Positions 1 to 64,000 of a DNA stretch of 64,000 nucleotides are shown here, piece by piece. The notes under the pieces were generated by a model. That model searched no databases, was not told the origin of the DNA, and saw only the letters and a list, made by a program, of their open reading frames with translations. Numbering within the stretch: position 1 is the first letter of the stretch; each line of letters begins with the position of its first letter. Source of the stretch: Isosphaeraceae bacterium EP7 (GTDB taxonomy: Bacteria > Planctomycetota > Planctomycetia > Isosphaerales > Isosphaeraceae); the NCBI GenBank assembly GCA_038400315.1, contig CP151667.1:6769174-6833173 (forward strand). The letters run 5' to 3'. The position numbers were made by a program, and so were the translations under genes.

Positions 1-1086
1 CGGCGTGCCCCGCTTCCATGCCCAGACCAGCTTGCCGGCGGCGTCGCGGTCGAGTTCCACCCTGTCTTTGTCGCCGTAAAGGGTCCCCGGCTTCAGGCAG
101 GTGTAGCCTTCGTAGACGGCGAGGTCGAGGTACGACGCGCGGTCTGCCCTCACGCGCAGGGCCGGATAAGGCGCGGTGAAGTAGAGGTAGTCCGCCCCCT
201 CCTTCATGACGCGGAAGGGATGCCCGGCGGGCATGATCCAAGGATCCTTGGGGGCAGCGGCCACCTTCTTGAATTGCTCGCTCTCGTCGTCGTACTCGAC
301 GAACCCTTCCTCCAGAACCGCCCCGAGGCCCTGACGCCTCTGGTAATACGCGAGCATACGCTCGCGGCCGGATGCGTCGGGCAGGACGACGACGGCCGAG
401 AGCCAGACGACCCCCTCCCCCTTCATCGGGGCCATCGGCCGGGAAAACCCGTCGGCGCCGACGAAGTACTTGAGGTTGATCCCGACGTTCGGGTCGAGCC
501 GATCGGGCGGATCGGTCGTCGCACCGGACGTCGCGAAGTTGCCCAGCGCGTACGAGAGGCGGGCCGTGTCCCCGTAGAACCAGAAGACCTTGCCGCCGTA
601 AACGGCCGTGAGGACGCTGTCCTGCCCGGTGACCTCGGCGTTCAGGAGGGGCTCGGCGACGGGGGCCTTGCGGCCGAGCAGGACGGTTTCACGGTAAACC
701 CCCTGGCCGGTGATCCGGTAGAGACGCTCGGCGACATTCAGGCGCTTGAGCGTCAGCCTGGCCGCCCCCCCGGGCTTCGTCTCCAGGACCACGCCCCGGA
801 TGCCGAAACCGTCCTTCGCGAACTCGTACCCATGCGCCGAGACGCCGAAGTAGACCCTCCGGCCCATCAGCCCAGGCTCGTGGAACGCGATCAGGCCGGC
901 CGAGTCGGTGTAGTAGCGGGCGCCGCTGGTGCCCTGAAGCTCGACCAGCGGCACCCCGCGGCCCGTCTGCTCGTCGACGACTTCGATCGCGAAGTAACGC
1001 GACGACTCCGTTGCTGGCTCGTCGCCGTGGGCGAAGGCCGGCGCGAGCAGCAGGCCGAGGAGGAATGGGAAGCGAATGCTGGCCAT
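1..1086 (-). CDS. Secreted hypothetical protein, 3' part beyond window
   Basis: The frame is open from an ATG at 1086 to the window edge (362 codons), so the C-terminus is missing. The N-terminus is a clear signal peptide (MASIRFPFLLGLLLAPAFA). Residues about 30-110 (VDEQTGRGVPLVEL, TDSAGLIAFHEPG) resemble a carboxypeptidase-regulatory-like beta-sandwich. The next segment (TGQDSVLTAVYGGKVFWFYGDT split over two strands) resembles the opening blade of DUF4185 or glycosidase-like propellers. Exported carbohydrate-related binding is an inference; no catalytic residues can be assigned. No strong Shine-Dalgarno precedes the chosen start, but the signal peptide begins exactly there. Confidence 0.7.
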   Translation of the reverse strand, partial: MASIRFPFLLGLLLAPAFAHGDEPATESSRYFAIEVVDEQTGRGVPLVELQGTSGARYYTDSAGLIAFHEPGLMGRRVYFGVSAHGYEFAKDGFGIRGVVLETKPGGAARLTLKRLNVAERLYRITGQGVYRETVLLGRKAPVAEPLLNAEVTGQDSVLTAVYGGKVFWFYGDTARLSYALGNFATSGATTDPPDRLDPNVGINLKYFVGADGFSRPMAPMKGEGVVWLSAVVVLPDASGRERMLAYYQRRQGLGAVLEEGFVEYDDESEQFKKVAAAPKDPWIMPAGHPFRVMKEGADYLYFTAPYPALRVRADRASYLDLAVYEGYTCLKPGTLYGDKDRVELDRDAAGKLVWAWKRGTP

Positions 1087-1335
1087 GATGGGATCAGCTC
1101 ATTGGTGCAGGGAGATGGGAATGATGGACTTCCCCGCGGATGGCGGGCGTCTCGTATCTCAGCGACGAATATCGCCGGACGCAACCGAAAAGACCTCGGC
1201 GGATTCGGACAGGCTGGCCATGGCCTGCTGCCTCGTCGCGAGGATCTCGCCCCGAGTCAACTCCGTCTTCGGGCTGGCGAAGAAGCTCTCCATCGGGGCA
1301 TCGTCCCGGCAGTTCGCCCTCCTCCTCACACTTCG

Positions 1336-2817
1336 CTACGTCCCGCAGAACGTACGATACGCGCCATCACCGGGGGGCGGGTCCTGATACTCTGCCAGAT
1401 CCGCCCTCGCCTGATACGGCGACGCCAGCGCCTCCAGCAACCGGTGCAGAACGGACAGGTCGTCCTGCTCCTCGGCGGACGACAGCGCCTCCTCCACGCG
1501 GTGGTTCCGCGGGATGACGGCCGGGTTGACGGACTGCATCAAGGCGTAGGCCGTCGCCTTGGGCTGGCCGTCCCGTCCGAGCCGCTCCTGCCAACGGAAG
1601 TGCCAGGCCTGGAAGTCCGGTGCCCGGTACCGGTCGTCGGCCAAAGGCTCCTCCGATGACAGGTCGCGGAACGTGTTGGTGAAATCGGCTCGTGACGCTT
1701 GCATCCAGTCGAGCAGCGACCGGATCAGCTCGAGGTCGCCGACCTCATCGGTCTGGAGCCCTAGTTTCCTCCGCATCCCGGCGAGCCAATACTGCTCGAA
1801 CATGGCGGGAAACGCTTCGAGCGCCTCCGTGGCAAGCGCGACCGCCGTTTCGGGCTCCGGATCGAGCAGCGGCAGAAGGGTCTCGGCGAACCGGGTCAGG
1901 TTCCACTGCACGATGTTGGGCTGGTTGCCGTAGGCGTACCGGCCACCGTGGTCGATCGAGCTGAACACCGTCGCGGGATCATAGGCATTCATGAACGCGC
2001 AGGGGCCGTAGTCGATCGTCTCCCCGGAGATCGCCACGTTGTCGGTGTTCATCACACCGTGGACGAACCCGACGAGTTGCCAGCGGGCGACCAGCGAGGC
2101 CTGACGGTTCGAGACCTCTCGGAAGAACTCCGGATACTTGCGCGGATGATCGGACAGTTCCGGGTAGTGTCGGGCGATCGCGTAGTCGGCCAGTTCCCGC
2201 AGGGCTGTTTCGTCCCGGCGGGCCGCGAACTCGAACGTGCCGACCCGGATGTGGCTGGCAGCCACGCGAGTCAGGATTGCTCCTCGCCGGATCGACTCTC
2301 GGTAGACCGGCTCGCCCGTGGTGACGACCGCGAGGCTCCGCGTCGTGGGGATGCCAAGCGCGGCCATCGCTTCGCTGATGACGTACTCGCGGAGCATCGG
2401 CCCGAGGGCGGCGCGGCCGTCGCCGCCGCGGGAGAACCGCGTCCGACCCGACCCCTTGAACTGGATGTCGACGAGTCGGCCGGGCGGCGTCCGGTGCTCG
2501 CCCAGCAAGATGGCCCGCCCATCGCCGAGCATCGTGAACCCGCCGTACTGGTGCCCGGCGTAGGCCTGCGCGATGGGTTGTGAACCGTCCGGCAGGGCCT
2601 GGCCCGCGAATAATGCCGCAGCGGTTTCGGGGGAGAGACCCGCGAGGTTGAGGCCGAGTTCGTCCGCGAGCCTGTGGTTCAGGATCGACACGCGCGGTTC
2701 CCGCACCGCAGCCGGGTTGACGGGGTTGAAGAGAACGTCCGGCAGCCGCGCGTAGGTGTTTTCGAACCGCCAGCCGACACTGTCGGGGGCCGCATCCGAT
2801 GCGGTTGGGGTGACCAT
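1336..2817 (-). CDS. selO: SelO/YdiU family protein adenylyltransferase
   Basis: A 493-residue protein, the usual length for bacterial SelO, a pseudokinase-fold enzyme that transfers AMP from ATP to protein side chains and is linked to redox homeostasis. Visible family motifs are AGHQYGGFTMLGDGRA, then FKGSGRTRFSRGGDGRAALG (nucleotide binding), then MNTDNVAISGETIDYGPCAF (metal and catalytic region). The C-terminus ends FCGT, where a conserved Cys near the end is normal; it is Cys here, not selenocysteine. A GGAGG-type ribosome site lies 6 bases before the ATG. It lies downstream of the RtcB cluster on the same strand, about 140 bp beyond the small ORF. Confidence 0.95.
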   Translation of the reverse strand: MVTPTASDAAPDSVGWRFENTYARLPDVLFNPVNPAAVREPRVSILNHRLADELGLNLAGLSPETAAALFAGQALPDGSQPIAQAYAGHQYGGFTMLGDGRAILLGEHRTPPGRLVDIQFKGSGRTRFSRGGDGRAALGPMLREYVISEAMAALGIPTTRSLAVVTTGEPVYRESIRRGAILTRVAASHIRVGTFEFAARRDETALRELADYAIARHYPELSDHPRKYPEFFREVSNRQASLVARWQLVGFVHGVMNTDNVAISGETIDYGPCAFMNAYDPATVFSSIDHGGRYAYGNQPNIVQWNLTRFAETLLPLLDPEPETAVALATEALEAFPAMFEQYWLAGMRRKLGLQTDEVGDLELIRSLLDWMQASRADFTNTFRDLSSEEPLADDRYRAPDFQAWHFRWQERLGRDGQPKATAYALMQSVNPAVIPRNHRVEEALSSAEEQDDLSVLHRLLEALASPYQARADLAEYQDPPPGDGAYRTFCGT

Positions 2818-2953
2818 CCAGTTCCTCCAGCGATGCCCTCAAAACAACCCATGATACCCGGCGGGGCGGCGGCCTGGCGCCTGGTCGCTCACCGCTTCGG
2901 CTTCGCTGGCTGATTTGGGTAACCGGATTCCAGGAACGCTCGCTTCGCCCCGT

Positions 2954-3151
2954 TCAACGGCTCATCGAGCAGGATTTGGAGAGGCGTTTGAGAGCAACGC
3001 CCTCATCCAGGTCGATGGGGCGATTCTCCGTCAGCTTCCGCCGGATTGTCCGGAAGGACCAGCCGAGCCTCTTGGTTGGCTCGGGCTGGCCTCCCGTCTC
3101 ATTCGTATCGTCGAGCTTCTCGCGGATGCTGCGAGGCTCGGCGGGCGTCAT
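2954..3151 (-). CDS. Small hypothetical ORF coupled to rtcB
   Basis: A 65-codon frame whose ATG overlaps the rtcB TGA as ATGA, the usual arrangement for translational coupling. The product is basic and hydrophilic (it begins MTPAEPRSIREKLDD and has RTIRRKLTENRP in the middle), with no signal peptide or membrane segment. Third-position GC is good in the first two thirds and drops towards the end. I recognise no family. It may be a genuine last gene of the Ro60/RtcB operon or a chance frame in a GC-rich gap. Confidence 0.4.
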   Translation of the reverse strand: MTPAEPRSIREKLDDTNETGGQPEPTKRLGWSFRTIRRKLTENRPIDLDEGVALKRLSKSCSMSR

Positions 3152-4389
3152 CCCTTGACGCACACGATCTGCTTCAGCTCGTAGACGACTTCGATCAGGT
3201 CCGACTGAGCCGCGATGACCGCCTCGATCGGCTTGTAGGCCGCCGGGCTCTCGTCGAGCACCTCCGGATCCTTCCTGCATTCGACGCCGTTCGTGGCCGC
3301 CTCGTGCTCGGCCAGGCTGATCTTTCGGATCGCCTCGCCGCGGCTCATGGCGCGGCCTGCGCCGTGCGAGCAGCTGTGGAACGAATCCGCGTTACCCTTG
3401 CCTCGGACGATGTAGGAGCGGGCCCCCATCGAACCCGGGATGATTCCCATGTCGCCCTCGCGGGCGCGCACGGCTCCCTTGCGGGTCAGCCAGACGCTCT
3501 TTCCAAAATGGTTCTCCTTGGCGACGTAGTTGTGATGGCAATTCACGGCCACCTCGTCGACGTCCCCGAGCTTTCCGGGGAAGTGGTTCGCAAGAACAGA
3601 AAGGACGCTGGCCATCATGACGTCGCGATTCAGCCTGGCGAACTCCTGCGCCCAGTGCAGGGCCTCGACGTAATCATCGAACAGCGCGGAGCCTTCCGGG
3701 ATGTAGGCGAGGTCGGCGTCCGGCAGGTGGATGAACCACCGCTCCATGTCCCGCTTCGCCCGCTGGATGAAGTACGTGCCGATCTTGTTGCCGATGCCGC
3801 GACTGCCGGAGTGGAGCATCGCCCAGACGGCCTGATGCTCGTCGAGGCAGATCTCGATAAAGTGATTACCCGTCCCCAGGGTGCCGACATGGTTCGCCGC
3901 CTTCTCGGCCGCACGCGCGATGCCGGGATGCTTGGCGACGATGGCCGCAAGTCGCGCTCGCAATGACGGGCCCTGGGCATCCGTGGTCATCGACATCGCG
4001 GCGGCTTCCGTCACCTCTCCCCAGGCCCCCCGATCGTTCGGCCCGCCGTTGTCGGTCCTCCCATGCGGGACCGCCGCTTCGATGCCCGATCGCAGCGCGT
4101 GCAGATTGTCCGGCAGGTCGGAGGCGCGGATACCCGTCCTGACGGCCATCATGCCGCAGCCGATGTCGACCCCCACGGCCGCCGGAATGATCGCACCGAC
4201 CGTGGGGATGACCGAGCCGATGGTCGCCCCCATCCCCCAGTGCACGTCGGGCATGACCGCGACGTGGTGGTGGATGAAGGGCATCTTGGCAACGTTGCGA
4301 AGCTGCCCGAGCGCCTTGTCTTCAACCTGGACGCCCTCGGTCCAGCCGAAGATGGGGACGACCCCCTTGCCCAGAAACTGCTTAGCCAT
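3148..4389 (-). CDS. rtcB: RNA-splicing ligase RtcB
   Basis: A 413-residue protein, the typical bacterial length. RtcB joins 2',3'-cyclic phosphate or 3'-phosphate ends to 5'-OH RNA ends using GTP and Mn2+. Motifs seen: MPDVHWGMG, VGVDIGCGM (metal-binding Asp and Cys, about residues 72-80), GTLGTGNHFIE, and SCSHGAGRAMSR (the His there, about residue 341, is the guanylylated nucleophile in the family). The ATG overlaps the end of the upstream Ro60 gene by 8 bases, so the two are cotranscribed and probably translationally coupled. In other bacteria rtcB is often linked to rsr and Y RNA genes, which fits this locus. Confidence 0.97.
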   Translation of the reverse strand: MAKQFLGKGVVPIFGWTEGVQVEDKALGQLRNVAKMPFIHHHVAVMPDVHWGMGATIGSVIPTVGAIIPAAVGVDIGCGMMAVRTGIRASDLPDNLHALRSGIEAAVPHGRTDNGGPNDRGAWGEVTEAAAMSMTTDAQGPSLRARLAAIVAKHPGIARAAEKAANHVGTLGTGNHFIEICLDEHQAVWAMLHSGSRGIGNKIGTYFIQRAKRDMERWFIHLPDADLAYIPEGSALFDDYVEALHWAQEFARLNRDVMMASVLSVLANHFPGKLGDVDEVAVNCHHNYVAKENHFGKSVWLTRKGAVRAREGDMGIIPGSMGARSYIVRGKGNADSFHSCSHGAGRAMSRGEAIRKISLAEHEAATNGVECRKDPEVLDESPAAYKPIEAVIAAQSDLIEVVYELKQIVCVKG

Positions 4390-5692
4390 TGGTCGCCTCG
4401 TACTTCTCGAGATACGTCAACACCTTGTCCGACCAGCCGTCGATGTGGACCCAGGAGCCGTAGCCGACCCCGTTCTTGTTGCTGGCCACGTTGATCATGT
4501 ACCCCTTGAGCTGGGGCACCGGGTCGTGGCTCTGCTCGTCGGTGATCACGATCAGTCGGTCGCGCGGAGGCAACGAGTTTACGGCCTTGCCGAGTTCGGT
4601 CCCCCCGTGGGGCTGCGAACCGACAATTGCGTCACGCAGGGCGAAGCCTCGGCGTCCGGGCACCTCGATCAGGCTGTTGGAGAAGGTGAAGACACAAAGG
4701 TCGTCGAACATCTCGCGACCGATCATGGCCAGCGAGCAGGCGACGTCCATCCGGTTCAACTCGGACTTACCCGAGAGCCGACTATCCATCGACCCCGACA
4801 CGTCGACCAGGATGACCGTCTTGCCCTTCTGCGTCTCCTTTCCTGCGAAGCACTCGAAGAACTTCGCTTCCAGCTCGGGTTCGAACTGCGGGTTGTGGCG
4901 TGCGGACGCGATGAAGTTGATCGGCAGCAAACGTCCGGCCTGGATGGAACGGAGCCCATCTCGGATCAGATCCGGCTCAATCCCCGCCCGGGTCATGTTG
5001 CGGACGTTGCGGAGCATGGCCAGCCCGCCGAGCTTCTTCTCGGCCAGCAGCCGCTCCCACGACGCCTTCTTGTCTCCGCCCTTGGACAGCTCGACTTCCC
5101 AGGTGTCCGGCGTCGCCAGCTCGCCCTTGACCAGTCGCTTCCAGAGTTCGGCCTGCGCCTCGTCCTTCGGCTTCGGGCGGGTGATGCGGATCGCGTCGCG
5201 CAGCTTCACGGCCTTCAGCCCGCCGTTGTACTTGGCCAGCTGATACTCATCGAACCGGCGGAACGACTCGCCAAGGTGCCGCTTGACCTGCTTGGCCAGC
5301 GGCTCGTCCTTGTTGTCTTTCCAGTACATCGCCAGGAACTCGGCGATGTCGTCGGCACGCAGGATGACTCGCGGGAAGATGTCTTTGGCCAGGTCGCGGC
5401 CCTCCTTCGTCCGCATCAGCTCGCGGGCGAGCAGGAGCGGGACGTGGCGCAGCCGCATGTCCTCCTTGGCCTGGATCGCCACGCGGGCGACGTCCTCGGC
5501 GGGGACCTGCTTCACCAGGTCGGCGATTCGCTGACCGATGGTCTGGCCGTCCTCGTAGAACTCGGACTCCCACAGCAGGCAGGACATGACCGAGCGTTCG
5601 AGTTGCGCGAGAGCGTCGGTACGACGAGCCGGGGCCCCTTCGTGCGTGAAAATCTTCCGGAGTCGGTTCAGCATTGCCATCTCAATACCCAT
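4382..5692 (-). CDS. rsr: TROVE-domain Ro60 orthologue (Rsr)
   Basis: A 436-residue protein with an N-terminal alpha-helical TROVE ring domain (about 20-280) and a C-terminal von Willebrand A domain containing the MIDAS motif DVSGSMD (about residue 296). In the family, Ro60 is a ring that binds Y RNAs on its outer surface and misfolded or 3'-tailed RNA in its cavity. In Deinococcus it is tethered by Y RNA to polynucleotide phosphorylase. Here the gene starts 10 bases after the third Y-RNA-like unit and overlaps rtcB at its end. Start: ATG at 5692; in-frame ATGs at codons 5 and 7 are alternatives, and no strong Shine-Dalgarno is seen before any of them. Confidence 0.95.
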   Translation of the reverse strand: MGIEMAMLNRLRKIFTHEGAPARRTDALAQLERSVMSCLLWESEFYEDGQTIGQRIADLVKQVPAEDVARVAIQAKEDMRLRHVPLLLARELMRTKEGRDLAKDIFPRVILRADDIAEFLAMYWKDNKDEPLAKQVKRHLGESFRRFDEYQLAKYNGGLKAVKLRDAIRITRPKPKDEAQAELWKRLVKGELATPDTWEVELSKGGDKKASWERLLAEKKLGGLAMLRNVRNMTRAGIEPDLIRDGLRSIQAGRLLPINFIASARHNPQFEPELEAKFFECFAGKETQKGKTVILVDVSGSMDSRLSGKSELNRMDVACSLAMIGREMFDDLCVFTFSNSLIEVPGRRGFALRDAIVGSQPHGGTELGKAVNSLPPRDRLIVITDEQSHDPVPQLKGYMINVASNKNGVGYGSWVHIDGWSDKVLTYLEKYEATNG

Positions 5693-5702
5693 CGATCAAA
5701 TC

Positions 5703-5799
5703 GGGCGGGGAAGAGTCGGATAGGGGTTTGCGGGGCTCGAACCCGCCACCGGCAAGCCGGTGTCAACCAAAGAAGTATCCCTATCCTGCACCACCGCCC
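5703..5799 (-). ncRNA. Y-RNA-like unit 3 (T-arm only)
   Basis: This copy is closest to rsr (97 nt). The terminal stem GGGCGG pairs with CCGCCC. After a bulged U, GG pairs with CC, followed by an internal loop UGCAGG opposite CCGACUCUU. A 6-bp inner helix AUAGGG pairs with CCCUAU (two further G-C pairs are possible). The conserved UACUU follows. The head then has a 6-bp hairpin CACCGG/CCGGTG with loop CTTG, stacked directly on a perfect T-arm: GCGGG, loop TTCGAGC, CCCGC. D-arm and acceptor stem are absent, unlike units 1 and 2. The same stem motifs in all three copies identify the family; function is inferred from linkage to Ro60. Confidence 0.85.
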
Positions 5800-5811
5800 T
5801 GTTGCGGAAAC

Positions 5812-5946
5812 CGTGCGGGGAAGAAGCGACGAAAGGCTTTTCTGTTGCTCTACCGGGCTGAGCTACGCCCGACATACGTCGGACGGCGGGATTCGAACCC
5901 GCGACACACAGGGTGGATAAGTAACTCTCGCCTGCACCACCGCACG
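5812..5946 (-). ncRNA. Y-RNA-like unit 2 with permuted tRNA-like domain
   Basis: The terminal stem CGTGCGG pairs with CCGCACG. A bulged U follows, then GG/CC, internal loop UGCAGG opposite UCGCUUCUU, inner helix CGAGAG/CTTTCG (one G-U) and the conserved UUACUU. The head is a tRNA core in permuted order: anticodon-stem 3' strand CTGT, 5-nt variable region, T-arm (GCGGG, loop TTCGAAT, CCCGC), acceptor 3' strand CGTCCGA, hexaloop CGTATG, acceptor 5' strand TCGGGCG, TA, D-arm (GCTC, 9-nt loop with GG, GAGC), A, anticodon-stem 5' strand ACAG. The 7-bp acceptor stem is complete with one G-U. Spacers of about 11-12 nt separate it from its neighbours. Confidence 0.93.
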
Positions 5947-5957
5947 ATGGTTCAAGT

Positions 5958-6086
5958 GGAGGGGGAAGAGGCGACCGAGGTTTTGACTGTTGCTCTATCC
6001 AATTGAGCTACACGGCCTTGCGACCGCGATCGGATTCGAACCGAGAACCCACAGTTCCGAAGTATCCCCGGACTGCACCACCCTCC
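5958..6086 (-). ncRNA. Y-RNA-like unit 1 with permuted tRNA-like domain
   Basis: This is the most promoter-proximal copy. The terminal stem GGAGGG pairs with CCCTCC, then a bulged U, GG/CC, internal loop UGCAGU opposite UCGCCUCUU, and inner helix CCGGGG/CCTCGG (one G-U), then AUACUU. The permuted tRNA-like head has anticodon-stem strand ACTGT (pairing with ACAGT at the other end), variable GGGTT, T-arm CTCGG-loop TTCGAAT-CCGAT (one mismatch), acceptor 3' strand CGCGGTC, a GCAA tetraloop (GNRA), acceptor 5' strand GGCCGTG, TA, and D-arm GCTC/GAGC with loop AATTGGATA. Helix sequences differ from units 2 and 3 but pairing is kept, which is covariation rather than simple repetition. Confidence 0.93.
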
Positions 6087-6332
6087 GCGTTCTCTGAGGC
6101 CGATTGGCCCGCCGAGGTTCGCTGCTTGCGAAGCGAATCCGTGCGGCCCGTCGAGAGCGTGCGCGGAGCCCGTCAACTCATGGCGCGGGGCGCCGGATCA
6201 CTCTTGCCGAGTTTCCCCGAATGAGTAACCTTGCTCGGCCAAGTCGGGCAGGCGCGCCCTCGCGGATTTCCGTCGTGTTGTTCCGGCACCGCCGCCCGCT
6301 TCGTGCCGCAACGCGAGGCAGGGAGGCCTTCC
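6087..6332. other. Divergent control region, Y RNA locus / MscS gene
   Basis: This 246-bp region separates the minus-strand Y RNA/rsr/rtcB locus from the plus-strand channel gene, so promoters for both should lie here. On the minus strand, small hairpins are visible (GGCC-AATC-GGCC, and TTCGCT/AGCGAA just upstream of unit 1). A TTGACG hexamer is present without a convincing -10 partner. I looked for a sigma-54 -24/-12 element of the kind used by RtcR-controlled rtcBA operons and did not see one. On the plus strand GGGAGG precedes the ATG at 6333. Confidence 0.4.
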
Positions 6333-9305
6333 ATGCTCGGCCACACGATGATCACCCAGATCGCCCTCATTGCAGCCTTGTTCGGCTCCCCGCCGGCTCA
6401 GGCCGGGAAGCCCGCCCCGATCGCGGCAACCGCCCCGGATCGGAAACCCGACGACTCCGCCCGGTGGAACGACCGCACGACCCCGCGCAAGACGCTGGAA
6501 ACCTTCTACTTCGCCATCACGGGGTATGACCGGTCGACCGGGCTCATCGCCAACGCGATCGACTGCCTCGACCTTGAGGGCCTCGATCCGGAGATGCGTG
6601 AGCGGGACGCGGCCCTCCTGGCGCACCAGCTCGAATTCATCCTGAACCGCCAGTCCATCCCGCTTTACAGCATCCCCAATCGCCCCGAGGGCGATCGCGT
6701 GGTGCTCGACGAGGTGGCCGGGCAGCCGATCGCGCTGGCCCGCCAGCCCGACGGCAAGTGGCGATTCGATGCCGAGACCGTCGGGCGGATCGGCCGCCTC
6801 AGGAAGCTCGCCTCCGACGGCCAGCGCGCGGTGCAGGAGGCCAGGGCCAACATGGCCGAGGGCCGGACCGACCCGAACGCCACGATGCGCAGCTTCGCGG
6901 TGGCCGCGATGGGGCGGCGTGATTTCGCGATGGCCGCGCGGTGCCTGGACCTCTACGACATCCCGCCCAAGCTCCGCGCCGCCGAAGGCGCGCAGATGGC
7001 CCGCAAGCTCGCCTTCGTCATGCAGCGTTGCGGGTTCATGTTCTCCCAGGAAGTGCCGAACAACCCCGACGGCTATCGCTACGTCTGGCACTCCAACCAT
7101 CGCGGCCGCATCATGATGGAACGGATCCGCCTGCCCGAAGGCAAGGATGCGTGGCTCTTCACCCGCGGCAGCTTGCGCAACCTCGACGCCCTGGTCGAGT
7201 CGTTCCGCCCCAAGATGCCCGACCCGCGCTATGCGACCCTCGGACTGGTCATCGGCGAGGACGTGCTGACGGCCGGCCGGGTGGCGAGGGTCCCCGCGCC
7301 GGCGGGCGTCCCGGCGAGCCTCGGCTCGCCCCGGAGGACCTTGCGCACGTTCCTGGAGTCGATGGACGAGCTGGAATTCGACGGGGATCGGTCGCGGGAA
7401 CTCCTCGACTGCCTCGACCTCAGCTCGCTGCCGGAGGAGGGCCGGGCCAGCGTCGGGCTCCGGCTCGCTGCCAAGCTCGAGGCGGTGCTGCACCGGCTCC
7501 ACGTCGATTTGATGACGGTGGCCGACACCTGGGAGGCCGACACGCTGGCCCTGGGCCGGGACACCGAGTGGCAGGTCACCCTCGCGCGGAGCAAGGATGG
7601 CGCCTGGCGGATCGACCGCGAGACCATCTCGCGGGTGCCCGACATGTTCGATCGGCTCACGCCCGAGGAGAAGGCCGCCCGCGAGCGGCGCTCGAACTTC
7701 CATTCGCCCCAGCAGGTGATGAGGACGCTCCTGCACGCCTCCGACGCCGGCGACCTCGACCTGGCCGCACGCTGCCTCGACCTCGACGATATCCCCCGAG
7801 GCGCCCGCGATGAGCTGGGCCCGATCCTGGCCTACAAGCTCAAATTCGTCCTCGACCGGATCGGCCGGGTGACCGTGGAGGAGATCCCCTCCGAGGCCGA
7901 CGGCCCCCGCTATTACTACCACCGGGGCCCATTGGGCCGGATCGACCTGGTGAAGCGAGACAACGATCCGCGACGGGGCGACTGGCAGTTCTCCGGCGAG
8001 ACCGTCGCACGCATCGAGACCATGTTCCGCGACGCGTCGGAACGGCCGCTCGCCCCGACGCTGGCGAAGGACAAGGCCGGCCGGCATGTCTTGTCGGCGG
8101 CCCTGCTCCCCTCGCTCTGGCTTCGAGGGCAGATGCCCCCCTGGCTGCGGAGCCCGGCGATGGGGCTCGAGCTCTACCAATGGATTGGCCTGGCGGGTGC
8201 CCTGATCGCCGGCGGGGTCGCGACCTGGGTGGCGCAGCGGGCGCTGGCGCGGGCCGCCTGCGTCGGGCTGAGGTGGGGAGGTTTCGAGCTTGGCCGTGAG
8301 ATTGTCGGATCCAAGCTGCGGCCCATGGCGTTCCAGATCGGGCTGCTCTGCCTCTATCAGCTGTTCCGGCTGCTCGACCTTCCCTCGGCGGTCGTGGGCA
8401 TCTCGATCCCGGCCGCGAAGGTGGCCTGGATCGGCCTGATGGCCTGGACGGCCATCCGGCTGATCGACCTCGGGATGCTCCTGTACGCGCGGAGCGAGCG
8501 GCTGCACGACCGCCGCAGCCTCAGCGACATGATCGTGCCCACGGCCGCCAACGGCATGAAGCTGGCCGCCATCGTGGTGGCCGCCTCGTTCCAGGTCTAC
8601 CTGATCGGCAGTCGAGAGACCCTCACGCAGCTCCTGGCCGGCCTCGGGTTGGTCGGCCTGGCCGCGTCGCTCGCGGCGCAGGACACGCTGAAGAACTTCT
8701 TCGGGACGATGCTCCTGATCGGCGAGCACCCGTTCCGGATCGGCGAGCACGTCGCGGTCCAGGGCGTCGAGGGGACGATCGAGAGCGTCGGCTTCCGCTC
8801 GACCCGGCTGCGGACCTTCGAAGACTCGCTGCTGACGATCCCGAACTCGGTGATGGCCGCCGCGATGATCGACAACCGGGCCGCCAGGGCATCTCGCCGC
8901 TTCCGCACCGTGGTGTCGCTGGCCTACGGCACGCCGGTGGACAAGCTCGTGGCGATGCGCGATGCGCTGAGGGCGTTCGCAGCGAAGCATCCCAGGTTCA
9001 TGCCCGACAAGGTCGAGGTCCACATCGGCGGCCTGGGCGCCAGCAGCGTCGAGCTGTTCGTCCAGGTCTTCTTCCGCGTGTCAACATTCACCGACGAGCT
9101 GGCCTGCCGCGACGAGTTCAGCCGCGAGGTCCTGACGCAGGCCGAGCGCCTCGGCGTCGAGCTGGCCTTCCCGACCCAGACGATCCACCTGGCCGCCTCG
9201 GAAGCCGAGCCCCGCACGGTCCCCCCGGGGCCGAAGCACCTCGGCCACTTCCGACAGGACGCATTCCTGAACACCAGGGGCGAGGGCAAGCCCAACGCCC
9301 TCTGA
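6333..9305 (+). CDS. Large MscS-type mechanosensitive channel with repeated periplasmic domain
   Basis: A 990-residue membrane protein. Start 6333 is preferred over an upstream in-frame codon because GGGAGG sits 7-8 bases before it and a signal-peptide-like segment (MITQIALIAALFGSPPAQA) follows at once. Four tandem copies of a domain of about 115 residues (about 50-165, 180-295, 332-445, 456-570) share the CLDL(Y/D)DIP and W.F..ETV.RI patterns. Predicted membrane segments lie at about 612-635, 662-685, 693-715, 741-760 and 765-790. The last is the pore helix LLAGLGLVGLAASLAAQDTL, followed by the MscS beta-domain (GEHVAVQGVEGTIESVGFRS) and C-terminal domain. Role by family: release of solutes through the inner membrane on hypo-osmotic shock. 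The repeats are unusual and unassigned. Confidence 0.92.
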   Translation: MLGHTMITQIALIAALFGSPPAQAGKPAPIAATAPDRKPDDSARWNDRTTPRKTLETFYFAITGYDRSTGLIANAIDCLDLEGLDPEMRERDAALLAHQLEFILNRQSIPLYSIPNRPEGDRVVLDEVAGQPIALARQPDGKWRFDAETVGRIGRLRKLASDGQRAVQEARANMAEGRTDPNATMRSFAVAAMGRRDFAMAARCLDLYDIPPKLRAAEGAQMARKLAFVMQRCGFMFSQEVPNNPDGYRYVWHSNHRGRIMMERIRLPEGKDAWLFTRGSLRNLDALVESFRPKMPDPRYATLGLVIGEDVLTAGRVARVPAPAGVPASLGSPRRTLRTFLESMDELEFDGDRSRELLDCLDLSSLPEEGRASVGLRLAAKLEAVLHRLHVDLMTVADTWEADTLALGRDTEWQVTLARSKDGAWRIDRETISRVPDMFDRLTPEEKAARERRSNFHSPQQVMRTLLHASDAGDLDLAARCLDLDDIPRGARDELGPILAYKLKFVLDRIGRVTVEEIPSEADGPRYYYHRGPLGRIDLVKRDNDPRRGDWQFSGETVARIETMFRDASERPLAPTLAKDKAGRHVLSAALLPSLWLRGQMPPWLRSPAMGLELYQWIGLAGALIAGGVATWVAQRALARAACVGLRWGGFELGREIVGSKLRPMAFQIGLLCLYQLFRLLDLPSAVVGISIPAAKVAWIGLMAWTAIRLIDLGMLLYARSERLHDRRSLSDMIVPTAANGMKLAAIVVAASFQVYLIGSRETLTQLLAGLGLVGLAASLAAQDTLKNFFGTMLLIGEHPFRIGEHVAVQGVEGTIESVGFRSTRLRTFEDSLLTIPNSVMAAAMIDNRAARASRRFRTVVSLAYGTPVDKLVAMRDALRAFAAKHPRFMPDKVEVHIGGLGASSVELFVQVFFRVSTFTDELACRDEFSREVLTQAERLGVELAFPTQTIHLAASEAEPRTVPPGPKHLGHFRQDAFLNTRGEGKPNAL

Positions 9306-9591
9306 CATTCGCGGGCCGTCGGCTTCTTCGTCAGCCCGGCGACGGGTTCGTCGAGGAGGCCGCCGCCCTTGAACTCCGGGCGATTGAGCCGTGGACATCG
9401 ACTGATCCATTGATTGTTTTCAGCGCCGAGGAGATCCCCGGCCAAGCGACCCACGCGGCCCCGAGCGGAGCCGAGAGGCGAACCGACGCTTGCCCTCAAG
9501 GTCGGGCCCTCATTCACGAGACATTCATTAGGAGCCCCGGCCGCCAGGTCGCCATGATGTGCCCTCTTTGCACCAACCAGGAGGCTCATCC

Positions 9592-10608
9592 ATGGCCAGA
9601 CGCGGATTCACGCTCATCGAATTGCTCGTGGTCATCTCGATCATCGCCGTGATGATCGCCCTGCTCCTCCCGGCCGTGCAGGCCGCCCGGGAGGCCGCAC
9701 GCCGCATCCAATGCACGAACAACATGAAGCAGCTCGGCCTGGGGGTGCACAATTACGAGGGCATCGCGGGGGCACTCCCGCCGGCGTCCGTCCTCGGCGG
9801 CTCGGGCACCGTCGTGTCCACCTGGATCGGCTGGAGCGTCCAGGGTCGCATCCTGCCGTTCATGGAGCAGGGCCCGATGTTCGCCGCCATCAACTTCAAT
9901 CACTCGGGCGAGAGCCCTCAGAACACCACGGTGGCCAGCCAGGGGGTCTCCGTACTGCTCTGCCCTAGCGAGGTCGACCCCCGACCCGCCGCCGCGAACG
10001 TGGGACTCTCGAATGTCACGAATTACGGGTTCTGCATGGGCGACTGGTTCGTCTGGGGCGGCTTCCGAGGACCGGAGAACCGGAGCGCCTTCGGCCCCAA
10101 TCGGAGTCGTCGCTGGGGGGACTTCGTCGACGGCCTGAGCAACACCGTCTTCGCCGCCGAGGGCAAGGCCAAGCAGCCCCTGTATCGCGACTGCGGAGGT
10201 CTCTCGCTCGTCAACAACCCCGCCGATGTTCCCGGCACCGAACGATCTCCACTCGAGGTCGTCCCGGAATATGCCGGGGGCGGCTGCGAGTACAAGACCG
10301 GGCACTCGGAATGGACTGACGGGCAGGCGCACCACACGGGCTTCACGACGGCCTGGACGCCGAACCGGCGTTCCGTAGGCTCCTCCCCAGCGGGAGAGGC
10401 GATCGACCTCGACATCACGGGCCAGCGGGAGAAGAAGGGCGGGCCGACCTTCGCGGCCATCACTGCCCGAAGCTATCACCCCGGCGGGATCAATACCCTG
10501 TTCGGCGACGGCAGCGTGCGATTCATCAAGGACGGCATCAGCGGGCCGACCTGGCGGGCCCTGGGGACGGTCGCCGGCGGCGAGGTCATCAGCTCCGACT
10601 CGTTCTGA
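9592..10608 (+). CDS. DUF1559 prepilin-like protein
   Basis: 338 residues. The N-terminus [19 protein letters not shown] is a type IV prepilin/pseudopilin signal (cleavage expected before F), followed by the helix LLPAVQAAREAARRIQCTNN that defines planctomycete DUF1559 proteins. The C-terminus carries the family motif DGSVRFIKDGIS and ends GGEVISSDSF. A GGAGG site 8 bases upstream fixes the ATG at 9592, not the in-frame codon at 9559. DUF1559 proteins are hugely expanded in Planctomycetota; export to the cell surface is likely but function is unknown. The next gene is a second family member in the same orientation. Confidence 0.93.
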   Translation: MARRGFTLIELLVVISIIAVMIALLLPAVQAAREAARRIQCTNNMKQLGLGVHNYEGIAGALPPASVLGGSGTVVSTWIGWSVQGRILPFMEQGPMFAAINFNHSGESPQNTTVASQGVSVLLCPSEVDPRPAAANVGLSNVTNYGFCMGDWFVWGGFRGPENRSAFGPNRSRRWGDFVDGLSNTVFAAEGKAKQPLYRDCGGLSLVNNPADVPGTERSPLEVVPEYAGGGCEYKTGHSEWTDGQAHHTGFTTAWTPNRRSVGSSPAGEAIDLDITGQREKKGGPTFAAITARSYHPGGINTLFGDGSVRFIKDGISGPTWRALGTVAGGEVISSDSF

Positions 10609-10803
10609 GGCGAGACGCGCGCCCCGATCGTGCCGGTCGTGCCGACCCCGCTCGATCGAGCCCGGCACGGCGACAATCGGGGCCGGTTCAGCCCTTCGAC
10701 GCCTCGACTTTACGAGAACTGCATCAAGTCGACATCTCGGAGTCCTATCCTGGGGACCGCCCGCCCCTACCGCGAAGCTTTCCCCCCCGCCGAGAGACCC
10801 TCC

Positions 10804-11796
10804 GTGAACGCACGCAAGATCCCGTCGATTCGCTCCGGCTTTACCCTGATCGAGCTGCTGGTGGTGATCTCGATCATCGCGGTGCTCATCGCGCTCCTGC
10901 TGCCCGCCGTCCAGTCCGCACGCGAGGCCGCTCGCAGGGCGCAGTGCACGAACAACATGAAGCAGCTCGGCCTGGCGATGCACACATTCGAGTCGGCCAA
11001 CGGGTTCTTCACCCCGGCCGCGGTCACCGCGGCGTTCCCCAAGCTGGGCATCAACGTCGACGCCAGCGGCATGGCGCTGCCGACGGCCCAGCTGGTCTTG
11101 CACGGCTGGTCGGTCCTCCTGCTCCCCTTCGCGGAGCAGACGGCCCTGGCGAACAGCTACAACCTGACCCTCGATTATCGCAATCCCGGGAATTCGACGC
11201 TGATGACGACCCAGCTCAACCTCATGGCCTGCCCCTCCACGCCAACCCCCAATCGGATCGACACCCACAACTCCGGCGGGTTCCCTGGCTGGCGGGCGGC
11301 ATGCGGCGACTATGCCCCGAACAATAGCGTGACGGCGACCCTGATCGACGCGGGCTTCGTCGCCCCGGGCGAATACGGCGGCGTGATGCAGGCCAATGTC
11401 GTGCGGACGATCGCCGAGATCACCGACGGGACGTCGAACACCGAGGTGATGGCCGAGGTCGCGGGGCGGCCCGATCGCTGGACGCGGGGCGGTAAGTTCG
11501 TCGCGTCCAATCTCCCCGGCTCCGCGCCCAGGATCCGCGTCTCGGGCGCCGGCTGGGCCGACCGGGATAGCCCCTACGGGCTGCACGGCTTCACGATGGA
11601 CGGGGGGGCCAACCCCGGCCCGTGCCACACGAACTGCACCAATGCCAACGAGGTCTTCAGCTTCCACCCCGGCGGCGCGAACAACCTGTTCGCCGATGGC
11701 TCGGTCCACTTCATCAAGGAAACCGCGGCGATCCAGGTCTACGCTAACATGATCTCACGCGCCGGCGGCGAGATCATCTCCGCGGACTCCTTCTGA
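10804..11796 (+). CDS. DUF1559 prepilin-like protein (GTG start)
   Basis: 330 residues from a GTG at 10804. Upstream sequence in the same frame is Arg/Pro/Ser-rich and lacks coding character, and GTG places the basic stretch [10 protein letters not shown] directly before [14 protein letters not shown], as in other family members. [17 protein letters not shown] follows. The C-terminal DGSVHFIKE motif and [10 protein letters not shown] ending are present. Ribosome site weak (GAGAG about 11 bases upstream). It lies 195 bp after another DUF1559 gene with which it shares the N-terminal module but little of the central region, so the pair is not a recent tandem duplication. Confidence 0.88.
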
Positions 11797-11874
11797 CCGG
11801 GGATCGGGCCCGACGGCCGTCGACCTTCTCTCGAACGAACTGACATCCGCGTTCGCCCCCCAAGAAAGAAGCCG

Positions 11875-14409
11875 ATGCCCAAGCCTACGCGCCTCCAAGC
11901 CGCCGCGTTCGCGCTGGCGGCCACCCTGGCCATCCCGCTGCTGGCCCAGGAGAAGCCCCGGACGGCGGGCCCCGTCGATGGGGGATACCTGCTCCCCAAC
12001 GGCTGGACCATCACCCCCGCCGGCGATCAGGTCGTACTGCCCGACCTGACGCTCAACGTCCTGCCCCTAGCCGACGGCAAGCACGCGCTGGTCACCTCCA
12101 ACGGGTACAACGACCACGATCTCAGCCTGGTCGACCTGGCCGGGAAATCGGTCGTCGCCCGCCAGAACGTCCGCGAGAGCTGGTTCGGCCTGGCCCACGA
12201 CCCGTCGACCGGCCGCATCTGGTGGGCTGGCGGTGGGAACGGGATGCGCCACGCATTCTCGCTCAAGGGGCGTGAACTGGCGCGGACCGGCCCCGACGAG
12301 CCCGACACCTCCGGGCTGACCAAGAAGGAGAGGGCCGCGCGGCCCAAGAGCTTCCAGGGCGGGATCACCTTCGACCCGGCCAGCAAGATCCTCTATTCGC
12401 TCGACGTCGACGCGGCGACGCTCACCGCCGTCGACACCGACGGCAAGGCGACCGAGCGGACCGCCCCGATCGGCGGGAAGCCCTATGACCTGGCCGTCGC
12501 CCGCAATGGCTCGCGGCTCTATGTCTCCGACTGGGCCGGGCGGGCCGTGCTCGCGATCGACCCGGCCGACCTCCGCGTGGTCGCCCGGATCGGCGTCGGC
12601 GAGCACCCCAACCAGATCGCCCGCCACCCCAAGGACGATCGCCTGTTCGTCGCCTGCGCGTCGAGCAACACCGTCTCCGTGATCGACACGACCAAGGGGA
12701 CCGTCATCGAGACGATCTCGACCAGCCTCTTCCCCCGGTCGCCCGAGGGGAGCACGCCCGACGCGCTGGCCGTCAGCCCCGACGGCGAGACGCTCTACGT
12801 CGCCAATGCCGACAACAACTGCGTGGCCGTCATCGACGTCGCCGTGCCGGCCAAGAGCGGGATCAAGGGATTCATCCCCACCGGCTGGTATCCGACCTCG
12901 GTCGCCGTCACGCCCGACGGCAAGACCTTGCTCGTCGGGGTGGGCAAGGGGAACCAGACCAAGGCCAACCCGTTCTTCGCCGACCTGCCGAAGAAGGACG
13001 ATGACCTCGCCCCCAAGGCCAACGACGACCGGCCCAAGGGGAAGAAGGCCGCGACTCGGCCTTTCCCGCACATCGGCACCACCCTGTCGGGCGCACTGTC
13101 GATCGTGGCGATCCCCGACGAGAAGCAGTTGGCGACCTACACCGAGCAGGTCTACAAGAATTGCCCCTACTCCGACGATCTGCTGACCAACGCCCCCTAC
13201 GCCGGCAAGACGGCGATCCCGACGAAGGTCGGCGACCCATCGCCGATCAAGCATGTCATCTACATCATCAAGGAGAACCGGACCTACGACCAGGTCTTCG
13301 GCGATATCGAGAAGGGTAACGGAGACCCCAAGCTGGTGATGTTCGGCCGCGAGATCACGCCGAATCACCACAAGCTGGCCGAGGAGTTCGTCCTGCTCGA
13401 CAACCTCTACTGCAACGGCCAGGTGTCGCGCGACGGCCATCCCTGGTCGACGATGGCTTATAACACCGACTACATCGCCCGCGACTGGATGCTGACCTAC
13501 TCGCGTCGCGAGGGGATCGATGACGACGACGAGGGGAACCTGACGAAGGCCCCGTCGGGCTACATCTGGGACGCCTGCGCACGGGCAGGGCTCACCTACC
13601 GCAGCTATCGCGAGGCCGGCAAGCGCGTCAGCGAGCCCGACGGGTCCGTCAAGTTCGAGGCCGCCGTGCCCGGGCTGGTCGGCCACATGGCCCCCGAGTT
13701 CGGCATCCCCAAGGTCGCCGGCCAGCGCGACCGCGACACCGACAACGTCGAGGCCTTCCTCCGAGAATTCCGCCAGTTCGAGGCGGACGGCAAGCTTCCT
13801 CGCTTCATCGTGATGAGCCTTGGCGAGGATCACACCTCGGGGACCACGCCCGGCGCCTTCACCCCCCAGGCGTGCGTGGCCAGCAATGACCTGGCACTCG
13901 GCAAGCTGGTGGACGCGGTCAGCAAGTCGTCCTACTGGAAGGAGACGGCGATCTTCGTCATCGAGGACGACGCCCAGAACGGCGCCGATCACGTCGACGC
14001 GCACCGGACCGTCGGCCTGGTGATCAGCCCCTACACCAAGCGGAAATACGTCGACAGCTCGCAGTACCAGACCGTCAGCATGATCCGCACCATGGAGCTG
14101 ATCCTGGGACTGCCTCCCCTGAGCCAGTTCGACGCCGCCGCGCGGCCGATGTTCGAGTCGTTCACCGATGCGGCCGACCTGTCACCCTACGACCACCTGC
14201 CGGCCCGCATTGACCTGGAGGCGAAGAACTCCCCCCTGGCCTACGGCGCCGATCGGTCGGCGAAGATGGATTTCAGCGAGTACGACCGCATCGACGACTT
14301 CGAATTGAATGAGATCCTCTGGCACGCGGTCAAGGGGCCCGAAGCCCCGCAACCCCCCGCGGTCCGGAGGGCGATCGCTTACCGGCCGCTCCGCAAGGAC
14401 GCACGCTGA
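11875..14409 (+). CDS. Secreted YncE-like beta-propeller / phosphoesterase-family protein
   Basis: 844 residues with a signal peptide (ALAATLAIPLLAQ, cleaved near residue 24). Residues about 40-360 form repeated YncE/NHL-like beta-propeller blades (for example NTVSVIDTTKGTVIETI, PDGETLYVANADNNCVAVID). From about 455 the phosphoesterase (alkaline-phosphatase-superfamily) domain begins with IKHVIYIIKENRTYDQVFGD. It continues with LDNLYCNGQVSRDGHPWSTM and ends with IEDDAQNGADHVDAHR, where metal-binding Asp and His are expected. The fusion is common in Planctomycetota and Acidobacteria; the substrate is unknown. The gene is followed by a strong bidirectional terminator. Confidence 0.9.
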   Translation: MPKPTRLQAAAFALAATLAIPLLAQEKPRTAGPVDGGYLLPNGWTITPAGDQVVLPDLTLNVLPLADGKHALVTSNGYNDHDLSLVDLAGKSVVARQNVRESWFGLAHDPSTGRIWWAGGGNGMRHAFSLKGRELARTGPDEPDTSGLTKKERAARPKSFQGGITFDPASKILYSLDVDAATLTAVDTDGKATERTAPIGGKPYDLAVARNGSRLYVSDWAGRAVLAIDPADLRVVARIGVGEHPNQIARHPKDDRLFVACASSNTVSVIDTTKGTVIETISTSLFPRSPEGSTPDALAVSPDGETLYVANADNNCVAVIDVAVPAKSGIKGFIPTGWYPTSVAVTPDGKTLLVGVGKGNQTKANPFFADLPKKDDDLAPKANDDRPKGKKAATRPFPHIGTTLSGALSIVAIPDEKQLATYTEQVYKNCPYSDDLLTNAPYAGKTAIPTKVGDPSPIKHVIYIIKENRTYDQVFGDIEKGNGDPKLVMFGREITPNHHKLAEEFVLLDNLYCNGQVSRDGHPWSTMAYNTDYIARDWMLTYSRREGIDDDDEGNLTKAPSGYIWDACARAGLTYRSYREAGKRVSEPDGSVKFEAAVPGLVGHMAPEFGIPKVAGQRDRDTDNVEAFLREFRQFEADGKLPRFIVMSLGEDHTSGTTPGAFTPQACVASNDLALGKLVDAVSKSSYWKETAIFVIEDDAQNGADHVDAHRTVGLVISPYTKRKYVDSSQYQTVSMIRTMELILGLPPLSQFDAAARPMFESFTDAADLSPYDHLPARIDLEAKNSPLAYGADRSAKMDFSEYDRIDDFELNEILWHAVKGPEAPQPPAVRRAIAYRPLRKDAR

Positions 14410-14489
14410 GGCGAAACTCGAAGCGTCGGCGACCCGCGACGATCTGGAAGGATCTTGGTGACTCGCCTCCCCTCGATGACTTCAAACCG

Positions 14490-14523
14490 AAGACGCCGCA
14501 GGATTCAGATCCTGCGGCGTCTT
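14490..14523. terminator. Bidirectional terminator hairpin
   Basis: A perfect 15-bp inverted repeat (AAGACGCCGCAGGAT and its reverse complement) around a TCAG loop. The plus side is followed by CTTGTTT. It sits between convergent genes ending at 14409 (+) and 14549 (-), so it can stop transcription from both sides. Confidence 0.9.
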
Positions 14524-14548
14524 CTTGTTTATGCGACGGGCCGTATGG

Positions 14549-15643
14549 TCACTTCGCGTGGCCGTGGTCGGCCGAGGCGCCCTCGTAGTGACCCTTGAGG
14601 ATGTCCTCGCCGAAGTCGCCGTCGAAGTCGCGCCAGACGCTGTGGATGTGGTTGGCGTTGCCCTGGGTGTTGTCGTACTCGATCAGGAACGTCGGCCCCT
14701 GGATCCGGTAGTAGTGCTTCTCGCCGGGCTCCAGGCCGCCGGCCCAGGCGAATCCGACCTTGTCGACCCCCGCCTTGAGGATCTTGGCCAGGTCGCGCGC
14801 GGCCAGCTCGGGGCGCAGGCGTTCGGCGTAGAGGACGACCAGCTCGTTGAGCTGCGCCTTCTGGTCGTCGGTCAGGTCGGCCATCAGGATGCCGGCGGGC
14901 TCCAGCGGGCTGGCCTTGCGCGAGGCCATCGAGATGATGTCGGTGGGCGCAACCTCCAGGATGATCGCCTTCTTGCGACGGGCCTCGTCGAGCGACTTGA
15001 CGAGGGCGCGGCCCAGATCCTCTTCCTCCGCGAGGGCTCGGAGCCCCTTGCGGGCACCTTCCTTGACCTGGCCGGGGTTGCTGCCCATGAAGGTGGGGCC
15101 GCCGGCAACGCCCTTGTCGCCCACGATCGTGAAGTTCAGGGCCAGGTGGTGCCCCTCGAACCGCCAGCCCCAGGGCTGCTTGGGGTCGGTGGAGCCGGGG
15201 GTGCCGAAGAGGTTGAAGAAGTAGAGCTCGGGGTCGCGGGTCGGGCCCTTCCCCTGCTCCAGGTCGAAGAGGATCTTCTCCAGGCTGATAATCGTCTCGG
15301 CCCGGATGAACCCGCGCTGGCTCAGGCCGCTGGCCAGCAGCCCCTGCGCCAGGGCGTGCTGCTCGCTGGACATCTCCTTAATCGGGAGCCCCTTGCGGGC
15401 CCTGGGGATGAAGTGCCAGTCGTGCCGCAGCGGGTCGCCGAACTCGAAGCCAATCTTGGACCGCTGCTCGGGCGAGAGCGAGGCCAGGAGATTATTCGCC
15501 GCCGCCGCCATCTCGCGGCCCGCCTTCGCGGCCGGGGTCTCGTGCTTGTGGGCGCCAGGCCCGTCGTGGGCCATCGCGGGTCGGGCCGCGGGCAGGGCCC
15601 CCGCGATCGCCAGGGCGAGGAGTAGGGATCGAGAACGAGTCAT
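14549..15643 (-). CDS. DUF3500 secreted protein (copy 1)
   Basis: 364 residues with a signal peptide (LLLALAIAGALPAARPAMA). DUF3500 features seen: RHDWHFIPRARKGLPIKEM, WGWRFEGHHLALNFTI, and near the C-terminus NANHIHSVWRDFDGDFG. The His pairs in GHHLALN and NHIHSVWRD are conserved in all three DUF3500 proteins of this window and are the best candidates for metal or catalytic ligands. The C-terminus is His-rich (ADHGHAK). Function is unknown. An AGGAA site is about 8 bases before the ATG. Confidence 0.88.
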   Translation of the reverse strand: MTRSRSLLLALAIAGALPAARPAMAHDGPGAHKHETPAAKAGREMAAAANNLLASLSPEQRSKIGFEFGDPLRHDWHFIPRARKGLPIKEMSSEQHALAQGLLASGLSQRGFIRAETIISLEKILFDLEQGKGPTRDPELYFFNLFGTPGSTDPKQPWGWRFEGHHLALNFTIVGDKGVAGGPTFMGSNPGQVKEGARKGLRALAEEEDLGRALVKSLDEARRKKAIILEVAPTDIISMASRKASPLEPAGILMADLTDDQKAQLNELVVLYAERLRPELAARDLAKILKAGVDKVGFAWAGGLEPGEKHYYRIQGPTFLIEYDNTQGNANHIHSVWRDFDGDFGEDILKGHYEGASADHGHAK

Positions 15644-15751
15644 CGCCGAGGTTCCTGGGTCAGGGGTGGATGGAACTCACATCGGCCCCCCATCGTACCG
15701 CGACGGTCGCCGATGTCACCCCGTGCGACCCCGCCGGGCCTTCGATGCGCG

Positions 15752-17767
15752 TCACGCCGGGCCTTCCCCGTTCGTCCGGAGAGGGGGAACGGGCGGCGGC
15801 TCCGGGTCAGCCGGATGAATGCGCGAACCGGGCAGGCGTTCCACCTTGCGGCCGAGCTTGCCGAAACTGCCGGTGCGGGAGACGACCAGCACCTGGCCGG
15901 GCAACTGCACCTTCGGGACGAGCGCCCTGACGAGTGCGGCGTCTCGGTCGGCGTCGCCAATACCCCAGCGACCGTGGATGGATCGGACGGCCAGGACGAA
16001 CAGGGGGCGGTCGGGGAAGTGCCGCACGGCCTTCCTCGCGAGCCAGGCGCCCGTGCAGTCGCGCCGCGAGGCCAGCAAGGCGACCAGTGCCGCGGTCGTC
16101 TCGGCGGGGAGGCCGTGCGGCAGGAAGGCGTCGCCGGCGCCGATCGTGGCGCGCTCGGCCTGCGCCTTCTCGACGTCGGCCTCGTGGCGATCGAGCCGAT
16201 CCCGGACGTCGCGAAGTCGGTCGACACGGCCCGAGGCGCGGTAGTGCTGCTCCAGGGCCCGGCATGCGGCCGGCGTCCACTGCTCGTCGGCCGAGTCGGC
16301 GACGGCCCAGAGGAGGCGTTCTCCCTCCTCGGGGTCGCCGAGTTCCAGGAGCCGCTGGCCGAGCAAGGCGCCCGCCCCCGCGTGGCCCGGGGCCCGGCCA
16401 AGAAGCTGGCGGAGCATCGGCTCGGCCGCCGCCAGGCCGCGCAGGTCGGCGACCTCGCGGGTCGAGACCCAGAGCGCGGCGAGTTCATGGGGTCGCGCCG
16501 GTACCTGCGCGGGGACCATCGGGGCCCCGTCCCCGGCGACGACGGATGTCTCGGCCGCGGCCGTGTTGGTGCGGGGCTCGGCCTTGGCGCGTCTGTGCCG
16601 CTCGCGCCAGGAGGCACGCTCCTGGTCCCTCCATCGCTCGGACTGCTCGCGGGTCAGGCGATCGAGGTCGGGCCCCAGCAAGGTCACGGCCGACGGCGCC
16701 GGCGCGTCGGCCGCGAAGACCAGGCCGAGGATTTCCTCGCGGGGCCGCCCCAGAGCCAGTGCCCGATCGAAAAATGAAGGGTGTGAATCGTCCAGGACGG
16801 TCCGACGGCCCAGGGCCCTCTCGGCCCAGCGTCGCGCATCGGCCGAAGAGGGCGTGCGGAGCATGGCGTCGCGGAGCCTATTCATGACGTCGCCCGGGGG
16901 CTCGGCGATCTCCGCGACGGTGCGATGCAGGTCGGGCCAGAATCGTTCGTAGACCAGCGGGCCCAGGCATTCCAGACGCCAGAGCGACGAGACCACCGCG
17001 TCGCGGCCGGCGACCTCCGAAGCGAGCCGGTCGGCCTGGAATTCATGGTGCCGCGAGAGCACCAGGGAGCGGGCCTCGAGGCGCGGCCAGTACCAGCCGA
17101 CGAAGGTCGACGCGGCCCAATGCGTGGCCTTGCGGACGTGCCCCGCCCCGGGCGACTGGAGCCGCTCGAAGAGCGTCGCCCACATCAGGTACAGCCGAAA
17201 AATCCGGGCGCCACCCCGGCCGTGGCGGGCCGAGAGGTGGACGAACTCGTGCGCCAGGACCGCCCGGAACTGCTCGGGAGAGAGGGCCATGAGCAGCGGG
17301 AGCCCGACCTCCAGGCTCGTCCTGGGCCAGCCGAAGATGCCCAGACGGGGGACCTCCCGCACGCTGGCGTTGAGGTCGCAGGAGAGCCGGACCTCGCCGA
17401 AGGATCGGCCGCCCATGTCGCGGCGGAGCGAGTCGAGCATCGAGGCCAGCTCGGGCGCCTCGCCGGCGGCCAGGGCCCGTCCCTCGGGCGGCGGGGCCTC
17501 GACGAGCAGGAAGATCCCGGCCTGCGAGATCGCAAACAGGGCGATCGCCACGCCGAGGGCCAGCAGGAACAGGCCGCCGGGCGGCTCGACGACGACCCCC
17601 GCGACGAAGGTCGACGCGGCCAGGCCGAAGAGCAGGAGCAGCCAGGCCGCCACGACCGACTGGCCGAGGCGGACCCAGCCGGTCGTCGACCGCTCGAGCG
17701 CCGCGGGCCGGCCCGCATAACGCTCGTCGACCCGACGCAGGAGCGAATGGAAGTTCCCCCGGCTCAT
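15752..17767 (-). CDS. M48-family zinc metallopeptidase with TPR-like tail
   Basis: 671 residues. Two membrane segments near residues 37-57 and 67-90 precede an M48 (HtpX/Ste24-like) catalytic domain with the zinc motif HEFVH (about 169-173, in LAHEFVHLSARHGRG) and a second-Glu region HHEFQADRLASEVAG. Residues about 390-600 are alpha-helical and repeat-like (LAAAEPMLRQLLGRAPG, LLGQRLLELGDPEEGERLL), suggesting TPR-type protein binding. The ATG overlaps the stop of the upstream zinc-ribbon/TPR gene by 4 bases, so the two probably act together, perhaps in membrane-protein quality control (inference). Confidence 0.9.
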   Translation of the reverse strand: MSRGNFHSLLRRVDERYAGRPAALERSTTGWVRLGQSVVAAWLLLLFGLAASTFVAGVVVEPPGGLFLLALGVAIALFAISQAGIFLLVEAPPPEGRALAAGEAPELASMLDSLRRDMGGRSFGEVRLSCDLNASVREVPRLGIFGWPRTSLEVGLPLLMALSPEQFRAVLAHEFVHLSARHGRGGARIFRLYLMWATLFERLQSPGAGHVRKATHWAASTFVGWYWPRLEARSLVLSRHHEFQADRLASEVAGRDAVVSSLWRLECLGPLVYERFWPDLHRTVAEIAEPPGDVMNRLRDAMLRTPSSADARRWAERALGRRTVLDDSHPSFFDRALALGRPREEILGLVFAADAPAPSAVTLLGPDLDRLTREQSERWRDQERASWRERHRRAKAEPRTNTAAAETSVVAGDGAPMVPAQVPARPHELAALWVSTREVADLRGLAAAEPMLRQLLGRAPGHAGAGALLGQRLLELGDPEEGERLLWAVADSADEQWTPAACRALEQHYRASGRVDRLRDVRDRLDRHEADVEKAQAERATIGAGDAFLPHGLPAETTAALVALLASRRDCTGAWLARKAVRHFPDRPLFVLAVRSIHGRWGIGDADRDAALVRALVPKVQLPGQVLVVSRTGSFGKLGRKVERLPGSRIHPADPEPPPVPPLRTNGEGPA

Positions 17768-20328
17768 GGCTTCGCGGCGGCCTCCCCACGGATGACACGC
17801 TGGATCAGCAAATAAGGGGGCAAGCGAAGGACATTGAAGCGGGCGGCCTCGCGCAAGTACTCGCCACGCATCTCGGGGAATCGCGAGGCCAGCAGTGCCA
17901 GGGTCACGGCCTTCTCGCCGGGCGCGAGAAAGATCCGATCGATCTGGTCGAGCGGCGGCGGGGTGTCGGCGGCCAGCAGCGAGGCGGCCTTGCGGTCGTC
18001 GTCGGTCTGGGGCTTCAGCAGGGCGCGGGCCTTCTCCCTCCAGGCGGCGGCCTCGTCGGCCTTCCCCTCCAGGGCCAGGCCCAGCGAGACGGCCGCGAGG
18101 GTCCAGGGCTCGTCGATCTTGGCCATCTCCGGGTCGGCCGCCACTTCGGAGGCGCGGCCCGCCGCCGCAAGGGCCTGGGCGCGGATCATGAGGCCGACGG
18201 CGGGGGAGCCGATGAGCGAAGAAATCGCCTCGTCGAGCCGGTCGGCCTGATAGAGGGCGAACGCCCCGACGATCGGCACGAGGCCCGCGCGGGCCTCGAT
18301 GGGGAGCCGGGCAACCCAGGCCGACTTCTCGGCCTCGATCGCCTCGGGATGACCCGAGGCCGCCAGGGCATCGAAGAGGGAGATGACCGTGGAGGGGTCG
18401 ACCGGCGAGGCGGCGAGCTTGGCGCGGTACTCGGCGACCAGGGCCTCGGCCTGGCCGAGCGCCATCCTCGCCGTGTGGATCGGCCTGTCGAGCTGGCCGT
18501 CGGTCAAGTTCAGCTCCCGGGCCTTCTGCAACTCGGCCAGGGCTTCCTCCCAGCGGCCGACGTTCAGGGCCCTCATCCCTCGGGCCATGAACGGCCAGGG
18601 GAGGAGCGGATCGGCGGCCGTCGACCGGCGGTAGAAGTCCAGTGCGCGGGCGTCGTCGTCCTCGACCCGTCCCCGCAGATAGAGCAGCGCCGCGCTGTTG
18701 GGGTCCTTGGCGAGCAGGGCGTCGTAGTCGGCGGCCATCCCCGCCGGGCCGCCTTCGTGCTCGGCCAGGCTCTGGTAGGCTCGATGCCAGCGGATGGACA
18801 GCGGGCGGCGGCCCAGGCCGGACTTGAGGAAGGCCACGGCGCGGGCGCGATGGGCCGGGATGGTGAAGGAGAGATAAACATTCATGAGCGAGACGTCGTC
18901 GGGGCTGCGCCCGAGCCGCTTCTCGACGAAATCGAGGGCGCCGGCCCGGTCGGTCTCCGCGAGGGCCTGCGCGACGGAGCTGTCCTGGCCCTGGATCCGG
19001 CGGACGGCCACCTTCTCGACCTCGCCCTTACGCCTCTCGGTCCTGAGGCTGTCGGGGGGCTCCTCGAAGGGGTAGTCGACGTGCGGCAGGGAGAGGAACG
19101 GCTTGCCGACGACCAGGGAGTGCTCCGCCGGCCGGGGGTTGGCCGAGTAGTAGAGCGTCATGACGTCAAAGGCCGCCTCGCCGCCGGGGTTCAGGGCCCA
19201 GAAAGGCGTATGCGTCCAGCGTTCGAAGAATCCGGACGTGAGTTCGATCTCATGCGTCTCGTCGACCGCGCCGCCGACGGAGAGGCGGTGGCGGCCCTCG
19301 GCCACGTGGACCTCCCCCAGCTCGCCCGCCACGGTCGACGGCGGGCCTCCGTCGACCCGGATCTGCACCGGGGCGCCGCTGGCGTTGACAACCCGGATGA
19401 GACGGTGGGTGCGAATATATTGATTGCTCACCGCCAGCCCGGCCGCGGCGAGCGCCAGGGCGGTCGCGGCCTTGGCCAGGTTCCTCTGGCCCTTGGTGTA
19501 GGGCGAGCCCTCGGCGCGGAAGAGGCCGCGCAGTGAGTGCTTCCGCGGGGGGAGCAGCGACCCGGGGCGGCGGCCCGCCTTCTCGGAGCGGCGGACCAGG
19601 TCGCGGAAATCGGGCCGCTGGCCCAGGTGGGGGGCCTCGCGCAGCAGGATGGAGGAGAGGTCCAGGGCCTCGTCGTGCCGCCCCGCCGCCTGGAGATTCG
19701 TCGCAAGCTGGTAGAGAGGCCCGAGGTCATGCTGGCGGCCCGCGCCCGGCTCCTCCAGGACGTCGAGCAGGCGCCTGGCCTCGTCGAGGTCCCCGCCGGC
19801 CATCTTCATCGCGGCGACGCCGATGCGTGCCTCGGGCAGGTCGGGCTCCAGGGCGAGGGCCTCCGCGTGCAGCCGGGCCCACTCGTCGTAGGACGCCACC
19901 TGCCGCATGTGTTCCGCCAGGGCCGACCGAAGCCGCGCGTCGCCGGGGAAGCGCACGAGCACCTGGCCGCGGAGGTCGGCCGCCTGGTCATGGTCGTGGA
20001 AGGAGAGGAACCGGGCGTGCGCCTCGATGGCCGCCTCGGGCGTCCCCTCGCGGCGATATCGCTCCAGGCTGCCCGAGGTCTGGAGCTGGCGGGCCTGCTC
20101 GTACTTGTCCGCGGACGCCGCCATGTGCCGGCGGCACGACGGGCATTCGTCGATGATCCGCTTGCGACCCAGGGGGATCACCGGGATGAAGACGACCACG
20201 AACCAGAGTCGAGTCAGGTAGGATTCCAGGGCCCCCACCCGCCCGCATGAGTGGCAAGGGGCGGTCCGCGTCGACCGTTCCTTCTTGCCGTAATAATGAG
20301 TCCCGACACCGTTATATGTTATGGGCAT
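17764..20328 (-). CDS. Zinc-ribbon, membrane and TPR-repeat protein
   Basis: 854 residues. The N-terminus carries paired cysteines (CHSCGR at about 25 and CPSCRR at about 62) around a hydrophobic stretch LWFVVVFIPVIPLG, a zinc-ribbon-like membrane anchor. TPR-like helical pairs follow (about 85-260), then a second membrane helix (about 295-315, ATALALAAAGLAVSNQYI). A beta-rich segment that looks like a PEGA-type domain (VNASGAPVQIRVDGGPPS) and more TPR repeats (about 440-830) complete it. It shares a 4-base ATGA overlap with the downstream M48 gene and lies 37 bp after the desaturase gene. I recognise no specific family for the whole protein. Confidence 0.82.
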   Translation of the reverse strand: MPITYNGVGTHYYGKKERSTRTAPCHSCGRVGALESYLTRLWFVVVFIPVIPLGRKRIIDECPSCRRHMAASADKYEQARQLQTSGSLERYRREGTPEAAIEAHARFLSFHDHDQAADLRGQVLVRFPGDARLRSALAEHMRQVASYDEWARLHAEALALEPDLPEARIGVAAMKMAGGDLDEARRLLDVLEEPGAGRQHDLGPLYQLATNLQAAGRHDEALDLSSILLREAPHLGQRPDFRDLVRRSEKAGRRPGSLLPPRKHSLRGLFRAEGSPYTKGQRNLAKAATALALAAAGLAVSNQYIRTHRLIRVVNASGAPVQIRVDGGPPSTVAGELGEVHVAEGRHRLSVGGAVDETHEIELTSGFFERWTHTPFWALNPGGEAAFDVMTLYYSANPRPAEHSLVVGKPFLSLPHVDYPFEEPPDSLRTERRKGEVEKVAVRRIQGQDSSVAQALAETDRAGALDFVEKRLGRSPDDVSLMNVYLSFTIPAHRARAVAFLKSGLGRRPLSIRWHRAYQSLAEHEGGPAGMAADYDALLAKDPNSAALLYLRGRVEDDDARALDFYRRSTAADPLLPWPFMARGMRALNVGRWEEALAELQKARELNLTDGQLDRPIHTARMALGQAEALVAEYRAKLAASPVDPSTVISLFDALAASGHPEAIEAEKSAWVARLPIEARAGLVPIVGAFALYQADRLDEAISSLIGSPAVGLMIRAQALAAAGRASEVAADPEMAKIDEPWTLAAVSLGLALEGKADEAAAWREKARALLKPQTDDDRKAASLLAADTPPPLDQIDRIFLAPGEKAVTLALLASRFPEMRGEYLREAARFNVLRLPPYLLIQRVIRGEAAAKP

Positions 20329-20365
20329 CGACCTGGATCTCGGGGGCCTCGGCTCGTCGGCGATA

Positions 20366-21331
20366 TCAGGCCTTGCGGCCGTGGAGCCAGGAGAAGCTGG
20401 TGGTGGGCCGAGACTCGGCCATGGCGGCGATCTCGCTGGCGAGCAGCTCGTAGCGCTCGGGCTGCTTGCAGAGATACTCCTGCGCCTTGGCCGCCTTGCC
20501 CGAGACGGAGAGGTTGGGGATGTCCCAGACCCGGTTCAGGTGGCGGATGATCCCGGCGTAGTCCAGGGTGGTGTAGACGCCGGTGCGCTGGGTGATGGCG
20601 GCGTAGTGGCCGAAGAGGCCGGGGTCGACGTCGTCCCTCATGCTGCGCCCGGGCATCGAGACGAGGCCCTTGAGGATCGACCGGTAGGCGAGGACCCCCT
20701 CTTCGGGGTCGTTCTTCATGACCTCGCCGATGACCCGGGTGTAGAAGGCCTCGTGGCGGGTCTCGTCGATGGCGATCTTGCGGCAGATCTTGGAGAGATT
20801 CTCGTCGCCCCGGCACTCCGCGAGCTTGGCGACGTTGGCGTGGGTGATGCGGGTGGCTCGTTCCTGGAAGGCGGTGTAGATGAGCCCGGCGTAGTCGTTG
20901 TCGTGGTGCCCGGTGGTGAAGCCGCTGCGGATGAGGTTGTGGATCGTCCGCTCGATGGACCTCATGTCGACCCGGCCGCTGATCCTGAGATAGGTGTTCA
21001 GCAGGTCGCCGTGGCGGTTCTCCTCGGCGGTCCAGCCGCGGAGCCAGTGGGCCCAGGGGGTCTCGCCGACGCCGGACGGATCGTTGACGAGCCTGGCCAG
21101 CGAGACGGCATAATTTGGCAGGGCTTCTTCGGTGATCGTGTTGCCGACGAGCACGACGAGCAGGTCGTCGGGCAGTTCGTCGGCCGCGGAGCGGAAGGCC
21201 TCGAGCTGCTCTCGCCAGTCCGCGGCGGAGAAGTCGGGGAGAAAGTCGGTCGGTTGCCAGGCCTGCTTCACCTCGGCCAGTAGCGTCAGATTCTCCCCGA
21301 CGAATTCCTGCAGATTGGCGATGACGTTCAC
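20366..21331 (-). CDS. Acyl-ACP desaturase (soluble diiron)
   Basis: 321 residues from a GTG at 21331, chosen because GGAAGG lies 9 bases upstream and the family's N-terminus fits; the open frame upstream is not coding-like. Diiron ligands are complete: TEEALP (Glu near 70), EENRH (103-107), the FQERATRITH helix (about 155-165) and DETRHE (189-194). The family introduces a double bond (usually delta-9) into acyl chains carried on ACP, using O2 and ferredoxin. It heads a minus-strand cluster with the zinc-ribbon/TPR and M48 genes; why a desaturase should share that operon is not obvious. Confidence 0.93.
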   Translation of the reverse strand: MNVIANLQEFVGENLTLLAEVKQAWQPTDFLPDFSAADWREQLEAFRSAADELPDDLLVVLVGNTITEEALPNYAVSLARLVNDPSGVGETPWAHWLRGWTAEENRHGDLLNTYLRISGRVDMRSIERTIHNLIRSGFTTGHHDNDYAGLIYTAFQERATRITHANVAKLAECRGDENLSKICRKIAIDETRHEAFYTRVIGEVMKNDPEEGVLAYRSILKGLVSMPGRSMRDDVDPGLFGHYAAITQRTGVYTTLDYAGIIRHLNRVWDIPNLSVSGKAAKAQEYLCKQPERYELLASEIAAMAESRPTTSFSWLHGRKA

Positions 21332-21803
21332 GTGGTGGGCCTTCCGGGCGTACGGCACTGGGACCGCAGGATGGATAAGTCGAGGGCGCACCGACGGCCG
21401 GACCTGGCCGGGGCGTCCTCTGCTCTCGAGACGGATCACGGCGTGCCATCGAGATTTGAAGCCCGGCGATCCCCCGAAATTCGAGGTCGCCCGCGGCGGC
21501 CGATGGCGCAGCCCTACCCAATAGTCGCATCGCTGGGCATTGCGGTCGAGCCGTTTTTCCGGGGGAATCTCCGATCGGTGCCGGACTCGACGTCGGGTAC
21601 GGAAGATGGCGAACTTGGGGTAAGGATCCGGGCCGGAATGAGGCCTCGGATGGGCCGGACGGTTTCGCCGGGGGCCGACCTCGCCTATCATCGAGGCGCC
21701 AGGCGGCCCCCGGACGGCCGCCTCGGGGCACGCGGCGGGGCAGACCCCCGGACCGGCGGCGTGCCTCGCCACGGTCCCGACCTTCCCCCTCCCGGAGCTG
21801 CCG
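21332..21803. other. Divergent intergenic region
   Basis: 472 bp between the desaturase gene (-) and a DUF3500 gene (+). Frames through it have no recognisable product. A TATCAT hexamer at about 21687 could be a plus-strand -10 element, but no good -35 is in place. CGGAGCTG just before 21804 serves as ribosome site for the DUF3500 gene. I see no RNA structure. Confidence 0.3.
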
Positions 21804-22805
21804 ATGCGGCGGATGACCCTCGCCCTGACCTTGATGGCCCCCCTCCTGGCCGTGGCCCCGGCCCCCTCGGCGCGGGCCGATGAGATCGGCTCGGCGATGG
21901 CCGACGCGGCCTCGCGGTTCCTCGGGGTCCTGGACGATGCCCAGCGATCGCAGGCCGCCTTCGCCTTCGACAGCCCCGAGCGATTCAACTGGCACTGGAT
22001 CCCCAGGCCCCGTAAAGGCTTGCCAATCAAGAGCTTGAAGCCCGAGCAGCGGGCCCTGGCCTTCGGCCTGCTCGACACCGGCCTGTCGACGAAGGGGATG
22101 ATCCGGGCGACCACGATCATGAGCTTCGAGGAGATCCTCCGCGTCGAGGAGCACGGCACCGGGCCCGTCCGCGACCCCGAGCTGTATTATGTCAGCGTCT
22201 TCGGCATCCCCTCCAATGGCGGCGAATGGGGCTGGCGGGTCGAGGGGCATCACCTGGCCCTGAACTTCACGGTGCGCGACGGCAAGGTCGTCTCGGCCAC
22301 CCCGTTCATGTTCGGGTCCAACCCGGCGAAGGTGAAGTCGGGCCCCAGCAAGGGGTTGCGCAACCTGGCCGAGATCCAGGAGCCGGCCTACGCGCTCGCC
22401 GCCTCGCTGACCGAGGACCAGCGCAAGGCCGCCGTCATCAGCCAGGTCGTCCCCGAGGTCACCGTCACCCCGAACTCGGCCACGCCCAAGCTCGACGCCC
22501 CCCAGGGCATCTCCGGCGACGCCCTCACCTCGGACCAGCGTCTGCTCCTCATCAAGACAATTAAGGCGTATTACGCCAACTTCCCCGAGTCGATCCGCGA
22601 CGAGATGACCACGCGGCTGGGCGACGGCGAGACGGGCTACCACTTCGCCTGGTTCGGCCCGATCGACCCCGAGAAGCCGCACGCGTTCCACGTCCAGGGG
22701 CCGGCGCTGTACATCGACTTCAATGATGAGCAGAACCAGGCCAATCATATTCATACGTTCTACCGGAGCGTCGTCGGCGACTTCGGCTTGCCCGCGGGGA
22801 ACTGA
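21804..22805 (+). CDS. DUF3500 secreted protein (copy 2)
   Basis: 333 residues with a signal peptide (MRRMTLALTLMAPLLAVAPA). The family pattern is clear: FNWHWIPRPRKGLPIKSLK, EWGWRVEGHHLALNFTV, and the C-terminal QANHIHTFYRSVVGDFG. Compared with copy 1 it lacks the His-rich tail, and TFYRS replaces the usual (S/T)xWRD at the C-terminal motif. It is followed after 105 bp by lhgO in the same orientation, with no sign of coupling. Function unknown. Confidence 0.88.
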   Translation: MRRMTLALTLMAPLLAVAPAPSARADEIGSAMADAASRFLGVLDDAQRSQAAFAFDSPERFNWHWIPRPRKGLPIKSLKPEQRALAFGLLDTGLSTKGMIRATTIMSFEEILRVEEHGTGPVRDPELYYVSVFGIPSNGGEWGWRVEGHHLALNFTVRDGKVVSATPFMFGSNPAKVKSGPSKGLRNLAEIQEPAYALAASLTEDQRKAAVISQVVPEVTVTPNSATPKLDAPQGISGDALTSDQRLLLIKTIKAYYANFPESIRDEMTTRLGDGETGYHFAWFGPIDPEKPHAFHVQGPALYIDFNDEQNQANHIHTFYRSVVGDFGLPAGN

Positions 22806-22910
22806 GCCGTCAGCATGGGCCCCGGCCCGGCCGACCCCGACCTCGGGGGGCCGGGCCCGCAGATCACCCGGATGGACCCGACCAGACGCGCCTTGGATTG
22901 AAGGATCGAG

Positions 22911-24110
22911 ATGATTTCGACGGACGTGGCGATCATCGGCGGCGGCATCGTCGGCCTGGCGACGGCTTATCAGTTGACCCGCGAGCGGCCGGGCACCCGG
23001 GTGGTGGTCCTGGAGAAGGAGAGCGGCCTGGCCCGCCACCAGACCGGGCACAACTCGGGCGTGCTGCACTCGGGGATCTACTACAAGCCGGGCTCCCTGA
23101 AGGCCGTCAATTGCCGCGAGGGCAAGGCCCTGATGGAGGCCTTCTGCGCGGCCGAGGGGATTTCCTACGACATCTGCGGCAAGGTGATCGTGGCGCTGGG
23201 AGACTCGGACCTGCCGGCCCTGGAGCGGATCTTCGAGCGCGGCAAGGCCAACGGCGTGGTGTGCGAGGTCGTGGGCAAGGAGCGGCTGGCGGAACTTGAG
23301 CCGCACTCGGCCGGCATCAAGGCCATCCACGTCCCCGAGGCCGGGATCGTCGACTACGTGCAGGTCTGCGAGCGGATGGCCGACCGCGTCCGCGAGCGTG
23401 ACGGCCAGGTGCTCACGTCGGCACGCGTGCTGAAGATGGATCGGAAGGCCGACCGGGTGGTGCTGACGACGGAGGCCGGCGAGGTCGAGGCCGCCCAGGT
23501 GGTCAACTGCGCCGGGCTGCAATCCGACCGCGTCACGGCGCTGGGGGGCCAGAAGCCCGACGCCAAGATCATCCCGTTCCGGGGCGAATACTACGAGCTG
23601 AAGCCCGAGGCCCACCACCTCTGCAAGACCCTGATCTACCCGGTGCCCGACCCCTCGTTCCCGTTCCTGGGGGTACACTTCACCCGCCTGATCGGCGGCG
23701 GCGTCGAGTGCGGTCCCAATGCGGTGCTCGCCCTGGCCCGCGAGGGTTACGGCAAGACCGACTTCAACCTGGCCGACATGGCCGAGACCCTCACCTACCC
23801 CGGCTTCCTGCGGCTGGCGGCGAAGTTCTGGAGGACCGGCCTGGGCGAGATCTGGAGGTCGGCCAGCAAGGCCGCCTTCGTCCGCGCACTCCAGCGCCTG
23901 GTCCCCGAGATCAGGGCCGAGCACCTCGTCGCCGTCCCCGCCGGCATCCGCGCCCAGGCCGTCACGCCCGACGGTGCCATGGTCGACGACTTCCTGATCC
24001 AGGAGGCCGACCGCATCATCAACGTGAACAATGCCCCCTCGCCGGCGGCCACCGCGTCGCTGAACATCGGCCGGACGATCGTCGGCCGGCTGGTGCCCCG
24101 GCTCGACTGA
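22911..24110 (+). CDS. lhgO: L-2-hydroxyglutarate oxidase/dehydrogenase
   Basis: 399 residues, the usual length for LhgO, a flavoprotein that oxidises L-2-hydroxyglutarate to 2-oxoglutarate and passes electrons to the membrane. The N-terminal FAD dinucleotide fold is [15 protein letters not shown]. The LhgO signature [16 protein letters not shown] follows at about 39-54, and the C-terminal FAD segment is [23 protein letters not shown] 6 bases upstream supports the ATG. It appears to be transcribed alone; the next plus-strand unit has its own promoter and riboswitch. Confidence 0.94.
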
Positions 24111-24175
24111 TCCGGGCGAGGTCCCGAGCTGGGTTCGAAACATCTCGATTCTCCCTTCCCGGTTGCGGGACTCTC

Positions 24176-24206
24176 TTGACAGGGTGTCGGAGGTCGGATT
24201 TAGAAT
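24176..24206 (+). promoter_or_regulatory. Sigma-70-type promoter before the riboswitch
   Basis: TTGACA (24176-24181) and TAGAAT (24201-24206) are near-consensus hexamers separated by 19 bases, 1-2 more than ideal. They stand out in this GC-rich DNA and lie about 25 bases upstream of the riboswitch, on the correct strand. Confidence 0.65.
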
Positions 24207-24229
24207 GATGCGGTCCGCAAGGACAGGTT

Positions 24230-24368
24230 GAGTGATCGCCGAATCCCCGGGCAGGGACCCGGGGAGCGGGGGACCCAAATTCGTGGGGCGAATCGCGTCG
24301 GACTGGACGCGACGGGGCACCTTCGGCTCCGAGCCCGTCAGCTAACCTCGCAGGCGTCCGGAGGGAGA
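24230..24368 (+). ncRNA. Cyclic-di-AMP riboswitch (ydaO-yuaA class)
   Basis: The ydaO consensus is followed closely: GATCGCCGAATCC; a P2-type stem CCCCGGG/CCCGGGG; AGCGGGGGACCCAAATT then GGGGCGAATC; a side stem CGCGTC/GACGCG; GGCACCTTCGGCTCCGAGCC; and the core block CCCGTCAGCTAACCTCG followed by CAGGCG, which closes P1 with CGCC. In other bacteria this class binds c-di-AMP and usually turns genes off. A GTCC-GCAA-GGAC hairpin lies just upstream (about 24213-24224). The only plus-strand ORF downstream is the small one at 24508. Confidence 0.93.
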
Positions 24369-24419
24369 CAGCAGCCGGCGTTTTTGTTCTCGCCGGCGTC
24401 GACCGGAGGTCCGGTCGAC
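24354..24419 (+). terminator. Probable expression platform of the riboswitch
   Basis: Right after the aptamer, CCGG (24359-24362) can pair with CCGG at 24375-24378, extended by CG pairs on either side of a bulge and followed by TTTTTGTT (24381-24388), an intrinsic-terminator layout that shares bases with the 3' side of P1. Alternative hairpins are GCCGGCG/CGCCGGC (24374-24397) and a perfect 9-bp GTCGACCGG/CCGGTCGAC (24398-24419). Which fold forms with ligand cannot be decided by eye. Confidence 0.5.
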
Positions 24420-24507
24420 TCCCACGCTCAACTCGCCCCGAACTGGGCCGTCGTTCGCCGTGCATCCTTGCGCCCCCAACCGGGCGTTGAGCACGCCGGC
24501 GGTGCGG

Positions 24508-24867
24508 ATGGCGAGCATGCGACCGCAATGGCGAGGGGTCCTGACCGCGTCCGCACTGGCGGCGCTGGGCATCGGCGCGCTGGCGTCGCTAGGACCGTGG
24601 CAGTGGCTGACGGCGATGACGCTGATGACCATGGAACTGATGGCCGGCTCCCTGCGAGGGGCCTGGGATCGATCGGGGCCCGGCCCCCGCTCGCGGGCGA
24701 ACCCGCCGCCTGCCGAAGCCCCGGCCTCGAAAGCCCCCCTACCCCGTCGTGATCCGTCCCGCTTCCGGTTCCGATTCCGCCGGCCGACCGGGGCCCCCGG
24801 CCCCCGGATCAGGCCCAGGCGCGTCACCCGCCGGGGCCGGGGCGGAGGATTCGTCTCGCCCGCGTGA
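24508..24867 (+). CDS. Small membrane ORF under the riboswitch
   Basis: 119 codons from ATG 24508; a GTG at 24460 in the same frame would add 16 residues. Codons have strong third-position GC in the first half. The N-terminal half is hydrophobic (GVLTASALAALGIGALASLG then WLTAMTLMTMELMAGSL), giving one or two membrane helices; the rest is Pro/Arg-rich and basic. I recognise no family and the ribosome site is weak. It deserves annotation because it is the only plus-strand frame of this size between the c-di-AMP riboswitch and the convergent gene ending at 25013. It could instead be a chance frame. Confidence 0.42.
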   Translation: MASMRPQWRGVLTASALAALGIGALASLGPWQWLTAMTLMTMELMAGSLRGAWDRSGPGPRSRANPPPAEAPASKAPLPRRDPSRFRFRFRRPTGAPGPRIRPRRVTRRGRGGGFVSPA

Positions 24868-25012
24868 GCATGGCCGGGTTTTCCACGAATCATGCCGCGC
24901 TCGGGCCCCTCGCTTCGAAACCGAGCGGCACCCGGCACCCACCCCGGGGAGGGATTTTCCGCGTCCGGATTGAGAAAGAGCGGCCGCTTGATTTGAGAAT
25001 GGGAACAAGCCG

Positions 25013-26149
25013 TCAGCAGGCGACGAGCTGGGCCATGGCGGCCTGGCGGCGTTGGCGCGCCAGGCGGTCGGGTCGCTGGCTTCGAACAGCCTGGGGAGCG
25101 TTTTCGGGCGGTGATTGGGCGGGGGGCTCGGCCTGGGGTGCGGGTTCGATCGCCCGGGCGAAGTGGCCACGCGGGTCGAACTGGCTTCGTTCTGCGCCGG
25201 AGTGGGTTCGTTCTGCGCCGGCGCCGGGGCCGGAAGGCATCTGGCGAGGGGCCGGGAAGTTGGGGACGGCGGCCGGGTTGGGGCCTTTCCAGGCGGGCGG
25301 GTCGAAGTCGCGCTTGCCGAACCCGTGGTCGTCGGGCCGCGTCTTGTTGCCTTTGTGCATCTGGTCGAGCGCCCACTTCATCCGGCGGAAGCTGGCGGTC
25401 TCGTAGCGGCGCAGCAGGACGAGCGCGGGGTCCTCGACGGTGAACAAGCCCTTGGCGGCGGCCTCGCGGCGGTCGTCCTCGATGTCGTCGAGGCTCGACT
25501 CCTTGCGCGCGTGCAGCCGTTCGAGCTGGTCGTCGACGAGTGCCTGGCGGGCTCCGAGCGAGGTCGCGTCGTCGTCAACGTCGAGGAACATGGGCATGTC
25601 GCGGGCGGCGAGGTCGACGCCCAGAAGGTCGAGGGCCATGGTCCTCTGCTCGTCGGTCCATGCGCCGGTCTTGTCGAGCGCATGGCCGAGCGCCTGCCAG
25701 CGGCCGATCAGCCATTCGCAGCCGGGCGCGGTGACGCTCAGCCTGGAGGCGGTCTCATCGGGGCGAGCGGGCAGCGACCGGGCCAGCCTGGCGGCCTCGG
25801 CCTTGCGCTCGTCGGCCCAGCAATCGTTGGTCTGGCGGGCGCGGAAGTCGCGGGCGAGCTGCTCCTCGACCCGGCAGCGGTCGATCCGGATGCTCTCGAT
25901 GGCAATCGTCTCGACGAGCCCCATCTCGAACGCGTTGGCCGGCCGCAGCGACGAGTTCCACTGCTCGGCCCGCTCGCGCACGGCCTGCATGGTATCCTCG
26001 GGCAGCACGGCGCCCTCCCCCGCTAGCCCGTGAACCAGGCTATTCCGGCGAGACTTCGCCTTCCCCTCGGCCGTCTTCGGCCCGGTGCTGAGCAGCGCGT
26101 TGCGTCGATTGGCCTCAATCCGCTTCTGGCTGATTTCGATGGGTCCCAT
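25013..26149 (-). CDS. Conserved planctomycete hypothetical protein
   Basis: 378 residues. The N-terminus (ISQKRIEANRRNALLSTGPK then TAEGKAKSRRNSLVHGLAG) matches a motif I know from many hypothetical proteins of Planctomycetota and Acidobacteria, often in many copies per genome. The middle is helical and charged (DQLERLHARKESSLDDIEDD); the C-terminal 100 residues are Pro/Ala-rich and low complexity. There is no signal peptide or membrane segment. A DNA- or RNA-associated role is only a guess from the basic N-terminus. It converges on the riboswitch-controlled ORF. Confidence 0.75.
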   Translation of the reverse strand: MGPIEISQKRIEANRRNALLSTGPKTAEGKAKSRRNSLVHGLAGEGAVLPEDTMQAVRERAEQWNSSLRPANAFEMGLVETIAIESIRIDRCRVEEQLARDFRARQTNDCWADERKAEAARLARSLPARPDETASRLSVTAPGCEWLIGRWQALGHALDKTGAWTDEQRTMALDLLGVDLAARDMPMFLDVDDDATSLGARQALVDDQLERLHARKESSLDDIEDDRREAAAKGLFTVEDPALVLLRRYETASFRRMKWALDQMHKGNKTRPDDHGFGKRDFDPPAWKGPNPAAVPNFPAPRQMPSGPGAGAERTHSGAERSQFDPRGHFARAIEPAPQAEPPAQSPPENAPQAVRSQRPDRLARQRRQAAMAQLVAC

Positions 26150-26407
26150 GGTGCTGCGTCGCTCCGTTGGGTGCAGGTTCCAAGGTGTCGCCGACGTTGG
26201 CGAAGGCCCCGCCGCGCGGCATCGCGCGATCGAGGGCTCTATGGAGAACTATCCTGAAAAACGGGCGTCCGGTTCTGTGAAAGTTGGGAATCTTGCGATT
26301 TTCTCGCGGACCCCGGCGAGATTTCGACGGGCGGCCTTGAAATGGGTGTGACCGAAGCATGATGTTGTCGTTCAGCCTTGGCCAGAATGCACCCCAACGC
26401 TTCACTT

Positions 26408-26845
26408 TTATGGCTCGTCGGTCTCGACCGTTCGGGTCGGGCCGAAGCTGTTGCGATACTCCTTCACGACATGCTTCGTCCCGTTGGGCTTGGTCGTGGT
26501 GCTTGTGATCGACAGTCGTTCCTTGGAGGCTGCCCGCAGGAAAAGCCCCAGAAGGACGGAGAGGAACCCGGTCAGGATCATCAGTTGACCCACTGTCATA
26601 CGCTTCCTGGGGCGGTCGAGCTCCGCGGGGCGGTAGAGGCAGAGGCCGAACCCTCCCACGAACGTCGCCGTGTAGATGTATGTCGCCGGTTCTCCGAACA
26701 CAGCTCCGAGGTACGTCGGCCACCACTCCGGGCTGCCCTCTTCCAGGCCACCCGCCGCCAGCGTTGAGAAGCCAAGGATCAGCAACAACACCCACGCGCT
26801 GCCCGCGACGATCAGCACGCCGAGGGCGTATCGTATGGAGCTCAT
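26408..26845 (-). CDS. Small integral membrane protein
   Basis: 145 residues from ATG 26845, preceded by GAGG 7-8 bases upstream; an in-frame extension to 26944 lacks a ribosome site. Three hydrophobic segments are visible: YALGVLIVAGSAWVLLLILG, ATYIYTATFVGGFGLCLY, and GQLMILTGFLSVLLGLFL. The C-terminal tail is polar (SITSTTTKPNGTKHVVKEY). No family recognised. It is transcribed divergently from the small gene at 27025. Confidence 0.62.
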   Translation of the reverse strand: MSSIRYALGVLIVAGSAWVLLLILGFSTLAAGGLEEGSPEWWPTYLGAVFGEPATYIYTATFVGGFGLCLYRPAELDRPRKRMTVGQLMILTGFLSVLLGLFLRAASKERLSITSTTTKPNGTKHVVKEYRNSFGPTRTVETDEP

Positions 26846-27024
26846 GGCCGCACCTCGTGGATTTCTGGATCGGGTTGATCCGTACTTGTCGCACCATTGT
26901 TCCGGTTTGGCCAGGGCCAGTTCACCAACCGCATCGTCCGGCAATCGACCGGACGGCTCGGGGATGGCTTTGTCGTGGCCTGTCCCGCCGACAGTTCGAT
27001 ATACGCTCCAAAGGAGGGCGAACG

Positions 27025-27351
27025 TTGGAACATCCTGGCTGGCGTCCGATCGAACGGGGGGAGTTTGATTCCCTCATGGCCAAGCAAGAGGGGGACCTCG
27101 ACCGCGGCCAGAGGGCGATGCTCGATGCCGACCGCGCCGAGCCCTGGCGGGCCGTCATCCGCCGTTCCGAGCAGGCGGGGGATGAGATGGTGTGGGTGAT
27201 CGCCGAACGGCGGGGGCAGGTTCTCTACTTCGACGACGTCGAATGGGGGTGGAACTTCTCCGAGGTCGACGAGGAGGGTCGCGTACTCCGGCCCGGCGGC
27301 GGGCAGGGCGAGTTGAGCGGCGTGCTGGAGTTGGGAACCACGACCTCGTGA
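27025..27351 (+). CDS. Small cytoplasmic hypothetical protein (TTG start)
   Basis: 108 residues. AAGGAGGG at 27011-27018 lies 6 bases before a TTG codon, and this decides the start; no ATG or GTG nearby is as well placed. The product (EHPGWRPIERGEFDSLMAKQ at the start, then a beta-rich half with VWVIAERRGQVLYFDDVEWG) is soluble and acidic. The WGWNFSEVDEEGRVL stretch resembles the small immunity-like or SMI1-like proteins of planctomycetes only loosely. Function unknown. Confidence 0.7.
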   Translation: MEHPGWRPIERGEFDSLMAKQEGDLDRGQRAMLDADRAEPWRAVIRRSEQAGDEMVWVIAERRGQVLYFDDVEWGWNFSEVDEEGRVLRPGGGQGELSGVLELGTTTS

Positions 27352-27529
27352 GGCGGTGTGGGCTCCGTGAGACCCCTCCCATCACATCGAACATCAATCG
27401 TCAGCCGCACCCCTCGAAATCAATTGGCAACGGCGCAAGCCTTTCCTCCGGTGGTGAGGTGCGGGTACGCTCGGCCGTCTTGGCGGTTCATGACTTGAAC
27501 TGAGAGCACATTCCTGGGGAGCGTTCATC

Positions 27530-28294
27530 GTGGATTCGCTGCTGATCGCCGCCGCCGTGTTCGCCTGCTCGATCGCCGGCGCCGCGGGGGGTGGGCTTCT
27601 CCGACGGTTCGTGCCGGAGTCCCACCTGAACGGGGAATCGAAGGACGTCGTCAAACAGGGCTTCGGCCTGATCGCCACGATGGTGGCGCTTGTCATCGGC
27701 CTGCTCGTGGCCTCGGCGAAGTCGCAATTCGACTCCGAGAGCGACGGATTCAAGCAGCTGTCGACGAACCTCATCCTGCTCGACCGCTCGCTGGCCCACT
27801 ACGGCCCGGAGACGAAGGCCGTGAGGGAGTCGCTCCGCCAGGCAGTCGAATCGATCGTCGAGAAGCACTGGCCGAACGACAAGGCGCGGCCCGTCCTGGC
27901 GGTGGACGCCGGGGAGATCACGGCGCACGGCGAGGCCCTCATCGGGGCGATCCGCGACCTGGCGCCGAAGGGCGAGTTCCAGTCCACGATCAAAGCGCAG
28001 GCCATCGATATCTCCCGCGACCTGGCGAAGACCCGCTGGACGCTGAGCCAGCCGCTGGGCCCGCTCCTGCCGACGCCGTTCCTGTTCGTGCTGGCCTTCT
28101 GGCTCGCGATCCTGTTCGCGAGCTTCGGCCTGCTGACGCCCCGGAACGGGACCGTCGTCGTGACCCTGGCCCTCTGCGCCCTCTCGCTCTCGGGCGCCAT
28201 CTTCCTGATCGCCGACCTGGGCCAGCCGGCCACCGGCCTGATCCAGATCCCGAGCACATCGCTGCGCTACGCCCTGTCGCAACTCGGCAAGTGA
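27530..28294 (+). CDS. DUF4239 (bestrophin-like) membrane protein
   Basis: 254 residues from a GTG preceded by GGGGAG. The layout is that of DUF4239: an N-terminal helix (LLIAAAVFACSIAGAAGGGLL), a second (GFGLIATMVALVIGLLVASA), a central soluble helical region (about 70-175), and two C-terminal helices (PFLFVLAFWLAILFASFGLL and VTLALCALSLSGAIFLIADL). The family is distantly related to bestrophin-like anion channels, but its activity is not established. It stands alone between short intergenic regions. Confidence 0.8.
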   Translation: MDSLLIAAAVFACSIAGAAGGGLLRRFVPESHLNGESKDVVKQGFGLIATMVALVIGLLVASAKSQFDSESDGFKQLSTNLILLDRSLAHYGPETKAVRESLRQAVESIVEKHWPNDKARPVLAVDAGEITAHGEALIGAIRDLAPKGEFQSTIKAQAIDISRDLAKTRWTLSQPLGPLLPTPFLFVLAFWLAILFASFGLLTPRNGTVVVTLALCALSLSGAIFLIADLGQPATGLIQIPSTSLRYALSQLGK

Positions 28295-28457
28295 GGGGCC
28301 GGCCGGCGTCGCCGACCATTCCGGGACCACTGCTCGACCCCGCCGCGATCACATGCCTGGATCCGATCGGCTCAGGTATGCCGGCCTACCTCGCCCAGCT
28401 ATCATGAGGCCCGCGGGGCGGATCCAGAATGGCGTCGGCAAGTTGCTGGAGACGGTG

Positions 28458-28847
28458 ATGGACAAGTATCAGGCGCTCCGAGAGGCGGGCACGAACGGCG
28501 CGAACTACGATCTGGACACCGATGCCGTCATCGGGCACCTACGCGAGTGGGATGCGAAGTACGGGATCGAGCTGAGCGACGCGTCATCGGATTCGGTGGT
28601 CGTCCTGTTCGATCGGCTGCCGGATGATGCGGGTTCCCTGGCGGATGACGTCTATGCGTTCTGTCCCGACACCGTCGACCAGCACTTCGGCTGCTTCAAG
28701 GAGATGCTGGAGATGCACGAGGACGCGGTTCCCGAGGATCTGAGGGAGTTGGTCGAAGGCGTCGATCTGGAGGACGAGAACTACGGCGTGGAGCTTCTGA
28801 GGAAGTCCATCGTGAGCACGAAGGCCGTCAGGTTATGGTGGGACTGA
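28458..28847 (+). CDS. DUF4253-like protein
   Basis: 129 residues. WDAKYGIELSDASSDSVVV, then FDRLPDDAGSLADDVYAFCP, and the end VSTKAVRLWWD match the pattern of DUF4253 proteins, whose C-terminus is typically xLWWD. ATG 28458 has GGAG 7 bases upstream; an ATG at 28404 in frame is an alternative. The protein is small, acidic and cytoplasmic. The family has no established function; members are often near toxin/immunity or SUKH genes, which is not evident here. Confidence 0.72.
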   Translation: MDKYQALREAGTNGANYDLDTDAVIGHLREWDAKYGIELSDASSDSVVVLFDRLPDDAGSLADDVYAFCPDTVDQHFGCFKEMLEMHEDAVPEDLRELVEGVDLEDENYGVELLRKSIVSTKAVRLWWD

Positions 28848-29042
28848 CGAGCCTGAGCACGAAGCCCCGACGTCTTGAGGCGATGACCGACCGCCACGTC
28901 TTGAACGTCAAGTTGGGAGCCGCCTGCACCGGTTTTTTACTGGGCAAGGCGGATCGAGCGACTTCATCCTCATGATGCGGCGTGCTGTAGACTCTGGTGG
29001 CGTACACGGCTGGTTTGGAATGGGATTTTAAGGGGACGCGTC

Positions 29043-29285
29043 ATGCGATTTATCCTGGGGTTCTTCCTGCTGCTGTTCCTGGGAGCGATCGGGGTCTTCG
29101 CCCTGCAAAATACCGAGGCGGTGACGGTGAGCTTCCTGAACTGGAGCCTCAAGGCGCCGTTCGCCCTGACGGCGATCGGCATCTATCTGCTGGGGATGCT
29201 CAGCGGCTGGACGGTGGTGGCGTTCTTGCGGCGGTCGATCCGCCAGGTGGCGACGACCCCCCCGCCGCGCCAGGTCGAGCTCTGA
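29043..29285 (+). CDS. LapA/DUF1049 family membrane protein
   Basis: 80 residues with the LapA (DUF1049) pattern: FILGFFLLLFLGAIGVFALQ, the hallmark QNTEAVTVSFLNWSLKAP, then a second helix TAIGIYLLGMLSGWTVVAFL and a short basic tail. AAGGGG 9 bases upstream fixes the start. In E. coli LapA acts with LapB in lipopolysaccharide assembly control; in other phyla the role is unknown. The gene converges on the HAF-repeat gene with only 15 bp between stops. Confidence 0.85.
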   Translation: MRFILGFFLLLFLGAIGVFALQNTEAVTVSFLNWSLKAPFALTAIGIYLLGMLSGWTVVAFLRRSIRQVATTPPPRQVEL

Positions 29286-29300
29286 TCGACGGCGAGAGGG

Positions 29301-30365
29301 TCAGGGTTTGGGGGCCGGGGCTGCGGGCTTGTCGGGTTCGGCCGGGGGCTCGGGGACTTCTTCCTTGTCGAGCACCCCGGCAACCTGGTTCTGGTCATTG
29401 ATGGCGGTGGCGGTGACGAAGTCGGGCCCGCACTCGACGAGGATCCGCAGGCGGCCGCCGATGTAGACGAACGCGTTGGGGCCGACGTCGGAGCCTCGGG
29501 GGCCGTCGATCATGCCGACGATTGCCCCCGAATTGTTGAGGGCGTAGGCCTCGGCGCGGGGGTAGCCGGGGGGCTTGGGCAGGGTCTTGTTGCGGCCGTT
29601 GCGGGGGGAGATGACGGCGTCGGCGGTGCCGTCGCCGTTGTCATGGAAGCCGACGACGGTGCCCGCGTTGTTGACGGCCCGAGGGAGGAACTCGCCGACG
29701 CCACCGATGGCCTGGTAGGTCCAGGCGCCCTTGGCGTCCCTGGTCCAGAGGCAGGGGATGGCGCCGTCGACGGACGTGACGCGGTTGCCGTCGTCGCTGA
29801 TGGCGACGACCTGCGCGCCGAGCTGCTCGTTGTGCAGCAGCGGGATGACGGCCCATTCGTCGCCCTTGGGTTCCCAGAGGCAGGCCCTGACGCGGCGATC
29901 GCCGATGGAGAAGCCGCTGACCCGACGGCCGTCGCGGCTGATGCCGCAGGCGATGGAGGCGGAGTCGCCCGGCAGGGCGCCCAGGCCGCGCATGCCCTTG
30001 GCCTCGTCCCAGGCGAAGGCCTGGTTGCGCAGGTGGATGACCGTGTTGAACGACGCGGGCTTGCTGACGCGGCCGACGACGAGGCCCGACTCGCTGACGG
30101 CGGCGGGGAATGTGGACGTGTAGCCGGGTAGCAGCGGCAGGGTCACCTGGCGCCCTGCGCTGGCGAAGAAGGGGACCTGGGCGACGATGCCGGGGGTCTT
30201 CGGGTCTTCGGCCCACTCGAAGCCGACGACGTCGCCGCGCGCGTTGATGCCCGTGGCGATGATGCCGTCGTCCTTGGGAGAGGCCACCCTGAAGACGTTG
30301 TCGCCGGCCTGGGGCGGGGCCGCGACCGGGGCGGCGGCGAGGAGCAGGAGCATGACGATGGGCAT
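29301..30365 (-). CDS. Secreted HAF-repeat beta-propeller protein
   Basis: 354 residues from ATG 30365, which begins a signal peptide (PIVMLLLLAAAPVAAPPQA). The body is built from repeats of the HAF type (AFAWDEAKGMRGLGALPGDS; ATGINARGDVVGFEW; ALNNSGAIVGMIDG; TAINDQNQVAGVLD), in which an xINxxGxVVG pattern recurs about every 40-50 residues. Such proteins are extracellular and of unknown function. The C-terminus is Pro/Ala-rich (PPAEPDKPAAPAPKP). It is divergent from the ECF41 sigma gene. Confidence 0.8.
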   Translation of the reverse strand: MPIVMLLLLAAAPVAAPPQAGDNVFRVASPKDDGIIATGINARGDVVGFEWAEDPKTPGIVAQVPFFASAGRQVTLPLLPGYTSTFPAAVSESGLVVGRVSKPASFNTVIHLRNQAFAWDEAKGMRGLGALPGDSASIACGISRDGRRVSGFSIGDRRVRACLWEPKGDEWAVIPLLHNEQLGAQVVAISDDGNRVTSVDGAIPCLWTRDAKGAWTYQAIGGVGEFLPRAVNNAGTVVGFHDNGDGTADAVISPRNGRNKTLPKPPGYPRAEAYALNNSGAIVGMIDGPRGSDVGPNAFVYIGGRLRILVECGPDFVTATAINDQNQVAGVLDKEEVPEPPAEPDKPAAPAPKP

Positions 30366-30582
30366 GATTGACCCCGCGGTTGGCGAGACGCCCCTGGGCC
30401 GCACCGGCGCCGACGCGGGGGGGAGACGGCTACGATTGCAACGGAGGCCGGCCGGCGGGTCAAGCGCCAGGCAGGCCGAACCGGGCGAGATGCGGGCCGC
30501 AGAATGATTCTTGCGTCGAGGTTGTCACGGATTTGCAGGCCTATTCGTCCTTGGTCCTGTTCGGACTGAAGGAGGAGATGCG

Positions 30583-31491
30583 ATGACGCTGGACGATGGA
30601 CACGGCCGCGACGAAGACGCAGACAACGACCCGGGCCGGCTGCGGCCGAAGCTGCTGGCCGTGGCCTATCGGATGCTCGGGAGCGTGGCCGACTCCGAGG
30701 ACGTGGTGCAGGACGCCTACCTGAAGCTCCAGCTGGCGGAGGGCGAGATCCTGTCGCCCGAGGGCTGGCTGGTGAAGGCCACGACCAGGCTCTGCATCGA
30801 CCGGCTGCGGCAGGCGAAGCGGCGCGAGGCCTACGTGGGCCCCTGGCTGCCCGAGCCAGCGCAAGGGACCTGGGGCGGGGCGACGATGGACCGCCTGGAA
30901 CTGGCCGAGTCGCTGTCGATGGCGTTCATGGTCCTGCTGGAGACCCTCTCGCCGCAGGAACGGGCCGCCTACCTCCTTCGAGAGGTTTTCAACTACGAAT
31001 ACGAGGAGATCGCCGATTTACTCGATCTGACCGCGGTGAACGTCCGGCAGATCGCGTCGAGGGCCAGGCGGCGGATCGAGTCGAGCGAGCGCCGGTTCGC
31101 ACCGGCCGCCGAAGGCCGGGCCGACGACCTGGCGGGCCGGTTCTTCGACGCCTGCACGTCGGGGGATGTCGGGACGATCGAGGCGCTGCTGGTCGCCGAC
31201 GTGGTGATGTACTCCGACGGTGGCGGCAAGACCCACGCGTCGCCCAGGCCGATCATGGGCTCGGCCCGGGTGGCCAGAATGCTGTCGGTCGCCTTCCCCA
31301 AGCGGATGAAGAAATACGAGGCCTCGGTGGTGAGCGTGAACGGCCAGCCGGGCTTGGTGTTCTGGGAGGCGGGAAAGGCCGTCCAGATCACCACCATCTC
31401 GGTGGCCAATGGGACGATCGCCGAGATCTACACGGTCTTGAATCCGGAGAAGCTCAGTCGCTGGAATTCGGCGACCAATCCCGATGTCTAG
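30583..31491 (+). CDS. ECF41-group RNA polymerase sigma factor
   Basis: 302 residues from ATG 30583 with AAGGAGGAG upstream. Sigma-2 region about 12-80 (YRMLGSVADSEDVVQDAYLK), sigma-4 about 105-160 (LSPQERAAYLLREVFNYEYE, IADLLDLTAVNVRQIASRAR), then a fused SnoaL/NTF2-like domain (180-300). All ECF41 hallmarks are present: WLPEP in the linker, DGGGK in the extension, and NPEKL (NPDKL-like) at the end. In the group the C-terminal domain controls activity in cis and there is no anti-sigma factor; the target is usually the adjacent gene. The next gene, a carboxymuconolactone-decarboxylase homologue, is exactly the expected partner. Confidence 0.93.
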   Translation: MTLDDGHGRDEDADNDPGRLRPKLLAVAYRMLGSVADSEDVVQDAYLKLQLAEGEILSPEGWLVKATTRLCIDRLRQAKRREAYVGPWLPEPAQGTWGGATMDRLELAESLSMAFMVLLETLSPQERAAYLLREVFNYEYEEIADLLDLTAVNVRQIASRARRRIESSERRFAPAAEGRADDLAGRFFDACTSGDVGTIEALLVADVVMYSDGGGKTHASPRPIMGSARVARMLSVAFPKRMKKYEASVVSVNGQPGLVFWEAGKAVQITTISVANGTIAEIYTVLNPEKLSRWNSATNPDV

Positions 31492-31506
31492 ATGGGAGAT
31501 GCAGCG

Positions 31507-31974
31507 ATGGGACCTCGACTCGACTACCTGAAGCTGGCGCCCGATGCGGCCAAGGCGATGCTCGACCTGGGCAAGGCCGTGGCCCGCAGCGGGCTGGAAG
31601 AGAGCCTGATCGAGCTGGTGAAGACCCGCGTCTCGCAGATCAACGGGTGCGGGTTCTGCCTGGACATGCACACCAAGGACGCACGGGCCGCCGGCGAGAC
31701 CGAGCAGCGGCTCTACCTGCTGGGCGCCTGGCGTGAGGCGCCGTTCTACACCGACAGGGAACGCGCGGCCCTGGCCTGGGCCGAAGCCCTGACGCGGATC
31801 GAGGGCGGGGTGCCCGACGAGGTCTTCGAGGAAGCCTCCAGGCATTTCGAGGAGGCGGAGCTGGTGGCCCTGACCTGGGCGGTGGTCGCGATCAACGGCT
31901 GGAATCGGGTCGCCATCGGCTTCCGCAGCGTGCCCGGATCGTACAAACCCAAGGGAGCAGCCGTCCATGTTTAA
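31507..31974 (+). CDS. Carboxymuconolactone decarboxylase / AhpD-like protein
   Basis: 155 residues. The AhpD-type motif NGCGFCLDMH supplies the CxxC and downstream His used for peroxidase-type redox chemistry in the family. ATG 31507 has GGGAG upstream; an ATG at 31492, immediately after the sigma gene's TAG, is an alternative. Its position directly behind an ECF41 sigma factor matches the well-known pairing of this sigma group with carboxymuconolactone decarboxylases, oxidoreductases or epimerases. It overlaps the following cupin gene by 8 bases, so at least two of the three genes are cotranscribed. Confidence 0.9.
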   Translation: MGPRLDYLKLAPDAAKAMLDLGKAVARSGLEESLIELVKTRVSQINGCGFCLDMHTKDARAAGETEQRLYLLGAWREAPFYTDRERAALAWAEALTRIEGGVPDEVFEEASRHFEEAELVALTWAVVAINGWNRVAIGFRSVPGSYKPKGAAVHV

Positions 31975-32407
31975 GACGATGATTGCGGTCGTATTCGGGG
32001 CCATCCTGGGGGCCGGCGGGCTCTCCCTGGCCGGCCACGACGAGCGAGACGAGGATGACAATGCGACGGTGAGGGTGATCGCCGAGCGCGACATCCTGGA
32101 AAAGCTGGACGGCGAGGCCGCCAAGGTCTCGATGATCGAGGTGACCCACGCGCCGGGGGCAGCCGGCAAGCCCCACCGGCACTCGGGCCCGATCTTCGGC
32201 TACATCCTGGAAGGGGAATATGAGCTCGGCCTGGATGACAAGCCGGCGAAGACCCTGAAGGTCGGCGAGACGTTCTACGAGCCGAAGGGGGCCCTGCACC
32301 GGGTCGGGCGGAACCCCGACCCGAAGAAGCCGACCAGGGTCCTGGCGGTGCTGCTGCACTCGCGCGACGGGGCGCCGCCGACGGTCCTCGAGCCCTCGGC
32401 GAAGTAA
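31967..32407 (+). CDS. Exported cupin-domain protein
   Basis: 146 residues. A hydrophobic N-terminus (MFKTMIAVVFGAILGAGGLS) indicates export. The cupin barrel has the first metal motif in PHRHSGPIFGYILEGEYEL and the second in GETFYEPKGALHRVG. Related cupins bind a divalent metal and may act as dioxygenases or sensors; which applies here is unknown. The ATG lies inside the end of the upstream AhpD-like gene, making it the third gene of the ECF41 operon. Confidence 0.87.
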   Translation: MFKTMIAVVFGAILGAGGLSLAGHDERDEDDNATVRVIAERDILEKLDGEAAKVSMIEVTHAPGAAGKPHRHSGPIFGYILEGEYELGLDDKPAKTLKVGETFYEPKGALHRVGRNPDPKKPTRVLAVLLHSRDGAPPTVLEPSAK

Positions 32408-32795
32408 TTTCCGGGATGAGCGGGCCGGGGGAGGGATCCCCCGGCCGTGCCCGGTTTGATCGACCGGGCCGGTCCCGACGCCGATGAGGGCGCGGGAGGC
32501 TCCGACGCGTCGGCCTCCGGCCGGCGACACGGAGAATGAGCTTACGCCGCTGAACGGGACGGTCGAGCGCCCGGAGGCGGGACAGTCGCCCCGGGTTCGC
32601 CATCGGAGCTTCGCGCCGGGCTCATCGCGGCTTCATCGAGGCGCGAGACGATAGGGCCGCCGACCGGTGGACGAGCGGGAAAGTCGACCGTTCTGTCCAT
32701 CCCCGTCCGGGTGGCCTCTGATAGAATTCACACTTCCGAGGCGAGTGCGGGCTCGCCGGGCATGCACGCGGAGTCGCTCGAACCGGGGCGTGGCC
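32408..32795. other. Intergenic region after the ECF41 operon
   Basis: 388 bp without a convincing gene. An inverted C/G-rich stretch just after the cupin stop (CCGGGGGAGGGATCCCCCGG, about 32427-32446) could form a short terminator hairpin without a clear U-tract. A TAGAAT hexamer at 32720-32725 may be a -10 element for the next gene, but its -35 is poor. Confidence 0.3.
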
Positions 32796-33272
32796 ATGAC
32801 CGGAGATCGGATCGGACTGAGGAATACGATGTGGCTGGCGGTCGTCGCGGCGATCAACCTGGCGATGTTCCGCGGGGTGATGAACCTGCTGTTGATCCCG
32901 GCCATCGCCGTCTTCCTCGTTTTGCTCGATGTCGTGCTCGTCCGTGTCTTGATCTGGAGGAGGCCGCTCCGCCCGTTCGACTACGGGTTCATCGCCTGCG
33001 GATTTACGGCCGCGATGGTGTCACTGTCGCCGGGCGTTCAGGATTTCCTCCTCCCCGCGATCCGGCGGCTGCACGAAGAACTCTTCCATATTCTGAGCTT
33101 CTACGGGCTCGGTTGGTTCGGTTACTTCTCCTACTTCACCTTGCATCGCGTGGTCGTCTGCGCCCTGATTCTCTCAGTCGCCCTGGCCGGCGGATTCGCC
33201 GCGAAGGCGTTGAATCAACGTCGATTGAACCGATTCGAGCGGGCCGATCGGCCTCCTTTGCAGGACGCCTAG
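32796..33272 (+). CDS. Integral membrane protein, unknown function
   Basis: 158 residues from ATG 32796; an upstream in-frame region is Arg/Ser-rich and not coding-like. Hydrophobic segments include MWLAVVAAINLAMF, GVMNLLLIPAIAVFLVLLDV (may be two helices), FDYGFIACGFTAAMVSLS, and VVVCALILSVALAGGFAA near the C-terminus. Aromatic-rich YGLGWFGYFSYFTLH precedes the last helix. No family recognised. It runs in the same direction as the phosphatase-like gene 70 bp downstream. Confidence 0.6.
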   Translation: MTGDRIGLRNTMWLAVVAAINLAMFRGVMNLLLIPAIAVFLVLLDVVLVRVLIWRRPLRPFDYGFIACGFTAAMVSLSPGVQDFLLPAIRRLHEELFHILSFYGLGWFGYFSYFTLHRVVVCALILSVALAGGFAAKALNQRRLNRFERADRPPLQDA

Positions 33273-33342
33273 CCCCCATGCGTCGCAGCGGGGCACGTTG
33301 TTCGAGGCCCCCAGTCCATCCACCTTCGAGGATCGCCGGACG

Positions 33343-34788
33343 ATGACAGAGACCGCCCGCCGCTGGTTGCTCGCCGCCTGCTTCGCCTCCGCGTTGGCAC
33401 CGAAGCCGACCCTGGCCCACGACGGGCCCGCGGCCCACGACCACGCGCCGCCGACGCCGGTGGCTGACGCCGTCATCCATCGCCCGACGGCCGTCCCCGA
33501 CCGGATCATCCGGACCTTCGCCGGCGACCCGGCGACGTCGATCGCCGTGACCTGGCGGACCGACGCCGGCGTCTCGAAAGGGGTCGCGCAGATCGCCCCG
33601 GCCGACGCCGGCTCGAAGTTCCCGGCCTCGGCGAAGACGTTCGAGGCCACGGCCACCCTGATGACGACCGACCTGGGCGAGGCGCGGTCGCACTCGGTCG
33701 TCTTCGAGGGGCTGACGCCATCGGTGACCTATGCGTACAGGGTGGGCGACGGGGTGAACTGGAGCGAGTGGGTGCACGCGAAGACCGCGTCGGAGAAGCC
33801 CGAGCCGTTCTCGTTCGTGTACTTCGGCGACGCCCAGAATGACGTCAAGTCGCTCTGGTCGCGCGTCATCCGCGGGGCTTATTCCGACGCATCCAAGGCC
33901 AGCTTCATCGTGCATGCCGGCGACCTGATCAACCGGGCCAACCAGGACGCCCTCTGGGGCGAGTGGTTCGGCGCGGGGGGCTGGGTCAACGCGATGGTGC
34001 CGAGCATCCCGACGCCCGGCAACCACGAATACGAGCGCCCCAAGGCCCCCGAGCCCGCCCCGGGCGAGAATCCGCCCGAGCCGGCCAAGGCCGTGCTCTC
34101 GCGCCACTGGCGGCCGCAGTTCGCCCTGCCGATGAACGGCCCCGCCGGCCTGGAGGAGACGGTCTACTACGTCGACTACCAGGGGGTGCGGATCATCGCG
34201 CTGAACTCCAACGACCAGATCGAGGCGCAGGTCCCCTGGCTCGAAGGAGTGCTCGCCGGCAACCCGAACAAGTGGACGATCCTCACGTTCCACCACCCGA
34301 TCTACTCGCCGACGAAGAACCGCAACAACTCCACCTTGCGAGACCTCTGGCAGCCGGTGTTCGACCGCTACAAGGTCGACCTCGTCTTACAAGGGCACGA
34401 TCATACCTATGCGCGAACCGGCCCGATGGTCCACTCCAACGTGCCGGGCGGCGGGGCGCATCGCGACGACGAGGGGGGGACCGTCTACGTCGTCTCGGTG
34501 AGCGGACCGAAGATGTACCAGCTCGGCCGCGAGGATTGGATGAGGCGGGCCGCCGAGGACACGCAGCTCTACCAGATCATCCGCATCGACGGCGACACGC
34601 TGAAATACGAGTCCCGCACGGCGGTAGGCGACCTGTACGACGGGTTCTCATTGCTGAAGCGCGAAGGCCTGCCCAACCGCCTGATCGAGCAGCGGCCCAC
34701 CACCCCCGAGCGTCTCCGCCCGGCTACCCCAAAGGCCCCCGCGGCGGCGCCGGCACCGGTGCCGGCCGCGGCCGGCGGGAAGGGCTGA
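33343..34788 (+). CDS. Secreted purple-acid-phosphatase-like metallophosphoesterase
   Basis: 481 residues. Start 33343 has GAGG upstream and opens a signal peptide (RRWLLAACFASALAPKPTLA). A fibronectin-like N-terminal domain (about 45-145; AVTWRTDAG, GLTPSVTYAYRVGDG) precedes the metallophosphoesterase core. Ligand motifs are FVYFGDAQND, HAGDLINR, TPGNHEYE, FHHPIYSP and QGHDHTYART. The set fits a dinuclear metal hydrolase of the purple acid phosphatase type. The C-terminal 40 residues are Pro/Ala-rich. The N-terminal HDGPAAHDHAPP stretch is His-rich and may bind metal. Confidence 0.92.
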   Translation: MTETARRWLLAACFASALAPKPTLAHDGPAAHDHAPPTPVADAVIHRPTAVPDRIIRTFAGDPATSIAVTWRTDAGVSKGVAQIAPADAGSKFPASAKTFEATATLMTTDLGEARSHSVVFEGLTPSVTYAYRVGDGVNWSEWVHAKTASEKPEPFSFVYFGDAQNDVKSLWSRVIRGAYSDASKASFIVHAGDLINRANQDALWGEWFGAGGWVNAMVPSIPTPGNHEYERPKAPEPAPGENPPEPAKAVLSRHWRPQFALPMNGPAGLEETVYYVDYQGVRIIALNSNDQIEAQVPWLEGVLAGNPNKWTILTFHHPIYSPTKNRNNSTLRDLWQPVFDRYKVDLVLQGHDHTYARTGPMVHSNVPGGGAHRDDEGGTVYVVSVSGPKMYQLGREDWMRRAAEDTQLYQIIRIDGDTLKYESRTAVGDLYDGFSLLKREGLPNRLIEQRPTTPERLRPATPKAPAAAPAPVPAAAGGKG

Positions 34789-34848
34789 CGAAATTCCCCG
34801 GCCCCCTCCATGCGCGGTCGGGGCCGGGGCCATCGGCCGTATGCCGGC

Positions 34849-35289
34849 CTACTTCTTGAGGTCGAAGTCGAAGGTGGTCTTGGTGGCGGAGACCTCGACG
34901 GGGAACTCTTTGCGGGCGGGCGCGGGGGCATTCTTCTTGGCCGTCTGCGAGACCTCCTTGCCGAGCCGGGCCATGTAGGGGTCGATGCCCGTCGTGAGAT
35001 TCTCCGCGGGCGAGGCCTCGGTGACGACGGCTCGATACTTGCCGGCGGAGACTCCGGCCCGGCTCCTCCACATCAGCTTGAAGGTCCCATCGGGGCCACT
35101 CACATCATTGCCGGGGGTGCTCACCTCGTTTTTCGGCTCGGGCAGGAACACAATCGAGGCGTTCGCCAGGGGTTTGCCGTTCGAGGTGACGATGCCGGAG
35201 ACCGGCAGGAGGGGGATGCGATCTTCCTCCGATCCGCAGCCGGAGATCACGACCAGCGTCAGCGGCAAGGCAGCCCGAATCCAGATCAT
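34849..35289 (-). CDS. Transthyretin-like planctomycete lipoprotein
   Basis: 146 residues with a lipobox (LTLVVISGCGSEED). The rest is a carboxypeptidase-regulatory/transthyretin-like beta-sandwich: PVSGIVTSNGKPLANASIVF, then GPDGTFKLMW, SAGKYRAVVTEAS, ending in alternating residues TKTTFDFDLKK. Such small lipoproteins usually follow DUF1559 genes, as here (83 bp downstream of one, same strand). They are thought to sit on the cell surface; no activity is known. AAGGA lies about 10 bases before the ATG. Confidence 0.87.
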   Translation of the reverse strand: MIWIRAALPLTLVVISGCGSEEDRIPLLPVSGIVTSNGKPLANASIVFLPEPKNEVSTPGNDVSGPDGTFKLMWRSRAGVSAGKYRAVVTEASPAENLTTGIDPYMARLGKEVSQTAKKNAPAPARKEFPVEVSATKTTFDFDLKK

Positions 35290-35372
35290 CGGAGAGTCCT
35301 TGATTGGGTTGTCTTGTACGGAACGGCCGGCGACAAGGCGCCGGCCCGGGGCATGGCCGACGGGGTGGGGGA

Positions 35373-36428
35373 TCAGTAGGCGTCCGCGCTGACGATCTCG
35401 CCCCCCTTGATCGTGGCGAGGGCCGACCAGGTCGCCAGACTGATCGTGTTCTTGATGAACTTGACGCTGCCGTCGCCCATCACCATGGTGACGCCGCCGG
35501 GGTGCTTGCTGCTGAAGACCCAGGCATAGGGCAGGCTGCGAGCCGCCGGGGGCGTCGCCGGATCCACGGCGATCGAGGGCCCGTTGGGGGCGAAGCCCGG
35601 GGCCTGGGCACCGTTGGTCGGGGAGTTCGGGGAGTAGATCACGCCGTGGGTCGAGGTGTGAGTGCCCGAACCCCAATAAGGGCCGAATCCGTCGGTGGAT
35701 TTGCGCTGGAGCGACTCGCCCGCGAAGAACGTGTTGCTCATGCCGTCTTTGATGTCGGAGAATTTGGTCGACTTGTCGGTGACGAAGACGCCCTGCTGCT
35801 TGGGGTCGATCGTGTAGGCGGGCAACAGGCTCGGGCAGTTGAAATCCGAGTAGGCGCCGGCACTGACCAGGTAGTTGCTGCGGCGCGCGCTCTGGCGCGA
35901 GAACATGCCGGTCCCGGCCTCATCGGCGACCGGAGGTGGGTCGTCGGACGGGCAGGCGAAGGACGCGACGAGGGTGCCGACGACGGTGGTGTTCACCGCC
36001 GCGTTGCCCAGCAGGATCGTATTCGCGGGGCCGTCGGGGGCCGAGCCGGCCCAGGCCGAGTTGCTCGACGCCTGGCTGAAGTTATAGGCGTTCCAGAGGG
36101 GCGCCTGCTCGAGGTAGCTGAGAATCATGGTGAAGGCGGTGGTGTTGAGCACCAGCCCCTTACCGCCGTTGGAATGGCTCAGGCATGAACCGGAGTAGAT
36201 CTTGGCGGGCGGCAGCACGCGCGTGTTGGTCTCATAATTGTGCAGCGACAGGCCGATCTGCTTCATGTTGTTGGTGCACTGGATGCGCCTGGCCGCCTCG
36301 CGGGCGCTCTGCACCGCGGGCAGGAGCAGCCCGATCAGCACCGCGATGATCGAGATCACCACCAGCAGCTCGATGAGCGTGAAGCCACGGCGGCAGACGG
36401 ATCGAGGCATGTGCGGGTAAGCACGCAT
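35373..36428 (-). CDS. DUF1559 prepilin-like protein
   Basis: 351 residues from ATG 36428, supported by AAGGG 6 bases upstream; the in-frame extension to 36587 is not coding-like. Prepilin signal [17 protein letters not shown], then [17 protein letters not shown] and MKQIGLSLHNYE. The C-terminal family motif DGSVKFIKNTIS and the GGEIVSADAY ending are present. The C-terminus varies from the usual DSF to DAY. It forms a two-gene unit with the lipoprotein downstream. Confidence 0.93.
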   Translation of the reverse strand: MRAYPHMPRSVCRRGFTLIELLVVISIIAVLIGLLLPAVQSAREAARRIQCTNNMKQIGLSLHNYETNTRVLPPAKIYSGSCLSHSNGGKGLVLNTTAFTMILSYLEQAPLWNAYNFSQASSNSAWAGSAPDGPANTILLGNAAVNTTVVGTLVASFACPSDDPPPVADEAGTGMFSRQSARRSNYLVSAGAYSDFNCPSLLPAYTIDPKQQGVFVTDKSTKFSDIKDGMSNTFFAGESLQRKSTDGFGPYWGSGTHTSTHGVIYSPNSPTNGAQAPGFAPNGPSIAVDPATPPAARSLPYAWVFSSKHPGGVTMVMGDGSVKFIKNTISLATWSALATIKGGEIVSADAY

Positions 36429-36650
36429 GCAAACCCTTTCTCGCTCGCGATTGGAGCGTGGGTTTGGGGCTCTCGGAGTCGACGTTGGTCGAAAAACCGA
36501 AGTAGGAGGTGTCATTCGACGATGCCACACGGCAACGGCGAATGCAATGGTCCGAACGGATTCCAGGCCGACCTGCCAACCACTCACAATCGGCTTATTC
36601 GAGCACGAAATCCACGAGAAATCTCGCGGCGCGCGATGTGACGTAAACTC

Positions 36651-37004
36651 TTACGCACCGCCGGAGGAATCGTGACCCGGCTTGAGCCGGCCGAGCCAGC
36701 GGCCCCACTTGCGAGGGGGGTGCGCGCGGCCGAACTCGACGAGCTTGGGCTCGAACTGGGGCCAGGTCAAAACGGTGATGCAGGCATCATCCTGGAGGAT
36801 CGCCACCAGCGGGCGGTCCCCGTGCAGGGCCATCACGGCGAGCGCCCCGTTGGCCGTGTTGGTCCCCAGCTTGCGGGTGCGAGCCAGGGCGACTCGCAGC
36901 GAAGGCTCGGGGTCGCCGCCGAAACGCTCGGCGAACCGCTCCAGCGCGTGGCGGGTGAGGTAGATGGCCGAGTAGTCGTGCTGGCCGGGCGGTGGGGCCA
37001 TCAT
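36651..37004 (-). CDS. Small hypothetical protein (RHALERF motif)
   Basis: 117 residues. The N-terminal YLTRHALERFAERFGG helix followed by a beta-rich half (NTANGALAVMALHGDRPLVA, DACITVLTWPQFE) resembles small RelE/DUF4258-type RNase-fold or mobile-element-associated proteins in outline, but no catalytic set is evident. The C-terminus is basic (PPRKWGRWLGRLKPGHD). There is no partner antitoxin-like gene beside it. ATG at 37004, or the next codon 37001. Confidence 0.6.
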   Translation of the reverse strand: MMAPPPGQHDYSAIYLTRHALERFAERFGGDPEPSLRVALARTRKLGTNTANGALAVMALHGDRPLVAILQDDACITVLTWPQFEPKLVEFGRAHPPRKWGRWLGRLKPGHDSSGGA

Positions 37005-37154
37005 CGGGCATCCCGGTCGGGTGTCGCGGGCGGCATGTCCTTCGGCGCCGGCATCGTTCTGATCCGGCTCATCGCCCTCTGGACTCCTGCACGCTGCGTG
37101 CCGGCCTTGAGGCGTGAGTTCGGCATTGACCGCCCGGACTATCCATGCCTGCTT

Positions 37155-37463
37155 CTAAATTAATTCCGTGTCACGACCTATCGTGACGTCATTGAGCGCA
37201 TCTCTGATCCTCCTCTTAAGCTCAGCTTCGTCAATTTGATAGGCTTCGCGATTATCCCTGGGCGTGTAAATCTCGCAGTCGCAGAAGATCGAGGAAAGTT
37301 GCTCCATCTGCTTGCCATCGAAAATACCCGGAAAAGCGATCGCTTCCCTGGAAACATATCGGCTTGTTAAAGCATCCACAAACTCTCTTGAATTCAATTC
37401 TCCACCCTTGACATAGATCTCGGCGAGCTCCAGAAGGTTGGTCGTCTGAAGATCCGGCTTCAT
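37155..37463 (-). CDS. Colicin-immunity-like small protein, AT-rich
   Basis: 102 residues from ATG 37463 with GGAG 8 bases upstream. The pattern LLELAEIYVKGGELNSREF, then QLSSIFCDCEIYTPRDN and IDEAELKRRIRDAL resembles the self-protective colicin-like immunity family (helical, acidic, with an IDEEELR-type C-terminal motif). Its composition differs sharply from its neighbours: third positions are often A or T, which suggests recent acquisition. No toxin gene is visible near it, so it may be an orphan immunity gene. The family assignment is from memory of the pattern and is moderate. Confidence 0.62.
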   Translation of the reverse strand: MKPDLQTTNLLELAEIYVKGGELNSREFVDALTSRYVSREAIAFPGIFDGKQMEQLSSIFCDCEIYTPRDNREAYQIDEAELKRRIRDALNDVTIGRDTELI

Positions 37464-37597
37464 CGAATGACTCCTGTTACAGAATGATCGGTAAGATCCC
37501 ACATCACCTTGGAGGTGCCGAGGTTGCGGCTCCGCAGGTTCGGCGTCCGGACGAGGACCGCGATGATTCCCACCACGTACAACTTGGCCCTGTCATC

Positions 37598-38425
37598 CTA
37601 CGGGGCCGCTGGCTCTGCGGTGCGGAGCAGCGAATGACGTGTGTATTGCGTGGGAACAGAGACGATCGGATCCTCCAGTTCGACGTCGGGCCGGCGGCGT
37701 GCGACGACGCGGACGTAGCCGAGGTTGTTGCCTTGGTCGGCCTCCAGCGCGGCGATCTCCACGACGTTGTCGGGCGCGAGGGCGCGGTGCCAGGCCAGCC
37801 ATTGCTGCCAGCCGTCGGGCATGGCGTCGGCCAGCTCGATGTCCACGATGCCGGTGCGCTCCCAGTGCCTACGCCACCAGGGCGCCGAGTGCAGGCACCA
37901 GAGGTCGTTGGTCCACCAGTCACGGAGTGATTCGGGGATGGGGCCGTCGATCTCGCGCATGAGGCCGGCCCCGGCGATGCCGAGCGTGCCGCCCGGCTTC
38001 AGGAAGCGGGCGAGGTTGCCGAGGTAGTGGTCGTCGGTGCCGTAGTAGAAGAAGGAGTCGATGGAGATGATGGCGTCGAAGAATTCGGCGGCGAAGGGGA
38101 GCGAACGGGCGTCGGCGTGGATCGGGAAGACGCCGTCCTCGACGCCGGCGTCCCGGATCGTCTTCAGGTTCGCCGAGGCGCCGAACCAGAGGTCGGTCGC
38201 CCAGACCTGCACGCCGAACTCGCGGCGGAGGAAGATGGACGAGCACGCCCGGCCGCAGCCGAGGTCGAGCACGCGCATCCCGGGCTGAAGGTCCAGGGAC
38301 TCGGCCAGCCACTCGGTCAGCCAGAGCGAGTTCGCGCCGCCGCTGGCATTGGCGAGGACCCAGTCGGGATGATACTTCGACGAGCGGGGGAACCGATCCG
38401 AGATCAGCCGATCGTCCCGAGCCAT
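37598..38425 (-). CDS. Class I SAM-dependent methyltransferase
   Basis: 275 residues from ATG 38425 with AAGGAG 6 bases upstream. Motif I of the Rossmann SAM fold is MRVLDLGCGRACSSIFL; motif II/III is VWATDLWFGAS and HADARSLPFAAEFFDAIISID; motif IV is FLKPGGTLGIAG. The C-terminal part (WWRRHWERTGIVDIELADAM) resembles cyclopropane-synthase-like and UbiE-like enzymes that act on small molecules. The substrate is unknown and the neighbours give no hint. Confidence 0.88.
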   Translation of the reverse strand: MARDDRLISDRFPRSSKYHPDWVLANASGGANSLWLTEWLAESLDLQPGMRVLDLGCGRACSSIFLRREFGVQVWATDLWFGASANLKTIRDAGVEDGVFPIHADARSLPFAAEFFDAIISIDSFFYYGTDDHYLGNLARFLKPGGTLGIAGAGLMREIDGPIPESLRDWWTNDLWCLHSAPWWRRHWERTGIVDIELADAMPDGWQQWLAWHRALAPDNVVEIAALEADQGNNLGYVRVVARRRPDVELEDPIVSVPTQYTRHSLLRTAEPAAP

Positions 38426-38503
38426 CTTGATCTCCTTGGGCCTGCATGCGTCGGGCGGGGGCATCGGTCGGGGTGGACCTCCGATCGATGCCCCACGATT
38501 TGA

Positions 38504-39286
38504 CTACTTGGATCCGTCGGGGTGGAAGACGTCGCCGGTGGCGGCCCACTCGACGCCCCGGCGCATCCATTCCTGGAGGACGGGGTCGGCCAGGGCGACG
38601 GTGTTGTGGCCCAGGACGCTGTGGTAGACGCGTCCGCCGCCGTACTGGTTCACCCAGATGACGGGCTCGTCCTTGCCGGTCCCCTTGGGCTTGGAGGGGT
38701 CGCAGTAGGCGGTGGCCAGCACGACGTTGCCGGGGGTCATCTTGGAGTTGGAGTAGAGCTCGTCGACGGGGTGGTCGAACGGGCTGGTCAGGCCGGCGGA
38801 GATGGGGTGCTTGACGTCAGTGGCCTTGACACTGAACGCGTAGGCGGGTCCGTGGAACCCCTGCTTGCGCCAGCCGCCGCCGACGAGGGTCTCGAACTCG
38901 GGCCAGTCATTGAAGCCCGACGAGGCGAAGTGGTAGACGACCAGGCCCTTCCCCCCCTTGACCGCCTTCAGCAGCGCGGCCTTGTTGGCGTCGGTCCACT
39001 GGGTCGCCTCGGTGGGCTTGGTCTGGCGATAGTTCAGCAGGTAGGCGTCGTACTTCGCCAGGTTCTCGTCGGTCAGGTCCTTGGCGGGGGTCTCGGTCAC
39101 CTCGACGTTGATGCGTCCCTGCGCGCTCAAAAAGTCGCGCATGGCCTGGGTGGTCGCCTTCCAGTCGTGGGCGCCCACCTCGTCGCCGGTGATGATCAAA
39201 AGCTTGACGGGCCGGGGGTCGGCGGCGATTGCGAGCGCCGGGGCCAGCGCCGCGATTGCGAGGGCCAGTGCGGGGAGTCGGGTCAT
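38504..39286 (-). CDS. Secreted ThuA-domain protein
   Basis: 260 residues from ATG 39286 with GAGGAG upstream. A signal peptide (LPALALAIAALAPALAIAA) is followed by the ThuA fold, related to class I glutamine amidotransferases: KLLIITGDEVGAHDWKATTQ, YDAYLLNYRQ, GKGLVVYHFASSGFNDWPEF, and the C-terminal GGGRVYHSVLGHNT. ThuA proteins are linked to sugar use and are very abundant in Planctomycetota. It lies 86 bp downstream of a sialate-esterase-like gene on the same strand, so the two may share a transcript and a glycan substrate. Confidence 0.92.
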   Translation of the reverse strand: MTRLPALALAIAALAPALAIAADPRPVKLLIITGDEVGAHDWKATTQAMRDFLSAQGRINVEVTETPAKDLTDENLAKYDAYLLNYRQTKPTEATQWTDANKAALLKAVKGGKGLVVYHFASSGFNDWPEFETLVGGGWRKQGFHGPAYAFSVKATDVKHPISAGLTSPFDHPVDELYSNSKMTPGNVVLATAYCDPSKPKGTGKDEPVIWVNQYGGGRVYHSVLGHNTVALADPVLQEWMRRGVEWAATGDVFHPDGSK

Positions 39287-39372
39287 GGGTCGGGTCTCCT
39301 CGGGTCGATGATGCGTCGCGGGAGGACGGGGGCTCGATCCGATTCGGGCCGGCCCCCGCCCTTGCCTGGGCG

Positions 39373-41055
39373 TCATTCGGGCTTGGGGTCGAGCGCGATG
39401 GGGCCGAAGACGGGGACGGCCATGTCGAGGCTGTCGGTCAGGTTGCAGTAGGGGTCCAGGCCGTAGCCGTACCAGAGCTGGGCGCCGGCGGGGGGCTTGC
39501 TGGCGAGCTTGAGGATGACGGCATCCCTGGACGGGCCGACGAGGGCCTCGTAGATGAGCGGGATCTCTGCGCCGTCGGCCTTGCGAATCGAGAAGCCGGC
39601 GATGTGGTGGGCGGGCTGGAGGCCGAGGGTGGTCTCGCGGGCCAGAGTGGCGGGCATGCCACCCATACCCATCCCGCCGCCCATCTGACGGAACCCTGGT
39701 CCGGCGTCTCTGCCCATCATCCCCTGGCCGCCGCCCATGCCCTGGCCGGGCTGGGTTGAGAAGGGCTGGCCGCCGAACTCCTGGCCGCTGCGGGAGCGGA
39801 AGTTAACCCCCTTGAACTTGACGATGAGGGTCTCGCCAGCGCCGGGGAAGACCTTGTCGAGCGTGGGGGTGGTGGCTCCCACCTGGCCGAACTGCTCGCG
39901 GAGCGCGATGCGCGCCAGCCGCTGGCCGGCCCGCTTCAGGCCCCTGGTACCAACATGGATCAGGTCGTCAAGCTCCAGGTCGATGATGGAGATGACGGCC
40001 GTGTTGGGGATGGCGTCGACCAGGGTGCGCTGGGCGTCCTGCACGGCGTTCCAGGGCTTGGGGTCCTGCTCGCGGATGAACCGGCCGATCTGGACGTAGT
40101 AGAAGGGGAGGTCGGGCTGGCCGAGGTCGGATCGGACGGCGGCGATGAAGCCGCCGAAGACCTTGGGGAAGACCTTGGCGGCGTCGGGATTGGCGTCGCT
40201 CTCGCCCTGGTACCACAGCACCCCTTTGACCTTGCCGCCGGCGAGCTGGACCTGACGGACCATCGACCCGTACAGGCTGTTGCCCCCCTCGCCCTTCTTG
40301 GCGGGGTCCCACTGGGCCATGCTGGTGCCGCCGTGGGCCGCCGCGACAAGGCCGACGGGCACCCCCGTGGCGCCGACCATCGCCACGCCGAACGGCAGGC
40401 CGAGGCCGGCCCCCTTCCTCCGACTCGCATGCTGATCCTTGGATCGCTGCTCGCGGGTTGAGGCATCGCCCGAGTGCACGGGGTCGGGCGAATCGACCAG
40501 CCAGTGCAGCGGCTCCTTGGCCTGGACCCACTTGCCGTCCATGCCCAGCGCGGCGACCGAGGCGTGGGGCGGCGTGACGTCGACGAGGTCGCCGACGCCT
40601 TCCATGTTCGACTGGCCGGCGAGGACCCAGAGGTCGCCGACGAAGAAGGGGGCCGAGTTAAAGGTGCCCACCGCCTCGTTGCCCCGGACGACCGTGTAGT
40701 GGGCGGTGTATGGGCCGCCGACCGGGATATTCGAGACCTTTCCGCCTTCGAAGGCGGCGTCGGCAACCGGGTTGCCGCTGAGATGGTTGACCGAGACGTC
40801 CTGGACCTTCAGGCCGTCGCCCGCGATGACCAGCGGGACCGAGGCGGTGTCGTTCTGGTCGCGCTGGAAGACCTGCCAGAGGACGGGTGATTTGAGCCTG
40901 AAGTCGGGATTATCGGGCGGATGGTAGGTCATCTCGGCCCCGCTCCCCATCCCCATCCCCCCGCCCTGCTGCGCACGGGTGTCGGTGGCGATGACGAGGA
41001 GGCTGAGCAAGGCGAGCGAGAGGCCGAGCGGCCTGGAGAGGAACGGACGCATCAT
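39373..41055 (-). CDS. Secreted sialate O-acetylesterase-like protein
   Basis: 560 residues from ATG 41055 with GGAGG upstream and a signal peptide (LSLALLSLLVIATDTRA). The SGNH/SASA hydrolase domain starts at LWVLAGQSNMEGVG (nucleophile Ser in GQSN), has the oxyanion GGTSMAQW and the block LWYQGESDA, and its acid/base region near LIHVGTRGLKRAGQRLA carries the His. Met/Gly-rich linkers (GGGMGMGSGAEM; GGGQGMMGRDAGPG) are unusual. Role by family: removal of acetyl groups from sugars outside the cytoplasm. Confidence 0.9.
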   Translation of the reverse strand: MMRPFLSRPLGLSLALLSLLVIATDTRAQQGGGMGMGSGAEMTYHPPDNPDFRLKSPVLWQVFQRDQNDTASVPLVIAGDGLKVQDVSVNHLSGNPVADAAFEGGKVSNIPVGGPYTAHYTVVRGNEAVGTFNSAPFFVGDLWVLAGQSNMEGVGDLVDVTPPHASVAALGMDGKWVQAKEPLHWLVDSPDPVHSGDASTREQRSKDQHASRRKGAGLGLPFGVAMVGATGVPVGLVAAAHGGTSMAQWDPAKKGEGGNSLYGSMVRQVQLAGGKVKGVLWYQGESDANPDAAKVFPKVFGGFIAAVRSDLGQPDLPFYYVQIGRFIREQDPKPWNAVQDAQRTLVDAIPNTAVISIIDLELDDLIHVGTRGLKRAGQRLARIALREQFGQVGATTPTLDKVFPGAGETLIVKFKGVNFRSRSGQEFGGQPFSTQPGQGMGGGQGMMGRDAGPGFRQMGGGMGMGGMPATLARETTLGLQPAHHIAGFSIRKADGAEIPLIYEALVGPSRDAVILKLASKPPAGAQLWYGYGLDPYCNLTDSLDMAVPVFGPIALDPKPE

Positions 41056-41422
41056 GGTGCGGCCTCCGTGGTGTCCGAGATCGGTGCGGGGCGCAAGGGC
41101 CCCACTCTGCGCGACGACCCGTCGCGGCAACGGCGTCATCCTACGGCGTCGGCCACGGCCGCGAAAGCGTCGGCTCGCGGCCCGCGGGGAGGCCCGATTC
41201 GCCGACGGGATCGGGGCCTGCCGGGGCCGGTCGCCGGAATCCCGCGAATAACGCGCGGCCTTGGGGCGTCGGACATTCGGAGATCGATGAGTTCAAGGGG
41301 TGACGTCATCCCTCCGCGAAGTCGGCCGAATTCGAGCCGAGCCGGCCAATCCAACGGTCGTGGCCCCAGCCGGGCCGACAGGCGTCATCTCGACATCAAT
41401 GGACCAAGCCGGGGCGATCCCC
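41056..41422. other. Divergent intergenic region
   Basis: 367 bp between the esterase-like gene (-) and the HEAT-repeat gene (+). The open frame that continues upstream of 41423 is Pro/Ala/Arg-rich and has no homologous look. No promoter, RNA element or repeat is convincing here. Confidence 0.3.
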
Positions 41423-43441
41423 ATGCGTCTCCTCCTTCCGACGCTTCTCGTGCTGCTCGGCGGGCTCCAATCGGCCCGGGCCGAGGAGCCGCCGACCTTC
41501 TTTGGCAGGACCGTCGACGGCTGGATCGAGGTCCTTCGGGACAAAGCCAGCACCGCGAACAATCGTTCCAGGGCGGTCGTGGCGCTGGGATATTTCGGCC
41601 CCTTGGCGCAGGCCGCGGCGCCGGACCTGATCGAGAACGTGCGGCGGGGTCTCCTCGAGGACGAGTCGGCCGAGGCCCTGGTTCATCTCGGGGTGGGGTC
41701 GGGGGTGACGGTCCCGCACCTCATCGAGCGGTTCCTGAAGGAAGGCTGTGTGCGCCTGACCGGGGCGGGGGCGATCGGGTACAACCCCCGTGTCAGGGAT
41801 CTTCTCGTCAAGGTCGGCGGCCCTGCCGTGCCGGCGCTGTTGAAGGTCCTGGATGGGCCGGATCTGGAGATGCGTGTGTGCGCGGCCGAAGTCCTCGGGG
41901 ACATCGGCCCGGCGGCGAAGACGGCCATCCCCGCGCTGATCCGCACGATTGAACGTCCTGGCCCCGAATATCTCGATGAAATCCTCAGGAGGCACGCCGT
42001 CGGTGCGCTCGGGGGGATCGGGCCGGAGGCCAGGGACGCAATCCCGGTCCTGACCGGCTTGCTCGATAAGGATGCTGAAGCGATGGTCGCCCTCGACCGG
42101 ATCGGGGCCACCCCCGTCAAGTTTCTGATCGACGAGTTCCTCGGCGAGGGCGATTCGAACGGATCGCCTTATTCGTTCTTCTTGCTCGGCCCGAGGAGAC
42201 GCGAGGCGATCCCTGCCCTTCGCGCCGCCCTGGCCGACAAGAGGCCGCAGGTCCGGATCTCGGCGGCGGTGGTGCTGGCCGACATCGATCCCTCCGTCAA
42301 TGAGGCGATCCCGGTGCTGATCGAGTCGTTTGATTTCTCGAACGACGAATCGATCGACCTTATGTGGGTCCCCGAAGCGCTGGCTCGATTCGGCACGAGG
42401 GCCAAGGCAGCGCTGCCGAAGCTGATCGATCGCGTCGAAAAGGGGGTTTTCGATGCGGATGATCTCAAGGCCCTGGTGCAGATCGACCCGGAGGGCGAAG
42501 TATGCGTCCCGGCGCTGATCTCGGCCTTGACGTCGAAGGACGAGAACGTCGATGAGAGTCAACGCTTTAATGCCGCGGCTCGCTGCCTCGGGCTTCTGGG
42601 GCCGAAGGCGAAGGATGCGATTCCGGCACTGACGATGGCCATGACCCGCAGCACGGGAGGGGATTGGGTTGCAAGCGGCGACCCGCAGGAGAGCGCGGCC
42701 AAGGCCCTCGGGCGGATCGACCCGGAGGGGACGTCCGTGCTCCCCGCCTTGATCGCCGCCCTGAAATTCCGCGACAAACGGACTCCATTCCAGGACATGG
42801 AAGAAGTCGACTTCTCGGCCGCCGAAACGGCCGCCTCCGTCCTGGGGGCATACGGGACCAGGGCAAAAGACGCGGTCCCGGCCCTGATCGAAGCAGCGAA
42901 GAGCCGCGAGGGAGATGACGCGAATTGGAGCGTTCAGGGGGCGGCCATCCTGGCCCTCGGGCAGATTGGGCCCGACGCGCGGGCCGCGATCCCCGTCCTT
43001 CGCGGCATGATGGAGCGGGACGGCAAGCCGTCCCCTAGCCGGCCTGAACTCATCATCGCTCTCGCCCAACTGGCCCCGGACGGGAAGGAGATTGCTGACG
43101 CGTGGCTCGCGAAGACGAACGGCTCGGCGCCGACCTGGCCGGGAAATTTCCCTCTGGACTCACGCGCCAAGCTGCATGGGGCCATGGGGCGGGCGAGCTT
43201 CGAGGGCGATTTGGCGACACGAATGCGTCTGAACTCGATCGACGAGATCCTGGCCGGCAACCTGAGGGACGGAATCTCGGTCGAATTCCTTGAGGAGTAC
43301 TTCGAGACGCTCGGAGACCTGCGGACGGCGGCGCGGCTGGCCGTTCCCCGGCTGAAGGAGTTGGTCAAGCACCCGAACCCCTTCATTCGAATGTACGCCG
43401 CCGAGGCCCTCGAACGGATTGCGCCGGCCGCCCCGAAGTAG
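41423..43441 (+). CDS. Secreted HEAT-repeat protein
   Basis: 672 residues. The ATG at 41423 opens a signal peptide (RLLLPTLLVLLGGLQSARA); an ATG at 41399 in frame is an alternative. The body is a run of more than ten HEAT repeats of the bacterial type, each with a (D/E)AIPxLxxAL pattern (for example GDIGPAAKTAIPALIRTIE, GPRRREAIPALRAALADKR, LLGPKAKDAIPALTMAM). Such solenoids are protein-binding scaffolds; an exported location is uncommon outside planctomycetes and related phyla. It lies 36 bp before the sulfatase-like gene in the same direction, so the two may form an operon. Confidence 0.85.
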   Translation: MRLLLPTLLVLLGGLQSARAEEPPTFFGRTVDGWIEVLRDKASTANNRSRAVVALGYFGPLAQAAAPDLIENVRRGLLEDESAEALVHLGVGSGVTVPHLIERFLKEGCVRLTGAGAIGYNPRVRDLLVKVGGPAVPALLKVLDGPDLEMRVCAAEVLGDIGPAAKTAIPALIRTIERPGPEYLDEILRRHAVGALGGIGPEARDAIPVLTGLLDKDAEAMVALDRIGATPVKFLIDEFLGEGDSNGSPYSFFLLGPRRREAIPALRAALADKRPQVRISAAVVLADIDPSVNEAIPVLIESFDFSNDESIDLMWVPEALARFGTRAKAALPKLIDRVEKGVFDADDLKALVQIDPEGEVCVPALISALTSKDENVDESQRFNAAARCLGLLGPKAKDAIPALTMAMTRSTGGDWVASGDPQESAAKALGRIDPEGTSVLPALIAALKFRDKRTPFQDMEEVDFSAAETAASVLGAYGTRAKDAVPALIEAAKSREGDDANWSVQGAAILALGQIGPDARAAIPVLRGMMERDGKPSPSRPELIIALAQLAPDGKEIADAWLAKTNGSAPTWPGNFPLDSRAKLHGAMGRASFEGDLATRMRLNSIDEILAGNLRDGISVEFLEEYFETLGDLRTAARLAVPRLKELVKHPNPFIRMYAAEALERIAPAAPK

Positions 43442-43477
43442 GGCCTGCGCAGGCAAAGGGCGGGGTCGGTCGGTAGA

Positions 43478-44968
43478 ATGGGCGGCATGAATGTCATCGT
43501 CGTCGCCTGCAACAGCTTGCATCTGGGGTTCCTGGGCGTTTATGGCAACGGCTGGATCGAGACGCCACACCTCGACCGGCTGGCCACGGAGGCCGTGGTT
43601 TTCGACAACCACTTCGCCGAGAACCTGACCACCCTTCCCACCCGCCGGAGCTGGTGGACCGGGAAGTATGGGTTCGCCGACATTGACAGCGGCTGGACCC
43701 CGCTGCGGCATGATGAGCCGATCATGCCCGACTTGCTCTTCGACCGCGGGATTCGCACGGCGATGATCTCCGACGTGCCGTTCTTGCGCGACCCGACGCA
43801 GGGGTTCGGCCGGGGGTTCGACGAGGTCGTCTGGGTTCGCGGGCAGGGGTATGACCCGCTGGTGCCCAAGGACGACCCCCGAGCCAAGGGCCTCAGCCTG
43901 AAGGACGAGCCCAGGCTGCGGCTGCCGGAGAAGGACGACCCGGATTACGACCTCTGGAAGGGGCGCTGGGAGCAGGTCCTGCGCAACCGCGCGGTGCTGC
44001 ACAGCGAGATGGAAGAGAACACCGGCGTGGCCCGCACCGTGAAGGCGGCCGAGGGCTGGCTGGAACGGCAGGCGACCGACGGTGATACTCGCCCGTTCCT
44101 GCTCTGGCTCGACCTGTTCAGCCCGCACGGGCCCTGGGACCCGCCCGAGGAGTATCGCGACAAGTACGCGACGCTGGAGCCCGACGAGTTCGAGGCCGGC
44201 GATGAAGGCGACCTCGTCGAGGACGACGACGCGGAAATCGAGATGGACGAGGTGACGGCGCTCATCGACGTGCCGGCCGGCGCGGTGGGCGACGTGCTCG
44301 ACGAGGCCGAGCTGCTACGCCTCAGGCGCACGTATGCAGGGACCGTGACGCTGGTGGACCGCTGGCTGGGCGAGCTATTCGCAACCCTGAAGCGTCTGGG
44401 CCGCGACGAGGACACCTTGCTCGTCTTCACGGCCGATCAGGGGGAGCCCCTGGGCGAGCACGGCTACGTCAGGCGATTCCGCCCCTGGCTCTATGAGGAG
44501 CTGATCCACACGCCGCTCATCATCAGGCTGCCGGGCGGGGCGAAGGGCGGGACCCGACGCACGGCCCTGGTGCAGCCCGTGGACCTGCTGCCGACGGTGC
44601 TGGCGGCGTTCGGCCTGCCTCGGATGGACGACCTGCACGGCCACGACCTGCTCCCCGTGGTGCGCGGGGAGCAGGCCAAGGTGCGGGATTATGCCTGCAT
44701 GGGGATGGACGTCGAGGAATTCGCCATCCGGACGCCCGCCTATCACCTGATCCTGCCGATCGAGCCCGACCCGGAGGACGAGCCCCGGGCCAGGCAGCTC
44801 TACCTGAAGCCCGAGGACAGGTGGGACCAGAACGACGTGGCGGACCAGCACGCCGAGGTGGCCGAGCATCTGGAGCTAGCGCTTCGGCGCTTCGCCGACG
44901 CGGTCGGCCGCGGCAGCCTGGACGGGCTCCCGCCGCTGCGAGAGATCGCCCTGCTGCCCCCCGGCTGA
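43478..44968 (+). CDS. Sulfatase-fold protein with degenerate active site
   Basis: 496 residues with a sulfatase-type alkaline-phosphatase fold: VYGNGWIETPHLDRLATEAV, the nucleophile-region TLPTRRSWWTGKYG, the core strand PFLLWLDLFSPHGPW, and TADQGEPLGEHGYVRRF. Three positions differ from active sulfatases: the N-terminal metal Asp is replaced (VVACNSLHLGF), the formylglycine Cys/Ser of CxPSR is Thr (TLPTR), and the metal pair DH is DQ (TADQGE). An acidic insertion (EAGDEGDLVEDDDAEIEMDE) lies mid-protein. It has no signal peptide, unlike most planctomycete sulfatases, so it is probably a cytoplasmic pseudo-enzyme or a changed activity. Start could also be ATG 43487. Confidence 0.85.
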   Translation: MGGMNVIVVACNSLHLGFLGVYGNGWIETPHLDRLATEAVVFDNHFAENLTTLPTRRSWWTGKYGFADIDSGWTPLRHDEPIMPDLLFDRGIRTAMISDVPFLRDPTQGFGRGFDEVVWVRGQGYDPLVPKDDPRAKGLSLKDEPRLRLPEKDDPDYDLWKGRWEQVLRNRAVLHSEMEENTGVARTVKAAEGWLERQATDGDTRPFLLWLDLFSPHGPWDPPEEYRDKYATLEPDEFEAGDEGDLVEDDDAEIEMDEVTALIDVPAGAVGDVLDEAELLRLRRTYAGTVTLVDRWLGELFATLKRLGRDEDTLLVFTADQGEPLGEHGYVRRFRPWLYEELIHTPLIIRLPGGAKGGTRRTALVQPVDLLPTVLAAFGLPRMDDLHGHDLLPVVRGEQAKVRDYACMGMDVEEFAIRTPAYHLILPIEPDPEDEPRARQLYLKPEDRWDQNDVADQHAEVAEHLELALRRFADAVGRGSLDGLPPLREIALLPPG

Positions 44969-46711
44969 GGCGCCCAGCGAGGGGACGAAGAACGCGGCCG
45001 GGATCACGCCCGACCCGGCCCCTGCGGGCTGGGCCTGGGGCGGCGAGACGGGGCGACCCAGGAGCGTGTCGAGCAGCGTCCGCCGCTTGCGGGCGGCCCT
45101 GGGCGCCCCGGTCTTCACCACCATCGAGGCCGCCTGCAAGGGGGGATCGAGCTTACGCACCGAGGGGTCGACCTTGGGGATCGCGGCGGCCGTCTTCTCG
45201 GAGGATGTCGCGGGGTCGGCCTTGCGGGCGACGACGTCCTTCGAGGCCGCGGGGTTAGCCTTGCGGGCGACGGCTTCGGTCCAGTTGAGCGGATAGTAGC
45301 TGGGCAGGAAGACGACGGGGGGGATCTCTTCGAGGTCGCCGGGCCTGGGCCTCGCCATCTTCAGCTTCTCCCTGCCTGCGAGCGCGGGATGCTCGCGGAA
45401 GATGCGTCCGAGCAGGGACCTCCGCTCGCGGGCCTGGGGCCGAGGGCTCGACGCCTGGGCCTCGGCCGCCGGGGGTAGGGCGGCGGCCTTCGTAACGTTC
45501 ACGGCCGGGGCCGGCGCGGCGTTGCTTTTGCTGGCCGGCGGGGTCGCCGCGGCGGCTTCGCGGGAAGGCTCCGAGGTCGGCCGCCGGGGCATCACAACCC
45601 GAGAGACCGAAGGACTGGGAGCGGCCACCTTGGCGGGTCCCGGGGCCGGCGGCGGCGGAGCGGGTGCTTTGGCGGGCTCGACGGCCGGCGGGGTCGTGCT
45701 CGCTTCTTTGGCGGGTTCAGCCAGCGGAAGCGCGGGCTCGGGTGCTTTGGCGGGCTCGGCGGCCGGCAGGGCCATGGTCGCGGCCGCTTCTTTGGCGGGC
45801 TCGACCGCCGGCGGAAGCGAGACCTGCTCCGGGGCAGGCTCAGCAGCCGGCGGGAGTGGGGAATTCTCCGGGGCGGGCTCGGGCTCGGCGGCCGGGGGAA
45901 GGGGGTTGGCGTCGACCTCGGGCTTTGCGGGCTCCGGGGCGGGAATGGACGTTTCGGCGGACGCGTCCGGGCTGGCCGGCGGGGCAAGGTCGGCGGTCTC
46001 GGCGCGAGCCCTGCGGGCCTCGCCGTCGCGGGGATCGGGCTCGGCGAGGGGGGCCGGGCTGGCGGCGGCGAGGTCGGCCGTGCTGCCGGCCTCGGCGGAG
46101 CCCGATTCGGAGGCGGCGAGGGCCTCGTCACGGCCCGGATTGGGCTCGGGCAGCGGCGGGATCTCGATGTTGATGGCCACCGGCAGGATCGACATCGGCT
46201 TTCGGCCGACGACGGACCTATGGCCCGGCCGGGTGGCGTCCGAGGTGTCAAGGAGCCCGGGATTTGGGCCGATGGGCGCGTCGGAGGCGTCGACGGCGGG
46301 GATCGAGGAAGGCTCGATCAGCGCCGGCTGTTCGGTTGCAGGAGCCGGAGACTCGACCTGATTGGCGACCGCTTTCAGGTCATCAATCGGCGTGCTAGTC
46401 CTGTCGTTCTTGCTGGAGCGGACGGGGGACGGGGGGACGACGCCGAAGCGGGACGTGCCCGGCTGGGGGGCGGGACCGCCGCCGGCCGGGGGCGAGGCGA
46501 ACTGGGGGGCGGCGGTCGGTGGCCGCCCGAATGCCAGCCAATTCGCCCAGCGACGCTTGGCCTGCGACTGGTCGTTCTTCACCATGTCCGTGTACGGCAT
46601 GATGAAGCGGCCATCCGCCTGGATGTTCGGGTCGGTCCTGTTCTGCGACCCGGCGCAACCCTGGAGGGCCGCGATCATGCCCAGCACGCCTACAATCCAC
46701 GTCCGATGCAT
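44876..46711 (-). CDS. Proline/alanine-rich lipoprotein
   Basis: 611 residues with a lipobox (VGVLGMIAALQGCAGSQ) and GGAGGG upstream of the ATG. After a short conserved-looking stretch (GRFIMPYTDMVKNDQSQAKR) the protein is mainly Pro/Ala/Glu, with a loosely repeated xPPAxEPAxE unit between about 250 and 400, then basic stretches (AREAAAATPP, RKANPAASKDVVARKADP). It looks like a wall-spanning or extended surface protein. Its last 93 bases overlap the 3' end of the convergent sulfatase-like gene on the other strand. No family recognised. Confidence 0.7.
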   Translation of the reverse strand: MHRTWIVGVLGMIAALQGCAGSQNRTDPNIQADGRFIMPYTDMVKNDQSQAKRRWANWLAFGRPPTAAPQFASPPAGGGPAPQPGTSRFGVVPPSPVRSSKNDRTSTPIDDLKAVANQVESPAPATEQPALIEPSSIPAVDASDAPIGPNPGLLDTSDATRPGHRSVVGRKPMSILPVAINIEIPPLPEPNPGRDEALAASESGSAEAGSTADLAAASPAPLAEPDPRDGEARRARAETADLAPPASPDASAETSIPAPEPAKPEVDANPLPPAAEPEPAPENSPLPPAAEPAPEQVSLPPAVEPAKEAAATMALPAAEPAKAPEPALPLAEPAKEASTTPPAVEPAKAPAPPPPAPGPAKVAAPSPSVSRVVMPRRPTSEPSREAAAATPPASKSNAAPAPAVNVTKAAALPPAAEAQASSPRPQARERRSLLGRIFREHPALAGREKLKMARPRPGDLEEIPPVVFLPSYYPLNWTEAVARKANPAASKDVVARKADPATSSEKTAAAIPKVDPSVRKLDPPLQAASMVVKTGAPRAARKRRTLLDTLLGRPVSPPQAQPAGAGSGVIPAAFFVPSLGASAGGQQGDLSQRREPVQAAAADRVGEAPKR

Positions 46712-46975
46712 GGCGATTCCCTCCGCCCAAGTCCGTCTCGGCGCCCCACGGGCTGCGCCACCTCGACTCCATCCTGGTATCCAAACCGATCGACCGCGTC
46801 GGCCCGCCCTGTCCCTTCAATCCGCGGACGCCCCCACCGCGCCAGACCCACAATCGCTACAAGCAGAAAAAACGACCTAGCCGGCAAGGTCGCCGCCGGG
46901 AACAATTCCCCAACGAAGGGCCGCGCCGGCCCCGTTCCACTCGCCGACGGGTCGAGAGAAAAGAGGGCCACCCCG

Positions 46976-47509
46976 ATGTTGTCGACTGCCGCAGCCGAGC
47001 AGTTCCTGGCCGTGCCGCTGCTGGCCGAGGTCTCGCGAGAGTCTCGCCAGGCCCTCGTCGACGCGCTGGAGGAGGGGCACGCCAAAGCGGGCGCGACGCT
47101 CATCGGCCAGGATAAGCCGAATGAGCAGCTGTCTTTTTTGATCGGCGGCACGGTGGCCGTGACTCACGACTTCCCCGATTCACGCCGCGAGACGGTGACC
47201 ACGCTGTCGGCGCCGGCGGTCTTCGGGATGCCCTCGTTCTTCCTGGCCTCGCCTTCGCTGGTCTCGATCCGGGCCGTGACGAACGTGCATATTTTGACGC
47301 TATCCCACCCGGCCCACGAGGCCCTCAGGCGCGACCACCCGCGCGCCGCCGAGGCCCTGTCGATCGCGGTGGTCCGCGAGCTGGCCGACCGGTTCGACGT
47401 GCTGGTCAAGCGGGTCTCGGACCACATGGCCGAGCACAAAGGGGATGCCCCGAGGGCGAGCGAGTGGTCGAGCTTCCGGGCCCAACTGTTCGAGGACGGC
47501 GGCACCTGA
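46976..47509 (+). CDS. Cyclic-nucleotide-binding-domain protein
   Basis: 177 residues from ATG 46976 with GAGGG upstream. A cNMP-binding (Crp-like) beta-roll spans about 10-125: FLAVPLLAEVSRESRQALVD, then GATLIGQDKPNEQLSFLIGG, then SAPAVFGMPSFFLASPSLVS, where the phosphate-binding cassette would lie but lacks the usual FGE..L.....R pattern. There is no helix-turn-helix domain, so it is not a complete Crp/FNR regulator; the C-terminal helix is charged (RELADRFDVLVKRVSDHMAE). Ligand and partner are unknown. Confidence 0.78.
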   Translation: MLSTAAAEQFLAVPLLAEVSRESRQALVDALEEGHAKAGATLIGQDKPNEQLSFLIGGTVAVTHDFPDSRRETVTTLSAPAVFGMPSFFLASPSLVSIRAVTNVHILTLSHPAHEALRRDHPRAAEALSIAVVRELADRFDVLVKRVSDHMAEHKGDAPRASEWSSFRAQLFEDGGT

Positions 47510-47566
47510 GCGCCCCCGCCGCCGGGAGTCCGCCCGAGATGCCCCGGCCTCGTGGGGCGACTTCCG

Positions 47567-48256
47567 TCAGTCCTTCCCCGGCTCGCCGCGGGCCGCGGCG
47601 TGCAGGTGATCGGGGACGTGGCTCAACGCCTCGGAGGCCCTGGCCAGCTCGGCGGCCCGCTCGGGCTGCCCGTCCTCGTCGGCTTTCTTCGAGTCTTCAT
47701 AAAGCTGGTGCGCGGCATCGAGGTAGACCTTCTCGTCGGCGGTCGGCGGCTCGTCGCCTTGCTTGGCCTTCCGCTCGGCCTTCTTGATCTGGTCCTCGGC
47801 CTTCCTCGAGTCCTTGCGAAGCCGCTTCTCGGCGTCGCCGCGGCCCGGGCCCGGGGGGGGCGGCAGATCTGGGTCGGGCTTGGATAGGCGTGACGCGTTG
47901 CGGACGTGGTCGATGGCGCGGGCCAGGTCGTGCGCGGCTGCGCCCAGGGCGCGGGCCCTTCGGGGCTCGCGGGCCTCGTGGGCCTTGACGGCGTCGCGGT
48001 AAAGCTGGCTGGCCCGCTCGGTCCAGTCGCGGAGCTTGGCATCGGCCTTGGCGGGGGCCTGATCGGCATCGGACCTGAGCCGCCTGAGGAGGTCGTAGGC
48101 CTTGGTCAGGTCGCCGCCCGGCCCGTCCTTCTTCTTGGCGTCGTCCTTCTTCTTGACCTTGGGCGGCTCATCGTCCGGGTCCTGGGCTCCGGCAAGGAAG
48201 CCGGCGGCCCCCAGCCCGAGCAGGGTTGTAAGGCCGAATACGACGAATTTCTTCAT
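47567..48256 (-). CDS. Secreted charged helical hypothetical protein
   Basis: 229 residues from ATG 48256 (GAGG upstream). The signal peptide is KKFVVFGLTTLLGLGAAGFLAGA. The mature part is Lys/Asp/Glu/Ala-rich and mostly helical (VKKKDDAKKKDGPGGDLTKA; EDQIKKAERKAKQGDE), with a Pro/Gly break (PDLPPPPGPGRG) between two helical halves that resemble each other loosely (DLARAIDHVRNASR versus RASEALSHVPDHLH). Function unknown. Confidence 0.68.
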   Translation of the reverse strand: MKKFVVFGLTTLLGLGAAGFLAGAQDPDDEPPKVKKKDDAKKKDGPGGDLTKAYDLLRRLRSDADQAPAKADAKLRDWTERASQLYRDAVKAHEAREPRRARALGAAAHDLARAIDHVRNASRLSKPDPDLPPPPGPGRGDAEKRLRKDSRKAEDQIKKAERKAKQGDEPPTADEKVYLDAAHQLYEDSKKADEDGQPERAAELARASEALSHVPDHLHAAARGEPGKD

Positions 48257-48614
48257 CGATGGACACCTCGGGTCGAGTTGGAAGATTGTCCGCGGCACCG
48301 TTTCGGATTCGGGTCACCGCGTGCCCAAGGTGCAGCTTGTGTGCCGCGGGAGGGGGCCTTGAAATCGATCGGAACATCCAATTGGTTGACGTTAGGCGTT
48401 GCCTGCCGCACAATAAGACCGTGACTGGGTCGCTCCGATCTCCGTACGCGCCCGTCCTTCTGCCACCTCGTTCGACGCGGCAAGAAGCCCGCCGAGCCGG
48501 GCCCATCCGGGCCAGGCCCGACATTGCCTCCCCTGCTCTCGTCGGATGTCCGACCAGGCCGGTGCGAGGTCTCCTTTCTAGCCAGCGACAGTCTACGCCG
48601 GAGCCCGCCCTTCC
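48257..48614 (+). promoter_or_regulatory. Upstream region of the PIG-L/nagB unit
   Basis: 358 bp with no gene. A candidate plus-strand promoter is TTGACG (48386-48391), 17 bases, then CACAAT (48409-48414); it would give a leader of about 190 nt before the PIG-L gene. The surrounding stretch (48360-48420) is more AT-rich than its neighbours. No hairpin with a U-tract or riboswitch motif is visible in the leader. Confidence 0.35.
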
Positions 48615-49586
48615 ATGGACCAACCGTCTCCCCTGGCGCGCTGCACGCACTGGCAACCCTCGTTCGCCGACCTGCTGCGCACCGTGAAGCTGAGCGGCTC
48701 GCACGGCCACCTCAATGATGTCCGTGAGTCGCTGCGATCGGCGATCGGACCCGATCGCCCCCTGGTGATGCTCTGCCCGCACGCCGACGACGGGGCCATC
48801 ACCGCGTCGTGCCTGCTGCACGAGTACGCCGTGCGCCGGGGCCTGCCGGTGGTCGAGGTCCTGGTCTTCGCCGGCGAGCGCAACGTGGCGGCGCCCTGGC
48901 TGAACGACCAGAAGAAGGTGACCGTGCGCGAGGCCGAATTCCGCCTCGAATGCAGCGTCCTGGGGGCCGAGGCCGTCTGCTGGAACCTGGACGCCTACCG
49001 GAGCCCCGGCTACGAGCCGAGCCCGGCCGACATCGACAAGATCGTCGCCTGGTTCGCGCTGCGCAGGCCGGGCGCCGTGATCGTCCCGCCGGCGACCGAC
49101 GCCCACCTGGCGCACCGGATGACCCGGGCCCTGACGGCCATCGGCCTCATCGGCGCCGGCCTGACCGACACGGTCGTGCTGACCGGCTGGACCCCCTGGG
49201 GCCCCCTGCCCCGGCCCAACGCCTACTTCACTTATGATGGCGAGGCCGAGCGCACCAAGGAGTGGGCCATCCACTGCCACGCCTCGCAGATCTTGCTGAC
49301 CGACTACACCGAGTTCTGCTCGCACCTGGGCCGCGCCTACGCCGCCCTGGCACGCGAGTGGGCCGAGGGGCACAGCATCTCGGGCCGTGCGGCACGCACC
49401 GACGACCGGTTCGTCGGCGTCGAGCTATTCCAGATCGAGTCGTACGACCCGACGAGGCCCGACCTGGCCCTGGCCGACCCGATGCTGAAGGCCCTGGGCA
49501 TCCTGGGGGGCCACATCCCCAACCCCCCGAGCCGCGAAGCCACGGCCGAGGTGGCAGCCGTCGCCGCCGCCGCATCCCACCCCTGA
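48615..49586 (+). CDS. PIG-L family N-acetyl-sugar deacetylase
   Basis: 323 residues. The PIG-L/LmbE zinc motif is LCPHADDGAI (His and Asp ligands), with the third ligand in PATDAHLAHR; SPGYEPSPADIDKIVAW and PPATD segments are typical. The family removes acetyl groups from N-acetylglucosamine-type substrates (MshB, BshB, DIP and mycothiol or bacillithiol pathways). Here it precedes a glucosamine-6-phosphate deaminase by 116 bp in the same direction, which points to GlcNAc or a GlcNAc conjugate as substrate. The Ala/Pro-rich C-terminus is variable. Confidence 0.9.
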   Translation: MDQPSPLARCTHWQPSFADLLRTVKLSGSHGHLNDVRESLRSAIGPDRPLVMLCPHADDGAITASCLLHEYAVRRGLPVVEVLVFAGERNVAAPWLNDQKKVTVREAEFRLECSVLGAEAVCWNLDAYRSPGYEPSPADIDKIVAWFALRRPGAVIVPPATDAHLAHRMTRALTAIGLIGAGLTDTVVLTGWTPWGPLPRPNAYFTYDGEAERTKEWAIHCHASQILLTDYTEFCSHLGRAYAALAREWAEGHSISGRAARTDDRFVGVELFQIESYDPTRPDLALADPMLKALGILGGHIPNPPSREATAEVAAVAAAASHP

Positions 49587-49702
49587 CCCGCCCGGTCACC
49601 GCGGGCGCCCGGGCCCCGACGCAATCGGGCGCGGTGCGCCTGCGGGCCCATGGCCGGGGCCCGTAGACCTGGAACCGTCCACCACGGAGCGTAAGCCCTC
49701 CC

Positions 49703-50503
49703 ATGATCCCGCTTGTCCGCGAACTGAACCTGATGGGCGCCACGATCCAGGTCTACCACGACGCGGCGACGGCGAGCCTGGCCGCCGCCGAGCAGATCGC
49801 CCGCCTGACCGACGAGGCCCGCGCCTCCCGCGGCTCGGCGGTGCTAGGGCTGGCCACCGGCAGCACGCCCATCCCGGTCTATGAGCACCTGGTCGACCTG
49901 ACCCGCGCCGGAAAACTGGCCTGGGAAGGCGTGTCGACCTATAATCTCGACGAATATTACCCGATGTCGCCGGTCGACCCGAACAGCTATCGCTGGTTCA
50001 TGCACCGGCACCTGTTCAGCCTGGTGAACCTGCCCGCCAACCAGGCGCATGTCCTCGACGGCACCGTCCCCGAGGCGTTCGCCGCGCAGCACGCGGCCGA
50101 CTACGACCGCTGGATCGACGCCGCGGGAGGGCTCGACCTGCAACTGCTGGGCATTGGCCGGAACGGTCACATCGGCTTCAACGAGCCCACCGACCTGTCC
50201 GCCGAAGTCGCCGCGGGGCTGCCGACTCGGATGGTGGACCTGCACCCGACGACCTCCGCCGACGCGGCGAAGGACTTCGGCGGCAAACTGGAGAAGGTCC
50301 CCCGACGCGCGCTGACCATGGGCATCGGTCCCATTCTGGCGGCGCGTTCGATCCTGATCCTGGCATTCGGGCCCAACAAGGCCGACGCGGTGCGCAAGAG
50401 CCTCGTCGGCCCCGTCACCGCCGAGGTCCCCGCCTCGCTGCTCCAGACCGTGGCCGGCAAGGTCACCTGGATGCTCGACGAGGCCGCCGCCGCGCAGCTC
50501 TGA
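49703..50503 (+). CDS. nagB: Glucosamine-6-phosphate deaminase
   Basis: 266 residues, the usual length. NagB converts glucosamine 6-phosphate into fructose 6-phosphate and ammonia. Motifs: LGLATGSTPIPVYEHLV (phosphate binding), STYNLDEYYPM (catalytic Asp region), and LGIGRNGHIGFNEP (the family signature, about 148-161). The Lys/Arg substrate residues near LPTRMVDLHP are present. ATG 49703 is used; an internal ATG at codon 11 is a closer match to the family N-terminus and is a possible alternative start. Confidence 0.95.
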   Translation: MIPLVRELNLMGATIQVYHDAATASLAAAEQIARLTDEARASRGSAVLGLATGSTPIPVYEHLVDLTRAGKLAWEGVSTYNLDEYYPMSPVDPNSYRWFMHRHLFSLVNLPANQAHVLDGTVPEAFAAQHAADYDRWIDAAGGLDLQLLGIGRNGHIGFNEPTDLSAEVAAGLPTRMVDLHPTTSADAAKDFGGKLEKVPRRALTMGIGPILAARSILILAFGPNKADAVRKSLVGPVTAEVPASLLQTVAGKVTWMLDEAAAAQL

Positions 50504-50737
50504 GGCCGGCGGTGGACGACTCCAAGAACGTCCAACGCAACCTTCCGAATAGGGCACTCGCTGGCGATGAAGGCCGGAGAGGCTCGAGGATCTCCCATAA
50601 CTCGTCGGGAAGGATGGGCTTTGCCCTGGTCGAAGGCTCCAGGACAAATGCCCGACAACATCCTCCATACCCTCTCCGTCCTACCGCCGGGCTTCATCGC
50701 ACGGCGTAGGCGGAGGACGGATTGGCCGAATTCGCAA

Positions 50738-52048
50738 CTAGGCTTTGACGCAATCGGCGCGGTCGAGCTCGGCTTCGCCAATCCGACGGATCTGGTGATT
50801 TCGTCTTCCCGGACTCATCGTGTTTTCCGTGAACGTGGCGGTGACCGCCAGGGCGACCAGGGTCGCGAGCAGCCAGAGGACGTGAGACGCGACCCCCTCG
50901 ACGATCGGGGCGAGGCGATTGTCCCAGCCGAAGGCCCGCTCGGCGAGCCATGCCGTGGCCGCGATCCCGGTGAGCGTGGCCCCGGCGATGCGGAACGGTC
51001 CGTAGACGCGCGAGCGGGCCAGCAGCACGAGCCACGGCATGGCCGCCAGGATGACCAGGAGCTGGACGGCCTCAATCCCGAGATTGAAGCCCAACACGCT
51101 CGAGACCATCGTCCAGGGATCGAAGCCGAAGCCGGTCAGGGTCGACGCGAACGCCAGGCCGTGAACCAGGCCGAAGCCGCCGGCGATGAAGACCTCGTGG
51201 CCCCGGAAGACCGGGAGCGAGGCATGGACGGCCGAAATCAGAATTGACAGCGCGATGGCCGACTCGACCAGATTCCCGGGCAGGTTCACCCATCCCAGCA
51301 CGCCTAACAAAAGCGTGATCGAGTGGCCGAGGGTGAACGCGGTCACGACCTTGACGATCCGCCGGAAGGCCGGCCTCCATCCGGCATAGCCGCCCCAACG
51401 CCCGCCCGACGCCACGAGCGGCGCGGGCAGGATCAACGCCAACAGGAACAGGAGGTGGTCGGTCCCCTCGGCGATGTGGCGGGCACCGAGGCAGAACATG
51501 GCGGCGAACCCCCGGAACCAACTGCCCCCGGAGCGGTCGATGACGAGCTCTGTGCTGGTGTCGCGCATCGAACCCAGGAGGACGGGTGCCTCACCCGTCA
51601 CGCCGTTGCGCCAGTCGCTGGCCACGGAGACCACCGCCGTGTGCGTGATCAGGTGGTGGAAGATCACGTCGTAGCGGAATGTCAGCCGATCCACGGGCGC
51701 GCCGGGCGGCGGCGTCATCGATAACAGCACCCGAACATCGGGGTTCTGCTCGGCGACCGGGGTCACCTTGCGAACCGTCACGGTCCAGGGCCTGCCGTCG
51801 GGAGCATACGGGCGGACATGGGCGAGGACGTAATCCTCGAGGGCCGCCCCGTATTGCCGCACCATTTCGACGGCATCCGGAGGCAGCGGCTTCTCCCATC
51901 CCACGCCCAACTCGCCGATCGGTAGCGTCAAATCGGCGTCCATTCCCGTGCGATGGAGGCGGAGCACGATCGCCGAGTTGGGCATGGGATGGCCCCACGC
52001 GGGGGCCGCCGCCATCAGGAGGATGAGGATCGGGAGCAGACGTCGCAT
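50738..52048 (-). CDS. HupE/UreJ-type membrane protein with N-terminal domain
   Basis: 436 residues. Signal peptide (LLPILILLMAAAPAWG), then an extracytoplasmic beta-domain of about 150 residues (DADLTLPIGELGVGWEK, RLTFRYDVIFHHLITH), and a C-terminal HupE/UreJ_2 membrane region with at least six helices and the motif ARHIAEGTDHLLFLLAL, whose His/Asp/Glu can bind metal. The family is linked to nickel or other metal uptake, or to hydrogenase and urease loci, but neither enzyme is seen here. It starts 7 bases after the DUF3500 stop, with GAGG before the ATG, so the two are one operon. Confidence 0.9.
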   Translation of the reverse strand: MRRLLPILILLMAAAPAWGHPMPNSAIVLRLHRTGMDADLTLPIGELGVGWEKPLPPDAVEMVRQYGAALEDYVLAHVRPYAPDGRPWTVTVRKVTPVAEQNPDVRVLLSMTPPPGAPVDRLTFRYDVIFHHLITHTAVVSVASDWRNGVTGEAPVLLGSMRDTSTELVIDRSGGSWFRGFAAMFCLGARHIAEGTDHLLFLLALILPAPLVASGGRWGGYAGWRPAFRRIVKVVTAFTLGHSITLLLGVLGWVNLPGNLVESAIALSILISAVHASLPVFRGHEVFIAGGFGLVHGLAFASTLTGFGFDPWTMVSSVLGFNLGIEAVQLLVILAAMPWLVLLARSRVYGPFRIAGATLTGIAATAWLAERAFGWDNRLAPIVEGVASHVLWLLATLVALAVTATFTENTMSPGRRNHQIRRIGEAELDRADCVKA

Positions 52049-52055
52049 GAGCGCC

Positions 52056-53195
52056 TCAGAAGGAAAATTCGGCGCCGTAGTCGGTCAACCGGTCCCGCCA
52101 GATCGTGTGGTAATGGTCGCTACCCTGCGTGGCGAACTCAATCCAGACGCGCGGCCCGTCGAGTCGCACGTAGTCTCCACGCTCGCCCACGTCCGTCGTG
52201 CCCGAGTAGGCCAAGTTGACCTTGTCGAGTTCGGCCTCGTAGAGCTTCTGGTATTCGACGCCCTGGGGGCTGTCGCCCGTCCAGGCCGCGATCGCCTTCC
52301 GCACGAAATCCTTCGAGGTCTCGGAAAGCTCGGAGACCGGCACTCCCTCGCTCTTGGCGGGGAACTTGCCGTCCTTGCCCGGGCCGACGTAGACGTCATT
52401 GAAACGCGCGTCGAGCTTGGCCCGCTTCGATTGCTCGGGCGTGAGGGAAATCAGCAAGCCGTGCAGGGAGTCGCGCATCGGGGCGAGCGGGTCGTGCGTC
52501 TTGCCCTGGTCGTCCTTCCACACCGTCGGCTGTGCGGCGACGTGGTAAGGAGTCGCGGCTCCGGTCGTCCCCTTGTAATAGATGTTAATGGCGAGGTGGT
52601 GCCCGCCCAATTGCAGGATCCAGGGCTTCGTCTTCGACGGCTTGCCCAGGAAGGCGATCATATAATTCGCCGAGCCGAACATCGCCCCGCCGCCACCCGG
52701 GCCTCCGCCCTTCTTCTTGGCAGGATCGCCGCCCTTCTTCTGGGCCGGGCCACCCGGTCCGCCGGGTCCTCGGCCGCCACCCCCTTTGGCGAAGACGTCA
52801 TCGGCCGCGCGGACTTCCTGGTATCGCGAGAAACCCTCGTCGCCCAGGGCGACCCTGGCGACTTTCAGCGCCGCCTCGACCTGCTCAGGCTTAAGGTCGC
52901 GGTAGAAGACGCCATTGCGGACGTTGGACCCACCAGGAAAGTTCGTCCACCGGACGGCGAGCGACGACTTGAGCACGATCTCGGCGGTCGCACGCTGCTC
53001 GTCCGAGAGCGTGGCCAGGAAAGCGTCCGCGGCCTCGACGACGTCGGCGACCTTCGGCGAGGCCAGCAGGTCCGGGGCGGGCGCCGGGGCCTGGGCAGCA
53101 GCCTGGGGAGCGACCGAACTGAAGTTGACCGCGATCAAGCCGAGCGACAACGCGATGCCGACGGCGGTCAGGGTGAGAAAGGCCGGTCGATTCAT
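52056..53195 (-). CDS. DUF3500 secreted protein (copy 3), with HupE
   Basis: 379 residues from ATG 53195 (GGAGA upstream), with an exported N-terminus (RPAFLTLTAVGIALSLGLIA). DUF3500 features: RNGVFYRDLKPEQVEAAL, ILQLGGHHLAINIYYKG, and the C-terminal DHYHTIWRDRLTDYGAEF. A Gly/Pro/Lys linker (GGGGRGPGGPGGPAQKKGG) inserted at about 155-185 is absent from the other two copies. Its tight operon with a HupE/UreJ membrane protein is a functional hint, since HupE proteins handle metals and DUF3500 has conserved paired His. Confidence 0.88.
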   Translation of the reverse strand: MNRPAFLTLTAVGIALSLGLIAVNFSSVAPQAAAQAPAPAPDLLASPKVADVVEAADAFLATLSDEQRATAEIVLKSSLAVRWTNFPGGSNVRNGVFYRDLKPEQVEAALKVARVALGDEGFSRYQEVRAADDVFAKGGGGRGPGGPGGPAQKKGGDPAKKKGGGPGGGGAMFGSANYMIAFLGKPSKTKPWILQLGGHHLAINIYYKGTTGAATPYHVAAQPTVWKDDQGKTHDPLAPMRDSLHGLLISLTPEQSKRAKLDARFNDVYVGPGKDGKFPAKSEGVPVSELSETSKDFVRKAIAAWTGDSPQGVEYQKLYEAELDKVNLAYSGTTDVGERGDYVRLDGPRVWIEFATQGSDHYHTIWRDRLTDYGAEFSF

Positions 53196-53865
53196 GCGTT
53201 TCTCCGATTCGATGCAATGCAAGCTGCTCGCCTAAGCCACTGCGGCAAACATTACCGTGGCTGACTTGCCAACCTACAGTTCTTAACGACAGGAGCGTCT
53301 GCAAGAAGACGGCCAAACCCGAAAATTCCATGCTCCATCGGCTCGATCGGTTGCCGCAAAGCTCGCATTCGATTGCAAGGGGGCGAGGAGGTCGCCGATC
53401 TTGACGCCATTCTCAGCTCAGGCCCCCTTCTCGGCCGCCGAGATCGTCCCGCCTTGATTCCGGATGGAACGGGCCGTTTCCGGGGAGAAGCTCGGCAAGG
53501 CCCGGCGACAACCCTCGAAACGACTGCCGCTTCGCCCTTGCCGTCGAAGTAGACACTTGCTGCTATCTTCACGCCCCTCTGCTGGCCTGGGGTGCTTACC
53601 CCGAGCTTACCAGGGACGTCTGGGCTCCCGAATTTCAGCGCCGCGAAGCTTGTCGCGACTTCGGTCTGAGCACGAGGCCTATGCCCATCAGCCCTGACGG
53701 TTGGGAGGATGTGGCTTGAGGGCTTGAAACCATTCTCGCATGTTCCCATGGATTGCCCTTGACTTCGCGAGACATAGGATCAATTCTCTTCACACAATCT
53801 TCACGAAAGACGCCTCGCGATTCTGCGTCGGCGGCCTTCCAAAACATCTGCGTGGGGTGAATCTG
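53196..53865. other. Long gap with no convincing gene
   Basis: 670 bp. An open minus-strand frame (53252-53749) gives a 165-residue Ser/Pro/Arg-rich product with no family look and no ribosome site, so I do not call it. A TTGACT hexamer at 53759-53764 could be part of a plus-strand promoter for the DUF1559 gene, but the matching -10 is weak. The GC content falls locally (53770-53850). The gap may hold decayed coding sequence, though I cannot name a source. Confidence 0.35.
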
Positions 53866-54921
53866 ATGCGGCGACGTCATCGTCGAGGGGCGTTCACGCT
53901 CATCGAGCTGCTCGTGGTGATCTCGATCATCGCGGTCCTGATCGCGCTCCTCCTGCCCGCGGTGCAAAGCGCCCGCGAGGCGGCCAGGCGCATCCAGTGC
54001 ACCAATAATCTTAAGCAGCTCGGCCTGTCGCTGCATAACTACATCGACTCGTTCGGCAGCCTGCCTTACGCCGGCGGCTTCTACGTCAACACCAATGCGA
54101 CGACCCAGCACAAGGGCTGGGGCTGGATCCCCTCGATCCTGCCTCAGATGGAGCAGAGCAACCTATACAACGCGATCAACTTCTCCGACAGCGAGGAGTG
54201 TATCGGGATGTCGACGGTGCGGCGAACGAGCATCGCGGCCTTCTTCTGCCCTTCGGACTCGTCGCCCACGCTGCAGAATGACCGGACCCTGCCGGGCGTT
54301 CCGTGCGCCGGCGGGCCGACAACGTCGGATGGCGTGGTGGCCGGTCAGTACATCGCGACCGTCACGCATTACGTGGGCAGCTACGGCGACGGCTATAACA
54401 ACGGCCCGACCGACGCCTACGCCGCCGCGGGCTCGGGCCTGCGTTACGGGTGCGGCGGCTGCAACGCCTCGGGGAGCAACGTGGAGACGCCCGCGGCCGA
54501 CTGCCCGACGCCGACGGGCGCTTATGGCTCGGGGCCCAACCATCGCGGCCTGTTCGACTACACCAGCCGATCGGGCGCGGTGACGCTCTCGGGCATCACC
54601 GACGGAACCAGCAACACGATCATGACGGGGCACACCGTCACGATCGCGCGATCGAACAGCCTGGTCTGGTTCTCCAGCACCGGGACGACCCACGGCACCT
54701 CGCTGCCCATCAACTGGATCCTCCAGCAATCGATGCGCAAGGGCTCGTGGTACGGGTCGAGCTGGATGGGCCGCGGCTTCGCCAGCATGCATCCCGGTGG
54801 CACCAACGTCGGCATGGGCGACGGCTCGGTCCGGTTCGTCAAGGACACGATCAGCCAGCGGACCTTCAACGCGCTCGGCAGCCGGGCCGGCGGCGAGGTC
54901 ATCTCGGCCGATTCCTTCTGA
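53866..54921 (+). CDS. DUF1559 prepilin-like protein
   Basis: 351 residues from ATG 53866 with GGGGTG upstream; codons before it in the same frame do not look coding. [19 protein letters not shown] has an extra Ala after the Gly of the prepilin signal (RGAFTLIE), a small variation from RGFTLIE in the other copies. [17 protein letters not shown] and LKQLGLSLHNYI follow. A Gly/Cys-rich segment (GLRYGCGGCNASGSN) lies in the middle. The C-terminus has DGSVRFVKDTIS and GGEVISADSF. It is followed after 34 bp by its lipoprotein partner. Confidence 0.93.
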   Translation: MRRRHRRGAFTLIELLVVISIIAVLIALLLPAVQSAREAARRIQCTNNLKQLGLSLHNYIDSFGSLPYAGGFYVNTNATTQHKGWGWIPSILPQMEQSNLYNAINFSDSEECIGMSTVRRTSIAAFFCPSDSSPTLQNDRTLPGVPCAGGPTTSDGVVAGQYIATVTHYVGSYGDGYNNGPTDAYAAAGSGLRYGCGGCNASGSNVETPAADCPTPTGAYGSGPNHRGLFDYTSRSGAVTLSGITDGTSNTIMTGHTVTIARSNSLVWFSSTGTTHGTSLPINWILQQSMRKGSWYGSSWMGRGFASMHPGGTNVGMGDGSVRFVKDTISQRTFNALGSRAGGEVISADSF

Positions 54922-54955
54922 ACCGTCCCAGGCAAGACGCGGGAGGCGTAACGCC

Positions 54956-55402
54956 ATGCCAGGCTCATTGCGAATCGCCCTGTCACTCTCGTTGGCCTTG
55001 CTCGGCACGGTCGGCTGCGGCAGCAACCACGGCTGCGTGCCGGTCGGCGGCACGGTGACGTACAAGGGCAAGCCCGTCGCCGAGGGAGAGGTCTCGTTCG
55101 TCCCCGTCGAGGGGGACGGCCGCACCGGGCGCGGGGAGATCAGCAGCGCGGGCGTCTATCAGCTGACCTCGTTCGACCCGGGCGACGGCGTCGTCCCCGG
55201 CAAGTACAAGGTCTCCGTCGTCTCGCGCGGGCCCGACAAGCCCATCCCGGCCAAGAAGAAGGGCCGGATGATGGAGGAAGATATGCAGGGGAGCGGCGAC
55301 CCGCTAATCCCTGCCAAGTACTTCATGCCCGAGACTTCGGGCCTCGAGCGCGAGGTCGAGGCCGCCAAGACGAATACCTTCAACTTCGAACTGACCGACT
55401 GA
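54956..55402 (+). CDS. Transthyretin-like planctomycete lipoprotein
   Basis: 148 residues from ATG 54956 with GGGAGG upstream. Lipobox LLGTVGCGS. Beta-sandwich pattern: PVGGTVTYKGKPVAEGEVSF, then AGVYQLTSFDPGDGVVPGKY, then a basic insert (PAKKKGRMMEEDMQGSG), ending TNTFNFELTD. Same fold class as the lipoprotein at 34849-35289 and likewise paired with a DUF1559 gene, which here lies upstream in the same operon. Function unknown. Confidence 0.88.
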   Translation: MPGSLRIALSLSLALLGTVGCGSNHGCVPVGGTVTYKGKPVAEGEVSFVPVEGDGRTGRGEISSAGVYQLTSFDPGDGVVPGKYKVSVVSRGPDKPIPAKKKGRMMEEDMQGSGDPLIPAKYFMPETSGLEREVEAAKTNTFNFELTD

Positions 55403-55510
55403 CGGCTACCCGGGCAGGTCTAACCGGTTGATGTTCATGCGAACGGCCCGCGTCCCTGACCTTTTCGGGTCGAGACGCGGGCCGTCCGCGTTCGTCATTG
55501 CACCCCGGAT

Positions 55511-55555
55511 CTCAGGCGCCGGCGCCCAGTCGGCCGATGACCTCGCGGGGGACGG
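55511..55555. repeat. Distal 45-bp copy of the leuA 3' end
   Basis: CTCAGGCGCCGGCGCCC, one variable base, then GTCGGCCGATGACCTCG and CGGGGGACGG match 57278-57322 in the same orientation with a single mismatch over 45 bases. It encodes the same tail, VPREVIGR-x-GAGA plus stop, on the minus strand. Together the two copies bracket about 1.7 kb. Confidence 0.85.
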
Positions 55556-55694
55556 GCGGACGGCCTTCGGCGATGAGTCTCTCGCGAAGCTCGGCCAGTT
55601 CTGGGTGGTTCATGCCGAGCACGTCAAAACAGGTGACCCGCCCGACGGCGGTGCGGCCGACCAGGATAGGGCCTCGCCAAGAAAGATACTGTCC
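55512..55694 (-). pseudogene. Chimeric gene remnant ending in the leuA tail
   Basis: On the minus strand, 60 codons are open between an in-frame TGA (55695-55697) and a TGA at 55512, with no start in good context. The first 47 codons read like the C-terminus of a planctomycete protein (YLSWRGPILVGRTAVGRVT, then NHPELAELRERLIAEG) and the last 13 are the LeuA tail VPREVIGRLGAGA. The join of two unrelated endings suggests recombination at the leuA 3' end. A short real gene starting at the internal ATG (of MNHPELAEL) is possible but unlikely. Confidence 0.55.
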
Positions 55695-56061
55695 TCAATT
55701 GTGCCGTCGAGGTTTAAAGAGTTAGGCGAGCATTTTCGCGGACGGGTCGGTCCCAGCAATGGTCGGGCGTTGATGGCTGTTGCAGAAGACGCAAACAGAC
55801 GACACCCGAAGTTCCGCCTTGTCGATCTTCCGAGCCGCTCGCGATGATCGGTATCATAGGCTCGCGTTTCACTCGTTCCACGTGCCCACATGCGGCAACC
55901 TGGAGTGGCGTCGGCCGGTCCTGCGCCCGTCAGGGATCCGACCGAATGGCCCGGCTAGTGAGCGTCGGAGATGAGCACGGGTGGCCCGCCGGAGCCGTGG
56001 CACTTCGCATGCAAACAAAGCGATCCAAAAATATCAACAAGATAGGGCGAGGGGGAACCAT
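55695..56061. other. AT-richer gap inside the bracketed segment
   Basis: 367 bp of lower GC than the rest of the window (for example GGTTTAAAGAGTTAGG and AAAATATCAACAAGATAGGG). Small frames exist on both strands, none with a ribosome site or a family look. The only functional signal is GAGGGGG at 56049-56055, the ribosome site of the next gene. Confidence 0.35.
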
Positions 56062-57102
56062 GTGAGTCACGGCGATGCCAGGGAACGACTCGAAGGACTG
56101 ATCGCCTCGTCGGGCGACGCGGTCGCCTCGCTCACGCCACACGCGGGCCTTGAGTTGATCCTTCGCTTCTACGGCGATGACCCCACCGACGAGAGCCTAT
56201 ACTGCGTCTGGACCAACGTCTCCCGCCACGGGGGGGAGGAGTTGGGGTTCGAATTCCGATGGTGTTGCTCGCACTCCGGTGACTCCCAGGGCGCCGCAAC
56301 GTCCGATTTTACCCTTCTCTTCAAGATCGGTCCGCCGGCCATTGCCGGCGACTTCCACGGGATGATGGCGTGGTGCAGCGGACCTGAAGAGATCGCGACC
56401 TTCCGCTCGACCATCGAGGCATGCGATGCCTTCGAAGCGTGGGGGCACTCGCCGGCAGCGGAGGTCCTGCTCCTCTGGGATGACATCCGTACGTCGGCAC
56501 ACGCCTTATTCGACTGCTGGGGAGTTCGGGACCCCTCGCGCCCCGTCGTGAGCATGACTGAGGAGCAATGGTTACGGTCCGATGACGTCTCGTTGATGCT
56601 GAAATGGTTCCGCCAGAAGTGGAGCGGCGAGGAGGCCGACCTGGACCGGATTTTGCAGCGTTATTGCCTGGCCTGCTGCCGGAGGATCTGGCGCCTCCTG
56701 CCCCAAGAGGCGAGCCGGGCGGGCGTCGAGGTCGCGGAACGGTTTGTCGACGGCTTGGCGACGCGAGCCGAACTCGGGCAGGCGGAATGGCTGGCCGAAG
56801 GTGCGGCCTTCAAAATCGACCAAGCTTTGGAACCCGAGTTGATTGCGCTTTGGTGCAACGAAGTCTCGCGGATTCCCCCCGATGACCTTGGAGCAATGAT
56901 CCACTCGCCGAGGCCAGAAGACGACCTGTCGCCACACCGCTTGCTGAAGCATGCGGCCTACTTCGCCGATATGGCGATGTGCTACCCCGGCATCAAGCCG
57001 AAGGAGTCCATCGAGAGATACAGGCTCTTCTTGCCCGCACCGCTCCTTCGAGAAGTCGTCGGCAATCCATTCCGATCGAAGCCGGATCGTCCACGGGAAT
57101 AG
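56062..57102 (+). CDS. Planctomycete hypothetical (ACCRRIW-type motif)
   Basis: 346 residues from a GTG at 56062; GAGGGGG lies 6 bases upstream and decides the start over the in-frame GTG at 55981. The N-terminal part (LELILRFYGDDPTDESLYCV) is unassigned. The C-terminal part, MTEEQWLRSDDVSLMLKWFR, then YCLACCRRIWRLLPQEASRA and LLREVVGNPFRSKPDR, matches a pattern I know from many Gemmata- and Isosphaera-type proteins (MTExEWL.., CACCRRIW, RDIFGNPFRPV). Those are often linked to expanded lineage-specific families. It sits inside the segment bracketed by the leuA repeats. Confidence 0.72.
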   Translation: MSHGDARERLEGLIASSGDAVASLTPHAGLELILRFYGDDPTDESLYCVWTNVSRHGGEELGFEFRWCCSHSGDSQGAATSDFTLLFKIGPPAIAGDFHGMMAWCSGPEEIATFRSTIEACDAFEAWGHSPAAEVLLLWDDIRTSAHALFDCWGVRDPSRPVVSMTEEQWLRSDDVSLMLKWFRQKWSGEEADLDRILQRYCLACCRRIWRLLPQEASRAGVEVAERFVDGLATRAELGQAEWLAEGAAFKIDQALEPELIALWCNEVSRIPPDDLGAMIHSPRPEDDLSPHRLLKHAAYFADMAMCYPGIKPKESIERYRLFLPAPLLREVVGNPFRSKPDRPRE

Positions 57103-57278
57103 GGTGACCGGGCGAGGTGGAGCCGTTGTGAGGACTCCGATTTCGCCACGATCCTGGCCGGCTCGGAATCGCCGGGGCCCGTCGATCCCGGCCGACGCGA
57201 GCGGTTCTCGATCGACTGGATGCGACCAGCAACCGAGAACCGCTCTCACACATCGGCAAGCTCGATCGAGCCCCTGCC

Positions 57279-58853
<1,575 letters not shown>

Positions 58854-58939
58854 CGTCCGAATCTCCCATTTGGCTGCTGCTCTTGGGCATCGCCAACAGC
58901 GGGCTCTCGCCGCGCCGCCGCGTTGCCGCTCCCTGGAAA

Positions 58940-58990
58940 TGCGAAGAAGCCCCGAGGACCACGCCTTGGGGCGGGTCTCGGGGCTTCGCA
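58940..58990 (-). terminator. leuA attenuator hairpin
   Basis: On the minus strand TGCG, AAGCCCCGAG and ACC pair with GGT, CTCGGGGCTT and CGCA, giving a 10-bp perfect core with 3-4-bp extensions past small bulges. A pyrimidine-rich CTTCGCATTTCC follows. It sits between the leader peptide stop (59025) and the leuA ATG (58853), where a leu attenuator would be. The U-run is imperfect, so termination strength is uncertain. Confidence 0.65.
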
Positions 58991-59024
58991 TCTCGTCGAG
59001 CCGATTAGCGGCCGCGTGCGAACC

Positions 59025-59096
59025 CTAAGACCAGGCCCGGCCAAGGAGGCCGAGGGTCGACCGAAGTCGAAGGTCGAGGGATCGCAGGTCGGTCAT
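59025..59096 (-). CDS. Leucine-rich leader peptide of leuA
   Basis: A 23-codon frame, ATG 59096 to TAG 59025, in which 7 of 23 residues are Leu (positions 4, 7, 9, 11, 15, 17 and 18), including a Leu-Gly-Leu-Leu run just before the end. Leu codons used are CTG, CTC and CTT. AAGGGG lies 12 bases before the ATG. With a promoter upstream and a terminator-type hairpin downstream, this is the classic arrangement for ribosome-mediated attenuation: low charged tRNA-Leu would stall the ribosome here and change folding ahead of leuA. Confidence 0.7.
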   Translation of the reverse strand: MTDLRSLDLRLRSTLGLLGRAWS

Positions 59097-59180
59097 CGCT
59101 GAAATCGGCCCCTTGGCTCGGAATGTCCGCGCTTCGAAGGCCGCGCCGCCCCACGATCGGGGGACGCAGCCGCTCGTTAG

Positions 59181-59210
59181 ATGATAGACCGCCATCCGGG
59201 GTTCGGTCAA
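59181..59210 (-). promoter_or_regulatory. Sigma-70-type promoter for the leuA leader
   Basis: Read on the minus strand: TTGACC (59205-59210), 18 bases, TATCAT (59181-59186). The predicted start near 59174 would place about 78 nt before the leader ATG. Confidence 0.6.
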
Positions 59211-59314
59211 TCCGACGGATTTCCCCCGGCCCTCATCCAAGATTGGCAAGCCCGGGGCGAATTTCCGGTCAGCCGATGCTTGACGTGTCAGATGATTTGT
59301 CTTACCTTCCTTTC

Positions 59315-59327
59315 AGACATTCTGTCT
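59315..59327. promoter_or_regulatory. Palindrome before the BlaR1-like gene
   Basis: AGACA-TTC-TGTCT, a perfect inverted repeat 24 bases before the M56 gene's ATG. A related half-site pair (TGTCAGATGATTTGTCTTA) lies just upstream. BlaI/MecI-type repressors bind short dyads of this kind ahead of blaR1-like genes, so it may be an operator. No BlaI gene is adjacent. Confidence 0.4.
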
Positions 59328-59351
59328 ATCGTCGTGCGACGGGAGCTGGCC

Positions 59352-61670
59352 ATGCGGACGATCGTGGATGCGGGCTTGGGCAACGCCGCGGCGGTCGCGC
59401 TGCTGGCGATCGTGGCCTGGCTGGTGGGTCGCCTGGGCGGCAGGCCGGCCTGGGCGCACTGCGCCTGGCTGCTGGTCCTGCTCAAGCTGGTGACCCCGCC
59501 GCTGGTGAGCGTGCCGCTCTCGTGGCCGACGTACCTGGCCGCGAAGCCAGCCGCCGTGGAAGTCGAGGTGGCCAGCCCTCTGGTGGCCCAACCGATGGCG
59601 GCGCCGGCCGAGGCGGCTCCGATCAGCTCCGAGCCTGCGGATTTCGTCCTGGTCGGCCTGCCGGCCGAGTTCTCGGCGGACGTGGATGAGACCGAGGTGA
59701 CTGAAGTGACCGAGGCGCCCGCCGCCCCGGTTTCACCACCGATTCCGACACCGATCCCCGTCCCGACGTCGCGACCGATCTGGCCCCGGCTGCAATCGGC
59801 GGCCGCGACTCACTGGCGGCTGGCCGTAGCCCTGGCCTGGGGGGCGGGTTCGGCCGCCTGGCTGGTCTGCGCGGCGACGCGGGTCCGGCGCTTCCGCCGG
59901 GTCTTGAGGCTGGCGAGCCCGGCGCCAGAGGCCGTCCAGGCCCGATCCGACGCGCTGGCGCATTCCCTGGGCCTGAGGCAAGGGCCCAAGGTCTGGGTGA
60001 TTCCGGGGGCGGTCTCCCCCCTGCTCTGGGCGTTCGGCGAGGCCCCGCGGGTGATCGTCCCTTCGGGGTTGTGGGGCCGGCTGGACGACCTCCAGCGGGA
60101 CACCTTGCTGGTGCACGAGCTGGCCCACCTGAGACGCCGGGACCACTGGGTCCGGCTGCTGGAACTGCTGGCGACGGCCATCTACTGGTGGCATCCGGTG
60201 GCCTGGTGGGCGCGACGTGCGTTGCGCCAGGCCGAGGAGCAATGCTGCGACGCCTGGGTCGTCTGGGCCCTTCCGGGCGCCGCCCGATCGTATGCGACGG
60301 CCCTGATCGAGACCGTCGATTTCCTGTCCGAGTCCAGGCCCGTGGTCCCGCTGGCCGCCAGCGGAGCCGGGCCCGTCGATGACCTAAAGGAGAGACTGAC
60401 CATGCTCGTCAACGGTGCCCCGCCGCGAAGCCTCACACCGGCCGGCCGCCTGGCCGTCCTGGGCCTGGCCGTCGCGCTGCTGCCGCTGCTCCCCACCGCG
60501 GCCCGCTCGGCCGCCGATTCCCCCGAGTTCCGCGCCGTCCCCCTGGCGTTCAACTTCACCGCCGTCGCCGATGACGACGATGAGGCCAAGAAGGAAGTCG
60601 AAGCCAAGGCGAAGAAGGAAGCGGCCGAGGCCGAGGAGCTGTCCGAAAAGGCCGAGAAGCTGGCCGAGAAGGCCGAAGCCGAGGCTTCGAAGATCGAGGA
60701 GCAGGCCGAGGCCATCGCCGCCAAGATCGAGGCCCAGGTCGAGGTCATCGCCGAGCAGGTCGAGGCTCAGGCCGAAGCCCTGGCCGAGAAGGCGGAAGCC
60801 CTGGCCGAGAAGGCCGGCGCCGAGGCCGAAGCCCTGGGCGAGAAGCTGGGCAAGCAGGCCGAGGCCCTGGCCGAGTCGATGCAGGCCAAGGCCCTCGAGT
60901 TGGGCGACAGCGCCTTGAAGAGCCTGAACTCGCAGCTCGAAACCGCGAAGGAGGACGACGAGGCGGGCGACCCCGACATCAAGCAGTTCAAAGAGAAGGT
61001 GCGGGAGCAGACCCGAGGCATCGACCGCAAGAAGCTCGATGAGCTGCGTCAGAAATCGCTCGAACTCCGGGCGAAGAATCGCGAAGAGCGACGCAAGCCC
61101 CTCAGCCCGGAGAAGCAGGCCGAGGTCGACAAGGCCCGCGGCGAGCTGAAGCAGGCCGAGAAGGCCCTGGCCGCCGCCGCCAAGAAGCTGGCGGAGCTGC
61201 AAGGTCATCCCCAGTTCAACCTGATGTTCCGGATCGATTCCGGCGAAACGACGTCCACCCTGTCGGGCCAGGAAGGCCACGGGGCGGTCACCATCAAAGG
61301 CCACCCGCTCGACGGCAAGGACGTCGTGGTCATCGGCGAGGATGGCAAGGAAGACGAAAAGGCCAAGGCCGAGCAGGACAAGGAGAAGAGCAACGACGAC
61401 AAGGCCAAGGCCGAGAAGGATAAGGAGAAGGGCAACAAGGAGAGGAAGCAGCTGAGGGAGAAGCAGCAGCAGGCGAAGGAGAAGGCACGACGCGACGCCC
61501 GCAACCTCCGCCGGCCCGAGCCGCCGGTCCCTCCCGTGCCCCCGGTGCCCCCCGTGCCGCCCGCGGACGTGAAGGCGCCGTCCGGCGACCAGGAGCGGCG
61601 GCTGGCCGAGATGGAGAAGAAGCTCGACCGGCTGATCGAAGCCCTGAAGAAGGATAAAGACGACAACTGA
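59352..61670 (+). CDS. BlaR1/M56 metallopeptidase with long coiled-coil tail
   Basis: 772 residues from ATG 59352 (GGGAG upstream). Membrane segments near the N-terminus (ALLAIVAWLVGRLG, WAHCAWLLVLLKLVTPPLV) and about 155-175 flank a Pro/Glu-rich linker. The M56 zinc motif is LVHELAHLRRRDHW (HELAH, near residue 257), followed by WWHPVAWWARRALRQAEEQCCDAW split by a loop. After a further helix (LAVLGLAVALLPLLPTAARS) comes about 300 residues of Ala/Glu/Lys-rich coiled coil in place of a penicillin-sensor domain, then a Pro repeat (VPPVPPVPPVPP) and another short coil. The usual upstream BlaI gene is missing. The sensed signal is unknown. Confidence 0.9.
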   Translation: MRTIVDAGLGNAAAVALLAIVAWLVGRLGGRPAWAHCAWLLVLLKLVTPPLVSVPLSWPTYLAAKPAAVEVEVASPLVAQPMAAPAEAAPISSEPADFVLVGLPAEFSADVDETEVTEVTEAPAAPVSPPIPTPIPVPTSRPIWPRLQSAAATHWRLAVALAWGAGSAAWLVCAATRVRRFRRVLRLASPAPEAVQARSDALAHSLGLRQGPKVWVIPGAVSPLLWAFGEAPRVIVPSGLWGRLDDLQRDTLLVHELAHLRRRDHWVRLLELLATAIYWWHPVAWWARRALRQAEEQCCDAWVVWALPGAARSYATALIETVDFLSESRPVVPLAASGAGPVDDLKERLTMLVNGAPPRSLTPAGRLAVLGLAVALLPLLPTAARSAADSPEFRAVPLAFNFTAVADDDDEAKKEVEAKAKKEAAEAEELSEKAEKLAEKAEAEASKIEEQAEAIAAKIEAQVEVIAEQVEAQAEALAEKAEALAEKAGAEAEALGEKLGKQAEALAESMQAKALELGDSALKSLNSQLETAKEDDEAGDPDIKQFKEKVREQTRGIDRKKLDELRQKSLELRAKNREERRKPLSPEKQAEVDKARGELKQAEKALAAAAKKLAELQGHPQFNLMFRIDSGETTSTLSGQEGHGAVTIKGHPLDGKDVVVIGEDGKEDEKAKAEQDKEKSNDDKAKAEKDKEKGNKERKQLREKQQQAKEKARRDARNLRRPEPPVPPVPPVPPVPPADVKAPSGDQERRLAEMEKKLDRLIEALKKDKDDN

Positions 61671-61697
61671 CCCGGACGAGCGGGCCGCCCGAAGCTC

Positions 61698-61732
61698 GAC
61701 GCATGCCCGGGGCACCGCCCCGGGCATGCGTC
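61698..61732. terminator. Bidirectional terminator hairpin
   Basis: A perfect 16-bp stem (GACGCATGCCCGGGGC and its complement) with a 3-nt loop ACC, followed on the plus strand by GTTTCCTTTC. It lies between the convergent M56 (ends 61670) and trpS (ends 61761) genes. Confidence 0.88.
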
Positions 61733-61760
61733 GTTTCCTTTCGAAGAGGTCGTCGGCCGA

Positions 61761-62723
61761 TCAGTCGGCCCCGCAGGCGGCCCGGGCGCGGTCGAGCACC
61801 GGGCGGGCGGTCTTGCGGGCCCGCTCGGCGGCTGCGGCCCTCACCTCGGCGACGCGAGACGGATTGGCCACCCACTCGGCCCTGCGGGCGCGAGGCTCGT
61901 CGAAAGCGGCGATGATCGAGTCGGCAAGCCGCGTCTTCATCTCGCCGTAGCCGATCCCCCCCTCGCGGTAGCGCCGGTCCACGTCGGTCAGGTCGTCGGC
62001 ACTTGCAAACAGCTTGTACAGGCTGAACAAGGGGCAGGTGGCGGGGTCCTTGGGGGCCTCCACCGGGGTACTGTCGGTGACGATCTTCTTGACCTTCTTC
62101 CGGATCAACGCCGGCTCGTCGAAGATCTCGATCGTGTTGCCGTAGCTCTTGGACATCTTCCGGCCGTCGAGGCCAGGGACCACGGCCGAGGCGTCCAGGA
62201 TGTAAGGCTTGGGCAGCCGGAACGTCTCGCCGTAGACGTGGTTGAACCGCTCGGCGATGTCCCGCGTAATCTCCAGGTGCTGCTTCTGGTCCTGGCCCAC
62301 CGGGACGAGGTCGGCGTCGTACAGCAGGATATCGGCGGCCTGGAGCACGGGGTAGGCGAACAGCCCGTGATCGGAGGGCAACCCCTGCTGCACCTTGTCT
62401 TTATAGCTGACGCACTTCTCCAGCCAACCCATGGGCGTGACGGTCGTCAGCAGCCAGGCCAGCTCGGCCGTCTCCGGCACGTCCGACTGGACGAACAGGG
62501 TGGCCACCTCGGGGTCGAGCCCCAAGGCCAGCAGGTCGACGATCACGTCGAACACGTACCCGCGCAGCTTGCCTGCGTCGCGGACGCTGGTGAGCGCGTG
62601 GTAGTTGGCCACGAAGTAGAAGGCCTCATTGCCGCGTTGCAGCTCGACATACTGGCGGATCGCGCCGAAGTAATTGCCGATGTGCAGGGCCCCGGACGGC
62701 TGGATTCCCGACAACACGCGCAT
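61761..62723 (-). CDS. trpS: Tryptophan-tRNA ligase
   Basis: 320 residues, typical of bacterial TrpRS. Class I signatures: SGALHIGNYFGAIRQ (HIGH-type) near residue 9 and GRKMSKSYGN (KMSKS) near residue 190-197; LPSDHGLFAYPVLQAADILL and VGQDQKQHLEITRDIA are family blocks. It charges tRNA-Trp with tryptophan in the cytoplasm. ATG 62723 is chosen from the family N-terminus (MRVLSGIQPSG); the open frame upstream is not coding-like and the GGAG site is further away (about 15 bases) than usual. Transcribed alone. Confidence 0.96.
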   Translation of the reverse strand: MRVLSGIQPSGALHIGNYFGAIRQYVELQRGNEAFYFVANYHALTSVRDAGKLRGYVFDVIVDLLALGLDPEVATLFVQSDVPETAELAWLLTTVTPMGWLEKCVSYKDKVQQGLPSDHGLFAYPVLQAADILLYDADLVPVGQDQKQHLEITRDIAERFNHVYGETFRLPKPYILDASAVVPGLDGRKMSKSYGNTIEIFDEPALIRKKVKKIVTDSTPVEAPKDPATCPLFSLYKLFASADDLTDVDRRYREGGIGYGEMKTRLADSIIAAFDEPRARRAEWVANPSRVAEVRAAAAERARKTARPVLDRARAACGAD

Positions 62724-63050
62724 GATGGAAACGCTCGCTCCGCTGGCAACCTTCCGCCCCTCGCCCGAGGCCACTTCGCCGCCAAACCATCGTACCATCC
62801 GGCCGACGAGCCTTCCAATCGCGGCACGTTGGACGGTTCCGGCCTGGCTGGTAGGATGTTGGCGATCGCCGACCTGAAAATCGGCGAGACCTCGATGGTC
62901 GGCACCCGCGACCCCAGGACGGGCGGGGCGAGTTCAACCGTTGCAGGGGATGCCATCGGGTCGCCAGGACGCCGAAGGCCAGGCCATGCTCCTGATACGG
63001 CGGCGACCGGCACCGATCCACGAATCAATCGTCTCTAACCGGATGAAACG
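62724..63050. other. Divergent intergenic region
   Basis: 327 bp between trpS (-) and the PsbP/DUF1795-like gene (+). Frames through it are shadows without a ribosome site. I see no RNA element, strong hairpin or clear promoter pair, although promoters for both genes should be here. Confidence 0.3.
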
Positions 63051-63485
63051 ATGGCAGTCAACTTCTACGACGACAACGGCATCCGCTTCGAGTACCCGGA
63101 AGACTGGGAAATCGAGGACAGCCAGGAAGGGCCCGTGACGACGATTGCCCTGCAATCGTCCGAGGGGCCGGCGTTCGCGATCATCACGGTCGATGACACC
63201 ATGCCCACGATCGAGGAGGTCTCCGAGGCGGCCGTGGAGGCGCTGCGGGATGAGTATCCCGCGCTGGATGCCACGCCGGTCACGGAGACGTTCGCGGGGT
63301 TCCCGGGCATCGGGTACGACATTGAATTCATCAGTCTGGATATGGTCAACGCCTGCTCGACGCGGTGCGTGCGGACTCCCAGGCGGACGATCCTGGTCTT
63401 CGGCCAGTGGTCGGACATCGAGGGGGACGAACCGGGCGAGGTGGTCCGGGCCATTCGAAGGTCGCTGGCGGAGACCGACGCATGA
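63051..63485 (+). CDS. PsbP/DUF1795-like small protein
   Basis: 144 residues. The pattern FYDDNGIRFEYPEDWEIED, then ALQSSEGPAFAIITVDDTMP and RRTILVFGQWSDIEGDEPG is that of the PsbP/DUF1795 (EspG-like) fold, an alpha-beta domain found in many small bacterial proteins of unknown role. No signal peptide. Its TGA overlaps the ATG of the amino-acid permease gene as ATGA, so the two are cotranscribed and may work together. Confidence 0.78.
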   Translation: MAVNFYDDNGIRFEYPEDWEIEDSQEGPVTTIALQSSEGPAFAIITVDDTMPTIEEVSEAAVEALRDEYPALDATPVTETFAGFPGIGYDIEFISLDMVNACSTRCVRTPRRTILVFGQWSDIEGDEPGEVVRAIRRSLAETDA

Positions 63486-64000
63486 CCGAGGCGGAACTCG
63501 TGGCCGGGTCGATGGTAGACCTGGAGGCCGCCGCGGTGGCGGAGGATGAGGCGAGGCAGGCGAGCGCCGACATCGAGACGCTGAGACGCATGGGGTACAA
63601 GCAGGAGCTTGCCCGGCGGCTCTCGGCGTTCTCGAATTTCGCCATCTCGTTCGCCGTGATCTGCATCCTCTCGGGGTGCGTCACGTCGCTGCACCTGGGG
63701 CTCTGCGCCACCGGCGGGGCGGCGATCGGCATCGGCTGGGCGGTCTCCTGCCTGTTCTCGATGGCCGTGGCCGCGTCGATGGCGCAGCTTGCCTCGGCCT
63801 TCCCGACCTGCGGCGGGCTCTATCACTGGGCGTCGATGCTGGGCGGGCGCGGCTGCGGCTGGGCGACGGCCTGGTTCAACCTGGCGGGCCTGATCACCGC
63901 GACGGCCTCGGTCAACGCGGGCTGTGCCTTGTTCCTGCTCAACACGGTCGGCCCCACCATCGGCGGCGATGCCGACCCCGCAGGCTGGAGCGAAGGCCAG
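63482..64000 (+). CDS. APC-family amino-acid permease, 3' part beyond window
   Basis: 173 codons readable from ATG 63482 (ATGA overlap with the gene before). LRRMGYKQELARRLSAFSNF followed by AISFAVICILSG is the N-terminal signature of the GABA/choline/BAT1 branch of the APC superfamily; helices AIGIGWAVSCLFSMAVAASM and WATAWFNLAGLITATASVNA follow, with the typical FPTCGGLYHWASML loop between. Role by family: uptake of an amino acid or GABA-like compound by proton symport. The substrate cannot be told and the C-terminus is outside the window. Confidence 0.9.
   Translation, partial: MTEAELVAGSMVDLEAAAVAEDEARQASADIETLRRMGYKQELARRLSAFSNFAISFAVICILSGCVTSLHLGLCATGGAAIGIGWAVSCLFSMAVAASMAQLASAFPTCGGLYHWASMLGGRGCGWATAWFNLAGLITATASVNAGCALFLLNTVGPTIGGDADPAGWSEGQ

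Follow-up and report, generated by a model that had tools for sequence, protein, structure and literature searches.

The question raised by this locus is what an array of small RNA units with tRNA-like heads does ahead of a Ro60 gene. The locus belongs to an Isosphaeraceae planctomycete, and the array stands upstream of ro60 and rtcB on the minus strand of the window, by which we mean the whole stretch of 64,000 nt analysed here. We consider it quite probable that the array serves a Ro60 RNP, with Y RNAs that join a constant Ro60 stem to an exchangeable tRNA-derived handle recruiting a tRNA-binding partner.

Three Y RNA units ahead of ro60

The units are 129, 133 and 97 nt long and are separated by spacers of 12 nt (units 1 and 2) and 13 nt (units 2 and 3). 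The features of the locus are the following.

6096..6120, minus strand: promoter-like element GAACC-N18-TC, with TC starting 11 nt before unit 1
5958..6086, minus strand: Y RNA unit 1, with terminal stem GGAGGG/CCCTCC, bulged U, GG/CC, inner helix and tRNA-like head
5986..6055, minus strand: head of unit 1, composed of anticodon strand 6055-6051, T-arm 6045-6029, closed acceptor 6028-6011, U8A9 6010-6009, D-arm 6008-5992, nucleotide 26 at 5991 and anticodon strand 5990-5986
5813..5945, minus strand: Y RNA unit 2, with terminal stem GTGCGG/CCGCAC and the same plan as unit 1
5841..5912, minus strand: head of unit 2, composed of anticodon strand 5912-5908, variable loop 5907-5903, T-arm 5902-5886, closed acceptor 5885-5866, U8A9 5865-5864, D-arm 5863-5847, nucleotide 26 at 5846 and anticodon strand 5845-5841
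5703..5799, minus strand: Y RNA unit 3, with terminal stem GGGCGG/CCGCCC, inner helix GGATAGGG/CCCTATCC and a reduced head
5730..5762, minus strand: reduced head of unit 3, composed of the hairpin CACCGG-CTTG-CCGGTG (5762-5747) followed directly by a T-arm (5746-5730)
4382..5692, minus strand: Ro60/Rsr homologue with TROVE and vWA domains, 436 aa (PF05731, E 1.2e-15)
3148..4389, minus strand: RtcB RNA ligase (PF01139, E 1.7e-131), overlapping the end of ro60 by 8 nt

The three units are bacterial Y RNAs. They adjoin the Ro60/Rsr gene, their paired 5' and 3' ends form a long stem with a conserved bulged motif, and units 1 and 2 carry a tRNA-like domain; Chen is said to have found, in 2014, at least one Y RNA with such a domain per species. 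The preliminary description had placed three minus-strand units at these coordinates, with GG-U-GGUGCAG on the 5' side and CUUCC on the 3' side, and had paired their terminal stems and inner helices; all of this can be read in the sequence where it was said to be. The terminal stem of unit 2 extends to 8 bp (5811-5947).

The head of unit 1 is a tRNA opened in the anticodon loop. Scored for this opening, units 1 and 2 reach 9.0 and 7.5 of 9 (0/300 shuffles each), which bears out the permuted order proposed earlier for their tRNA core; for unit 2, an opening at 28/29 scores nearly as high (7.0 versus 7.5). Permuted tRNA-like heads are thus found in the first two units but not in the third, which shows no tRNA topology above shuffles (205/300) and whose head of hairpin and T-arm lacks both D-arm and acceptor hairpin. 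The T-arm is the element present in all three units. The Rfam YrlA model (RF02553), named in the preliminary description as a check, gave 45.9 bits for unit 2 (E 6e-9) and 39.4 bits for unit 1 (E 4.6e-7) but no match for unit 3 at E ≤ 1. As both scores are under the gathering score of 69, the units fall outside RF02553, though the E-values still show a relationship. Model R1, built from 28 tRNA-headed units, gave 108.8 bits for unit 1 and 117.8 bits for unit 2, both of which are part of that model. Unit 3, which is in neither model, slightly prefers R2 (54.8 bits) to R1 (52.7 bits). Single-unit folding is weaker evidence (z = –1.24, –3.17 and –2.94 for units 1 to 3), and units 1 and 2, folded by themselves, have a minimum-energy structure other than the cloverleaf. 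The sole Rfam match above cut-off in the window is a c-di-AMP riboswitch on the plus strand (24227-24372; RF00379, 87.4 bits).

The heads do not have the marks of functional tRNAs: there is no open acceptor end for CCA, and the units are not recognised as tRNA genes. It is very improbable that the array goes back to tRNA genes, ordinary or permuted, whose products still mature into tRNA. An Rfam tRNA match of 28.5 bits (cut-off 29) does run from the acceptor and D-arm of unit 1 into the T-arm of unit 2, but such a match is expected from reading through two neighbouring permuted units, and a tRNA gene split across them was rejected. Moreover, ARAGORN finds no tRNA in the window and 52 distinct tRNA sequences in the stretches of the source genome scanned, conservation of the Ro60 stem is good, and TROVE genes are found alongside the strong matches.

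Residues 16-432 of the Ro60 homologue align to a TROVE protein of known structure (PDB 9l5y, E 8.2e-26), and its identity to the nearest named relatives, Singulisphaera, is 78-81%; comparison with relatives suggests that the true start may be the ATG at 5680. Downstream of rtcB lies a gene for a SelO protein adenylyltransferase (1336-2817, minus strand). The promoter-like element, presumably of ECF type, has its TC 11-12 nt ahead of unit 1 in all 8 Isosphaeraceae loci examined; irrespective of position, the pattern is present 16 times on the two strands of the window.

Opening points of the tRNA-like heads

From the R1 and R2 matches in 88 sources (lists of 194 and 190), we hand-picked 134 units, leaving out headless units, 160-nt heads, partial-model matches, same-genome repeats and some weak matches. 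T-arm and acceptor hairpin could be parsed in 133 of them; four tRNA openings were scored against 300 shuffles per unit, and an opening was assigned when at most 6 shuffles did as well. The commonest opening is at 28/29 (52 heads), followed by the anticodon loop (24), the site before position 8 (11) and the D-loop (4), with 42 heads unassigned. By phylum, with labels assigned by hand, the 28/29 heads come from Bacillota (23), Planctomycetota (11), Verrucomicrobiota (8), Acidobacteriota (5), Bacteroidota (3) and two single cases.

The 28/29 heads have a full anticodon arm: of its five stem pairs, three lie inside a hairpin and two involve the strand after the D-arm. We examined this with a shift test in which the two outer pairs play no part in the selection. 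The 3-bp hairpin and its 7-nt loop are in place in 48 of the 93 units with a closed D-arm, versus 3.04 expected by shuffling. In these units 27-43 pairs in 48/48 and 28-42 in 47/48, the other shifts giving at most 39 and 20, and U33 is present in 46/48. Among the 28/29 heads themselves, 51 loops were parsed (one, L081 3089-3210, was dropped because its loop remained unparsed); they have U33 in 47/51, a purine at 37 in 49/51 and 25 anticodons. When re-ordered with fixed geometry, 51/51 are called tRNA with the expected anticodon by ARAGORN, versus 40/1020 shuffles, and in native order 9/51 units are called, over roughly the first 75 nt. U33 and the shift test are the cleaner evidence, since the 28/29 heads had been chosen by pairing. 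Fixed geometry replaced an ARAGORN test with free trimming, which found a tRNA in 109/133 heads but also in 201/798 shuffles.

The openings before position 8 include eight Verrucomicrobia (L084-L087, L089-L092) with the order D-arm, anticodon arm, T-arm, closed acceptor. Re-ordered, these eight are called tRNA; the other three of the 11 are not, and one of those three (L076) is probably an ordinary tRNA array instead of a Y RNA. The D-loop order is common to L003 and L004 from the window's family, L019 (Gemmataceae) and L030 (Acidobacteria), and runs D-strand, closed anticodon arm, variable loop, T-arm, closed acceptor, U8A9 (AA in L003), D-strand. On these four units 95.6% of cells are paired and 12/35 pairs have changed on both sides, the D-stem being invariant among the four. 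The automatic score backs a D-loop opening in L003, L019, L030 and L083. The last has a different D-stem (GCGG/ACGC) in the same arrangement (5/300 shuffles). For unit 3 of L004 the automatic D-loop test failed (95/300), the script having set the acceptor elsewhere. L082, re-ordered by hand, reads as a class II tRNA-Leu(CAA), with an automatic test no better than shuffles (138/300); this test penalises long variable arms, and the join was placed by hand. In L037 the Rfam tRNA family is matched above cut-off in native order (3812-3862, 32.1 bits, positions 8-63). In that unit (3790-3924) the letters UACUUC, conserved among Y RNAs, can serve as the 5' strand of a D-arm, with the tRNA parts in their normal order.

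Four heads were compared with the tRNAs of their own genomes for signs of recent capture. In Singulisphaera acidiphila, head 1 reaches at best 77.5% identity (tRNA-Asp, same anticodon) and head 2 at best 77.8% (tRNA-Thr, different anticodon); the best values are 69.9% for window head 1 and 74.0% for window head 2, seven filler letters being scored as mismatches. Hence, there is no sign of recent capture.

We next consider whether the paired elements covary and whether they keep company with Ro60. When 28 tRNA-headed units of ro60 loci in planctomycetes and Acidobacteria are aligned with MAFFT and compared with a structure written from one of them, 92.3% of cells are paired, versus 75.6% in shuffles and 40.7-54.6% with partners slid. 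Compensatory change, which the preliminary description had named as what relatives should show, is seen at 24/32 pairs, which changed on both sides, and it involves the T-stem, acceptor, D-stem, inner helix and terminal stem. Pair 28-42 is formed in only 40% of cells on this alignment, in contrast to the separate hairpin test above, probably because the columns do not line up. In an R1 scan of 45 genomes of the family, ten have matches of at least 59 bits, and the remaining 35 reach at most 50.1 bits. A full-length Ro60 is present in eight of the ten, and every one of these has a match of more than 100 bits; since R1 includes units from all eight, their scores are not independent, and what informs is the contrast with the other genomes. 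G006 (63.1 bits) and G010 (59.1 bits), which contributed no units to the model, lack a close full-length Ro60 but have a divergent TROVE gene with Y-like matches near it (G006:C303 and G010:C448). G011, which has only Ro60-like fragments, gave neither an R1 nor a TROVE match; the TROVE family search itself was run on 5 of the 45 genomes.

Overall, we lean slightly towards the view that bacterial Y RNAs hang whole tRNAs with a closed acceptor on Ro60 at interchangeable cut points (anticodon loop, 28/29, D-loop, before 8). The heads would be varied isoacceptor look-alikes, class II tRNA-Leu included, that are swapped, shrunk or lost on kept stems, and those with an anticodon loop would let the Ro60 particle engage anticodon-reading enzymes or nucleases.

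Changing heads in arrays

Terminal stems are position-specific in eight Isosphaeraceae arrays. GGAGGG comes first in 8/8, GTGCGG (or GCGCGG) is second in 7/8, and GGGCGG (or GGGTGG) is third, directly before ro60, in 6/8. Each of the window's three stems pairs at all 6 positions with the strand that belongs to it and at 3 to 5 of them with those of the other units, a mismatch that may prevent mispairing between neighbours in a common transcript. Different genera share these stems but differ in their heads. At position 1 the head is of the anticodon-loop type in three arrays and of the 28/29 type in five. At position 2 it is of the anticodon-loop type in the window, L008 and L015 and of the 28/29 type in L003, L005 and L013. 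Loss, which the preliminary description had set against compensatory change, also occurs: position 2 is headless in L004, and so is the second unit of L009, which has a different stem. In Gemmataceae, e.g. Zavarzinella, there are additional headless units of ~60-70 nt.

Several further arrays were noted. Zavarzinella formosa has three ro60 loci (L016, L071 and L079, two of them seen in part), each with Y RNA units, and a Ruminococcus ro60 locus has about six units (L070 2367-3793). Acidobacterial loci hold Y-like units of ~160 nt (L024 1263-1423, L025 384-545, L029 1212-1374, L031 2754-2916, L035 541-696, L037 3024-3183 and L042 3081-3240) with a Ro60 stem and a related head that is apparently not tRNA-like; in an Rfam scan none of them matched at E ≤ 0.3. 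About 1.2 kb upstream of the S. acidiphila array lie two near-identical tRNA-Pro genes (G037:C1:3177180-3177421).

L005 and L015 share the reduced head of unit 3: mean column identity is 92%, the hairpin does not vary, and the T-arm differs at 3/17 columns. These three units occupy the array position at which L003 and L004 carry a D-loop head, and L015 has GGTAGA before the hairpin, like GGTAGAGC of L030. From position, stem and the L015 remnant, unit 3 looks like a pared-down descendant of a D-loop-opened head. A class II long variable arm was rejected as the source of its hairpin, the corresponding hairpin lying within the D-stem in L003, L019 and L030. Could unit 3 instead be a decaying copy without a Y RNA function of its own? 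The lack of D-arm and acceptor would fit such decay, as would the S. acidiphila unit at the same position (L013 3864-3986), which also looks broken. We regard it as unlikely, given that the reduced head has been kept in L005 and L015, that the stems of unit 3 are intact, that R2 gives the unit 54.8 bits from outside the model, and that heads of hairpin plus T-arm are found in Acidobacteria too.

Possible partners and known systems

One promoter before unit 1 probably drives a transcript with the three Y RNAs, ro60 and rtcB, from which the units would then be cut out. By analogy with published Y RNAs, the terminal stem with its GG-U-GG bulge would dock on the Ro60 ring. Units 1 and 2 would present a tRNA elbow that could be bound or modified like a tRNA; the sealed acceptor, with no CCA end, argues against charging. 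Unit 3 would offer only its T-arm beside a hairpin. Such handles would bring a tRNA-binding partner to Ro60, as with PNPase in Deinococcus, and tethering of this kind is plausible; PNPase is encoded in the source genome (895.8 bits). No single fixed partner is obvious, since heads vary, and are even lost, between orthologous positions.

The main rival to recruitment is that the heads are decoys or sensors for tRNA-damaging or -modifying enzymes, so that a look-alike held by Ro60 soaks up an anticodon nuclease or a repair enzyme such as RtcB. Many related heads have a plausible anticodon loop, and YrlA has been proposed as a competitive inhibitor of an anticodon nuclease (PMC7790460). According to the same paper, the RecA-dependent nuclease does not have Salmonella YrlA as a substrate, a result still compatible with a decoy. 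In the window, however, the best reading of units 1 and 2 places the opening in the anticodon loop, and unit 3 lacks a 7-nt anticodon loop; the decoy reading suits the anticodon-bearing relatives better than the window's own units. In favour of the decoy reading, rtcB overlaps ro60 here, and the preliminary description had linked the Y RNAs to RtcB. That link is weakened: RtcB lies near ro60 in 17/96 loci (L003-L098; some genomes are represented twice, and three loci have only Ro60-like fragments), and it was not found beside ro60 in any other Isosphaeraceae or Gemmataceae locus within the short flanks covered (1.5 kb or at most 4 kb by locus, ~50 nt downstream in L018). All in all, we judge decoys possible but rather doubtful, and keep recruitment of a tRNA-binding partner as the preferred reading.

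If many heads keep an anticodon arm, as the 48 of 93 units with a closed D-arm suggest, and tRNAs are opened at several points, then Ro60 displays tRNA in several orientations. The head type would predict which tRNA-binding partners can be recruited and which cannot, the role of bacterial Ro60 would become testable, and the natural head swaps at fixed array positions would be ready-made comparisons.

Permutation as such is not new for Y RNAs, since, once circularly permuted, the structure of the Salmonella Y RNA superposes on tRNA (PMC11472068). PMC8394870 likens the tRNA-like domain to the D, T and acceptor arms. An anticodon arm or other opening points are not mentioned in the extracts of the literature searched, which lay outside the main Y RNA papers (Chen 2013, 2014; Wang 2018; the Sim reviews), so this is no proof of novelty.

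YrlA of Salmonella (RF02553; PDB 6CU1) likewise adjoins rsr and has T-arm, closed acceptor and D-arm in permuted order, and the Rfam consensus pairs the strands flanking the opening, as units 1 and 2 do. It differs in that the window units fall below the family cut-off, with unit 3 unmatched, and in that many of their relatives have a closed anticodon arm as well or a tRNA opened at another point. In the Rsr-Y RNA-PNPase complex of Deinococcus radiodurans (RYPER), Ro60 and Y RNA genes also lie together, and the Y RNA tethers PNPase to Ro60 (PMC7790460 and PMC8394870). The window, in contrast, has three Y RNAs with two kinds of head, and PNPase is only a candidate partner. The Salmonella rsr-yrlBA-rtcBA RNA repair operon (PMC7790460) similarly unites ro60, Y RNAs and rtcB. 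Here, the Y RNAs precede ro60, rtcB beside ro60 is not seen in related loci within short flanks, and there is no joint RtcB/RtcA operon, the sole RTC-family (RtcA-type) match lying elsewhere in the genome (G000:C1:289653-290615, versus 6769174-6833173 for the window). Finally, the permuted tRNA genes of algae and one archaeon also place the 3' part of the tRNA before the 5' part; those genes mature to working tRNA (PMC3978253), whereas the heads in the window stay on a Ro60-type stem with the acceptor sealed.
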